Part shown: positions 1-37,627 of the stretch, one piece after another
Layout: each line of letters starts with the position of its first letter
Position numbering within the stretch: the first letter of the stretch is position 1
NCBI GenBank assembly: GCA_020052235.1
Contig: JAGVPM010000110.1
Coordinates: forward strand, 1-37,627
Source: Candidatus Goldiibacteriota bacterium
Lineage (GTDB): Bacteria > Oederibacteriota > JAAXVQ01
Length of the DNA: 37,627 bases
Reading direction: 5' to 3'
Program-made: the position numbers and the translations under genes
Notes under the pieces: model-generated
Databases searched by the model: none
What the model was told of the DNA's origin: nothing
The model's input: only the letters and a program-made list of their open reading frames with translations

Positions 1-2
1 TT

Positions 3-188
3 ACGGGGCAACGCTACCGTGATGATGACGGTACACCGGTTTTGGAAACTTGGTCCACCACGGGTGGAAATTATCAGGAATTGGGTGGTTATAAAATTCT
101 TACTCAAGGCTCGGCCGCTTGGCACTTAGCCTCCGGCAGGTTTGAGTATGTGCAATTGACGGTCACGGATGCCGAGTACGGGTATTAA
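3..188 (+). CDS. DUF6544/DUF6920-like protein, C-terminal fragment
   Basis: An open frame enters from the left edge and stops at 186-188, leaving 61 residues. The fragment has the pattern of the DUF6544 (DUF6920) C-terminus: an arginine-aspartate start, a WST-TGG-NYQELGGY stretch, then a small-residue-W-LASGRFEYVQ segment and a final TDAEYGY. Members of this family are uncharacterised, often with N-terminal membrane segments that would lie outside the window. The gene converges on the minus-strand SDR gene, whose undamaged reading would stop at 190, one base away. The family call rests on motif recall alone. Confidence 0.55.
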   Translation, partial: TGQRYRDDDGTPVLETWSTTGGNYQELGGYKILTQGSAAWHLASGRFEYVQLTVTDAEYGY

Positions 189-189
189 G

Positions 190-314
190 TTAATGGCTCA
201 TTAAACGTTTTGAGAGCGTTAATACCATATCGCGCGGAGTCAGGCGGATCGAAGCGATCATCAGCCGGTTGAACCATCCGGTTACAACTCGTTTTTTCCC
301 TTTGAGCATGGCCG
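190..314 (-). pseudogene. Out-of-frame 3' end of the SDR gene
   Basis: Read in the other frame from about 354 down to 190, the minus strand gives 53 residues that fit a normal SDR C-terminus (AMPAKTVARLG, then KGKKRVVTGW, and a final KRLMSH). The frame joins the upstream ORF exactly if one copy of the 8-bp direct repeat tttgaaaa (355-362 and 363-370) is removed. This is therefore the displaced tail of the SDR gene and not a separate gene. It could reflect a real slippage mutation or an assembly error. Confidence 0.75.
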
Positions 315-986
315 CTACGCCCAGGCGGGCCACGGTTTTAGCCGGCATGGCAAATTTGAAAATTTGAAAAGCAGAGTGCCTTCCGCGTTTGCACGTTCGG
401 CAAATCCGGTTTGCGTGGCACCGGGGCAGAGCGCGGTGATGGTGACTCCTCGGCCTTCCAATTCAGAGGCCAAAGCTTCGGAAAAACTCAGCACAAACGC
501 CTTGGTGGCAGCATAGACGGCCATAGTCGGGACTGGAGAAAAGGAACCGGTGGAGCCGACATTCAATATTTTCCCGGATTTCCTTTCCAGCATTTGGGGC
601 AGGATGAGTTGTGTGAGTTGGACCAAGGTGGAAATGTTAACCTGGAGCATGGACGCTTGGGTAGGCCAATCCGAAGCGGCAAAATCGCCCAGATACCCGA
701 AACCTGCATTGTTCACCAATACATCCACTGCGAGTTTTTTCACCTGAAGGTGTTTCACCAATTCAACCGCTGATGTCGGCGCACCCAGATCGCACGCGAT
801 GACCGTGGCCTCAGTCTTGTATTGGGAACGCAGTTCTTTCGCCAGAGCTTCCAACTTGTCGGTGCTCCGGGCGACCAATAGGGTGTGATACCCTCGCTGG
901 GCCAGTTCATGGCTTAGGGCATAACCGATGCCGCCGGAGGCTCCGGTAATAAGTGCAATGGGTGCTGTAGGTGCGGATGAATTCAT
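315..986 (-). CDS. SDR family NAD(P)-dependent oxidoreductase, 3' end frameshifted
   Basis: Short-chain dehydrogenase/reductase of the DltE/YqjQ-like group, expected to reduce or oxidise a carbonyl/hydroxyl with NAD(P)H in the cytosol. Visible are the Rossmann TGASGGIG motif at residues 14-21, NNAG at 92-95 and the catalytic YxxxK at Tyr158/Lys162 (YAATK). The ORF stops after 223 residues, but residues from about 210 on are aberrant. Deleting one copy of an 8-bp tandem duplication at 355-370 restores a 262-residue protein ending at 190, the usual family length. The catalytic core is intact, so partial function is possible, but the C-terminal substrate-binding part is lost. The gene is third in the TetR-OYE-SDR operon, 15 bp behind the OYE gene, with an AGGAAAGGA ribosome site. 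Confidence 0.85.
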   Translation of the reverse strand: MNSSAPTAPIALITGASGGIGYALSHELAQRGYHTLLVARSTDKLEALAKELRSQYKTEATVIACDLGAPTSAVELVKHLQVKKLAVDVLVNNAGFGYLGDFAASDWPTQASMLQVNISTLVQLTQLILPQMLERKSGKILNVGSTGSFSPVPTMAVYAATKAFVLSFSEALASELEGRGVTITALCPGATQTGFAERANAEGTLLFKFSNLPCRLKPWPAWA

Positions 987-1001
987 GTGTTTATTCCTTT
1001 C

Positions 1002-2207
1002 CTAAGAGATTTTTAGTTTCCCGAAATGACAGCGCAAGGGTTCGGATTCGATTCCGAGGGCGCAATAATTGCAACTAAGGCATTTTGCTTCGGCTTGTTT
1101 TCCAGTACGGAATTTTTCAATCAAATTTGGTTCCAGAATCAGGGCGCGGGATAGTGAAACCAGATCGGCCGCATCTTGGTTGAAGACGGCTTGGAGGTCA
1201 GCCAAGGTTTTGATTCCGCCCACAGCCATGACGGGTATTTTGACCGCAGCTTTGATTGCCTGCGCAGCCGGAACATTATACATACGGGAGGGTAAGGAAG
1301 GCTTAAACGCCCGGGTCAAAAAAAGTTTTAGGAGCGGACGCATCCACGCCGGCGCATTATGCACCTTGAAATTATAATGAAATACCGCATCTATGGGATT
1401 GCGCTCGCTGCGAATGGTAAAGAATTTGTCCTCATCCACACCGCAGGAAACTTCGATGGCCGCGCAGCCTGCCTCTTCCAAACGTTGTGCGATAAGGACA
1501 GCTTCGGGGAGGCGCATGCCGTTTTTTCGTCCGTCCGTGGCATTGATTTTGATTAGAATCGGGAACTCCGGCAGCAGCGTATGAATTCGAGAGAAAATCT
1601 CGCCAATGATGCGGAAGCGGTTTTCGATACTGCCTCCCCATTTATCCCGGCGGTGATTGGAATACGCGGAAAGAAATTCTGAAAGTAAATAGCCGTGCGC
1701 GGCGTGAATTTGGACTCCGTCGAATCCTGCTTCCTGCGCCCGGCGGGCGGCTTGGACAAAGGCGGTTATCACAGCTTCGATTTCCGCCTCAGTGAGTTCT
1801 TTGGGAATTTCTTCATTGAAAAATTGGTCGCGAATCGCGGACGGAGCTACGGGTTGAAATTCGGTGATTTTTGAACGTGTTTGACGTCCCGCATGTCCTA
1901 ATTGAAGAAAAATCGGCGTCCCCGCCGCGTGAACAGCTTGCACTAGAGTGCGATACGCAGGGATGAGTTCGTCGCGGTCCGCCATCAGCATACGATGGAG
2001 GGCGCATTTGCCTACAGGGTGCACGCCCGCATATCCTGTGATGATGGCGCCGATGCCGCCCTTGGCCAACTGCAGGTATTTTTGCGTCAGTGCCGGCAGG
2101 GGCGCGCCGGATTCATCGGCCAAGCCTTCGTGCGTGGCCGAGCGCAGGATGCGGTTTTTTAGCTTTACACCTGCTAAAATATACGGTTGGAACGGATCGG
2201 GTGTCAT
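1002..2207 (-). CDS. NADH:flavin oxidoreductase (Old Yellow Enzyme family)
   Basis: FMN-dependent TIM-barrel ene-reductase (COG1902), 401 residues. Family members reduce activated C=C bonds of unsaturated aldehydes, ketones or esters using NAD(P)H. Diagnostic stretches are QLGHAGRQTRS (FMN/substrate), the HAAHGYLLSEFLS segment, and NHRRDKWGGSIENR. The C-terminus has a CLSCNYC cluster plus a later Cys, resembling the iron-sulfur cysteines of the larger FadH/BaiC enzymes in a stand-alone barrel. The start overlaps the TetR stop by 4 bp (ATGA), behind an AGGAGG site, so the two are translationally coupled. With TetR and SDR neighbours, an inducible electrophile- or lipid-modifying pathway is likely, but the substrate is unknown. 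Confidence 0.9.
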   Translation of the reverse strand: MTPDPFQPYILAGVKLKNRILRSATHEGLADESGAPLPALTQKYLQLAKGGIGAIITGYAGVHPVGKCALHRMLMADRDELIPAYRTLVQAVHAAGTPIFLQLGHAGRQTRSKITEFQPVAPSAIRDQFFNEEIPKELTEAEIEAVITAFVQAARRAQEAGFDGVQIHAAHGYLLSEFLSAYSNHRRDKWGGSIENRFRIIGEIFSRIHTLLPEFPILIKINATDGRKNGMRLPEAVLIAQRLEEAGCAAIEVSCGVDEDKFFTIRSERNPIDAVFHYNFKVHNAPAWMRPLLKLFLTRAFKPSLPSRMYNVPAAQAIKAAVKIPVMAVGGIKTLADLQAVFNQDAADLVSLSRALILEPNLIEKFRTGKQAEAKCLSCNYCALGIESEPLRCHFGKLKIS

Positions 2208-2908
2208 GAGCGTCCTCCTGAACGCGGATTTGCCTGGGTACGCCGGTTCTGCGCCAACCAGCCGTCGAGTATGGCTTTCAATGCACTAAAATATGATTCG
2301 TGGAAATCCAATTGCATGCTGCGCAGCGCCGGTTTCTTGCGGTAAACTTCCCGGACAACTGGGGCGGGTTCAGCCATGTGCGTAAATCCGATAACCAAAG
2401 CATACATCCATAAAATGAATTTAAACCCTTGGCCGGGTTTAAGTCCGGGGAGGCACTGTTCCATGAGTGTTCCGGTTTTTGGAAGGCGGTCATACATCAG
2501 CTGTTTGAACCGCAGGGAGTCGGCATAGGAAATGTTATGTTCCAAAACCGTGTGGAAAATGGCGATCATGTGCATCAAGAGCGTATAGCGCGAGAGCATG
2601 GCTCCCAAATTTTTCAGGAATTCTCCGGGGGTAATTTTTTTTCGGCCTCGCGCCAATCCGCGGAAGAGCCGGTCCATGTCGTCCAGCCAAAGCTGAAATT
2701 CCTCGACGGCAATGGAGAAAAAAAGTTCTTCTTTGGTTTTGAAATATAAAAATACCGTGCCTTTGGCCATGCCGGTTTTTTGAGCCACGTCCGCCATGCT
2801 GATTTGGGAAAATGAATGCTTTTGGAAAAGTTCCCGGGCGGCGGCGGTAAGGGCCAGGCGGCGTTGATTTTTTTGCGTTACGTTCCGGGCACGCTGGGCA
2901 AGCACCAT
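2204..2908 (-). CDS. TetR/AcrR family transcriptional regulator
   Basis: 234-residue one-component repressor. The N-terminal helix-turn-helix is clear at about residues 17-66 (AARELF, then ISMADVAQKTGMAKGTVFLY, followed by FKTKEEL). The C-terminal ligand-binding helices are divergent, as is normal, and give no ligand. It is the first gene of an operon with the OYE and SDR genes. The promoter directly upstream (2958-2986) carries two inverted repeats with TGAC/GTCA arms, so autorepression relieved by an effector is the natural model. The effector may be the electrophile handled by the downstream enzymes; that is inference. Confidence 0.9.
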   Translation of the reverse strand: MVLAQRARNVTQKNQRRLALTAAARELFQKHSFSQISMADVAQKTGMAKGTVFLYFKTKEELFFSIAVEEFQLWLDDMDRLFRGLARGRKKITPGEFLKNLGAMLSRYTLLMHMIAIFHTVLEHNISYADSLRFKQLMYDRLPKTGTLMEQCLPGLKPGQGFKFILWMYALVIGFTHMAEPAPVVREVYRKKPALRSMQLDFHESYFSALKAILDGWLAQNRRTQANPRSGGRS

Positions 2909-2935
2909 GAGGATCTCCCAAAGGCTGACTTATAG

Positions 2936-2950
2936 ATGACTGATAGTCAT
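2936..2950. promoter_or_regulatory. TetR operator O2 (ATGACTGATAGTCAT)
   Basis: A perfect inverted repeat with arms ATGACT/AGTCAT around a 3-bp centre, immediately downstream of the -10 box. Its centre is 29 bp from that of O1, close to three helical turns, which would place two dimers on nearly the same face. Confidence 0.65.
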
Positions 2951-2957
2951 TTATAAA

Positions 2958-2986
2958 AATATAGCTGACCTTTGGTCATTTGTCAA
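2958..2986 (-). promoter_or_regulatory. Promoter of the TetR-OYE-SDR operon
   Basis: On the minus strand a perfect -35 TTGACA (2986-2981) is followed by a 17-bp spacer and a -10 TATATT (2963-2958). The TetR start codon lies about 50 bp downstream. One operator palindrome fills the spacer and the other lies over the expected transcription start. Confidence 0.8.
2966..2978. promoter_or_regulatory. TetR operator O1 (TGACCTTTGGTCA)
   Basis: A perfect 13-bp inverted repeat, five-base arms TGACC/GGTCA, entirely inside the -35/-10 spacer of the promoter. Binding there would block RNA polymerase. The arms resemble those of the second palindrome at 2936-2950. Confidence 0.65.
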
Positions 2987-3011
2987 GTAATTTCGCCGCG
3001 GGATTTTGCGC

Positions 3012-3635
3012 TTAGGATTCCAATGAAAATACATATGGCACTAAAATTTTAACCGGCACCGGTTTTCCGTTTACACGGGCGGGCATGAATGTCGAATGCT
3101 TCAAGGCCATCAGCGCCGCTTGATCAAACAGCTCGCCGCCGCTTTTTACAATGCGCGCCATGCGGACCAATCCGTCAATGCCAATGTAAGCTTCAAGTAT
3201 CACTTTGCTGGTGCGGCCTAATTTTTGGGCACTTTCTGGGTAGGAAGGCGTGATTTTACTTTGGAAGACCGGCACCTGTTCCACGGCGTAAAAAGGCATG
3301 AAAAGTTTGCCGTCAACATTGGGGTTAAAGGGCGCGCCATTGGCATTGTCTTGATTTTGCGCTTCTTCGGGTTCGTTTTCCGGCTGAACCGGTGCGGAGG
3401 CCGTGGACGGTTTGTCGTCGACAATTTCTTTGGGTTTGGGTTGCGGCACTTTGTGCACCACGGACCCGGAAGAGGGCGGTGCATAATCTTGAATATATTC
3501 CACATCCGTCAAGACCATATTTTTATTTGAATGCGCAGCGTTCCGGAAACCCACTTGGCTGATGAGCATCAAATGTAAAAGTATGGAAATGGCCACGGTG
3601 GCTTGCAGACGGGTGTCCGGACGGTCGAGCCACAT
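3012..3635 (-). CDS. tonB: TonB family energy transducer
   Basis: 207-residue TonB-like protein linking the inner-membrane ExbB/ExbD proton motor to outer-membrane receptors. One transmembrane helix lies near the N-terminus (about residues 12-30, ATVAISILLHLMLISQVGF). A proline/charged spacer follows (PQPKPKE, EPEEAQNQ), then a C-terminal TonB domain starting at PSYPESAQKLG and ending in a VKILVPYVFSLES strand. The ATG at 3635 is preferred over an in-frame upstream start inside exbD because it follows a GAGGG ribosome site and lies one base after the exbD stop. No TonB-dependent receptor is in the window, so the cargo is unknown. Confidence 0.9.
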   Translation of the reverse strand: MWLDRPDTRLQATVAISILLHLMLISQVGFRNAAHSNKNMVLTDVEYIQDYAPPSSGSVVHKVPQPKPKEIVDDKPSTASAPVQPENEPEEAQNQDNANGAPFNPNVDGKLFMPFYAVEQVPVFQSKITPSYPESAQKLGRTSKVILEAYIGIDGLVRMARIVKSGGELFDQAALMALKHSTFMPARVNGKPVPVKILVPYVFSLES

Positions 3636-3636
3636 G

Positions 3637-4056
3637 TTAATCCCTCTTTTCTTCGGTGCCAAAACTAATATGCTGGGCTCCGGCTTGCTTGATGGTATCC
3701 AAGGCTTGAAGTACGGTTTGGCTTAAAACCCGGGCGTCTGCCCGGATAATCACGCGTTTGGTTTGACTCTGCAAAAGCCGGGTGGCGATGATTTCGGGGA
3801 AATCACGGGAGGTAACCTTGGCTTCATTGATGGCCAAGTTGCCGTCTGAAGCAATGGCCACAAATAGATTTCCCTCGCGTCCCTGGTCCGTAGCCATGGT
3901 TTTCGGCACCCATACTTCAAAGGGCGGTTGCAGGAACATGGCGGTGGTAACCATAAAGATAATGACCAAGACCAGGCAGATGTCCACCAGCGGCGTCACG
4001 TTGATTTCCGCCATGATGGTATTGGGCGAGTTTTTTTTCTTAAATAAATTGCGCAT
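3637..4056 (-). CDS. exbD: ExbD/TolR family biopolymer transport protein
   Basis: 139 residues, full family length. After a short basic cytoplasmic N-terminus comes INVTPLVDICLVLVIIFMV, the single transmembrane helix with the proton-relay aspartate (Asp25). The periplasmic domain follows, with the RVIIRADARVLSQTV segment typical of ExbD/TolR. A GAGGTG ribosome site precedes the ATG. It is the second of two exbD copies in the operon; the upstream copy is frameshifted, so this one may be the only full-length ExbD made from this operon. Two different ExbD subunits per motor are common in such systems. Confidence 0.92.
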   Translation of the reverse strand: MRNLFKKKNSPNTIMAEINVTPLVDICLVLVIIFMVTTAMFLQPPFEVWVPKTMATDQGREGNLFVAIASDGNLAINEAKVTSRDFPEIIATRLLQSQTKRVIIRADARVLSQTVLQALDTIKQAGAQHISFGTEEKRD

Positions 4057-4095
4057 GATCTAACACCTCGGAAAAATGCCGCAGGCCGGTCCGAT

Positions 4096-4502
4096 TTACG
4101 GATTGGCTCCCCAAATAACCAGCTTTTTTGCCCCGCATTGCTTAGCGGTATCCATAACCCGCACCACATCCCCATGCACCACACCCTGGCCGGGCCGCAC
4201 CACCACGCGTTTTTTCACTGAGTGCTGCAGGGAAACGGAAAGCACTTGCGCCAGATTGGGCCAGGGAATGGATTGCCGGTTGATGATTATCTGATTGGCT
4301 TCCAATTTTACGAGTACATCGTCCGCAGCCGAATTGGAAGCGGCATCGGCTTCGTTTTTTTTTCACCGGGAAACACGGTAATGCCTTTTTGCATCAGCAT
4401 GGGCGCCGTGGCCATGAAAATAACCACCAACACCAAGCTGACGTCCACCAGAGGAGTCAGGTTAATTGAAACAATGGGTTTTTGCTGTGCTCCAAGATTC
4501 AT
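4096..4502 (-). pseudogene. exbD: ExbD/TolR family protein, frameshifted at an A9 run
   Basis: The start (AGGAGG site, ATG at 4502) gives an ExbD N-terminus with the signature INLTPLVDVSLVLVVIFMA and the conserved Asp. The frame then meets nine A residues (4363-4355, minus strand) and stops 17 codons later. The other frame continues with EADAASNSAADDVLVK and an ExbD periplasmic domain (RVVVRPGQGVVHGDVVRVMD) to the stop at 4096. A tenth A, or a -1 slip on the run, would give a normal protein of 135 residues. This may be a real mutation, a sequencing or assembly error, or a gene expressed by transcriptional or ribosomal slippage. Confidence 0.8.
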
Positions 4503-4514
4503 GCTTTCTTCCTC

Positions 4515-4619
4515 CTACCAGCGCTGCCCGGCTTTTATACTCCGGGTATGAATGCTTTCCGCGCTTTGAACCAGAGCCCAATGCAGGGTCTGTAAATCCT
4601 CCAACCAAAGAATGAACAT
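4515..4619 (-). CDS. Possible 34-residue small protein between exbB and exbD
   Basis: An ATG at 4619, about 10 nt after an AAAGGA, opens a 34-codon frame rich in Trp, Leu and basic residues. Its TAG stop is embedded in the AGGAGG site of the exbD gene that follows. That arrangement looks like translational coupling and could be a leader peptide. No family is recognised. At this length a chance ORF is quite possible. Confidence 0.3.
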   Translation of the reverse strand: MFILWLEDLQTLHWALVQSAESIHTRSIKAGQRW

Positions 4620-4670
4620 GGCGTGTATATCCTTTCGGATCATTTTTATACCCTTTCGCCTATTAATACC

Positions 4671-4746
4671 CTGCCTCTACGGCAGGGAAAAATAGAGGCG
4701 CTCGGGGCATGATATCCGATGCCCCTTGGCAAGCCTCGGGGGGCTT
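4671..4746 (-). other. Three consecutive stem-loops between exbB and exbD
   Basis: Just after the exbB stop lie three inverted repeats in a row: AAGCC/GGCTT (4731-4735/4742-4746), GGGGCAT/ATGCCCC (4704-4710/4719-4725) and CCCTGCC/GGCAGGG (about 4671-4689). None has a proper U-tract on the minus strand, so they are not classic terminators. They may protect the exbB 3' end or set the exbB:exbD ratio by mRNA processing. Confidence 0.45.
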
Positions 4747-5357
4747 CACTTTTTGACCATGAACAACACTTGTTCGACCGAAGCTTCAATATCCGTAATG
4801 GTTTGGCGCACGCGGGAAACGTAAAAGTTGTAAAAAATAACCGCCGGAATGGCCACGGTCAAACCGGCGGCGGTCGCGATCAGCGCCTCGGCAATACCTG
4901 CCGCGACCACATTGGGGCCGCCTGACCCGGCCGTGGACAGGGATTGGAAGGCTTTAATGATGCCGATGACTGTGCCCAAAAGACCTATAAAGGGCGCCGT
5001 ATTGCCGAGCGTGCCCAGTATCCCTAAGAACCGTTCCAAAAGCACTTCTTCTTTTTTAATCAAGCTCGACAACAGATTGGTCAGGCTTTCCAGGGATTCT
5101 TTGGAGTGTTCCAAGGTTGCATGGATAACACGAGGCAAAGGGCCTTGAAAATTTTGGCAGTAGGCCAAGGCATGATTGATTTCCTTTTTTTGAATCAAGG
5201 GCTTCAAGCCTTGAAAAAAATGATCGTGGTTGATCAAATTGCGCCAGTAATAAAGGCCGCGCTCTAAAATAAACACCAGCGAAATTATGGAGCAGGCAAT
5301 CAACACCACCAGCGTCGGGCTTGACAACAACATAGAAATCCAATTGATATCCATCAT
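4746..5357 (-). CDS. exbB: MotA/TolQ/ExbB proton channel family protein
   Basis: 203 residues. ExbB forms the pentameric inner-membrane channel that converts proton-motive force into motion of ExbD/TonB. A first transmembrane helix lies at about residues 12-30 (SPTLVVLIACSIISLVFIL). After a cytoplasmic loop come the two conserved helices, including GNTAPFIGLLGTVIGIIKAF and GLTVAIPAVIFYNFY, with the family GLLGTV and AIPA motifs. An AAGGAG site lies 8 bp before the ATG pair. It heads the exbB-exbD-exbD-tonB operon. The caspase gene ends 150 bp upstream on the same strand, so read-through from the sigma-factor operon is possible. Confidence 0.92.
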   Translation of the reverse strand: MMDINWISMLLSSPTLVVLIACSIISLVFILERGLYYWRNLINHDHFFQGLKPLIQKKEINHALAYCQNFQGPLPRVIHATLEHSKESLESLTNLLSSLIKKEEVLLERFLGILGTLGNTAPFIGLLGTVIGIIKAFQSLSTAGSGGPNVVAAGIAEALIATAAGLTVAIPAVIFYNFYVSRVRQTITDIEASVEQVLFMVKK

Positions 5358-5507
5358 GAGCGGATCTCCTTAAAACGGGAAAATTTTGAAACGCTGCCTA
5401 CGGCAGTTCTATTTTTGGTTTCTATTGAATGAAACACGGCCCTGGAGGAAAAGTGTTACCGCCGGTATGAAAAAACAGGCATGGAGGATTTGGGAAAATG
5501 CGGGGAA

Positions 5508-7610
5508 TTAAAAGTTGAACTGCACTCCGCCGAAGATTAAAGGCAGGACGTTGAAATGCCAGAGTCTGGGCTCGTCATTTTCTTCGGAAATGTTAAACGC
5601 CAAATTTACACCGTGACCCACGAAAATCGAAAAAAACGATGCAAGGCGCAAACCGGCAAGGGCGCGCCACTGGGTAAAGGTTTCATCGCCCACGCCGGAA
5701 TGCGTGAAGGGGGAATGAATCAGGGCGCCGATACCCAAATCGGATTCGAAGTAAAATGAATGCACTGGCACATGCGCGCCAAAACGGACGGACCACGCTA
5801 GGGCATTGTCGGTGCCTGAGGACAAGGACTCGCTGCTTACGGCCAGGAGGGAATAAAGATGATTTACCCGGAAGCGCACGCCGGTGTTGTACAGAAGGTA
5901 GTTGTCGGACCAGGTGGTCCAGTCGATGGAACCATTTTTGGCCAAGTTGATCAAACCAATGGATTCGCCTTTTTGTTCTCCAGTTAGATTAACCAACCCA
6001 AATTGAAATCCGTTGCAATTCCGGGATATGTTCACCGGGCCAAGTTGAGTGCCCAAAACATCGCCACCTGCGTAATTTCCGGCATAGCTAAGTTGCACTC
6101 CGGTAACATTGTGGCTGGTAAAGTTGAAACCTCCCAATTGCACTCCAACGGCATCCTCGAAAACTTGGTTGATGCCCGTGGTTAACTGGATGCCGTCAAA
6201 TCGCTGATCCACTTGGTTGAAAAAATTGGAAATCTGGATTCCCTCCATCGGACCGTAGACATGATTGCCTACGAACGAAACCTGCATGCCGCGGGCGTTT
6301 TCTCCGACAATACCCGGCCCTGTTCCCACACTGAAACCGTCCAATTTGGCGCTGTAACTTCCCAAAGCATTGAATACGTAATAATGGATGGTGCGCATAT
6401 TTTCCGCGCGCCGGATGAGGGGAGAAAAATGCCAGGGGATTACGGTATACCCGCTGCCGCTGAATTTGGCATTGACATCTTCGGCGAAAGCCTCATGCTC
6501 CGCATCCGGTTCCGGCGCCCGACCGCGTGTTACGGTCGGTTCGCGATGAATGATTTTAAATTGCTCAGGCGCCAGTACCAGTTGTTGCCCAAAATCAAGT
6601 TGGATTTGTGCTGCGTAGGTACGGCTGCCGGTTTCATTGGTGATTGAAAAATCACCGTTTTCCAAGCCGATGCGCAGCTCGCGCCCGGGGAGTTTGCGCA
6701 GTTCCGCCATGAGTTGGCCGGTGCGGTCACGCACCGAGATCCGGCCTTGAATGGTTTTGTCCAGCACCAGCACGGCCGAGGAATTATGAATATCGGTCAT
6801 AATCACATCGCCGGTGCCGGTCATTTGGATATCGTAGTTGGGATGCTGGGGGCCGCTTAAGGTGCGTTCGGTTTTGGCCAGGGTTTCGGTATAAGCGTAT
6901 TGATAGGCTTCACTCAGCGTAATGCGCCCGTCCTGTGTCAGGTCCGCCGCACCCCGCAAGCCGGTCACCAGGTAATGGGTAAAAAACGAACTTTTTAACC
7001 GGTCTGATTCCTGCGAAGCCTCATCCACGGAACTGGAGGTCATAATCGCGAAACCGCGCATATTGTACGCCGAATCTTCCAGAAACGGCGGCCGGGAGGT
7101 TCCGCCCTTTAATCGGGTAAAGGCGCCCGAGGAACATGAATCCAGAATGGTGATGCGCACGTCCGCCGGCAATTGGGCAAGCAGGGCGCGGATTTCCTTA
7201 TAATAAATTTTTTCCCCGCGCAGCAGGAGCGCTTCTTCATCCGAGTGCCCGGAGTAATAGAAAATAAGTTCCAGCTTTTTATAGCGATTTTTTAGGATTT
7301 TGAGTTTGGGTTGCAGCCGGGCAAAACCGTTTAAAAAAGAACGGCGTGTAGGTTCGATCATCAATACACTGTCGGCCGGAAGCACGCCCCCGATTTTTTG
7401 TAAAAGATCCATGACTTTTTGCGCGTCGGAAACCGCATAGCGCAGCTCAGCCCGTTCTTTGCCGCCATTGTTGGCGCCAATGACTACCGCAAACCGGCAG
7501 CCTATCTCAGCGGAAGCGGGCGCATCGCCGGGTTGGGCCTGGACGGACGAAACAGCGGTAAGCAGGGCAAAAAGGATCAACCACCAACGTGCCGACTTGG
7601 TGTTTTTCAT
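5508..7610 (-). CDS. Secreted caspase-family peptidase with EF-hand and beta-barrel-like repeat region
   Basis: 700 residues. A signal peptide (about 1-25, ending VQAQ) is followed by a caspase/C14 fold at about 38-275: FAVVIGANN, the catalytic histidine in YYSGHSDEE (His122), and the catalytic cysteine in DSCSSGAF (Cys159). Within it, Asp223-Glu234 (DLTQDGRITLSE) fits an EF-hand/dockerin calcium loop. From about residue 425 the protein carries G-hydrophobic-Q repeats (GMQVSF, GIQISN, GVQLGG, GTQLGP, GFQFGL) like LA_2272-type surface proteins. It ends in alternating aromatic strands with a terminal phenylalanine, as in outer-membrane barrels. The start overlaps the anti-sigma stop by 4 bp. 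Likely role: an envelope protease linked to ECF signalling; its substrate is unknown. Confidence 0.85.
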   Translation of the reverse strand: MKNTKSARWWLILFALLTAVSSVQAQPGDAPASAEIGCRFAVVIGANNGGKERAELRYAVSDAQKVMDLLQKIGGVLPADSVLMIEPTRRSFLNGFARLQPKLKILKNRYKKLELIFYYSGHSDEEALLLRGEKIYYKEIRALLAQLPADVRITILDSCSSGAFTRLKGGTSRPPFLEDSAYNMRGFAIMTSSSVDEASQESDRLKSSFFTHYLVTGLRGAADLTQDGRITLSEAYQYAYTETLAKTERTLSGPQHPNYDIQMTGTGDVIMTDIHNSSAVLVLDKTIQGRISVRDRTGQLMAELRKLPGRELRIGLENGDFSITNETGSRTYAAQIQLDFGQQLVLAPEQFKIIHREPTVTRGRAPEPDAEHEAFAEDVNAKFSGSGYTVIPWHFSPLIRRAENMRTIHYYVFNALGSYSAKLDGFSVGTGPGIVGENARGMQVSFVGNHVYGPMEGIQISNFFNQVDQRFDGIQLTTGINQVFEDAVGVQLGGFNFTSHNVTGVQLSYAGNYAGGDVLGTQLGPVNISRNCNGFQFGLVNLTGEQKGESIGLINLAKNGSIDWTTWSDNYLLYNTGVRFRVNHLYSLLAVSSESLSSGTDNALAWSVRFGAHVPVHSFYFESDLGIGALIHSPFTHSGVGDETFTQWRALAGLRLASFFSIFVGHGVNLAFNISEENDEPRLWHFNVLPLIFGGVQFNF

Positions 7611-8419
7611 TGCCGCTCGCTTTTTTGGATGACAACCGAGTATTGGTGCAAGTTGCGGTTGAGCGGCAGGGATTCGGTTTTGGCCAGATGCGGGGTTTGC
7701 GCCAAGGTCCGCGCGGCGCGGAGGATGTCAAGGGGAGAGATCGGAGTAACGGATGTGATCAAGAAAAAACGTTCGAAGCCCGGGGCGTTGTCGAGTTCGT
7801 AAGCTTTGGGCAAAAGGGTTTTGTGCTTGATTTGCAATTTGGATGCTGTTTGGTTGTTTTCGGGGAAATGCAGGGTCGCGGTTCCGCGTCCATCAATGGA
7901 AATAATCACGCCATAAGGTTCGGTTAAGGAAACATAGGCAATTTGCAGCAGGTCGCCGTGCCTGGCAAAGGCGAAAGGTTTGAGCAGCTCGGCGTTGCCT
8001 TGGTGTTGGCGGTAAATAGTCAAACCGGATTCCATGCCTTTTAAGCGGGTGATTTCCAATCCCGCCCCGGGATGCAATTGGGGTAAAAGCCACGCGGGCA
8101 TAATCCAAAGTGCCAGGGCTGCGGCCACGGCCACGGTTCCGGCCGGAAACATCCAGCCGGGACGGGCCCAAGTGACGTGGGTATTTGGAACGGTCCGGTC
8201 CGCGGTGGTTCCGCCCAATTGCCGCTCACGGATACGGTCTGCCATGGCGGTTGCCGGGTAATGCCGCAAGATGGCGTCGTTGGATTGAGTGAGTTCACGC
8301 AATCGTTGCTGTAAACCGGGGTCGGCTTGAAGCAATATTCGAATTTCCTCCCGTTTAGCCTGGGGAAGTTCGTCCAAGGCGTAACGTTCCAGCCAGTAAT
8401 CTGAAAGAGGGTTAGACAT
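7607..8419 (-). CDS. Membrane-bound anti-sigma factor (zinc-less), DUF4384-like periplasmic part
   Basis: 270 residues. The N-terminal 50 residues (WLERYALDELPQAKREEIR, then QADPGLQQRLREL) match the anti-sigma helical fold, but there is no Cys, so the HxxxCxxC zinc site is absent. One transmembrane helix lies at about 89-112. The periplasmic half (about 120-235) contains an SGLTIYRQ segment, then GDLLQIAYVSLTEPYGVIISIDGRG, a beta-rich region reminiscent of DUF4384/ActD-like proteins that often accompany bacterial caspases. It overlaps the sigma gene by 8 bp and the caspase gene by 4 bp. Inferred role: it holds the ECF sigma at the membrane until an envelope signal arrives. Confidence 0.75.
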   Translation of the reverse strand: MSNPLSDYWLERYALDELPQAKREEIRILLQADPGLQQRLRELTQSNDAILRHYPATAMADRIRERQLGGTTADRTVPNTHVTWARPGWMFPAGTVAVAAALALWIMPAWLLPQLHPGAGLEITRLKGMESGLTIYRQHQGNAELLKPFAFARHGDLLQIAYVSLTEPYGVIISIDGRGTATLHFPENNQTASKLQIKHKTLLPKAYELDNAPGFERFFLITSVTPISPLDILRAARTLAQTPHLAKTESLPLNRNLHQYSVVIQKSERQ

Positions 8420-8900
8420 GTTCGTACTCCTTTAATGCTTGGACCCGGGTTTTAAATTCGCGGACACGCTTGCGCACGCCCGACACGGACATTCCAAAAG
8501 CCTCGGCCACCTCTTCCAGGGTCATGCCATCCACGTAGAGCATGACCATCATTTCTTTGGTGGTCGGTTTTTCCTGGCGGAAAAGGTGGTCAAGCCAAGC
8601 ATTTAAAAAAATGGGTTTATCATGTTCGGCAGCCGAGGCAATGGAAGCAATGATTTCCTCGGAATCGTTTACAGCCGTATGTTTGGATGAACGGATAAGG
8701 TTTAAACACACATTGGTGGCCATGCGGTAGAGCAGGCTGGAAGGGTAGTCGCCCCTGAGGCGGTTTTGATAAGTTAAAAGCCGCACAAACACCTCTTGCA
8801 TGGCATCCAGCGCCCTTTCTTCCTGTTTGAGAAGAAACCGGCAGCGCCGCAAGACCATCGGTCCGTATGTTTGATAATGGGCGGCAACATCGATAGCCAT
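8412..8900 (-). CDS. ECF-type RNA polymerase sigma factor
   Basis: 162 residues, the usual size for a group 4 sigma factor. Region 2 is visible at about 16-70 (EERALDAMQEVFVRLL, then LLYRMATNVCLNLIR) and region 4 at about 108-150 (MTLEEVAEAFGMSVSGVRKR, a helix-turn-helix). There is no region 1 or 3. It is the first gene of a tightly overlapping sigma - anti-sigma - caspase operon. The housekeeping-like promoter upstream (8991-9020) suggests basal expression; no ECF-type autoregulatory promoter could be recognised. Confidence 0.9.
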   Translation of the reverse strand: MAIDVAAHYQTYGPMVLRRCRFLLKQEERALDAMQEVFVRLLTYQNRLRGDYPSSLLYRMATNVCLNLIRSSKHTAVNDSEEIIASIASAAEHDKPIFLNAWLDHLFRQEKPTTKEMMVMLYVDGMTLEEVAEAFGMSVSGVRKRVREFKTRVQALKEYEHV

Positions 8901-8990
8901 GGCGTAATCTCCCGATCGCTTCTATACCCTCTAACACCCTGGGGAATAAAAAGTGTCACTTCCCTTGGTTGAGAAGAGGCAACGGCATCC

Positions 8991-9020
8991 ATTTTACGGA
9001 CTATGGTCTTCTGTCGTCAA
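8991..9020 (-). promoter_or_regulatory. Probable sigma-70 promoter of the ECF sigma operon
   Basis: On the minus strand TTGACG (9020-9015), an 18-bp spacer and TAAAAT (8996-8991) lie about 90 bp before the sigma start codon. The fit to consensus is good, but only the sequence supports it. Confidence 0.5.
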
Positions 9021-9029
9021 TGCGGAAAT

Positions 9030-9048
9030 TTGGCAAGGGCATTGCCAA
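9030..9048. promoter_or_regulatory. Palindrome with -24/-12 (sigma-54-like) spacing on both strands
   Basis: TTGGCAA and TTGCCAA surround a 5-bp centre. Read in either direction the element gives TGGCA with GG and GC ten bases apart, as in RpoN promoters. It lies between the divergent ECF operon and hydrolase gene. It may equally be a repressor site or chance. Confidence 0.3.
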
Positions 9049-9120
9049 GCGGGGAATAGCGTGCTAGATTGAAGACCAACTTGGAAAATGAAAACTCAAT
9101 AAGTTGCGGGAGTGGTTGGC

Positions 9121-10020
9121 ATGCATGCTTTTTGGGATCATACTATGGTTTTTTTGACGTCGCTGTCCATGAAGTCAAAAAAGTTTTTTTCGCGCACCAT
9201 TTCGGGGCCTTCGTGGTCGCGGCACTTGGAGGGCGTCCGTTTATCCCAACCCCGGCAGGAAGCACCGGACCAATTTTTACTTCCCATGCAAACTTTGGCA
9301 GGTCCCGTGGACCCGGCGTATAAGATCATACAATGGAAGGGCGCGGTTTTTCCAACTTTGATTTTTCATCATGGGCACAGTGAAGCGGCCTTTGATTTTT
9401 CCGCGCAAGCCAACAATACGTTTAAAAATATGTTTTTGTGGAAGCAAGCGCCGGTGGAAGCCAATTGGATTGTTATTCGCGCACCCTATCATAATGACTC
9501 CCTGCTGCATTATTTGGAGCATATGGTGGAGTTGTCCCACTACATGGCCATGCTGGTCGGATCGGTTTGGACCATGGAGCATGTGGTACAGGAGTGCCGG
9601 CAGAAGAAAAATGAAAAAATTTATCTGGCGGGCGTGGGAATGGGCGGTTCGGCTGTGAATCTGCACCGGACGCTGTACAACAGCGCCACGGCGTATATAC
9701 CGCTGTTGGCCGGTGCAGCTTTGGCGGAAGTTTTTGTCACGGGTGCGTACCGGCGTTTGACCGGTTCGCTGGCTTTGGAATATCCGGATTCTGTGCGCCA
9801 GCTTTTGAATTTTGAAGAAGCTTTTCAAGGTGTTAAAGGAACGCCGGTGTTTCCGCTCTTGGCGCGCTTTGACCGGGTGATAAACTGGGAACGTCAAAAG
9901 CAGGGGTACATGCCGGAGTCGCTGCAGAGCATCCGCAAAGGGCATATGACGGCGCTTATGGCGCCGGACTTGTTGCGGCAACATGTTCTGCGTGCCATGC
10001 AAATTACCGCGGCTGCTTAA
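9121..10020 (+). CDS. Alpha/beta-hydrolase-like protein lacking the nucleophile serine
   Basis: 299 residues from the ATG at 9121, chosen because GGGAG lies 8 bp before it; a GTG at 9112 is in frame but overlaps that site. The protein shows an alpha/beta-hydrolase layout: an oxyanion-region HHGHSE motif (about 83-88), the RAPYHND strand, a nucleophile elbow KIYLAGVGMGG at about 167-176, and a late His (KGHMT). The elbow reads G-V-G-M-G instead of G-x-S-x-G, so the catalytic serine appears replaced by glycine. It is followed 31 bp later by a methyltransferase gene. The function is unknown and possibly non-enzymatic. Confidence 0.65.
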   Translation: MHAFWDHTMVFLTSLSMKSKKFFSRTISGPSWSRHLEGVRLSQPRQEAPDQFLLPMQTLAGPVDPAYKIIQWKGAVFPTLIFHHGHSEAAFDFSAQANNTFKNMFLWKQAPVEANWIVIRAPYHNDSLLHYLEHMVELSHYMAMLVGSVWTMEHVVQECRQKKNEKIYLAGVGMGGSAVNLHRTLYNSATAYIPLLAGAALAEVFVTGAYRRLTGSLALEYPDSVRQLLNFEEAFQGVKGTPVFPLLARFDRVINWERQKQGYMPESLQSIRKGHMTALMAPDLLRQHVLRAMQITAAA

Positions 10021-10051
10021 ATTTTTTTTGTAGCGTGAGGTGAACAGGGAT

Positions 10052-10849
10052 ATGCCGGGAGAATCTACGCAAGCGTTTGATGCCGTGGCTGAGCAATATC
10101 AGCAAAAAGCCCTGCTGCAAAATAAAGCGGCCAAAAAACTGCTGGCTTTATTGCAACCGGCAGGGCAGGAAGATATCATTGACATTGGCTGCGGCCCCGG
10201 GCATATCACCGATGCTTTGAAATTTTTGACCCGGGGCCGGGTGCTGGGCACGGATATTTCCGCGGGCATGATCGAGGAAGCCCGGGCGCAATACCGGAAT
10301 TTGGAATTTCAACAAGCGGATGCCGACGAATTGGAGTATCACGAGGCCTTTGACCTGGGATTTTGCAACAGTGCGTTTCAGTGGTTTCGTAAACCTGAAC
10401 AAGCGGCGCGGGCCATGTTGCGCTTGCTGCGTCCCGGAGGCCGTTTGGGTATTGCTTGTCCCACGGCGTGGCCGACGTTTGCTCAGTGGGTTGACCGGGT
10501 GGCGCAGACCGAGGATATCCGGCCTGTGTTTGCCCATTGGAAAAATCCTTGGTTTCTGCTGCCTGATTTACAGGCCTATCAAACTTTGTTTGAACAAGCC
10601 GGCTTTATGACCTGCCATGCCGAGCTGGCGGAAGAAACCAGCCTGGTGAATACAGAGCAAGCGTATCAGTTTTATCTGTCGGGCGCCAACAATGGATATA
10701 CCGGGCCAATGTTTTATAATCAGGCGCTTCCCGAAACGTATATCCAGACCTTTACGCGTTTGGTCCGGCAGGAAATAGAAAACGCCGCAGTTGCCGGCAA
10801 AGTGAATATTGAATTTAAACGGTTGTATTATATTGGAAGAAAAAAATAA
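10052..10849 (+). CDS. Class I SAM-dependent methyltransferase
   Basis: 265 residues from the ATG at 10052; a GTG at 10040 is in frame. SAM-binding motif I is IIDIGCGPGHITDAL, followed by an acidic end to strand 2 (GRVLGTDISAGMI), QADADEL, and a motif IV-like DLGFCNSAFQWF. RLLRPGGRLGI is the usual post-motif. The overall layout resembles BioC or trans-aconitate methyltransferases. A second, clearer BioC lies inside the biotin operon at 15921, so this one probably has another substrate. It sits between the degenerate hydrolase and mntP. Confidence 0.8.
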   Translation: MPGESTQAFDAVAEQYQQKALLQNKAAKKLLALLQPAGQEDIIDIGCGPGHITDALKFLTRGRVLGTDISAGMIEEARAQYRNLEFQQADADELEYHEAFDLGFCNSAFQWFRKPEQAARAMLRLLRPGGRLGIACPTAWPTFAQWVDRVAQTEDIRPVFAHWKNPWFLLPDLQAYQTLFEQAGFMTCHAELAEETSLVNTEQAYQFYLSGANNGYTGPMFYNQALPETYIQTFTRLVRQEIENAAVAGKVNIEFKRLYYIGRKK

Positions 10850-10861
10850 GGGGAGATGTTT

Positions 10862-11419
10862 ATGCCGATTTGGGTTTTGTTTGGTCTGGCCGTGAGTTTG
10901 GCCATGGATGCCGGCGCGGTGGCAATTGGGTCCAGCATTAAACTTTGCCAAGTCAATTTGGGGCAGATGTTGCGCATGTCCCTGAGTTTTGGTTTTTTTC
11001 AATTTATCATGCCGGTGATCGGCTGGTATTTGGGCCAGAGTGTGGCTGGAAAAATTCAGAACGTGGATCACTGGGTGGCCTTTGGTTTATTGAGCCTGGT
11101 GGGCGGGCACATGATTTGGGAATCCATTCACGCCGATACGGAGCAGAAAGAAATTAATGATCCGACCCGGGGCTGGCGGCTGTTCGTGCTTTCCATTGCC
11201 ACCAGTATTGACGCGTTGGCCGTGGGGCTCTCGCTTTCTTTGCTGAGAATTTCGATTTGGCTGCCCTCGGTGGTGATTGGCATTGTGACGGCGGTGTTGA
11301 CGGCCTTGGGGCTGCAGTTGGGATGCCGTTTGGGCAATGCATTTGGGCGGAAAATGGATTTAGCGGGCGGTTTGGTGTTGATCGCCCTGGGTGTGAAAAT
11401 TTTAGTGGAACATCTCTGA
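10862..11419 (+). CDS. mntP: MntP-type manganese efflux pump
   Basis: 185 residues from the ATG at 10862, which has correct spacing from GGGGAG; the in-frame ATG at 10856 abuts that site. Six hydrophobic segments form two homologous triplets, each with a conserved aspartate motif: SLAMDAGAVAIG and ATSIDALAVGLSLS. This is the DUF204/MntP signature for proton-driven Mn2+ export across the inner membrane. The usual yybP-ykoY riboswitch is not present; the gene follows the methyltransferase by a few bases and is probably co-transcribed with it. Confidence 0.9.
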   Translation: MPIWVLFGLAVSLAMDAGAVAIGSSIKLCQVNLGQMLRMSLSFGFFQFIMPVIGWYLGQSVAGKIQNVDHWVAFGLLSLVGGHMIWESIHADTEQKEINDPTRGWRLFVLSIATSIDALAVGLSLSLLRISIWLPSVVIGIVTAVLTALGLQLGCRLGNAFGRKMDLAGGLVLIALGVKILVEHL

Positions 11420-11432
11420 GCGGATTTTCAGA

Positions 11433-11461
11433 TTGCATTTCTCCTTTAGACTGAGTACAAT
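11433..11461 (+). promoter_or_regulatory. Promoter of the biotin operon
   Basis: TTGCAT (11433-11438), a 17-bp spacer and TACAAT (11456-11461) lie between mntP and bioB. Transcription would start about 7-8 bases later, inside the BirA-like operator. Confidence 0.6.
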
Positions 11462-11464
11462 TCA

Positions 11465-11496
11465 CCGTCAACCTAAACTAATAACTGGGTAAACAA
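11465..11496. promoter_or_regulatory. BirA-like biotin operator
   Basis: Left half CCGTCAACC (11465-11473) and right half GGTAAACAA (11488-11496) are separated by 14 bp. This is the known BirA layout, TTGTwAACC-N14-16-GGTTwACAA. The right half fits well and the left half moderately. Its position just downstream of the -10 box would let biotinyl-AMP-BirA block initiation. Confidence 0.6.
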
Positions 11497-11586
11497 TTAA
11501 ACCAACACGTCGGCATTACGGCTGTGTTTTGAAAAATGATATTATGGTTTGGGGTGCTTCAATTCACATTGGAAGGAAACAGATGT

Positions 11587-12603
11587 ATGACGAATTTGGC
11601 TTTGTCCTATATTCATCCGGATGTCCAAGCTGCCTATGCCGTGCTGGAAGGTAAGTTTCTGGACAAACCCTTAGCTCTGAAATTGGCGGCTTTACAGGGG
11701 CAGGATATTTTAGATTTGATTGCACTGGCTCACCGGGTCAAAACCAAGTTTGCCCCCCAGGGGGATATGTGCACGATCATGAATGCCAAGTCCGGCGCAT
11801 GCCCGGAGAATTGCCGGTTCTGCGCCCAGTCGGCGCACCATCAGGCCGAAGTGGAAGAGTATCCCCTGGTCTCCGAAGAGCAAATGTTGGCTGATGCCAA
11901 GCGGGCATATGACCATGGCGTGCGGGTATTCGGGCTGGTGACCAGCGGCACGGGGTATGAGGCGCGGACACCGGAGTTTGACCGGATTGTGAACAGCGTG
12001 CGCGCGATCCGCCGAGCTTTACCGGAAATGCACGTATGCGTTTCCGTGGGAATGCTCACCGAACCTTTGGTGGAAGCGTTGGCGGCCGAGGGAGTCTATC
12101 GCTACAACCTTAACCTACAAGTTAATCCCGCCAAATATCACGAACTGATTTCTTCCACGCATTCAGCTGAGGCCAGGATTGCAACTATTCGTTTGTTGCA
12201 GGCGCATGGTATCGGCACTTGCACGGGCGGGATTTTGGGTTTGGGGGAATCCATGGAAGACCGCGTGGAATTGGCGTATGCCGTGCGCGACTTAAATATA
12301 GATGTCATCCCGCTTAATGTGCTGATCCCGATTCCCGGCACGCCTTTGGAGAACCAGCCACTGGCTCCAGTGAGCGAGATTGCCAAAACTTTTGCTATTT
12401 TCCGCCTGGTCAATCCTGCCAAGGTGATTAAATTTGCCGCCGGGCGTGAAACCCGCATGAAAGATTTTCAGGGCTTGCTGATGCTGGCCGGGGCCAATGG
12501 CTTTTTAACCGGCGGTTACCTGACCACCCGCGGCCGCGACGTGGGTGAAGACCGGGCGTTTTGGGCTGAATTGGAAAAATTCAACGGTGACAGCACCGCA
12601 TAA
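11587..12603 (+). CDS. bioB: Biotin synthase
   Basis: Radical SAM enzyme that inserts sulfur into dethiobiotin, the last step of biotin synthesis. 338 residues from the ATG at 11587, which follows a GGAAGGA site; an in-frame upstream start at 11536 lacks a site. The SAM [4Fe-4S] motif is CPENCRFC (Cys72, Cys76, Cys79), and the family stretch YNLNLQVNP with the downstream AAGRETR arginine (second-cluster ligand region) is present. It is the first gene of bioB-A-F-G-C-D and is controlled by the promoter and BirA-like operator upstream. Confidence 0.96.
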   Translation: MTNLALSYIHPDVQAAYAVLEGKFLDKPLALKLAALQGQDILDLIALAHRVKTKFAPQGDMCTIMNAKSGACPENCRFCAQSAHHQAEVEEYPLVSEEQMLADAKRAYDHGVRVFGLVTSGTGYEARTPEFDRIVNSVRAIRRALPEMHVCVSVGMLTEPLVEALAAEGVYRYNLNLQVNPAKYHELISSTHSAEARIATIRLLQAHGIGTCTGGILGLGESMEDRVELAYAVRDLNIDVIPLNVLIPIPGTPLENQPLAPVSEIAKTFAIFRLVNPAKVIKFAAGRETRMKDFQGLLMLAGANGFLTGGYLTTRGRDVGEDRAFWAELEKFNGDSTA

Positions 12604-12618
12604 CAAGGAGCGGCGAGT

Positions 12619-13995
12619 ATGTACGATAAGCAACAGACCTTGAAGGTGGACCGGGAACACATCTGGCACCCGTACACGCAGATGAAAGATTACGCGGACC
12701 GGGACCCGATTGTCATGGTCCGGGGCGAGGGCGTCCGTTTGTATGATGCGGATGGGCGCATGTACTATGACACGGTGGCGTCGTGGTGGTGCAATGTGCA
12801 TGGGCATGGGCATCCGCGCCTGAAGCAGGCGCTGCAGGCGCAGGCCGAGCAGTTGGACCATGTGCTGTTCGCGGGCATTACGCATCCGCCCGCGGCCGAG
12901 ACCGTGGACCGGTTGCGGACTTTTTTGGATCCAACCCTGTGCCGTTTTTTCTTTTCGGACAATGGAGCCACGTCGACTGAGATTGCCTTGAAAATGGCTT
13001 TTCAATATTGGCAGAACGTGGGCCAAACAAAGAAAACTCGTTTTGTGTTTCTGGAAAATTCGTACCATGGCGACACGGCCGGTGCCATGAGCGTTGGGGG
13101 GATTGCGCTCTATCATGAGCTGTATGCGCCTTTGCGTTTTAAATCGTATCAGGCCGCCTCGCCGCAATGCAGCACCTGTACGCACCGGAAATCCGCCTTC
13201 ACGTATGATGCGTCAGATACCGGATGCGCCCTAGAGTGTTTCGCGTCCATGGAGACCGTGCTGCGCGAAAATTATCAGGAAATCGCGGCCGTAATCGCCG
13301 AACCGTTGATGCAGGGAGCGGCGGGGATTTCTTTTTACCCACCAGAGTATTTGCGGCGCTTGCGGGCGCTGACGCAGGAGTTGGGCGTGCTGTTGATCCT
13401 GGATGAAGTGGCGACCGGGTTTGGGCGTTTGGGAACGTTTTTTGCCCACACGAAAGCCGGTGTGGTTCCGGATTTTCTTTGCTTGTCCAAGGGGCTTTCG
13501 GCAGGCTACTTGCCGCTGGCCTTGACCGTGATGCGGGAAGAAATTTATCAGGCGTTTTACAGTGATGATGCGGCCGGCAAGACTTTTTTCCACGGGCATA
13601 CGTATACGGCCAATGCTTTGGCCTGTTCCGTGGCCGCGGAAAATTTAAAAATGTTGCAGGAGAACGGCTGGCCCGAGAGCCGGGTTGCACTCATGGCGCG
13701 GTTTCGGGAAAAGATGCGCGCCTTTGAGGAACTGGATTGCGTGGGGGATATCCGGCACCAGGGATTTGCCGGGGCCGTGGATTTGGTGAAGAGCCGGAGC
13801 CGGGGCGAGGCGTTCCCAACTGAAACCCGGATTGGATATAAGACGTATTTAAAATCAATTCAAAACAATTTACTGCTGCGCCCGTTGGACAATACTATTT
13901 ACTGGTTTTTGCCCCTAGCCGTGAACGAACAGGAGTTGGATGAAATTTTTGAAAAAAGCATGCATGTGATCCGCACCGTGGCAGCGGAACAATAA
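12619..13995 (+). CDS. bioA: Adenosylmethionine (or lysine)-8-amino-7-oxononanoate aminotransferase
   Basis: PLP-dependent class III aminotransferase making 7,8-diaminopelargonate from KAPA, 458 residues. Visible are HIWHPYTQMKDY, SDNGATSTEIALKMAF (phosphate site), LDEVATGFGR (Asp262 to the PLP nitrogen) and the Schiff-base lysine in CLSKGLSAGYLPL (Lys291). An insertion at 182-207 carries four cysteines (CSTC at 184-187, then Cys203 and Cys207), as in a subset of BioA/BioK proteins. The amino donor, SAM or lysine, cannot be decided from sequence. It lies 15 bp after bioB, and bioF starts one base after its stop. Confidence 0.95.
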   Translation: MYDKQQTLKVDREHIWHPYTQMKDYADRDPIVMVRGEGVRLYDADGRMYYDTVASWWCNVHGHGHPRLKQALQAQAEQLDHVLFAGITHPPAAETVDRLRTFLDPTLCRFFFSDNGATSTEIALKMAFQYWQNVGQTKKTRFVFLENSYHGDTAGAMSVGGIALYHELYAPLRFKSYQAASPQCSTCTHRKSAFTYDASDTGCALECFASMETVLRENYQEIAAVIAEPLMQGAAGISFYPPEYLRRLRALTQELGVLLILDEVATGFGRLGTFFAHTKAGVVPDFLCLSKGLSAGYLPLALTVMREEIYQAFYSDDAAGKTFFHGHTYTANALACSVAAENLKMLQENGWPESRVALMARFREKMRAFEELDCVGDIRHQGFAGAVDLVKSRSRGEAFPTETRIGYKTYLKSIQNNLLLRPLDNTIYWFLPLAVNEQELDEIFEKSMHVIRTVAAEQ

Positions 13996-13996
13996 A

Positions 13997-15187
13997 ATGA
14001 CAGAATCCGCAGATTATTCATCCCTGGCGCAAGCTTTAGCGGATTTGGATGCCAAGGATAACCGCCGCCGCTTGACGCTTTTGGAACGCCGGGAGGGGAA
14101 CTATGCCTGGATCGCAGGCCGACGGCTCTTGAATGTATCGTCCAATGATTATCTGGGCTTGGCCACGGACCCGCAGCTTCAGTCTGCGTTTTTCAAGCAA
14201 TGCGCTTTGGACCGGTTCGACGATGCGTTCGGCTTGAGCGCTTCGTCCTCGCGTTTGCTCACAGGCAATCACGCGGAGTACGCTTCCGTGGAAACCAAAC
14301 TGGCCGCGATGTTTGGGCGGGAGGCGGCGTTGGTGCTGAACTCCGGGTACCACGCCAATCTGGGCCTTTTGCCTGCCTTGGTGGGTCCGGAGGATGTGGT
14401 ATTCTCCGACCGGCTGAACCATGCCAGCCTGATTGACGGCGTGCGTTTGTCCGGCGCCAAGCTGTTTCGCTATCCGCATTTGGATTATGCGCACTTGGAG
14501 CATTTGCTGGCCAAGCACCGGAACCAAGCGCGCCGCGCCGTGATTGTCTCGGAGAGCGTGTTCAGCATGGACGGGGATTGCGCCGATCTGCGCCGTTTGG
14601 CGGCCTTGAAGCGCCAGTACGCGTCCTGGCTGTATGTGGATGAGGCGCATGCATTTGGGGTATTCGGCGACCGGGGCTTGGGCCTGGCCGAGACGCAGGG
14701 TGTTATCCCGGACATTGATCTTTTGGTGGGGACTTTCGGCAAGGCTTTGGCTGCCTTGGGCGCGTATGTAGTGGCGGACCGCATCGTGGTGGATTATTTG
14801 ATCAACACGACCCGCCCGTTCATTTTCACCACGGCTTTGCCCCCGGTGATCCTGCACTGGCTGAGCGGCTTGCTTGATCGTTTGCCGGAGTGGCGCGCCA
14901 AACGCGGGCAAGTGTTGGCTCTGGCGCAACAGTTGCGCGCAGCTTGCACTGAGCGCGGGCTGGCCGTGCGGGGCGAGAGCCAGATTGTTCCTATAATAAT
15001 TGGTGACAATGAACGCACGCTCAAAAGTGCGCGTGCGCTCAAGGAAGCTGGATTTCTGCTCATGGCCGTGCGGCCTCCAACGGTTCCGACCGGCACCAGC
15101 CGTTTGCGGGTTTCATTATCCGCGGCCATGGACTGGGAGGAACTTAAAGCTTTGCCCGGCTGCATAATAAAAAGTCTGGCTGAGTAG
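13997..15187 (+). CDS. bioF: 8-amino-7-oxononanoate synthase
   Basis: PLP-dependent alpha-oxoamine synthase condensing pimeloyl-ACP/CoA with L-alanine, 396 residues. Family marks are NDYLGLATDP, a GSSSRLLTG-like stretch (SASSSRLLTGNH), SDRLNHASLIDG, the PLP aspartate in YVDEAHAFGVFG (Asp215) and the Schiff-base lysine in GTFGKALAALG (Lys249). The ATG follows the bioA stop by one base. The TAG stop overlaps the first base of a GTAG-footed palindromic repeat (15187-15215). Confidence 0.95.
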   Translation: MTESADYSSLAQALADLDAKDNRRRLTLLERREGNYAWIAGRRLLNVSSNDYLGLATDPQLQSAFFKQCALDRFDDAFGLSASSSRLLTGNHAEYASVETKLAAMFGREAALVLNSGYHANLGLLPALVGPEDVVFSDRLNHASLIDGVRLSGAKLFRYPHLDYAHLEHLLAKHRNQARRAVIVSESVFSMDGDCADLRRLAALKRQYASWLYVDEAHAFGVFGDRGLGLAETQGVIPDIDLLVGTFGKALAALGAYVVADRIVVDYLINTTRPFIFTTALPPVILHWLSGLLDRLPEWRAKRGQVLALAQQLRAACTERGLAVRGESQIVPIIIGDNERTLKSARALKEAGFLLMAVRPPTVPTGTSRLRVSLSAAMDWEELKALPGCIIKSLAE

Positions 15188-15215
15188 TAGGGAACGGTTT
15201 CAAACCGTTCCCTAC
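15187..15215. repeat. REP-like palindrome with GTAG foot, between bioF and bioG
   Basis: 29-bp inverted repeat with 14-bp perfect arms starting GTAGGGAACGGTTT and a single-base centre. It overlaps the bioF stop codon. The GTAG foot and position at a gene end are typical of REP elements handled by RAYT transposases. It may act as an mRNA-stabilising hairpin inside the operon. Confidence 0.65.
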
Positions 15216-15241
15216 ATTCATATCAAATGTGAGGGACGACC

Positions 15242-15934
15242 ATGCATGGTCGCTGGATGATTCACGAACAACGGGACGCACTCTTGATTTTTTTCAATGG
15301 CTGGGGCATGGACGAGAAACCGTTTCTGCCCCTGGTCAGTCAACGGCTGGATGTGTACATGCTTTGCGATTACCGGGATTTGAGCCTGCCCGAATCATTG
15401 GTTGCACTGGCGGCACCTTACTCTGAAGTGCATGTCCTGGCCTGGTCTTTGGGTGTGTGGGCTGCCTGGAAAAATCAGGCCGAATGGCCCGCGGCACCGG
15501 CGTCTATTACGGCTCTCAACGGTACGTTGCAGCCGATTAATTCCCGCTTTGGCATACCTCCGGTAATTTTCGATGCCACCTTGGCGCAGTTGTCCCCGGA
15601 AACGCTCACGGCGTTTTATCACAATATGTTTCCTTCAGAAACAACAGCCATGGAATTTATGCAGCTGGCTCCGGTCCGGCCTTGGGAAAAGATTCGTGAC
15701 GAGTTGGCGCAATTGCGTGCTGCGATTCTGGCCGAACCCGGCTTTGCGGGAGGCAAGGCAACCCCCCAGCCGTTTGGGCGCGTGTTGATCGGGATGCAGG
15801 ACCGGATTATTCCTGCGGCCGCGCAACGCCGGTTTTGGCAGGGCCATCCCGCTTGTCGGCGGCTGGAGATAGGGCATTTTCCGTTTTACGCAGAGCCGCA
15901 ATGGGACGCGTGGGTGAATTATGAACCGGCTTAA
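15242..15934 (+). CDS. bioG: Pimeloyl-ACP methyl ester esterase, BioG type (DUF452)
   Basis: 230 residues. BioG removes the methyl group that BioC adds, releasing pimeloyl-ACP for BioF. The DUF452 hallmark FFNGWGMDE lies at about 17-25. The triad is visible: Ser69 in LAWSLGVW, Asp187 in GMQDRIIP and His212 in EIGHFPF. Its last 14 bp overlap bioC, as is common for this pair, which is fused in some genomes. It replaces BioH. A GAGGGA site precedes the ATG. Confidence 0.9.
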   Translation: MHGRWMIHEQRDALLIFFNGWGMDEKPFLPLVSQRLDVYMLCDYRDLSLPESLVALAAPYSEVHVLAWSLGVWAAWKNQAEWPAAPASITALNGTLQPINSRFGIPPVIFDATLAQLSPETLTAFYHNMFPSETTAMEFMQLAPVRPWEKIRDELAQLRAAILAEPGFAGGKATPQPFGRVLIGMQDRIIPAAAQRRFWQGHPACRRLEIGHFPFYAEPQWDAWVNYEPA

Positions 15935-16676
15935 TTCGCGCGTTGGCCCGAGTTTCGCCCGCGCTGTGGGCACATATGACCGGCACGCCCAGGTCCAGGG
16001 CCGGATGGCTGAACGGCTCATGCAAGCGTTGTTGAGCACGGCTGGGACATCATTCCCCCGCGTGTTTGAGATCGGATGCGGAACCGGACTGCTGACCCGG
16101 CAGGCGTTTACCCGATTAACGATGGAACATTATATTGCCAACGACCTTGTGCCCGCCTGCGGAGAGCGCGTGCAGCGCAATATATCGCCAACCATTGAAT
16201 TTATTCCCGGCGCGGTGGAATGCTTGCCGCAATTGCCGGAGGTGGATCTGGTTTTATCTAATGCCACGTTGCATTGGATCCGTCCCTTGGCTGAGTTATT
16301 GCAACGTTTGGCTGATGCGGTAAAACCCGGCGGCTGGCTGGCAATCACAACTTTTGGGCCTGACAATTTCAAGGAACTTAATCTCCTTCTGGAATTACCG
16401 CTGGCGTATCCAACGCACGAAGCGTGGCAGGTATGGCTTAAACCAAATTGGGAAATAGTGCAAGCAGAGGTGTGGCGCGACACGTTGTATTTTTTCACGC
16501 CCTTGGATGTGTTCCGGCATTTTCGCGCCACGGGGGTAAACAGCCTCACCGCGCCCCGCCTGAGTAAAACCCAGTGGCAAAAGCTGCTTGAACAATATGG
16601 GCGGGAAACCGTGGAGGCGCAGGGCATCCCCCTGACCTATCATCCCATGCTTTGGTTGGCGAGGAGAATTGCATGA
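15921..16676 (+). CDS. bioC: Malonyl-ACP O-methyltransferase
   Basis: 251-residue SAM-dependent methyltransferase that disguises malonyl-ACP as a methyl ester so fatty acid synthase can build the pimelate chain. Motif I is VFEIGCGTGLLTRQ (about 48-61). VDLVLSNATLHWI and the KPGGWLAITTFGPDNFKEL stretch are strongly BioC-like. The start lies in the bioG 3' end and its TGA overlaps the bioD ATG, so translation is coupled on both sides. Confidence 0.93.
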   Translation: MNRLNSRVGPSFARAVGTYDRHAQVQGRMAERLMQALLSTAGTSFPRVFEIGCGTGLLTRQAFTRLTMEHYIANDLVPACGERVQRNISPTIEFIPGAVECLPQLPEVDLVLSNATLHWIRPLAELLQRLADAVKPGGWLAITTFGPDNFKELNLLLELPLAYPTHEAWQVWLKPNWEIVQAEVWRDTLYFFTPLDVFRHFRATGVNSLTAPRLSKTQWQKLLEQYGRETVEAQGIPLTYHPMLWLARRIA

Positions 16677-17341
16677 AGATTGTGTTTATTACGGGTATTG
16701 ACACGGGTGTGGGAAAAACCATGGCCACCGGATTGTTGGCGCGTGCGTGGCAGCGGGCGGGAAGAAAGGTACTGACGGCCAAGCTGGTTCAGACCGGAGG
16801 ACGGGGCGTGTCCGAGGATATTCTGCAGCATCGCAAATGCATGGGGCTTTTGCCGCAGCCTGCTGATGAACGCGGGGCTACTTGTCCGTATGTATTTCCT
16901 TTTCCCGCCTCGCCGCACTGTGCGGCAGCCATGGCGCAGGTGCGTGTGGAGCCGGAGAAGCTGGACCGCAGTTGGGCGGCTTTGGAACGTGAATGCGATC
17001 TTTTGCTGTTGGAGGGTGTGGGCGGCGTGGCTGTGCCTTTGACTTCGGAATACACGACTTTGGATTATGTGGCGCAACGGGCTTTCCCGTGCGTAGTGGT
17101 GACCTCACCAAAGTTGGGGAGCATTAACCATACCTTGTTAACCGTGGAAGCGCTGCGTCAGCGGCAGGTTCCAATCGCGGGCTTAGTTTACAATTTGGCG
17201 GCCGAAGCGCCGGAGGAAATTGCGGCAAGTACCCGGGATTTTTTGCGCGCGCGGTACGCCGGAATTCCTTGGCTGGAACTCCCGGTGTGGAACCTCGCGG
17301 AACCGGCGCCGGAACTGGATGTTTCAGGATTGGATATATAA
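16673..17341 (+). CDS. bioD: ATP-dependent dethiobiotin synthetase
   Basis: 222 residues. BioD carboxylates diaminopelargonate and closes the ureido ring with ATP. The P-loop is GIDTGVGKT (residues 8-16). KLVQTG (37-42) corresponds to the family KPVQTG, here with Pro to Leu. LLLEGVGGVAVPL is the second nucleotide/substrate motif. The ATG at 16673 overlaps the bioC stop (ATGA) behind GAGGAG. Last gene of the operon; a strong terminator follows within 10 bp. Confidence 0.94.
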   Translation: MKIVFITGIDTGVGKTMATGLLARAWQRAGRKVLTAKLVQTGGRGVSEDILQHRKCMGLLPQPADERGATCPYVFPFPASPHCAAAMAQVRVEPEKLDRSWAALERECDLLLLEGVGGVAVPLTSEYTTLDYVAQRAFPCVVVTSPKLGSINHTLLTVEALRQRQVPIAGLVYNLAAEAPEEIAASTRDFLRARYAGIPWLELPVWNLAEPAPELDVSGLDI

Positions 17342-17343
17342 AA

Positions 17344-17377
17344 TAAAAAAGCCGGGCGTTTTAGCCCGGCTTTTTTA
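17344..17377. terminator. Bidirectional rho-independent terminator
   Basis: A-rich tract, 7-bp stem GCCGGGC/GCCCGGC (17351-17357/17364-17370), then T6. It works on both strands, ending the biotin operon (plus) and the convergent HD-GYP gene (minus). Confidence 0.92.
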
Positions 17378-17392
17378 TTTTGACGAAATGGC

Positions 17393-18544
17393 TTAGGCCG
17401 CTGAGATGGTCCGGTAGATCTCGCGCATTTCTTCAATACGGCTGATGAAGAGCTGAAGTAATTCCGGATCAAAGTGTTTTCCCGCGCCTTCCAGCAGCAT
17501 GGCATTAACTTGCTCGGGCGGAAACGGGTCCTTGTAAGGACGCTTGGAAGAGAGGGCGTCGAATACGTCGATGATGGCCGCCAAGCGCGCCGAGAGCGGA
17601 ATTTGCCCGCCCGAGAGGCGCTGGGGATACCCGCTGCCGTCCCATTTTTCGTGATGACAGGTGGCAATGTCCACGGCGTTTTTCATATGGGCCCCGCGGC
17701 CGAGGATTTCTCCGCCTAGGGTGGTATGGCGCATCATTATTTCCCATTCGGCCGGATCCAGTTTGGCGGGTTTCAGCAGGACCGCATCCGGGATCGCAAC
17801 TTTACCGATATCGTGCATCATCATGGATAATTTCAGGGAATCGAGGTCTTTGGCGGAGAACCCCAAAGCCGGACCAAGCCGGTAGGCGTATTCCCCGCAG
17901 CGTTCGATATGCAGCCCCGTGTCGCCGTCGCGGTATTTTTCAGCCTTGGCCATGTTCAGCATGCTGTCCATGTACGCGCGTTTGACCTCGTCGTAAAGCT
18001 GTGCGTTTTCAATGGCAATGGAAATTTCACGCGAAATGGTTTTCAGACTGCGCGCATCCTCGGGGGTGAAAGTGCCGCGGGCTTTGTTGAGCACTTCCAG
18101 GACGCCGATGCACTTGCCTTTGACCTCAATCGGGGTGGCAATTAAATTTTTGGTAATGAACTTGGATTTTTCATCGACTTTATTGTAAAAAAACGGGCTC
18201 TTGCAGGCTTCGGGAATAAGCAAGGTGCGCTTGGTTTGAAACGAGCGTCCGGCCACGCCTTGGTCGGAGGGCATCCGGATAACTTTCAAAATATCCTTTT
18301 TGTCTCCGGTGGCCAGATAAAATTTCAATTGGTTGGTCTCGGCGTCATACAAAAGTATGGAAGATGCGGTGGCCCCAAGAGTTTTTTCCATCAAGTGCAT
18401 GGAAAGGTTGAGAACCTCATCGATTTCCAAGGACGAACTGATCAGGCGCCGGATACGGTCTGGCACTTCAGAGACAAACGTGTGCGGTTTTTCTTTTTGT
18501 ACGCGGTGTGCAGGGGATGCTTTTTTAACTTTTTTTTGAACCAT
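17393..18544 (-). CDS. GAF domain HD-GYP c-di-GMP phosphodiesterase
   Basis: 383 residues. A basic N-terminal tail is followed by a GAF sensor domain at about 36-185 (ASSILLYDAETNQL, GVAGRSF, ATPIEVKGKCIGVLEVLN) and an HD-GYP domain at about 190-375. Catalytic motifs are intact: MMHDIGK (His244/Asp245), then HHEKWDGSGYP (297-307) and DVFDAL. It should hydrolyse c-di-GMP, with the GAF domain sensing a small ligand. It is cytosolic with no transmembrane helix. It has its own promoter and is divergent from the small Cys protein gene. Confidence 0.93.
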   Translation of the reverse strand: MVQKKVKKASPAHRVQKEKPHTFVSEVPDRIRRLISSSLEIDEVLNLSMHLMEKTLGATASSILLYDAETNQLKFYLATGDKKDILKVIRMPSDQGVAGRSFQTKRTLLIPEACKSPFFYNKVDEKSKFITKNLIATPIEVKGKCIGVLEVLNKARGTFTPEDARSLKTISREISIAIENAQLYDEVKRAYMDSMLNMAKAEKYRDGDTGLHIERCGEYAYRLGPALGFSAKDLDSLKLSMMMHDIGKVAIPDAVLLKPAKLDPAEWEIMMRHTTLGGEILGRGAHMKNAVDIATCHHEKWDGSGYPQRLSGGQIPLSARLAAIIDVFDALSSKRPYKDPFPPEQVNAMLLEGAGKHFDPELLQLFISRIEEMREIYRTISAA

Positions 18545-18572
18545 AAGGATCCTCCCTCGACAAAACTTTAAT

Positions 18573-18601
18573 ATTGTGGCATATTTAGGAAATCCTGTAA
18601 A
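18573..18601 (-). promoter_or_regulatory. Promoter of the minus-strand HD-GYP gene
   Basis: TTTACA (18601-18596), a 17-bp spacer and CACAAT (18578-18573) on the minus strand, about 30 bp before the start codon. A GGGAGG ribosome site follows. Confidence 0.55.
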
Positions 18602-18655
18602 GGGTTTGGCTGTATCTTTTTATTGCCGGGAGGTTGGAAACGCTTGTTTCATAGG

Positions 18656-18688
18656 AAAAAAACGGCTCCGGGATTAATCTGCGGAGCC
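18656..18688 (-). terminator. Minus-strand terminator-like hairpin in the leader of the Cys-protein gene
   Basis: Stem GGCTCCG/CGGAGCC (18664-18670/18682-18688) with an 11-nt loop, followed on the minus strand by G and T7. No minus-strand gene lies upstream, so it would block antisense read-through into the HD-GYP gene. On the plus strand the same stem lies in the leader of the gene at 18735. Confidence 0.45.
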
Positions 18689-18734
18689 AAAGCACCGATA
18701 CTTTTTAAAAGAAAAATCCGCTTAGGAGCCGGGC

Positions 18735-18956
18735 ATGGCGCAATGTGATTGGATCAATGAATGTCCCTTTTTATACAATAAACAAATTTTAATTGAGGCC
18801 ATGCGCGAAATTTACAAAGGGAAATATTGTCAGGCAGATTACCCGAATTGCGCGCGTTTTTTAATCTTTAAAGCCCTAGGCCCGTCAAAAGTTCCTTTAA
18901 ATCTTTTTCCCAACCAGCGCGACCGCGCGAAAAAAATCATTGAAACCGGCGGCTGA
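18735..18956 (+). CDS. Small conserved Cys-containing protein of unknown function
   Basis: 73 residues with cysteines at 4, 10, 32 and 39 (CDWINEC and YCQADYPNCARF), which could bind a metal or iron-sulfur cluster. The C-terminal LGPSKVPLNLFPNQRDRAKKII looks like a conserved small-protein family seen beside signalling genes, but I cannot name it. The ATG follows TAGGAG by 6 bp. It is flanked by two GAF/HD-GYP genes, which suggests a c-di-GMP or redox-signalling context. Its leader can form competing hairpins that involve the ribosome site. Confidence 0.75.
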   Translation: MAQCDWINECPFLYNKQILIEAMREIYKGKYCQADYPNCARFLIFKALGPSKVPLNLFPNQRDRAKKIIETGG

Positions 18957-18986
18957 GTTTTCCTGCCCGGGCTCCAGTGTATTCGC

Positions 18987-19015
18987 TTGCGGAGTTGGCA
19001 GGAGCCGCATATAAT
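18987..19015 (+). promoter_or_regulatory. Promoter of the plus-strand GAF/HD-GYP gene
   Basis: TTGCGG (18987-18992), a 17-bp spacer and a perfect TATAAT (19010-19015), 35 bp before the start codon at 19051. Confidence 0.75.
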
Positions 19016-19050
19016 TATGGCAGTAAAATCAATGGTAAGGGTTGGTTCAC

Positions 19051-20802
19051 ATGCGCACCAGTCGTAAAAATCCACCTGGGAAAAAGCGCGCTCGTTCACA
19101 GACATTGGCCCGAACCCGGAAAAAAGCCGTCGCGGCGGGGACCTGTGCTTTGTCTATGAAGGGTGCATTGAAAAAATCCGCTGCCTTGGAAGTGCAGTTG
19201 AAGCTTAATCGGCGGCAGTTTGTGCTCTTGCGCGAAGTGGGCATGAACTTAACGATGGGGGCCTCGCTGGATAAAACCCTTGAGTCCCTGACCGCCAAGG
19301 CGGCGGAGTTTTTTCAAGCCGATGCCGTAGAGTGCATGCTGTGGGACGACGAACACCGCCAATTGGAGCGCCGGGCCGGATTCGGATTTCTAACCGACCC
19401 GCTGCAAATGCAGCCCATACCCCGTGAATTGATTCAGCGGTACTTGGATGCGGGCCAGGAATATGTGGTGCTGCCGAACTTGGCCGCTTCGCCGTTTAAT
19501 TTAAAAATGAATTTGATTGCGAAAGAAAATTTTGTCAGCGCCCTGGCAGTTACCTTGAATGTGAATGGCACGGTGCTGGGGTTGCTGATTATTTACAGCC
19601 GGGGCCGGGGCCGGAATTTCACCCTGGAGGAAATAGAAAATGCCCGGCTTTTTGCCAGCGAAGCCGCGGTGGCCGTGAGCAATGTGCAATTGTTGACGGA
19701 ATTGAAAGCTGAAGTGCAAATTGCCAATACGCTTTTGAAAGTGGCGGAAGACATCGGCACGCTGGGATCCCTGGACGAAGTGCTGAACCGGATTGTCACC
19801 ATTATTACCCATGTTTTGGAGTTTAGGGTTTGTGCGGTTTTTTTATGGGAAAAGGAAAAAAACTTTTTTATGCCCGCCAAGGCCACGGGCGTGCCGCCGC
19901 ATCGCAGTCCATTTTTCCACACCCTGGTGCTGCATGCCAAGGATATGGTTTTTACTTCCGGGGAAAAGCACAACCGCAGTGTTTTAAGCGCGCTGGATCA
20001 TCCGCAGCGTTTTCCAATTGAAAAATTGGCCGGTGTGTTGGGGTACAAGGATTTGCTTTTTGTGCCTTTGGTGATCAAGGACCAGCTGCTGGGGACGCTC
20101 GTGGGCGGCGGATTGATGGGGAAAGTTTTTGACAGCAAAGATATCCTGTTTTTGCGCGGGATCGCGGCCCAGGCTGCCATCGCCATTGATGATGCGAATT
20201 TATTCGACGAGTTGGAACGGTCGTTTTGGGACACCATCAAGTCTTTGGCGGCGGCCATTGAAGCCAAGGATCACTACACGCACGATCATTCGGAAGCTGT
20301 CATTCAATACGGGGCCAGGTTGGCTGAGGAATTGAACCTGACTCCGTTGCAACAGGAATTAATGAAAAAAGCGTGCCTGCTGCACGACGTTGGTAAAATC
20401 GGCGTTGAGGATGGAATTTTACGCAAGGAAGCCCCCTTGACCCATGACGAGCGGCTGGAAATTGAGAAACATCCCGTGATCGGGCAGGAAATTCTTTCCT
20501 CGGTGCGCAGTTTGGCGGAAGTTTCCCGGATCATCCGGCACCATCATGAGCGCTACGATGGAAACGGGTATCCGGATCGTTTGAAGGGCGAGGATATTCC
20601 ATTGTTGTCCCGCATCCTGCAGATCGCGGATTCGTTTGATGCCATGACTTCGGATCGCCCTTACCGCAAGGCGTTGACGCAAGACGAAGCCATCGCCGAA
20701 TTAAAGAATTGTTCCGGCAAACAATTTGACCCGCATATAGTGGGATTGTTTATCCGGATTCTGCAGCGCGCGGCGTTCAAACAAAATTCGAATTGGAGTT
20801 AA
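19051..20802 (+). CDS. Tandem-GAF HD-GYP c-di-GMP phosphodiesterase
   Basis: 583 residues from the ATG at 19051. A very basic N-terminal tail (about 40 residues) precedes a first GAF domain (about 60-215), a second GAF domain (about 225-385) and a C-terminal HD-GYP domain (about 390-575). Catalytic marks are LLHDVGKIG (His445/Asp446), HHHERYDGNGYPDRL and ADSFDAMTSDRPY. No transmembrane helix is seen, so it is a cytosolic sensor. It is separated from a divergent GAF/HD-GYP paralogue by the small Cys protein gene. Its stop lies 5 bp before the uppP start. Confidence 0.93.
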   Translation: MRTSRKNPPGKKRARSQTLARTRKKAVAAGTCALSMKGALKKSAALEVQLKLNRRQFVLLREVGMNLTMGASLDKTLESLTAKAAEFFQADAVECMLWDDEHRQLERRAGFGFLTDPLQMQPIPRELIQRYLDAGQEYVVLPNLAASPFNLKMNLIAKENFVSALAVTLNVNGTVLGLLIIYSRGRGRNFTLEEIENARLFASEAAVAVSNVQLLTELKAEVQIANTLLKVAEDIGTLGSLDEVLNRIVTIITHVLEFRVCAVFLWEKEKNFFMPAKATGVPPHRSPFFHTLVLHAKDMVFTSGEKHNRSVLSALDHPQRFPIEKLAGVLGYKDLLFVPLVIKDQLLGTLVGGGLMGKVFDSKDILFLRGIAAQAAIAIDDANLFDELERSFWDTIKSLAAAIEAKDHYTHDHSEAVIQYGARLAEELNLTPLQQELMKKACLLHDVGKIGVEDGILRKEAPLTHDERLEIEKHPVIGQEILSSVRSLAEVSRIIRHHHERYDGNGYPDRLKGEDIPLLSRILQIADSFDAMTSDRPYRKALTQDEAIAELKNCSGKQFDPHIVGLFIRILQRAAFKQNSNWS

Positions 20803-20807
20803 CCACC

Positions 20808-21623
20808 ATGCTTTGGGAAGCCATTGTGCTGGGAGTCATTCAAGGATTGACGGAGTTTTTACCCATCAGCAGCTCGGCCCATTTAACCGTGCTGCCGCAA
20901 ATGTTTCACTGGGAGACGCCCTGGCTGAATTCACTGAGCTTTGACGTGGCCCTGCACTTGGGAACTTTTTTGGCTTTGATGGGTTATTTTTGGAAAGATG
21001 TCTGGATGCTCGGCCGTGCCTGGCTGACCAAAGGATGGACCATGCAGGGGTTTCAAGATCCGCAGGCAAAATTGGCCTGGTGGGTTATCCTGGCCACCAT
21101 TCCCGCCGTGGCAATTGCCTTGCCTTTTGAAAATAAAATTGAAACTATTTTCAGGGAGCCGGCCTTAATTGCCGTGTGCCTGATCGGCGCTGGGTTGGTG
21201 CTGGGCTGGGCGGAATACGTTTCGCGCAAACAAAAGACGCAGGCGGGTATGACCTTGGGTCATGCGCTGGTTATAGGATGTGCGCAAATTTTAGCCTTGA
21301 TTCCCGGAGTTTCCCGTTCGGGCATTACGATCACCGCGGGCTTGTTCGCCGGATTCAACCGGGAAACCGCGGCGCGTTTTTCGTTCCTTTTAGCCATTCC
21401 CATTACGGGAGGGGCGTGCCTGCATAAATTCAAGGATTTATTGCAGCTTTCCCCGGGGCCTGAGACTACGGCCACACTGGCCGGTATCGTGACTTCAGCC
21501 GTGGTGGGTTGGTTGTGCATTCATTTTTTACTGGCATACTTGCGCCAGAGTAGTTTATATATCTTTGTCATCTATCGGATATGTTTTGGCGCAGCCATTT
21601 TAAGTTGGGTGTTTTTAAAGTAG
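20808..21623 (+). CDS. uppP: Undecaprenyl-diphosphatase
   Basis: 271-residue BacA/UppP membrane enzyme that recycles undecaprenyl pyrophosphate for peptidoglycan and O-antigen assembly. Signatures are GLTEFLPISSSAHL near the N-terminus and IPGVSRSGITITAGL later, the paired (E)xxxE and PGxSRSG motifs of the active site, with about eight hydrophobic segments. The ATG at 20808 is preferred because GGAG lies 9 bp before it; an in-frame TTG at 20793 is unlikely. Confidence 0.95.
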   Translation: MLWEAIVLGVIQGLTEFLPISSSAHLTVLPQMFHWETPWLNSLSFDVALHLGTFLALMGYFWKDVWMLGRAWLTKGWTMQGFQDPQAKLAWWVILATIPAVAIALPFENKIETIFREPALIAVCLIGAGLVLGWAEYVSRKQKTQAGMTLGHALVIGCAQILALIPGVSRSGITITAGLFAGFNRETAARFSFLLAIPITGGACLHKFKDLLQLSPGPETTATLAGIVTSAVVGWLCIHFLLAYLRQSSLYIFVIYRICFGAAILSWVFLK

Positions 21624-21654
21624 TCCATTCCCATATCTCAGTTCGGAGGTTTAT

Positions 21655-22326
21655 ATGGATCCGTATTCCACACAATTGTTGGTATCCAATTATATAACCC
21701 AGTGGTTCACTGATTTTAAAGCACATGGAATTGCCTGGGCTTGGGCCATAGGGCTGATCGTGCTGGGCAAATGGGTCGCGGATGCGGTGCAATGGCTGCT
21801 GGCTAAAATACTGCGGCGCGTCAAGTGGGATGAGCAATGCCGGCAATGGGGAATAACCCGCTGGCTGACCGCCGATCGGGTGAACGAAACCCCATCCGGA
21901 GTGGTCCTGGGCGCCGCTTTCTGGATTACCTGGTTGTGTTTTATCATGCAGGCGTTCATACGCTTGGAATGGGGTTGGCTTACATGGCTGGGGCATGCGT
22001 TTTTTACCTACCTGCCCCTGGTTTGCAGTGCCGCCGCGATCCTCACCGCAGCTGCCTGGCTGGCGGTGTGGTTGGGACAATGGTTCCGCATAAGTTTGGA
22101 AGGTCCGGCGGCGCTTTTATCCGCTGTTTTGCTGCAAGCCGTGTTGATAAGCCTGGGAGCCTATTATGCTTTGCTGGTGTTGGGCGTGGAAAACGGTTTG
22201 CTGCAACCTTTGATTTGGATTCTTTTCGGGGCCGTGGCCCTGGGGGTGGTGATCGGCTGGGTTCTTCAGCCCGAACAATTTTTACGGCCCGTGATCCGTG
22301 TTGAGGAAACCGAGGAGGTAAATTAA
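21655..22326 (+). CDS. Membrane protein with conserved TM-helix repeats (MscS-associated type)
   Basis: 223 residues with about five hydrophobic helices. Two similar units are visible: a helix (IGLIVLGKWVADAVQWLLAK) followed by an amphipathic KILRRVKWD-x-RQWGITRWL segment, then a second helix pair. This is the pattern of the 'conserved TM helix' repeat (PF05552) found in small membrane proteins and beside mechanosensitive channels. No MscS beta domain is present. GGAGG lies 6 bp before the ATG. The gene is followed by the debranching enzyme within a few bases. The function is not known. Confidence 0.6.
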   Translation: MDPYSTQLLVSNYITQWFTDFKAHGIAWAWAIGLIVLGKWVADAVQWLLAKILRRVKWDEQCRQWGITRWLTADRVNETPSGVVLGAAFWITWLCFIMQAFIRLEWGWLTWLGHAFFTYLPLVCSAAAILTAAAWLAVWLGQWFRISLEGPAALLSAVLLQAVLISLGAYYALLVLGVENGLLQPLIWILFGAVALGVVIGWVLQPEQFLRPVIRVEETEEVN

Positions 22327-22330
22327 ACGC

Positions 22331-24292
22331 ATGATTCGTTTTGGAAGAGATACCTGCGGAAATGTTGAACTTGCGTCCCGTAAGGAATGGCTGGAAACCA
22401 ACGGGATCGGGGGGTATGCTTCCGGCACCGTGGCCGGTTTGCACACGCGCAGCTATCATGCCTTGCTGGCGGCCGCGACCCAAATCCCGCTGCGCCGCAT
22501 GCTTATGCTTTCGCAACTTGAAGAATGGGTGACGTACAACGGTCAAAAATACTCCTTGGCCACGAATCAATACCGCGGGGCCTTAAATCCCCAAGGATTT
22601 TTAAATTTGGAAGAATTCCGGTTGGATCCCTTTCCGACCTGGGTTTACCGGTTGGCCGATCAATTGCTGGAAAAACGGATTTTTTTATCTCACGGCCATA
22701 ATCTTGCCTGGGCGCTGTACCGGTTGCTGACCCCCGCCGAAGGCGACGTGGTGCTGACCATCCGTCCGCTGGTCAATTTTCGAGGACTGCATTTACGCAA
22801 GCGGGAACGGCGGTTTTTCAACACCCATCATGATTTGGCGGAACATGCCATCCGCATGATTCCCGACGGCAATTATCCCACCCTGAATTTATATCACAAC
22901 GCGGAAGCGTTTGAGCATTCGGCCTTGTGGTATCAAAATTTATATTACCGGGAAGAAGAAGAACGCGGCTTGGATTGCCAGGAGGACTTGTTTTCTCCGG
23001 GCGTGTTCCGGTATGAGTTGAAGTTCAACGAGACTTCCTTTGTGGCTGCGACCACGGAAAATTTATCCTCTCCCAATCCCGAAACTGCGGCTCAGGTGGA
23101 AGTGATCCGGAGGAAAGTGATAACGGATCTTTCGCCGGCCACGGATCGGGTGGGGCGTTTGTTGCGCCTGGCCGTGGATCAATTTTTGGTGCAACGCGAT
23201 GACGGACTCAGCGTGATTGCGGGATATCCCTGGATGGGGGATTGCGGCCGGGACGCCTTAGTGGTTTTTACGGGCGTGACCTTGGTTAATCAACGTTTTG
23301 AGGAAGCGCGCCGGTTGCTGACCACGCTGGCGGGATATACCCAGGAAGGCCTGCTGCCCAACCATTTTTCCGAGGACGATTCTCGTCCCATGTACAACAC
23401 GGTGGACGCGGCCCTGTGGTTTTTCCACGCCGCGCAGCAGTATGTCCGCGCCACCGGGGATAAGCAGTTTGTGTATAAAAATCTTTGGCTCACGCTGCGC
23501 GAGATCGTTGAGTTTTACATCAAAGGCACACACTCGCACATCCGCATGGATGACGACGGCTTGATCAATTTGCCCGAGGAAGCGGCGCAATGGACCTGGA
23601 TGGACGCCCAAGTTGGGGATTGGGTGGTCACGCCCCGCTCCGGCAAGCCGGTCGAGGTGAATGCGCTTTGGTATAATGCGATTTGTTTTTTACGGGATCT
23701 GGCGGGCGAGAATAACGAACGCGAAGATCAGCAGCGCTTTGCGGAGTTGGCAATCAAGATCCAAGAATCGTTCATAATGTTGTTTTGGAATGATAAAAAA
23801 GGCTGCTTGTATGATGTGGTGGAAGACAATTTCCATGATCCGACTTTGCGCCCCAACCAGATTATGGCATTGTCAATGCCCTATCCCTTGATTACCGGGG
23901 AGCGCGCCCAGAAAGTGTTAAGCGTGGTGCGGCGCGAATTGTACACCACCTTTGGATTCCGCACCCTGGAACAAGCCAATGAACATTATGTCGGCGCCTA
24001 CCAAGGCGATATTCTGCACCGCGAAGGCGCTTCGCATCAAGGTACGGTGTGGCCGTGGTTGATCGGGCCTTATGCCGATGCCTTATTGAATGTCTACGGC
24101 CCTACCGAGGCAGTGAAGCTCGAACTGCGGCAATTGGTGCTGCCCTTTGAGGCGCATTTGCAGGAAATGGGCCTGGGCACGATTTCCGAAATGTTCGACG
24201 GGAACCCGCCGCACAAGGCGCGCGGCTGTATTGCCCGCGCCTGGAGCGTGGCGGAAATTTTACGCGTACATCTTTTGTTGACGGCGGTATGA
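22331..24292 (+). CDS. Glycogen debranching enzyme (amylo-alpha-1,6-glucosidase, GDE_N/GDE_C type)
   Basis: 653 residues. It would hydrolyse alpha-1,6 branch points in glycogen. The N-terminal GDE_N_bis-like domain includes KEWLETNGIGGYASGTVAG and RSYHALL. The C-terminal (alpha/alpha)6 barrel, GH133-like, begins near residue 270 with SVIAGYPWMGDCGRDALV (about 294-311) and continues with RPNQIMALSMPYPL, then EGASHQGTVWPWLIGPYADA. Length and order fit the archaeal/bacterial single-activity form. The stop overlaps the next ATG (ATGA). Confidence 0.92.
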   Translation: MIRFGRDTCGNVELASRKEWLETNGIGGYASGTVAGLHTRSYHALLAAATQIPLRRMLMLSQLEEWVTYNGQKYSLATNQYRGALNPQGFLNLEEFRLDPFPTWVYRLADQLLEKRIFLSHGHNLAWALYRLLTPAEGDVVLTIRPLVNFRGLHLRKRERRFFNTHHDLAEHAIRMIPDGNYPTLNLYHNAEAFEHSALWYQNLYYREEEERGLDCQEDLFSPGVFRYELKFNETSFVAATTENLSSPNPETAAQVEVIRRKVITDLSPATDRVGRLLRLAVDQFLVQRDDGLSVIAGYPWMGDCGRDALVVFTGVTLVNQRFEEARRLLTTLAGYTQEGLLPNHFSEDDSRPMYNTVDAALWFFHAAQQYVRATGDKQFVYKNLWLTLREIVEFYIKGTHSHIRMDDDGLINLPEEAAQWTWMDAQVGDWVVTPRSGKPVEVNALWYNAICFLRDLAGENNEREDQQRFAELAIKIQESFIMLFWNDKKGCLYDVVEDNFHDPTLRPNQIMALSMPYPLITGERAQKVLSVVRRELYTTFGFRTLEQANEHYVGAYQGDILHREGASHQGTVWPWLIGPYADALLNVYGPTEAVKLELRQLVLPFEAHLQEMGLGTISEMFDGNPPHKARGCIARAWSVAEILRVHLLLTAV

Positions 24293-25587
24293 GCGATCGC
24301 GGTGTGATGTTAACCGCGGTGCGCGCCCAAAGCCCGGCCGCGCGGGCCGGGTTACGCGTGGGTGACCGGGTGCTGAGCATCGGCGGGCAACCCATGGAAG
24401 ATGCCATTGATGTCATGTATGCCATTGCCGAGGAAACGTTTTCACTCGAAGTAATGCGGGGCAACCGGAAGTATACCTTCGTGGTGGAGCGTCCCCACGG
24501 CCGGGATTGGGGCGCGCAAATGGAACCGCCGCCGGTCCGCCATTGCGGCAATCGGTGCGTGTTTTGTTTTGTGGACCAAATGCCCAAAGGCTTGCGTCCG
24601 AGTTTATACATCAAAGACGAGGATTACCGGCATTCGTTTTTATACGGCAATTATGTGACCCTATCCAATACCGCCCAACGTGATCTGGAACGAATCAATC
24701 GTCTAAAATTATCGCCCCTGTATATTTCCGTGCATGCCACCGAGGAACGTGTCCGGCAAACCTTGCTGGGGCGTACCAAGGTGACGCCGATTTTGTCCCA
24801 GTTAAAACAACTGGCTGGAGCAGGCATTGTCTTGCATACGCAAGCCGTGATTTGTCCGGGCCTTAATGACGGCCGCGTGCTGGATAAAACCGTGCGCGAT
24901 TTAAGCCGTTTGTATCCGCAAGTGCAGTCCTTGGCCCTGGTGCCCGTGGGCCTTTCGCAGCACCGCGCAGGCTTGGCGCCGTTGAGGCCCGTGGATAAGC
25001 GCTTGGCGCAGCAGATGGTGCGCAAGGTTGGCGCTTGGCAGGAACGTTTCCGGAGAATTTTGGGTTCGCGTTTCGTGTATGCCACGGACGAATGGTATTT
25101 ACGCGCCGGTTCCAAAATTCCGGTTGCGTCTGCCTACGAAGGATTCCCGCAAATTGAGAACGGCGTAGGCATCGTGCGGCAGTTTATGGACGGCATGCGG
25201 GCAGCAACGCGCGCTTTGCCCAAACGTGTATCTCCGGCCCGGCGCATTGTGGTACCTACCGGCACTTTGGCCGAGTCGGTTGTGCGCCGTGCCTTGCGAC
25301 CGTTGGCGCGCATCCCGGGCGTTTCGCTGGAGGTCGTGCCCGTGCCCAATCGTTTGTTCGGCGCGTCCGTGACCGTGACCGGCCTGCTCTGCGGCGCAGA
25401 TATCGCGCACGCGTTGGCCGATAAAATGCAGGGATCGACGCGGGTGTTGATTGCCGGAGATATGGTGCGCATCGGGCAGGATGTGTTTTTGGATGATATG
25501 TCCCTCAAGGACTTAGGCAAGCGGTTGCACGTCCGGGTCTTTTTAGTCCGGTCGCCGGAGGAGTTGGTGAAGCGTGTGACGGGGTGA
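24289..25587 (+). CDS. DUF512 protein with PDZ and radical-SAM-like cluster
   Basis: 432 residues. An N-terminal PDZ-like segment (SPAARAGLRVGDRVLSIGG, about 15-33) is followed by a CGNRCVFC cluster (Cys86, Cys90, Cys93), a radical SAM-type CxxxCxxC motif. The Cys-rich region, an SPLYISVHATEERVRQ stretch and a C-terminal DUF512 domain (SAYEGFPQIENGVG, then PTGTLAE) identify the family. Members are uncharacterised FeS proteins, found for example in clostridia and cyanobacteria. The start overlaps the debranching enzyme stop by 4 bp, so it is co-translated, though no functional link is known. Confidence 0.88.
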   Translation: MSDRGVMLTAVRAQSPAARAGLRVGDRVLSIGGQPMEDAIDVMYAIAEETFSLEVMRGNRKYTFVVERPHGRDWGAQMEPPPVRHCGNRCVFCFVDQMPKGLRPSLYIKDEDYRHSFLYGNYVTLSNTAQRDLERINRLKLSPLYISVHATEERVRQTLLGRTKVTPILSQLKQLAGAGIVLHTQAVICPGLNDGRVLDKTVRDLSRLYPQVQSLALVPVGLSQHRAGLAPLRPVDKRLAQQMVRKVGAWQERFRRILGSRFVYATDEWYLRAGSKIPVASAYEGFPQIENGVGIVRQFMDGMRAATRALPKRVSPARRIVVPTGTLAESVVRRALRPLARIPGVSLEVVPVPNRLFGASVTVTGLLCGADIAHALADKMQGSTRVLIAGDMVRIGQDVFLDDMSLKDLGKRLHVRVFLVRSPEELVKRVTG

Positions 25588-25695
25588 AGGTGTAATTTTG
25601 AGAAATAATGTTCCGAACCGTCTTTGAATAATGGTAAAATTCACAAAACGTTAACTAAATTATTGCGTTTAAGCATTGCGCGGGAGGGGGCAAAC

Positions 25696-25986
25696 ATGGG
25701 AAAAAATGAAATTCTCGCCGTGTTGCGGGAATTTAAAAAACATTTTGCAACTCAGTACGGGATTAAAGCTTTGGGTGTTTTTGGCTCCGTGGCCCGCGAC
25801 CAAGCCCGCGAGGACTCTGATGTCGATGTGGTAATACAGATGGACCAGCCGAATTTAGTGACCTTGTCACGGATTCGCCTGGAAATCGAAGAGACGGTCC
25901 ACAAGCATGTAGATATCGTGCAATATCGGGAAGAAATGAACGGCTTATTAAAAAAGCGCATTGACCTCGAGGCAGTTTATGTATGA
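25696..25986 (+). CDS. mntA: MntA-type minimal nucleotidyltransferase (antitoxin), apparently orphan
   Basis: 96 residues from the ATG at 25696, behind GGGAGGGGG. The nucleotidyltransferase motif is GVFGSVARDQAREDSDVDVV (Gly30-Ser31, Asp42/Asp44), with a third acidic residue in HVDIVQY (Asp73). Such proteins AMPylate and silence the HepT (HEPN) RNase toxin encoded just downstream. Here the expected hepT start overlaps the stop by 8 bp, but the toxin frame ends after 17 codons. The gene may be a left-over antitoxin or act on a HepT elsewhere. Confidence 0.88.
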   Translation: MGKNEILAVLREFKKHFATQYGIKALGVFGSVARDQAREDSDVDVVIQMDQPNLVTLSRIRLEIEETVHKHVDIVQYREEMNGLLKKRIDLEAVYV

Positions 25987-26032
25987 CCGGGAAATGGTAA
26001 CAAAAAAATATTCGCCTTCCACCAATTCCTAG
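25979..26032 (+). pseudogene. hepT: hepT toxin remnant (17 codons)
   Basis: The ATG at 25979 overlaps the mntA stop by 8 bp, the usual mntA-hepT junction. The first residues, MYDREMV, match HepT N-termini. After about seven codons the homology stops and a TAG follows at 26030-26032. The next DNA is a hairpin (CGCCTTCC/GGAAGGCG, 26013-26020/26033-26040) and then the AT-rich SIR2-like gene. The toxin appears to have been deleted or replaced by the island. The short homology limits certainty. Confidence 0.5.
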
Positions 26033-26087
26033 GGAAGGCGTCAGGCGCGATTAGCGCTATACTGCATTCACAATTTCGAGGTAAAAT

Positions 26088-27131
26088 ATGCTTGAAAATG
26101 GTTCGAAAGTTTTAATTTTTGGTGCAGGTTCAACTCGAGGAGCGTTCGACCGAGTCGAAGATTTTCCGCCTCCACCTATTGATAAGGATTTTTTTATAAT
26201 AGCCAATCAACTAAAAGGGCGTAATACAAATATCTTAGCCAAGAGGGTTCTTGGCGAAGTATGGAAATTATATGGCCGAGTTGATTCAATAGGTTTAGAA
26301 CAATACTATAGAGCTTTAGAAACACGAGATGCGGTAAAAATATTTCATACAACAGCAAGTCGACAAATGGACTGGAAAAAAAGAATCAATGACTTGAATG
26401 AACTTATACGGAGAGTATTCATCCATACCACTTGTTTTATGGATAGCAAAGTTACACCTAAAAAAAGCTCTGTTCATAGCAAAATATTGAAAAAATTGAA
26501 ATCTGGAGATACGATCATTACTTTTAATTATGACACCGTGATTGAAGAATCTTTTGAAAATTCTGAGCATTGGAATCCTAAATATGGGTATGGTAAAAAA
26601 ATCTCGGGAGTTACTTCTGATTGGTGTCGAGGATGGTGCGAAAAAAACTCCTGTAATAAAGTCGCGTCATCGAACGTCTCTTTGTTAAAACTTCACGGAA
26701 GCATTAATTTTGATTGTTACACAAATAAAATTTTGAAATTAAAATCTCGGCCATATAATGTAAGCTCTTTAAAAACAAAATGGCGAAGCGAGAAAGTTTC
26801 TATCCTGCCTCCGGGTTGGAATAAACCAATAACGCAAAACCCGTATAAAGAAATATGGAATGCAGCGAAAATCAGCTTACAAAAATGCCAGACACTTGTG
26901 ATTGTTGGTTACTCGCTTCCAGAAGCAGATGTTTTAGCTCACTCCTTGCTTTCGGAAGTCGTTAGGATTAGGAGTTCTCGTAAAAAGCAATATTTACGTG
27001 AAATTCATTTAGCGGATCCAGATCAAAAAATAAGAGAAAAGTTTATAAATTTATTTAATCCGGCGCTTGGACCCAATGCTAAGATATATAAATATAACGG
27101 CATTAAAGAACTAAGCGAAATGATCTCTTGA
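26088..27131 (+). CDS. SIR2-like (NAD-hydrolase fold) protein, probable defence effector
   Basis: 347 residues, with base use far more AT-rich than its neighbours, suggesting recent transfer. SIR2-like marks are an N-terminal VLIFGAGSTRGAF (Gly12-Ala-Gly-Ser15), a DTIITFNYDTVIEESF block (Asn147/Asp149), the conserved histidine in LLKLHGSINF (His203) and a C-terminal TLVIVGYSLPEADVLAHSLL that completes the Rossmann site. No effector or sensor domain is fused. Family members in phage defence hydrolyse NAD+ to stop infection. A GAGGT site precedes the ATG by 6 bp. It sits where hepT should be, upstream of a Schlafen/AlbA_2 protein. Confidence 0.75.
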   Translation: MLENGSKVLIFGAGSTRGAFDRVEDFPPPPIDKDFFIIANQLKGRNTNILAKRVLGEVWKLYGRVDSIGLEQYYRALETRDAVKIFHTTASRQMDWKKRINDLNELIRRVFIHTTCFMDSKVTPKKSSVHSKILKKLKSGDTIITFNYDTVIEESFENSEHWNPKYGYGKKISGVTSDWCRGWCEKNSCNKVASSNVSLLKLHGSINFDCYTNKILKLKSRPYNVSSLKTKWRSEKVSILPPGWNKPITQNPYKEIWNAAKISLQKCQTLVIVGYSLPEADVLAHSLLSEVVRIRSSRKKQYLREIHLADPDQKIREKFINLFNPALGPNAKIYKYNGIKELSEMIS

Positions 27132-27164
27132 TATTGACCATTTAAGAGCTGCTGGGTTATCAAT

Positions 27165-27380
27165 ATGCACATAAGGAATACCCGAATTGCCATGCCTCTA
27201 AATTTAACTAATAGTGAAAACGAATGGCGAATTTTACGCACCCCAAAATACCATTTCCTGGAGCTGGAAAGTTCATTTCACGAGTGCATGAAGAAGCGAC
27301 GAAAAATTGCGATCAAGGTCGTGGGTAGTTTGGGCGACTACGCCATGAAGATTATTGAAGTCGGCATGGGAGGGAAGTAA
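27165..27380 (+). CDS. Small hypothetical protein upstream of the AlbA_2 gene
   Basis: 71 residues, basic in the second half (MKKRRKIAIKVVGSLGDYAMK). No family is recognised and no clear ribosome site precedes the ATGs at 27165 or 27192. Its stop overlaps the next start by one base (TAATG), and the ribosome site of that gene (GGGAGG) lies in its last codons. It may be a real coupled gene, the tail of a gene truncated by the SIR2 insertion, or chance. Confidence 0.35.
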   Translation: MHIRNTRIAMPLNLTNSENEWRILRTPKYHFLELESSFHECMKKRRKIAIKVVGSLGDYAMKIIEVGMGGK

Positions 27381-29023
27381 TGCCCGGCCATATGCAGGAT
27401 GCCATTGAACGTCTAAAACGTTGGATGAATGAGTTGGAAGGTGAAAAACTTGAGTTTAAAGAAGCCAAGCATAATTATGATTTTGACCGTCTTTTAGAGT
27501 ATGCGGTTGCGCTTGCCAATGAAGGCGGGGGCAAAATAATATTGGGCGTAAGTGACAAGCGGCCGCGAAGCGTGGTCGGAACCAGCGCTTTTGCGCAGCC
27601 GGAGCGTACTCGCGCCGGATTGATGGAAAAGCTCCCACTCAGGATTGAAGTTGAGATCATTGAACATCCGCAAGGACGTGTTTTGGTTTTTACTATTCCG
27701 CCGAGGCCAATTGGTGTGCCGCTGCAAGCTGAGGGAATATATTTAGAACGGCACGGCGACAGTTTACGGCCAATGACACCGGAAAAACTTAAGACAATCT
27801 TCAATGAAGTTGGCCATGACTTCTCGGCCGATTTTTGTCCCGGTGCATCCATGGCCGATTTGGATACTAATGCTATTGAAGCTTTTCGCAAGCGTTGGAT
27901 CATCAAGTCCGGTAATCAGGCACTGCAGCAACGCACACTGGAACAAATACTTCACGACGCCGAGGCCATAACGGATCAGGGGATTACTTTTGCGGCACTC
28001 ATTCTCTTTGGCACCCGGCAGGCGCTGGGAAAGTATTTGGCACAGGCTGAAGTGATATTTGAATACCGTTCTTCAGAAGCAGCCGGTCCGGCGCAAGACA
28101 GAAAAGAATACCGGCAGGGGTTTTTTGGCTTTTATGAGGATATTTGGAATACCATCAATCTGCGCAATAATAAGCAGCATTACCAGGATGGGTTGTTTGT
28201 TTATGATATTCCCACGTTTGAAGAGCGCATGGTGCGCGAGGCAGTTTTAAATGCGGTAAGCCATCGTGACTATCGGCTGGGCGGCAGCGTGTTTATAAGG
28301 CAATTTTCTAATCGGCTTGAAGTAGTAAGTCCGGGCGGGTTTCCACCGGGCATCAACCAAGAAAATATTTTGGACAGGCAATACCCGCGCAACCGCCGCA
28401 TGGCCGAAATGTTTGGCAAGTGCGGGTTGGTTGAACGTTCCGGACAGGGTGTTAACTTGATGTTTGAACAAGCCATACGGCACAGTAAGCTGCCGCCGGA
28501 TTTTGCCAAGTCTGATGAATATCAAGTTAACCTGACTTTGCACGGGCAAGTTCAAGATCCCAAATTTGTGAATTTTCTTGAAAAAATTGCTCAGGAGAGC
28601 GAACTCTCCTTTACTACCCAAGATTTAATACTCTTGGACCATATTCATCGAACTCAGTCGATTCCGGATTCATTGCGCTCCCGAGTGCCGCTTTTGATTG
28701 AGCACGGAGTTTTAGAATCGGTTGGCCGCACCAGTGGCACAAAATATATTCTTTCTAAAAGATTTTATTCATTTGTTGGCCGTAAAGGCGTATATACCCG
28801 CAAGCGAGGACTGGATAGAAATACAAATAAAGAACTGATTTTAAAGCACGTTTTTGATAATAAGGAGCTAGGTTGCGCGTTTAATGAATTTGTCCAGGTT
28901 TTACCTCACGGATCAACCAGTTATATTCAAGGATTGCTGCGGGAATTAAAGGCAGAAGGAAAAATTACGCTTACGGGCCGCAAACGATGGGCAAGGTGGT
29001 ATCCGGCTTTTAAAGCTCAGTAG
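27380..29023 (+). CDS. Schlafen/AlbA_2 domain protein with GHKL ATPase and winged-helix parts
   Basis: 547 residues, COG2865-like ('RecG-like' without a helicase). The N-terminal Schlafen AlbA_2 domain (about 18-135) shows EKLEFKEAK and ALANEGGGKIILGVSDK. A GHKL-type ATP-binding domain (HATPase_c_4, about 280-365) shows MVREAVLNAVSHRDY, VVSPGGFPPGI and RSGQGVNLM. The C-terminus (about 405-545) looks like winged helices. Such proteins are transcription regulators or defence components. The GGGAGG site supports the ATG at 27380. Its base composition lies between that of the SIR2 gene and the core genes. Confidence 0.85.
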   Translation: MPGHMQDAIERLKRWMNELEGEKLEFKEAKHNYDFDRLLEYAVALANEGGGKIILGVSDKRPRSVVGTSAFAQPERTRAGLMEKLPLRIEVEIIEHPQGRVLVFTIPPRPIGVPLQAEGIYLERHGDSLRPMTPEKLKTIFNEVGHDFSADFCPGASMADLDTNAIEAFRKRWIIKSGNQALQQRTLEQILHDAEAITDQGITFAALILFGTRQALGKYLAQAEVIFEYRSSEAAGPAQDRKEYRQGFFGFYEDIWNTINLRNNKQHYQDGLFVYDIPTFEERMVREAVLNAVSHRDYRLGGSVFIRQFSNRLEVVSPGGFPPGINQENILDRQYPRNRRMAEMFGKCGLVERSGQGVNLMFEQAIRHSKLPPDFAKSDEYQVNLTLHGQVQDPKFVNFLEKIAQESELSFTTQDLILLDHIHRTQSIPDSLRSRVPLLIEHGVLESVGRTSGTKYILSKRFYSFVGRKGVYTRKRGLDRNTNKELILKHVFDNKELGCAFNEFVQVLPHGSTSYIQGLLRELKAEGKITLTGRKRWARWYPAFKAQ

Positions 29024-29040
29024 GTATTTAGCTTTTAAAA

Positions 29041-29070
29041 AGCATAGAAAAGCATAGAAAAGTATAGAAG
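29041..29070. repeat. Three tandem 10-bp units in an AT-rich intergenic region
   Basis: agcatagaaa, agcatagaaa and agtatagaag follow each other directly after the AlbA_2 gene. The rest of 29024-29303 is AT-rich with further aataaag copies and holds no recognisable gene. It marks the right edge of the accessory island. Confidence 0.7.
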
Positions 29071-29303
29071 GATTGAAAGCCATTGAAAAATAAAGGGAAA
29101 AATAAAGAGAATAATAAAGGTTTTAAAATTTAAAAAGTATAAAAGCACAAACTATTAGTTGAAACCGTTATCTACTTCCCCCGGCGTTCTAAATTTTACA
29201 GTATTTTTTGCTGGCAAAACATGGTATACGTGTAAGGTTTGCACACAGAAGGCGGCGGGTTTTTGCCGGAATGATGATTTTTTTGTAAGGGAATGAGGGA
29301 GTT

Positions 29304-30644
29304 ATGAAGCAAGCGGTAGTAGCCTTGGTGGGGCGGCCCAATGTGGGGAAATCAGCGTTGTTTAACCGGTTAACGGGTAAAGCCCGGGCTATTGTAGATG
29401 CTTTTTCGGGTTTGACGCGGGACCGGAATTACGGCCTGGTCACTTGGCAAAATAAGGATTTTATTTTGATCGACACTGGCGGCGTGGAACTGGAAACGCC
29501 GGATAAAATCCGCCGGCAGGTTCAGGAACAGACGCAAGCCGCGCTGCAGGAAGCGGATATCATATTATATATACTGGATGCGCGCACGCCGCTGGACCGG
29601 GCGGATGAACGCATTGCCGAACAATTGCGCAAGACTGCCAAACCGGTTTTTTTAGTGGTCAATAAAGTGGACAACGCGGAACAGGAAGCAGAGGCGCAGG
29701 AGTTTTGGGCTTTGGGGTTGGATGAACCCATTCCCGTATCCGCGCTGCACGGGCGGCGGATTGATGAATTGCTCGACGCCATCTGGAAGTGCTTGCCGGA
29801 AATGCCGCTGACACCGGATGACGCCGATGACATGACCATTAAGATGGCGGTCGTGGGGCGGCCTAATGTTGGGAAATCCTCTTTGGTGAATCAAATGCTG
29901 GGCCAGCCGCGCGTTTTGGTTTCCGAAATTCCCGGGACCACGCGCGACTCCGTGGATTCGGATTTTGAATACAAAGGAAAAAAATACCGCATTGTGGACA
30001 CGGCCGGGTTGAATGCCCCCAAGCACCGCAACACCGAGGCTTTGGAAGATTACGCGGCCGTGCGGGCAATCCGTTCCATTAAGGAGTGCAACGTGGCCGT
30101 GCTGGTCTTGGATGCTTCGATTCCGCTTTCGGAGCAGGACGAGCGCATTGGCGGGCTTATTCATGAATCCGGGCGGGCGTGCATTTTAGGCATCAACAAA
30201 TGGGATCTCCTGGAAAAAGATTCTCGGACTTCGCAAAATTATATGGCAATCCTGCGCAAGCGCATGCCGTTTTTGGATTACGCTCCGATTGTGACTTTTT
30301 CCGCCAAGAACGGGCTGCGTGTGGACCGCGTGCTGGAGCTGGCGGCGTTTGTGGATGAGCAGCATGTCATGCGCTTTAAAACCAGCCTGCTCAACACCAC
30401 CTTGAAGGATATTTTGAAAAAGCATCCCGAGCCCACGCGGCACGGCAAATCCTTAAAGGTGCATTACATTTCCCAGACGGGGGTGCGGCCGCCGGCGTTT
30501 GCCTTGTTTGTCAATGAAGCCAAGCGCATGCATTTTGCCTACCTGCGTCATATTAAAAATAGTTTTCGGGAGCGTTTTGGTTTGGAAGGAACGCCGTTGA
30601 TCATTATGTTGCGTGGGCAAAAGGAGGCCAAGGAACGTGATTAA
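29304..30644 (+). CDS. der: Ribosome biogenesis GTPase Der (EngA)
   Basis: 446 residues with the two tandem GTPase domains unique to Der, needed for 50S subunit maturation. P-loops GRPNVGKS occur at 10-17 and 185-192; DTGG and DTAG G3 motifs and NKVD/NKWD G4 motifs are present. The C-terminal KH-like domain includes KSLKVHYISQTGVRPPAF. A GAGGGAG ribosome site precedes the ATG. First gene of the der-plsY-gpsA operon. Confidence 0.97.
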   Translation: MKQAVVALVGRPNVGKSALFNRLTGKARAIVDAFSGLTRDRNYGLVTWQNKDFILIDTGGVELETPDKIRRQVQEQTQAALQEADIILYILDARTPLDRADERIAEQLRKTAKPVFLVVNKVDNAEQEAEAQEFWALGLDEPIPVSALHGRRIDELLDAIWKCLPEMPLTPDDADDMTIKMAVVGRPNVGKSSLVNQMLGQPRVLVSEIPGTTRDSVDSDFEYKGKKYRIVDTAGLNAPKHRNTEALEDYAAVRAIRSIKECNVAVLVLDASIPLSEQDERIGGLIHESGRACILGINKWDLLEKDSRTSQNYMAILRKRMPFLDYAPIVTFSAKNGLRVDRVLELAAFVDEQHVMRFKTSLLNTTLKDILKKHPEPTRHGKSLKVHYISQTGVRPPAFALFVNEAKRMHFAYLRHIKNSFRERFGLEGTPLIIMLRGQKEAKERD

Positions 30645-31287
30645 TCATTATTGGGGATTTATTGCAGCCGTGCTGGGGAGTTATATTTTAGGGTCCATTC
30701 CCTCCGGCTACTGGTACGGCCGTTTGCGGGGAATTGATATCCGCAAACAGGGTTCGGGAAATTTGGGCGCCACCAATGCGCTGCGCGTGCTGGGAGTTCC
30801 GGCGGGTATTTTGGTGCTGTGCATTGATGTGGCCAAAGGGTTTGTGGCCGTGGCGGCTTTGCCGCTTTTAACCCCGTATCCGGGGTCGGATTATTTGCGC
30901 GTGGCTTGCGGTTTGGCGGCCGTGTTGGGGCATACCTACACGCTGTTTTTGAATTTTAAGGGCGGCAAGGGCGTGGCCACCACCTACGGTGTGTTGCTGG
31001 CCTTGGCCCCGATTTCGACGATTTTGGTGTTCCTGGTGTTGGTAGGCGTGGTGGCTTTAACGAAATATGTCTCCGCCGGGTCTTTGGCGTCGGCGATTTT
31101 ATTTCCCGCCTTCATCTGGCTGCTGGGTGAATCAGGGCAGTCTTTTTCGATTTTAATTCTGGCGGTGGTGGTGGGTGCGGCAGTGGTGGTTAAACATCGT
31201 TCCAACATCCGGCGTATTTTGGACGGCACGGAAAATAAAATTGGCAAACCGGCTGGGGCAACACCCAAGCAGGGGGGGAAGGCATGA
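30637..31287 (+). CDS. plsY: Glycerol-3-phosphate acyltransferase PlsY
   Basis: 216 residues from the GTG at 30637, which lies 9 bp after AGGAGG and overlaps der by 8 bp. PlsY is the membrane enzyme that moves an acyl group from acyl-phosphate to glycerol-3-phosphate. Motifs are GSIPSGYWYGRL, GSGNLGATNALRVLG, and FKGGKGVATTYG, with about five transmembrane segments. It overlaps gpsA, which makes its substrate, so the two steps of phosphatidate entry are encoded together. Confidence 0.95.
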   Translation: MINHYWGFIAAVLGSYILGSIPSGYWYGRLRGIDIRKQGSGNLGATNALRVLGVPAGILVLCIDVAKGFVAVAALPLLTPYPGSDYLRVACGLAAVLGHTYTLFLNFKGGKGVATTYGVLLALAPISTILVFLVLVGVVALTKYVSAGSLASAILFPAFIWLLGESGQSFSILILAVVVGAAVVVKHRSNIRRILDGTENKIGKPAGATPKQGGKA

Positions 31288-32297
31288 GCGCATCTCCTAT
31301 TGCCGTGATTGGTTCGGGTGCCTGGGGCACCAGTTTGGCTATGATTTTGCACCAGCGGGGCCACCGGGTGCATATGTGGGAATATTTTCCGGAATATGCC
31401 CAGGTGCTGGATACGACCCGGGAGAATCCGAAATTTTTGCCGGGCATAAAAATTCCGACGGATATTATGATTACATCGGACCTGGATAAAGCCGTGGCCG
31501 GGTGTGAGGCGGCCGTGATGGTGGTGCCCTCGCAGCGCACGCGTTCCGTGGCCAAGCGCCTGGCGCAGGGCGGTTTCAAACCGCGTTTGCTGGTATCGGC
31601 TTCCAAGGGCATTGAACAAGGAACCGTGATGCGCATGTCCGAAGTCTTAAACGAAGCATTCGGGCCCGAGACCGTGATTTGCACTTTGTCCGGCCCCAGC
31701 CATGCGGAAGAAGTCAGCCGTAAATTACCCTGTTCCCTGGTGGCCGCTTCGTTTTCAGCTGCGGATGCCCAGCGGGTCCAGGACTGGTTTATGACGCCTT
31801 CGGTGCGGGTGTACACCAGCGAAGACATTGTTGGTGTGGAATTGGGCGGTTCGCTCAAAAACATTATTGCCTTGGCTTCAGGCGTGGTGGACGGCCTGGG
31901 CTTGGGCGACAATGCCAAAGCCGCGTTGGTAACCCGGGGGTTGGTGGAAATGACCCGTCTGGGCCGTGCCTTGGGTGCGCGTCCGGAAACGTTTGCGGGC
32001 TTGTCGGGCTTGGGCGATTTGATGGTCACCTGCATGAGCCAGCATTCCCGCAACCGGCGTGTGGGGGAGGAATTGGGGCGCGGGCGTCGTTTAAAGGATA
32101 TTTTAGCCACTATGGAAATGGTGGCTGAGGGTGTGGACACCTCGCGCTCAGCCACCATGTTGGCGCAGCGCGTGGGCGTTGAAATGCCCATTACCGAACA
32201 GATGAACCGGATTTTATTTGAAGACGTCCGTCCGGCCGATGCGCTGACTGATTTAATGCAGCGCGCGCGCAAAGCGGAACACGAAGAGCAAAGCTAG
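31284..32297 (+). CDS. gpsA: Glycerol-3-phosphate dehydrogenase [NAD(P)+]
   Basis: 337 residues. It reduces dihydroxyacetone phosphate to sn-glycerol-3-phosphate for phospholipids. The N-terminal nucleotide motif is IGSGAWGTSLA (GxGxWGT, about 10-19); TLSGPSHAEEV and GGSLKNIIALASGVVDGLGLG, containing the catalytic lysine, mark the substrate domain. GLSGLGDLMVTC and SRNRRVGEELG are standard. The ATG overlaps the plsY stop (ATGA). Confidence 0.97.
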   Translation: MSASPIAVIGSGAWGTSLAMILHQRGHRVHMWEYFPEYAQVLDTTRENPKFLPGIKIPTDIMITSDLDKAVAGCEAAVMVVPSQRTRSVAKRLAQGGFKPRLLVSASKGIEQGTVMRMSEVLNEAFGPETVICTLSGPSHAEEVSRKLPCSLVAASFSAADAQRVQDWFMTPSVRVYTSEDIVGVELGGSLKNIIALASGVVDGLGLGDNAKAALVTRGLVEMTRLGRALGARPETFAGLSGLGDLMVTCMSQHSRNRRVGEELGRGRRLKDILATMEMVAEGVDTSRSATMLAQRVGVEMPITEQMNRILFEDVRPADALTDLMQRARKAEHEEQS

Positions 32298-32353
32298 AAG
32301 TTTGAACAATTAGTCTGAATTTTAGAGAGTCGATAGTAGAAAGTAGACCGCGC

Positions 32354-32668
32354 ATGGCCAAACTGGAGAATAATGTCACCAAGGCCGAGTTGGCCCAACG
32401 CTTGGCGGAAGTCGGTATTTCCCAGCGGCATGCCCGCCGGATCGTGGATTATTTTTTTGCACAAATAGTAGAAGCGTTGCAACACGGGGAAGTGATTCAT
32501 CTGGTGGGATTTGGCGCTTTTCGTTATAAAACGCGTCCGGCCCGGATGGGGAGAAATCCCCGCACCGGGGAAGCGGTGCACGTTCCCCCAAAACGCATCA
32601 TTCAGTTTAAGCCGGGCCGGGAATTGAAAACGCTTATTCGCGGCGGCGAACGGAAAGGAACCGTATAA
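32354..32668 (+). CDS. HU/IHF family DNA-binding protein
   Basis: 104 residues. N-terminal helices (TKAELAQRLAEVGISQRHAR) are followed by the beta-arm region: LVGFGAFRYKTRPARMGRNP, then the arm-tip RNPRTGEAV and a final KPGRELKTLI. This fits an HU/IHF subunit that bends DNA. Its length and RTGEAVHVPPKR segment favour an IHF-alpha-like protein. Its stop overlaps the MerR start by one base (TAATG), so the two are coupled. Confidence 0.92.
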   Translation: MAKLENNVTKAELAQRLAEVGISQRHARRIVDYFFAQIVEALQHGEVIHLVGFGAFRYKTRPARMGRNPRTGEAVHVPPKRIIQFKPGRELKTLIRGGERKGTV

Positions 32669-33075
32669 TGGCCCGTAATAAAAAGCCTGAATCCGCAGTT
32701 TTGGCAAACCCGGATCCCGGCACGCCCGGAAAAATGTTTTTTCAAATCCGGGATGTGGCGGACATGGAAGACCTTAAACCGCATGTGCTGCGGTATTGGG
32801 AAACCGAATTTCCCCAGTTGCGCCCGGAGAAAGGGAGTACCGGGCAACGCATCTACCGGGAGAAGGATTTAAAGGTGATTCGCCGCATAAAATCGCTGTT
32901 ATACGGCCAAAAATTTACCATTGCGGGGGCCAAACGCCAGTTGTCCACGGAAATCCGGTCGGAAAAATTTCAAATGAATTTAAATTTAGGCTTGCGCGAG
33001 AACCAGTTATTGAATACAATCCTCAAAGTCAAAAACGAACTGAATGGACTTCTACAGGTTTTGAACCGTCCTTGA
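32668..33075 (+). CDS. MerR family transcriptional regulator
   Basis: 135 residues. A MerR-type winged helix lies at about 25-95: FQIRDVADMEDLKPHVLRYW, ETEFPQLRPEKGSTGQRIY and the RIKSLLYGQKFTIAGAKRQL helix. A C-terminal leucine-rich segment could form the dimer coiled coil. No metal-binding cysteines are seen. This HU/IHF plus MerR pair is common downstream of core genes in deltaproteobacteria-like genomes; the target is unknown. Confidence 0.9.
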   Translation: MARNKKPESAVLANPDPGTPGKMFFQIRDVADMEDLKPHVLRYWETEFPQLRPEKGSTGQRIYREKDLKVIRRIKSLLYGQKFTIAGAKRQLSTEIRSEKFQMNLNLGLRENQLLNTILKVKNELNGLLQVLNRP

Positions 33076-33101
33076 AGTTTGGCGACGGATTTTTTTAGAA
33101 A

Positions 33102-33124
33102 CAGGCTGCCGCAGCGGCAGCCTG
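33102..33124. repeat. 23-bp perfect palindrome between merR and tRNA-Pro
   Basis: 11-bp arms CAGGCTGCCGC/GCGGCAGCCTG around a single A, with a T-run just upstream (33090-33096). It forms a very stable hairpin in transcripts from either side. It may end merR transcription or separate it from the tRNA genes, though a plus-strand U-tract is absent. Confidence 0.6.
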
Positions 33125-33138
33125 ACCCTAACAACGAT

Positions 33139-33214
33139 CGGGGCGTAGCGCAGTGGCTAGCGCACTCGCTTGGGGTGCGAGGGGTCGGAGGTTCAATTCC
33201 TCTCGCCCCGACCA
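33139..33214 (+). tRNA. tRNA-Pro (anticodon GGG)
   Basis: 76 nt with encoded CCA. The acceptor stem CGGGGCG pairs with CGCCCCG, the anticodon stem CTCGC/GCGAG encloses loop TTGGGGT, and the T-arm is CGGAG-GTTCAAT-TCCTCT-like. C1 at the 5' end is normal for bacterial tRNA-Pro. It reads CCC/CCU codons. Confidence 0.93.
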
Positions 33215-33238
33215 GATTTTCGCGTAATTGCATAACAT

Positions 33239-33314
33239 CGGGGCGTAGCGCAGGGGCTAGCGCGCCTGCTTCGGGAGCAGGAAGTCGGAGGTTCAATTCC
33301 TCTCGCCCCGACCA
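33239..33314 (+). tRNA. tRNA-Pro (anticodon CGG)
   Basis: 76 nt with encoded CCA, 24 bp after the first tRNA-Pro. The acceptor, D-arm and T-arm are nearly identical to the upstream gene; the anticodon stem CCTGC/GCAGG encloses TTCGGGA, giving CGG. It reads CCG. The pair arose by duplication with a changed anticodon arm, or by conversion of the flanks. Confidence 0.93.
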
Positions 33315-33318
33315 ATTT

Positions 33319-33418
33319 TTTCCCGCCAGAGGGCGGGAAAAAATAGAGCAATTGAGCAAATGGAAAATTGAGCAATAAAAACTCAATTGCGGTCAATTGT
33401 CAAGTTGCTCAATTGCTC
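33319..33418. repeat. Hairpin and GAGCAATTGAGCAA inverted repeat after the tRNA genes
   Basis: A U/A-extended hairpin CCCGCC-AGAG-GGCGGG follows the second tRNA. Then GAGCAATTGAGCAA (33346-33359) is mirrored by TTGCTCAATTGCTC (33405-33418) with further partial copies between. In the 334-bp gap 33315-33648 I see no supported gene; a 43-codon minus-strand frame (33424-33555) is discussed under rejected items. Confidence 0.6.
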
Positions 33419-33648
33419 AGGTTTTAATATTCACGGAACGGAAGCATTTCAATGACCAGGGATTGAATTGTATTCTTGAGGAATGACCTTGAAGCCAGCC
33501 ATTGCTTTTCAAGCCAGCGTAGTCTTTCACTTCTTCCATACCAGTGTTTGCGCATGTCCAAGTGCAGGTCTTAAAATAACCCGAGTTTATTCTGAGTCAT
33601 TTTCCGAAAAGTGCCATTTGGTTTTCGGCCTGACGGGCGGGGTGTAGC

Positions 33649-34386
33649 ATGCCGCCGCTGCGGATATGGTCCGCGGGTTGGTTCTGTGCGGGACTTTTGC
33701 TGATCGGATCTGCGCATGCTTGGGCCAAAGTGGACGAAGCCACACAGCTTTTGGAGCGTGCCTGTTCGTTGCAGGGCAGTACGGGTTGGATCAATCTTCC
33801 CTCGGCCGATATAACGGCCCATAATCATGTGAGCGCCTCCATTCATCGCGGGGACGCCAAAGTGAATTTTGGGCTCCTGGATATCGTGGAAGGCGGAATC
33901 TATTTCCCGGCCGATCAACTGGGAACGCGTTCGGAGCCCTACCGGAATTTATCCAGCTGGGAAAGAATTCAAACTCAAATCCCGGAGTTCGTCAAAGAAA
34001 CTTTTTCCGGACAAGCCAAACTAAAGGCGCTGGATCAGGATTGGGCTGGGTTGAGCCTGGCGGGCGGAATTGAACGCCGCGATTATTACGTGGTTGCCCA
34101 GCGCTATTTTGGCGGCGTTTCGAAGGTAACGCTGCTGGGCGGCTGGGGCACGGGGCGTTTCACCAATGGATTTGGCGGCTTGAGCAAGACCATCATGCCG
34201 GGTGCTGAAATTATTTTCGAATACGATGGGACGGGTATGAACGCCGGGGTGCGCATGTTGCTGGCCCAAAACGTGGTTTTTAATTTGGCCATTCAAAATT
34301 TAAATACCATCGGTGAAGTGCAAAATTTGGGCGAAGTCATCGGCCTTCATTTACTGTTCGGGATTACGTATGTGGAAAAATTATAA
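33649..34386 (+). CDS. YjbH-like outer-membrane beta-barrel protein
   Basis: 245 residues. A signal peptide (about 1-27, ending AHAWA) is followed by QGSTGWINLPSADI, the 'GLInlPsA' start typical of YjbH/DUF940-like barrels. Alternating amphipathic strands follow (VSASIHRGDAKVNFGLL, AGLSLAGGIERRDYYVVAQR), then AEIIFEYDGTGMNAGVRML, also a YjbH hallmark. No catalytic motif is seen. A GGGGTG site precedes the ATG. Its stop overlaps the acylphosphatase start by one base. It is likely an envelope structural or export protein. Confidence 0.65.
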   Translation: MPPLRIWSAGWFCAGLLLIGSAHAWAKVDEATQLLERACSLQGSTGWINLPSADITAHNHVSASIHRGDAKVNFGLLDIVEGGIYFPADQLGTRSEPYRNLSSWERIQTQIPEFVKETFSGQAKLKALDQDWAGLSLAGGIERRDYYVVAQRYFGGVSKVTLLGGWGTGRFTNGFGGLSKTIMPGAEIIFEYDGTGMNAGVRMLLAQNVVFNLAIQNLNTIGEVQNLGEVIGLHLLFGITYVEKL

Positions 34387-34667
34387 TGGCGGGCATCCGG
34401 CGGGTTATGGTCAAGATTCGGGGCCGGGTTCAGGGTGTGGGGTTTCGTTATTTTGTGCAACGTGCGGCCCGTGCCCGGAAACTTTCCGGCTATGTGCGCA
34501 ATGAGGCCGACGGCAGTGTCGTGGTTGAGGCGCAGGGCCTTGAAAGCGGGTTGGAAGCATTGCTGCAGGAACTGCAATTTGGTCCCAGCTCGGCCACGGT
34601 CGAACGCATCCATGCGGATTGGCTCGAACCCGTAAAATTCGAGGGTGAATTCAGCATACGTTTTTAA
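34386..34667 (+). CDS. acyP: Acylphosphatase
   Basis: 93 residues, full length. It hydrolyses carboxyl-phosphate bonds such as 1,3-bisphosphoglycerate. The signature VKIRGRVQGVGFRYFVQ contains the catalytic arginine, and LSGYVRNEADGSVVVEAQG contains the catalytic asparagine (GYVRN). The start overlaps the barrel gene stop (TAATG), so it is translated from the same message. Confidence 0.95.
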   Translation: MAGIRRVMVKIRGRVQGVGFRYFVQRAARARKLSGYVRNEADGSVVVEAQGLESGLEALLQELQFGPSSATVERIHADWLEPVKFEGEFSIRF

Positions 34668-34676
34668 AATGGTGCG

Positions 34677-34834
34677 GCATGGTCATAGGGTTTTTAAATC
34701 ATCGGGTCAGGCCCTCCTTAATGTGTCCCCCGCTAACCGGCGTGTGTGCTGTCAGTATATAGTTTTGCTGCGGAGGCGCAGGGATAAAAATGTTGGGCTT
34801 AGGACCCGATGATTTAAAAACCCTATGACCATGC
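34677..34834. mobile_element. MITE-like element with perfect 32-bp terminal inverted repeats
   Basis: 34677-34708 and 34803-34834 are exact reverse complements over 32 bp (outer end GCATGGTCATAGGG). The 94-bp centre has no ORF but holds smaller stems, for example CTGCG-GAGG-CGCAG. Size, perfect arms and lack of coding suit a non-autonomous transposable element. A long target duplication is not evident. The alternative is a structured RNA in the rpoD leader region. Confidence 0.6.
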
Positions 34835-34846
34835 CTTTCAATAAAA

Positions 34847-34888
34847 TAAATTTACAGGGAACGGGCATGCCTGTTCCCTGTAAATTTA
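34847..34888. repeat. 42-bp near-perfect palindrome upstream of rpoD
   Basis: A 16-bp perfect arm, TAAATTTACAGGGAAC and its complement, surrounds GGGCATGCCT. Seven bases later comes a T-run (34896 onward), so on the plus strand it could act as a terminator or attenuator before rpoD. It lies 12 bp after the MITE-like element. Confidence 0.6.
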
Positions 34889-34957
34889 CCGCGGCTTTTT
34901 TTACGGTTCGTGTTAAAATATTACGCTTTTACGTTTTGATGTCAGGACAGGTGCGGG

Positions 34958-36133
34958 ATGTCGCCGAAGAAAGCAACGAAAACCAAACCCAAGACGAAAG
35001 TCGGCAAAAAAGTCAAAGCCAAAGCCGTGGTTCGGAAACGCCGCCGGAGCGCGGCGGAACCCGCAGTTGTTGAATTGACGAAGGTACCCGCTGGTCTTGC
35101 TGAAACGGCTCCGGCGCCACCGGCCGCGCAGAGCGGTCATTCTTCGGAATTGGCCGAGTTGAATGAACCGGACGATGACGAATTAGCGGAAGAAGAAACG
35201 GAAGAAGAAACCGAAGATAAAGCCGAAACGGAATCTGAAGCGGAAGCGCCTAAACCGAAAAAAAGCCGGCGCTTGGAAGATCAAGTCCACGAGGATCCAG
35301 ATTCGGTCCGTCAATATTTGCGGGAAGTGAGTTTGGTTCCGCTTTTAACCGCGGAACAAGAAAAAAGCCTGGCTATGCGCGTGCAGAAAAATGATGCCGC
35401 CGCCCGGCAGACGTTGATTATCAGCAACTTGCGTTTGGTGATTTCCATTGCCAAACGGTATTTTAACCGCGGACTGTCCATGTTGGATCTGATCGAAGAA
35501 GGCAATATCGGACTTATGAAAGCCGTGGAAAAATTCGACCCCGGAAAAGGTTTCCGGTTTTCGACGTATGCTGCGTGGTGGATTCGCCAGCACATTAAAC
35601 GTGCGTTGGCCAATCAAAGCAATTTGATCCGCGTGCCCGTGCACATGGCGGAAAAAGTTTCGCGGGTATCGCGCGCCACCTACGAGTTGACGCAGAAATT
35701 TGGGCGGGAACCAGAGGTGGAAGAAATTGCCAAACACCTGAAGGTATCCCACGGTCATGTACGTGAGGTCATGCGTGTGGACCAGCGGCCCACCTACCTG
35801 GAAACCATGGTGGGCGGGTACGATGGCGAGAATAAAAAAGTTATGGATTTTTTAGAAGACAAGTCCAACCAGTCGCCGGCCGCTTCGATTTTAAACGCCA
35901 TGGAAGACGAACGGCTGCAGTCGTTGCTGGAAATTTTGACGGACAAAGAACGCGAAGTCATTTGCATGCGTTTTGGCTTGAATCAAAAAAATGCCTGTAC
36001 GCTGGAAGAAGCCGGAAAATATTTCGGGTTAACCCGGGAACGCATACGGCAGATCGAAATGACGGCGTTGAAAAAGTTGCGGGCGCATTTACGCCGTACT
36101 GGTTCGACCATGGATGATATCTTTAAGGAGTAG
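34958..36133 (+). CDS. rpoD: RNA polymerase sigma factor RpoD (group 1/2 sigma-70)
   Basis: 391 residues. Region 1.2 begins at about 112 ([17 protein letters not shown]). Region 2 shows [20 protein letters not shown], then [18 protein letters not shown] and [17 protein letters not shown]. Region 4.2 is [20 protein letters not shown]. Region 1.1 is missing; instead the first 105 residues are Lys/Arg-rich then Glu-rich low complexity. Group 1 housekeeping status is likely from the strong region 2.4 and 4.2 matches, though an RpoS-like group 2 factor cannot be excluded. Confidence 0.9.
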
Positions 36134-36146
36134 GGGGAACACACAC

Positions 36147-36665
36147 GTGCCGCAGGATATTCAAAAACTTATCAGGGATGTTCCGGATTTTCCCAAACCC
36201 GGGATTATGTTTAAAGACATCACTCCGTTGTTGGTGGACGGCCAGGCGTTTCATCGTGCCATTGACTTAATGGCGGAGCATTATAAAAAACACAAAATTG
36301 ACCAGGTGGTTTGCGTTGAAGCGCGCGGTTTTATTTTAGGTGCGCCGCTGGCCTACCGGTTGGGCGCGGGCATTGTGCCCGTGCGCAAACCCGGCAAGCT
36401 TCCGCATGAAACCATTCAGGCCACCTATGCGCTGGAATACGGCACCGATACGCTGGAAATACATAAAGATGCAATTCCGGCAGGCGGGCGGGTGCTGATT
36501 GCCGACGATGTGCTGGCCACGGGGGGAACCGTCGGCGGGGTGCTGAAGTTGATAGAACAACTTCAGGGCAAAGTTGTCGGGATTGCTTTTTTAATTGAAC
36601 TTGGATTTTTAAAGGGACGCGAGAAAATCAAAGGGCATGATATTTTTTCGCTGATTAGGTATTAA
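36147..36665 (+). CDS. apt: Adenine phosphoribosyltransferase
   Basis: 172 residues from the GTG at 36147, after an AGGGGG site; an in-frame start inside rpoD (36114) is less likely. Apt salvages adenine to AMP using [20 protein letters not shown] is the family N-terminus, [19 protein letters not shown] follows, and [14 protein letters not shown] is the PRPP-binding loop. It starts 13 bp after the rpoD stop and is probably co-transcribed. Confidence 0.96.
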
Positions 36666-36671
36666 TGTTAC

Positions 36672-36748
36672 GCCCCCGTAGCTCAGTTGGATAGAGCACC
36701 GGTTTCCTAAACCGTTGGTCGTGCGTTCAAATCGCGCCGGGGGCACCA
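36672..36748 (+). tRNA. tRNA-Arg (anticodon CCT)
   Basis: 77 nt with encoded CCA. The acceptor stem GCCCCCG pairs with CGGGGGC, the D-arm is GCTC-AGTTGGATA-GAGC, the anticodon loop is TTCCTAA and the T-stem GTGCG/CGCGC. The first anticodon-stem pair is a C-T mismatch. A GC-rich palindrome (36751-36770) follows directly. Confidence 0.92.
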
Positions 36749-36750
36749 GT

Positions 36751-36770
36751 CCCGCGCCCATGGGCGCGGG
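36751..36770. repeat. GC-rich 20-bp palindrome after tRNA-Arg
   Basis: CCCGCGCCCATGGGCGCGGG is perfectly self-complementary and starts 2 bp after the encoded CCA. No U-tract follows. It probably marks the tRNA 3' boundary or weakly terminates transcription. Confidence 0.5.
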
Positions 36771-36786
36771 ATCATTAATATTACCA

Positions 36787-36816
36787 TGTAGAGACGCAAG
36801 ATTTTGCGTCTCTACA
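36787..36816. repeat. REP-like palindrome with GTAG foot
   Basis: 13-bp perfect arms TGTAGAGACGCAA/TTGCGTCTCTACA around GATT, 18 bp before the PHP gene start. It shares the GTAG foot with the element at 15187-15215. Palindromes of this sequence type are dispersed in many environmental bacteria. Confidence 0.65.
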
Positions 36817-36833
36817 AATAATGAGGACGCACC

Positions 36834-37490
36834 ATGATCGATCTGCACATGCATACCTTGATGTCCGACGGGGAATTGATTCCCGCTGAATTGGTGCAAC
36901 GCGCCAAAGTGGCGGGGTATAAAGTTATGGCCATTACCGACCATGTGGACCAATCCAACCTGGAGGATGTCGTGCCGCGTATTCAGCAGGCGGCATTGGC
37001 GTTGTCGCAAGGTTCGGGCATTTTGGTCCTGGCTGGGGCGGAAATAACTCATGTGTCCCCGAAATATATTCCGGATTTAATCGCCCAAGCGCGTGCGTTG
37101 GGCGCGGATGTGGTGGTGGTTCACGGGGAAACCCCGATGGAACCTGTGCCTGAGGGAACCAACCATGCCGCCATCCTGGGCCGGGCGGATATTTTGGCGC
37201 ATCCCGGGTTGATCACCTTGGAGGACGCCAAGTTGGCCAAGAAAAACGGGGTGTGTTTGGAAATCACCTCGCGCCACGGGCACAGCCTGACCAACGGGCA
37301 TGTGGCCAAAATTGCCTTGCAGGCGAAATGTTCCCTGGTGATCGACAGTGATACGCATGCGCCGAACAATTTGCATTCACCGGAACTTATGAAAAAAGTT
37401 GTCTTGGGGGCGGGCTTGCCTTTGGCTCAATTGGCTTTGATGCAGAAAAACGCCGCGTTGATTTGCCAAAGGATGCAAAAACGTTGTTAG
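36834..37490 (+). CDS. PHP domain phosphoesterase, histidinol-phosphatase-like
   Basis: 218 residues. PHP metal-binding motifs are MIDLHMHTLMSDGEL at the N-terminus, VMAITDHVD, the glutamate in AGAEITH, VVHGE, then ADILAHPG and CSLVIDSDTHAP. This is a trinuclear-metal phosphoesterase fold shared by histidinol phosphatase, polymerase-associated PHP domains and nucleases. The small stand-alone size fits phosphoesterases; the substrate is unknown. ATGAGG gives the ribosome site 7 bp before the ATG. Confidence 0.88.
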   Translation: MIDLHMHTLMSDGELIPAELVQRAKVAGYKVMAITDHVDQSNLEDVVPRIQQAALALSQGSGILVLAGAEITHVSPKYIPDLIAQARALGADVVVVHGETPMEPVPEGTNHAAILGRADILAHPGLITLEDAKLAKKNGVCLEITSRHGHSLTNGHVAKIALQAKCSLVIDSDTHAPNNLHSPELMKKVVLGAGLPLAQLALMQKNAALICQRMQKRC

Positions 37491-37497
37491 CGTTTTT

Positions 37498-37524
37498 TGT
37501 CATTTCGAACGAAGTGAGAAATCT
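37498..37524. repeat. Dispersed GTCATTTCGAACGAAGTGAG-type repeat
   Basis: The sequence from the end of the PHP gene (about 37498-37524) matches a short imperfect palindrome family (TTTC...GAAA arms) that I recall from intergenic regions of several unrelated environmental bacteria. Only one copy is in the window. Confidence 0.45.
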
Positions 37525-37541
37525 AATGAAGCCCGAGTTCA

Positions 37542-37627
37542 ATAGTGAAGTGCAACACTTAACTGTTTGAAGCTTCCGCGATAGAATAAGCGGATATGAA
37601 ACCAAACTACCAGCACTTGTCATCGAA
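37542..37627 (+). mobile_element. Left end of a probable IS30-family insertion sequence
   Basis: At about 37542 a segment starting AGTGAAGTGCAACACTTAAC resembles IS30-family terminal repeats. It is followed by an ATG (37596) and ten codons reading MKPNYQHLSS, the usual start of IS30 transposases (M-x-x-x-Y-x-HLS/T-x-E-E-R). The element runs off the window edge. Confidence 0.55.
37596..37627 (+). CDS. IS30-family transposase, N-terminal fragment
   Basis: Only ten codons are present before the window ends. The YQHLSS motif corresponds to the N-terminal helix-turn-helix start of IS30-type transposases. The ribosome site is poor (AAGCGGAT). The call depends on a very short match and on the inverted-repeat-like DNA just upstream. 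Confidence 0.45.
   Translation, partial: MKPNYQHLSS

Follow-up and report, generated by a model that had tools for sequence, protein, structure and literature searches.

An exported caspase-barrel protein encoded with an ECF sigma factor and a membrane anti-sigma factor: a candidate site-1 protease

The window analyzed here, a 37,627-nucleotide stretch of DNA from a Candidatus Goldiibacteriota bacterium, carries three overlapping minus-strand genes encoding an ECF sigma factor, an anti-sigma factor and an exported caspase fused to a barrel. We think it probable that the caspase, tethered to the outer membrane, serves as site-1 protease for the ECF anti-sigma factor, and that the trio acts as a cell-surface signaling switch. 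Gene order, export signal, catalytic dyad, barrel match, the identity of a motif in two of the proteins, and the promoter were computed in this work. The three genes are as follows:

8412..8900, minus strand: ECF sigma factor gene, 162 aa (Pfam Sigma70_r2 and r4_2; TIGR02937)
7607..8419, minus strand: anti-sigma gene, 270 aa (AlphaFold model; weak match to NF052375; DUF4384 in 24/55 homologs)
5508..7610, minus strand: caspase-barrel gene, 700 aa (PF00656; model; Foldseek matches to caspases/metacaspases and to 8-stranded barrels)

The order ECF sigma, zinc-less anti-sigma, exported caspase-barrel, proposed in an earlier note from the sequence alone, was confirmed by coordinates, profile matches and modeling; the sigma and anti-sigma genes overlap by 8 bases and the anti-sigma and caspase genes by 4. 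The sigma factor was assigned to the ECF group by Pfam, as it consists of regions 2 and 4 only (Sigma70_r2, E=1.8e-10; r4_2, E=2e-7), and its orthologs in two same-order genomes are 54-63% identical. Comparison across genomes recovered the same gene order in FCPU426, Spirochaetota, Myxococcota, Fibrobacterota, and other lineages; with dozens of genomes from several phyla sharing it, the arrangement is far beyond chance. The homologs were gathered largely via the caspase, which skews the sample towards the caspase-linked family; when 20 genomes were searched independently for the anti-sigma factor, at least 44 of the 48 anti-sigma genes recovered had a caspase directly 3' of them.

The anti-sigma factor was modeled with AlphaFold (pLDDT 85) as a helical, predicted sigma-binding domain (residues 1-69), a single transmembrane segment (about 96-111), a disordered linker (112-126), and a periplasmic, DUF4384-like beta domain (130-266), which together with the co-encoded ECF sigma factor identifies a membrane anti-sigma factor. 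The protein contains no cysteine and therefore no HxxxCxxC zinc motif, as the earlier note had recognized; the motif is also missing from nearly all homologs, and the protein was consequently filed as an anti-sigma factor of the general kind only, not as a ZAS. DUF4384 (PF14326) remained under the cut-off in the window's protein (E=0.0019, 18.7 vs 27 bits) and was matched independently by 24 of the 55 homologs (E < 0.01), and the NCBIfam antisigma model NF052375 gave a weak match. A fold search returned weak Ig-like matches only, one of them a proteinase inhibitor and none with E < 0.001, and these were kept out of the evidence.

The following features were assigned within the caspase-barrel gene:

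7536..7610, minus strand: signal peptide, residues 1-25, from sequence, MKNTKSARWWLILFALLTAVSSVQA
7245..7247, minus strand: codon of catalytic His122 (88/88 homologs)
7134..7136, minus strand: codon of catalytic Cys159 (88/88 homologs)
6909..6944, minus strand: EF-hand-type loop D223-E234 (sequence conservation and model)
5511..6446, minus strand: repeat and barrel region, residues 389-700, with C-terminal Phe (NCBIfam, model, fold matches)

PF00656 covers residues 39-225 above the cut-off (E=2.4e-9), and the dyad, together with Foldseek matches to metacaspases and caspases, places the fold in family C14 (orthocaspase). His122 and Cys159, the dyad described as intact in the earlier note, are invariant in 88 homologs, as are D62 and D157, of which D157 lies two residues ahead of Cys159; these are the S1-pocket positions suiting basic P1 residues, for which TbMCA2 Asp95/Asp211 served as the reference (PMC4357240). 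A predicted specificity for cleavage after Arg or Lys fits their conservation. A PDB sequence search with the caspase gave zero matches. Membership of the EACC1-type caspases was rejected (NCBIfam score 58 vs a cut-off of 140), as was a role in anti-phage defense, for which PADLOC returned just a weak generic caspase match.

The EF-hand-type loop, D223-x-T-x-D227-G-x-I-x-x-x-E234, spans 12 residues with ligands at 1, 3, 5, and 12 and lies in a modeled helix-loop-helix (helix 209-221, strand 229-231, helix 232-247); D223 and E234 are present in 88/88 homologs and D227 in 85/88. This bears out the loop suspected earlier inside the caspase protein, and calcium gating of the caspase is plausible from the conservation of the ligands. 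A hydrophobic N-terminal export signal is found in nearly all caspase homologs. Region 389-700 of the AlphaFold model (pLDDT 88 for the protein) resembles the solved 8-stranded outer-membrane barrels OprF (TM 0.76), OmpA, NspA, and OmpX (Foldseek), the LA_2272 repeat (NCBIfam NF047436) scores borderline above its cut-off (25.5 vs 25 bits), and the number of G-x-Q repeats differs among orthologs. The suggestion that the caspase is exported and joined to an outer-membrane barrel was thus supported, with closure of the barrel judged from the fold matches; absence of a barrel or of an export signal, named beforehand as grounds against it, was looked for, and both features are present.

Basic cleavage sites were sought in the anti-sigma factor, as the earlier note had advised, and an R-x-K-G motif was found, which the caspase also carries in the loop behind its catalytic cysteine:

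8036..8047, minus strand: R125-L-K127-G128 of the anti-sigma factor, proposed cleavage site (homolog conservation)
7104..7115, minus strand: R166-L-K168-G169 in the loop beyond Cys159, proposed site of self-cleavage (homolog conservation; model)

In the anti-sigma linker, K is conserved in 54, G in 52, and R in 50 of 55 homologs, and K-G occurs in 69/74 anti-sigma factors vs 0/18 unrelated ones from the same genomes. The motif is the sole conserved portion of the juxtamembrane linker, the rest of which is about 29% conserved. The caspase loop carries R-x-K-G-G (R 82/88, K 85/88, G 88/88) and is disordered in the model at 168-179. At three loci (L130, L132, L134) the site reads R-G in both partners; strict Lys/Arg co-variation between the two was nevertheless dropped, as another locus (L166) combines a caspase Arg with an anti-sigma Lys.

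The distance of the motif from the first beta strand is nearly fixed (3-7 residues), that from the membrane variable (5-44), a spacing that a structural domain cap would show and that counts against a cut site. The motif is also retained in the anti-sigma factors of two caspase-less operons (L116, L126), which again favors a cap, with a caspase encoded elsewhere in those genomes. That R-x-K-G merely caps the periplasmic domain, its likeness to the caspase loop being coincidental, is nonetheless very improbable: Arg125 falls within a stretch of pLDDT < 50, divergent lipoprotein caspases of the Myxococcota carry K-G right behind the lipid anchor with no such domain after it, and the anti-sigma factors upstream of them carry K-[G/S] right behind the transmembrane segment.

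As judged from the sequences, identity of the motif implies recognition by the active site, whether the linker is cut or merely docked. The periplasmic domain might accordingly regulate the caspase as a pseudosubstrate inhibitor, docking R-x-K-G uncut and relaying its binding state to sigma, and persistence of the anti-sigma/caspase pair without sigma in Myxococcus would agree with this. We regard such an arrangement as improbable, given that a disordered stretch in which Gly follows Lys would be expected of a cut site more than of a tight inhibitor, and that Arg is missing from some sigma-less anti-sigma factors (L024, L041, L071, L075), where caspase inhibition would still be needed. Cleavage of the anti-sigma factor by the caspase, as the earlier note imagined it, is supported by the motif common to both proteins, and we infer the cut itself.

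The promoter and neighboring genes were located as follows:

8933..8959, minus strand: sigma promoter GTGACA-N15-GGTGTT, perfect, with no other perfect match in the 3.17 Mb genome
5433..5459, minus strand: second promoter GTAACA-N15-CGTGTT, imperfect, 10/12 (pattern search of genome)
4746..5357, minus strand: ExbB/TolQ proton channel (PF01618, 2.6e-34)
3637..4056, minus strand: ExbD/TolR (PF02472)
3012..3662, minus strand: TonB (PF03544)

Upstream of the sigma gene, GTGACA-N15-GGTGTT is shared across phyla (100 matches in genomes vs 3 in a control), and no standard ECF consensus (GAAC...CGT) is conserved there. The relaxed pattern GTRACA-N15-SGTGTT occurs in the window's genome only at the two sites listed, the imperfect one preceding the ExbB-ExbD-TonB genes; ExbB stands behind a promoter of this kind in the window, a same-order relative, M. 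xanthus, and Citreicoccus. For the window's genome, a large regulon was rejected, since one-mismatch matches numbered 5 in all, not above the reversed-pattern control (9).

A sigma promoter that serves its own operon and almost nothing else in this genome, putative regulon members in other genomes that are envelope proteins, and the frequency with which ECF sigmas drive effectors would all suit a caspase that is output only. Another signal and another site-1 protease (DegS/Prc type) would then act on the sigma/anti-sigma pair, and the induced barrel-caspase would degrade envelope or foreign proteins or trigger lysis. We think this unlikely: it leaves unexplained the near-invariant R-x-K-G in both linker and loop, the partner anti-sigma that stays with the caspase after loss of the sigma gene, and the link of DUF4384 to caspases (24/55 homologs here; PMC8283722).

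The earlier note had held that genomes with the caspase unlinked from the sigma pair would speak against the arrangement. Such genomes occur: in Myxococcus the trio is divided into sigma/anti-sigma/barrel and anti-sigma/caspase modules, and in Myxococcus and Pyxidicoccus the sigma gene has been lost from the anti-sigma/caspase pair, but GTGACA-N15-GGTGTT is kept on both halves. The regulatory link between sigma and caspase therefore appears to persist in trans after the split.

For the preferred reading, in which the caspase is the site-1 protease, we infer cleavage and its order, the signal, and the parts played by calcium and RseP. The anti-sigma factor would sit in the inner membrane, holding sigma inside with its DUF4384-like domain in the periplasm, and the exported caspase-barrel would anchor in the outer membrane through its C-terminal barrel, so that its N-terminal caspase domain would lie on the periplasmic side. 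The caspase would be switched on by a signal at the surface or in the envelope, perhaps together with calcium bound to the EF-hand loop; it would cleave itself in the post-Cys loop at R-x-K|G and the anti-sigma factor at the same sequence, in the linker just beyond the inner membrane. With the periplasmic domain gone, a general RseP-type site-2 protease would complete anti-sigma breakdown and free sigma. An M50 site-2 protease is encoded in the genome; M50 proteases are nearly universal, so its presence says little. Freed sigma would recognize GTGACA-N15-GGTGTT ahead of its own operon and would also switch on a small regulon of envelope genes, among them the adjoining ExbB-ExbD-TonB genes.

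In topology only, a periplasmic domain followed by a barrel, the trio resembles FecI-FecR-FecA, in which a sigma and an anti-sigma factor work with an outer-membrane barrel that has an N-terminal periplasmic signaling domain and involves a Ton system; the barrel of the trio is small, of OmpA size, and bears surface repeats, and its domain in the periplasm is a protease. Pfam found neither an STN signaling domain nor a TonB-dependent plug in the 700-aa protein, which was not classed as FecIRA-type. DegS-RseA-RpoE and RsiW proteolysis share the one-pass anti-sigma factor, the extracytoplasmic juxtamembrane cut site, and the ECF sigma factor (PMC10028731), but in these the site-1 protease belongs to a different class and its gene lies elsewhere, whereas that proposed for the trio is an outer-membrane-tethered caspase from the same operon. 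A precedent that speaks for the preferred reading is the type III-E CRISPR system Csx29/Csx30/CASP-sigma, whose caspase-like (CHAT) protease is proposed to release an ECF sigma from inhibition by cutting the inhibitor (PMC10028731); the likeness lies in the caspase-like protease, the ECF sigma, and the cut inhibitor, as cleavage is predicted for the trio, but that system is cytosolic and target-RNA-activated, its inhibitor is no membrane anti-sigma factor, it lacks a barrel, and its protease belongs to another subfamily. EACC2-caspase systems, seen as conflict systems, also have a caspase gene adjoining an ECF sigma gene, with EACC2/TRADD-N domains and a DUF1822 TPR partner (PMC8195603); a Pfam search of the trio matched none of EACC2, TRADD-N, or DUF1822. 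Conserved sigma-70/metacaspase operons of M. xanthus, Anaeromyxobacter, Haliangium, Sorangium, Ralstonia, and Fibrobacter, reported in a 2012 survey (PMC3501461), very probably include the present gene cluster; the anti-sigma factor, export, barrel, motif, promoter, and mechanism are undescribed there, and programmed cell death was all that could be suggested as a role.

We hold in even balance the broader proposal of a widespread signaling class, in which an outer-membrane sensor brings its own site-1 protease and a periplasmic caspase cuts itself and the anti-sigma factor at R-x-K|G, activating an ECF regulon with a dedicated Ton system and surface-repeat proteins among its members. To our knowledge, the functions of secreted bacterial caspases are largely unknown, and one large group of them gains a candidate substrate, cut site, promoter, and regulon, each of which could be tested in myxobacteria that are open to genetic work. 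If the mechanism is true, an outer-membrane-tethered cysteine protease would join the short list of site-1 proteases, a caspase would be the direct trigger of an envelope signaling pathway, and caspases would take a place in ordinary envelope signaling, beyond cell death and phage defense.

The trio lies on the minus strand exactly where the earlier note had placed it, with overlaps of 8 and 4 bases, among the following features:

8412-8900, minus: ECF sigma factor
7607-8419, minus: anti-sigma factor
5508-7610, minus: caspase-barrel protein, 700 residues
8933-8959: promoter site before the sigma gene
5433-5459: promoter site before the ExbB gene (4746-5357)
4095-4502, minus: first ExbD-like gene, between ExbB and a second ExbD
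9112-10020, plus: gene divergent from the adjoining sigma gene

The sigma and caspase domains both scored above the Pfam cut-off, and the description of the middle protein as a zinc-less anti-sigma was upheld: it contains no cysteine. It spans the membrane once. Its periplasmic part gave a weak match to DUF4384, an accessory domain in 23 cyanobacterial orthocaspases (PMC8283722), which ties DUF4384 to caspases independently. At Pfam sensitivity, the 3.17 Mb genome holds one caspase-domain gene, that of the trio. The divergent gene gave a borderline ABHD18 alpha/beta hydrolase match. The first ExbD-like gene is apparently frameshifted at an A run near 4360, where its frame stops early and an ExbD-like C-terminus goes on in another frame; this is either a real lesion or an assembly error.

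In the AlphaFold model of the caspase protein (pLDDT 88), a signal helix is followed by the caspase domain, which extends to about residue 265. Next come a small beta domain and a disordered segment (359-377), and the chain finishes in a long stretch of antiparallel beta structure that ends at Phe700. Foldseek matched it to legumain, caspases, and metacaspases at E about 1e-5 and, separately, to the 8-stranded outer-membrane barrels OmpA, NspA, OmpX, and OprF (TM 0.76 at 3.4 A). The export signal and barrel first proposed from sequence are both predicted. Residues 209-247 form a helix-loop-helix around an EF-hand-type loop with nearly invariant ligands in the model and alignment. In the anti-sigma model (pLDDT 85), the helical N-terminal domain and the beta domain from residue 130 are confident, and the linker on either side of the transmembrane helix is disordered.

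The trio is a real arrangement with a wide distribution. Its gene order is preserved in two genomes from the window's own taxonomic order (G004 and G007, one recorded as candidate division FCPU426, locus L016), with 47% identity for the caspase, 41-42% for the anti-sigma, and 54-63% for the sigma factor. When 85,000 species genomes were scanned, 80 loci emerged. Profile searches placed sigma and anti-sigma genes immediately before the caspase gene in almost every case where the contig extended far enough, with examples in Spirochaetota, Myxococcota, Fibrobacterota, Aminicenantes MAGs, and others. To escape the bias of a caspase query, 20 whole genomes were searched with the anti-sigma only. 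Among 48 hits that took in the periplasmic part, the next gene downstream, in the same orientation, was a Pfam caspase in 39 cases, and a custom profile revealed one for 5 more. Where Pfam detects just one caspase in a genome, it is mostly the trio's; the exception is G077, where it is another gene and the trio caspase was detected only by the custom profile. Trio-type operons also occur in records whose titles name Comamonas, Borreliella garinii, and Klebsiella pneumoniae (L020, L072, L086, L091); these titles are probably wrong because L020 closely resembles Myxococcus. One same-phylum genome (G034:C266; L005, L013, L015) has three consecutive caspase genes, one adjoining a DUF4384-like lipoprotein gene.

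The promoter GTGACA-N15-GGTGTT precedes the sigma gene perfectly at 21 of 59 loci and, at 11/12 or better with spacing of 14-16, at 27 (shuffle expectation 0 and about 0.1, respectively). Perfect matches in 24 genomes numbered 100, versus 3 for the reversed pattern. The form GTRACA-N15-SGTGTT occurs exactly twice in the window's genome, before sigma and before ExbB (10/12 consensus match), and was absent from five relatives, from its genus or its order, in which no caspase was detected. Elsewhere, genes downstream of promoter sites encode ExbB (M. xanthus L234, Citreicoccus L257, and G007, where the run is ExbB-ExbD-ExbD-TonB-receptor), secreted LA_2272-repeat proteins (L235, L251, L253), DUF2807 lipoproteins (L238, L249, L256, L272), TonB-dependent receptors (L264, L273), and other envelope proteins. 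In Fibrobacter, a DUF3450 gene roughly 8 kb away from the trio has a promoter of the same kind (L236, G070:C17:40201).

The proposed linkage of the caspase to the sigma pair held in most genomes and failed in Myxococcus and Pyxidicoccus, where the genes fall into two modules: one combines the sigma and anti-sigma genes with that of a caspase-free secreted barrel of 200 residues, and the other pairs an anti-sigma with the caspase-barrel and has no sigma gene. The caspase was probably lost from the first module, because its anti-sigmas cluster with those of intact trios in Corallococcus and Citreicoccus (100/99 support). Yet a perfect promoter has been retained by each of the 12 modules that lack sigma. 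This is consistent with a circuit that the modules share in trans, and it speaks for a continuing association of caspase and sigma. Sigma/anti-sigma operons whose third gene encodes a secreted barrel with no caspase domain, about 200 residues long, were recorded at L116, L135, L139, L141, L142, L147, L150, L153, and L155. In Archangium (L126, G061:C1:5720241), a sigma/anti-sigma pair with R-T-K-G and the promoter (11/12) has a TPR-like protein instead of the caspase after it.

That metacaspase operons can include sigma-70 genes was reported in a 2012 survey, for four operons of M. xanthus and likewise for Anaeromyxobacter, Haliangium, Sorangium, Ralstonia, and Fibrobacter; the survey described neither the anti-sigma nor the barrel, motif, or promoter (PMC3501461). 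A search of open-licence papers found no published description of the sigma/anti-sigma/caspase-barrel system. The nearest worked-out case is Csx29-Csx30-CASP-sigma, in which a caspase-like protease acts on the inhibitor of an ECF sigma factor (PMC10028731).

The earlier note had suggested that the caspase might cleave the anti-sigma, and a search of the periplasmic part for basic sites gave a conserved candidate. Across 55 divergent anti-sigmas, the linker past the transmembrane helix varies in sequence and in length (5-44 residues), save for R-x-K-G at its end (K 54/55, G 52/55, R 50/55). In caspases, R-x-K-G-G lies 7-10 residues past the catalytic Cys (R 82/88, K 85/88, first G 88/88), in a loop that the model shows as disordered from residue 168 onward. 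The window's anti-sigma and caspase share an identical pentapeptide, TRLKG. KG follows the transmembrane helix in 69 of 74 caspase-linked anti-sigmas versus 0 of 18 others from the same genomes. A second, lipoprotein class of exported Myxococcota caspases has its own upstream anti-sigma (L160, L162, L163, L164, L170, L172, L173, L174), with K-G shortly past the lipid-anchor Cys in the caspase and K-G or K-S immediately past the transmembrane helix in the anti-sigma. An orphan anti-sigma paralog (L128, G059:C8) has R-L-K-S and no related sigma or caspase adjoining. Metacaspases cleave on the C-terminal side of Arg or Lys, and in TbMCA2 the S1 pocket is assigned the residues Asp95 and Asp211 (PMC4357240, PMC9622860); by our reading of helix 1 and the D-x-C motif, D62 and D157, present in 88/88 caspases, are placed equivalently.

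The main caution is that R-x-K-G may be structural in the anti-sigma domain, because its distance to the first strand of that domain is near-fixed. The simplest reading of the conserved residues is that the caspase would recognise R-x-K-G both in itself and in the anti-sigma. Conservation and the promoter together are strong grounds for a regulatory link between sigma, anti-sigma, and caspase, for which cutting of the anti-sigma between K and G of R-x-K-G is the best-supported mechanism and a reasonably probable one.
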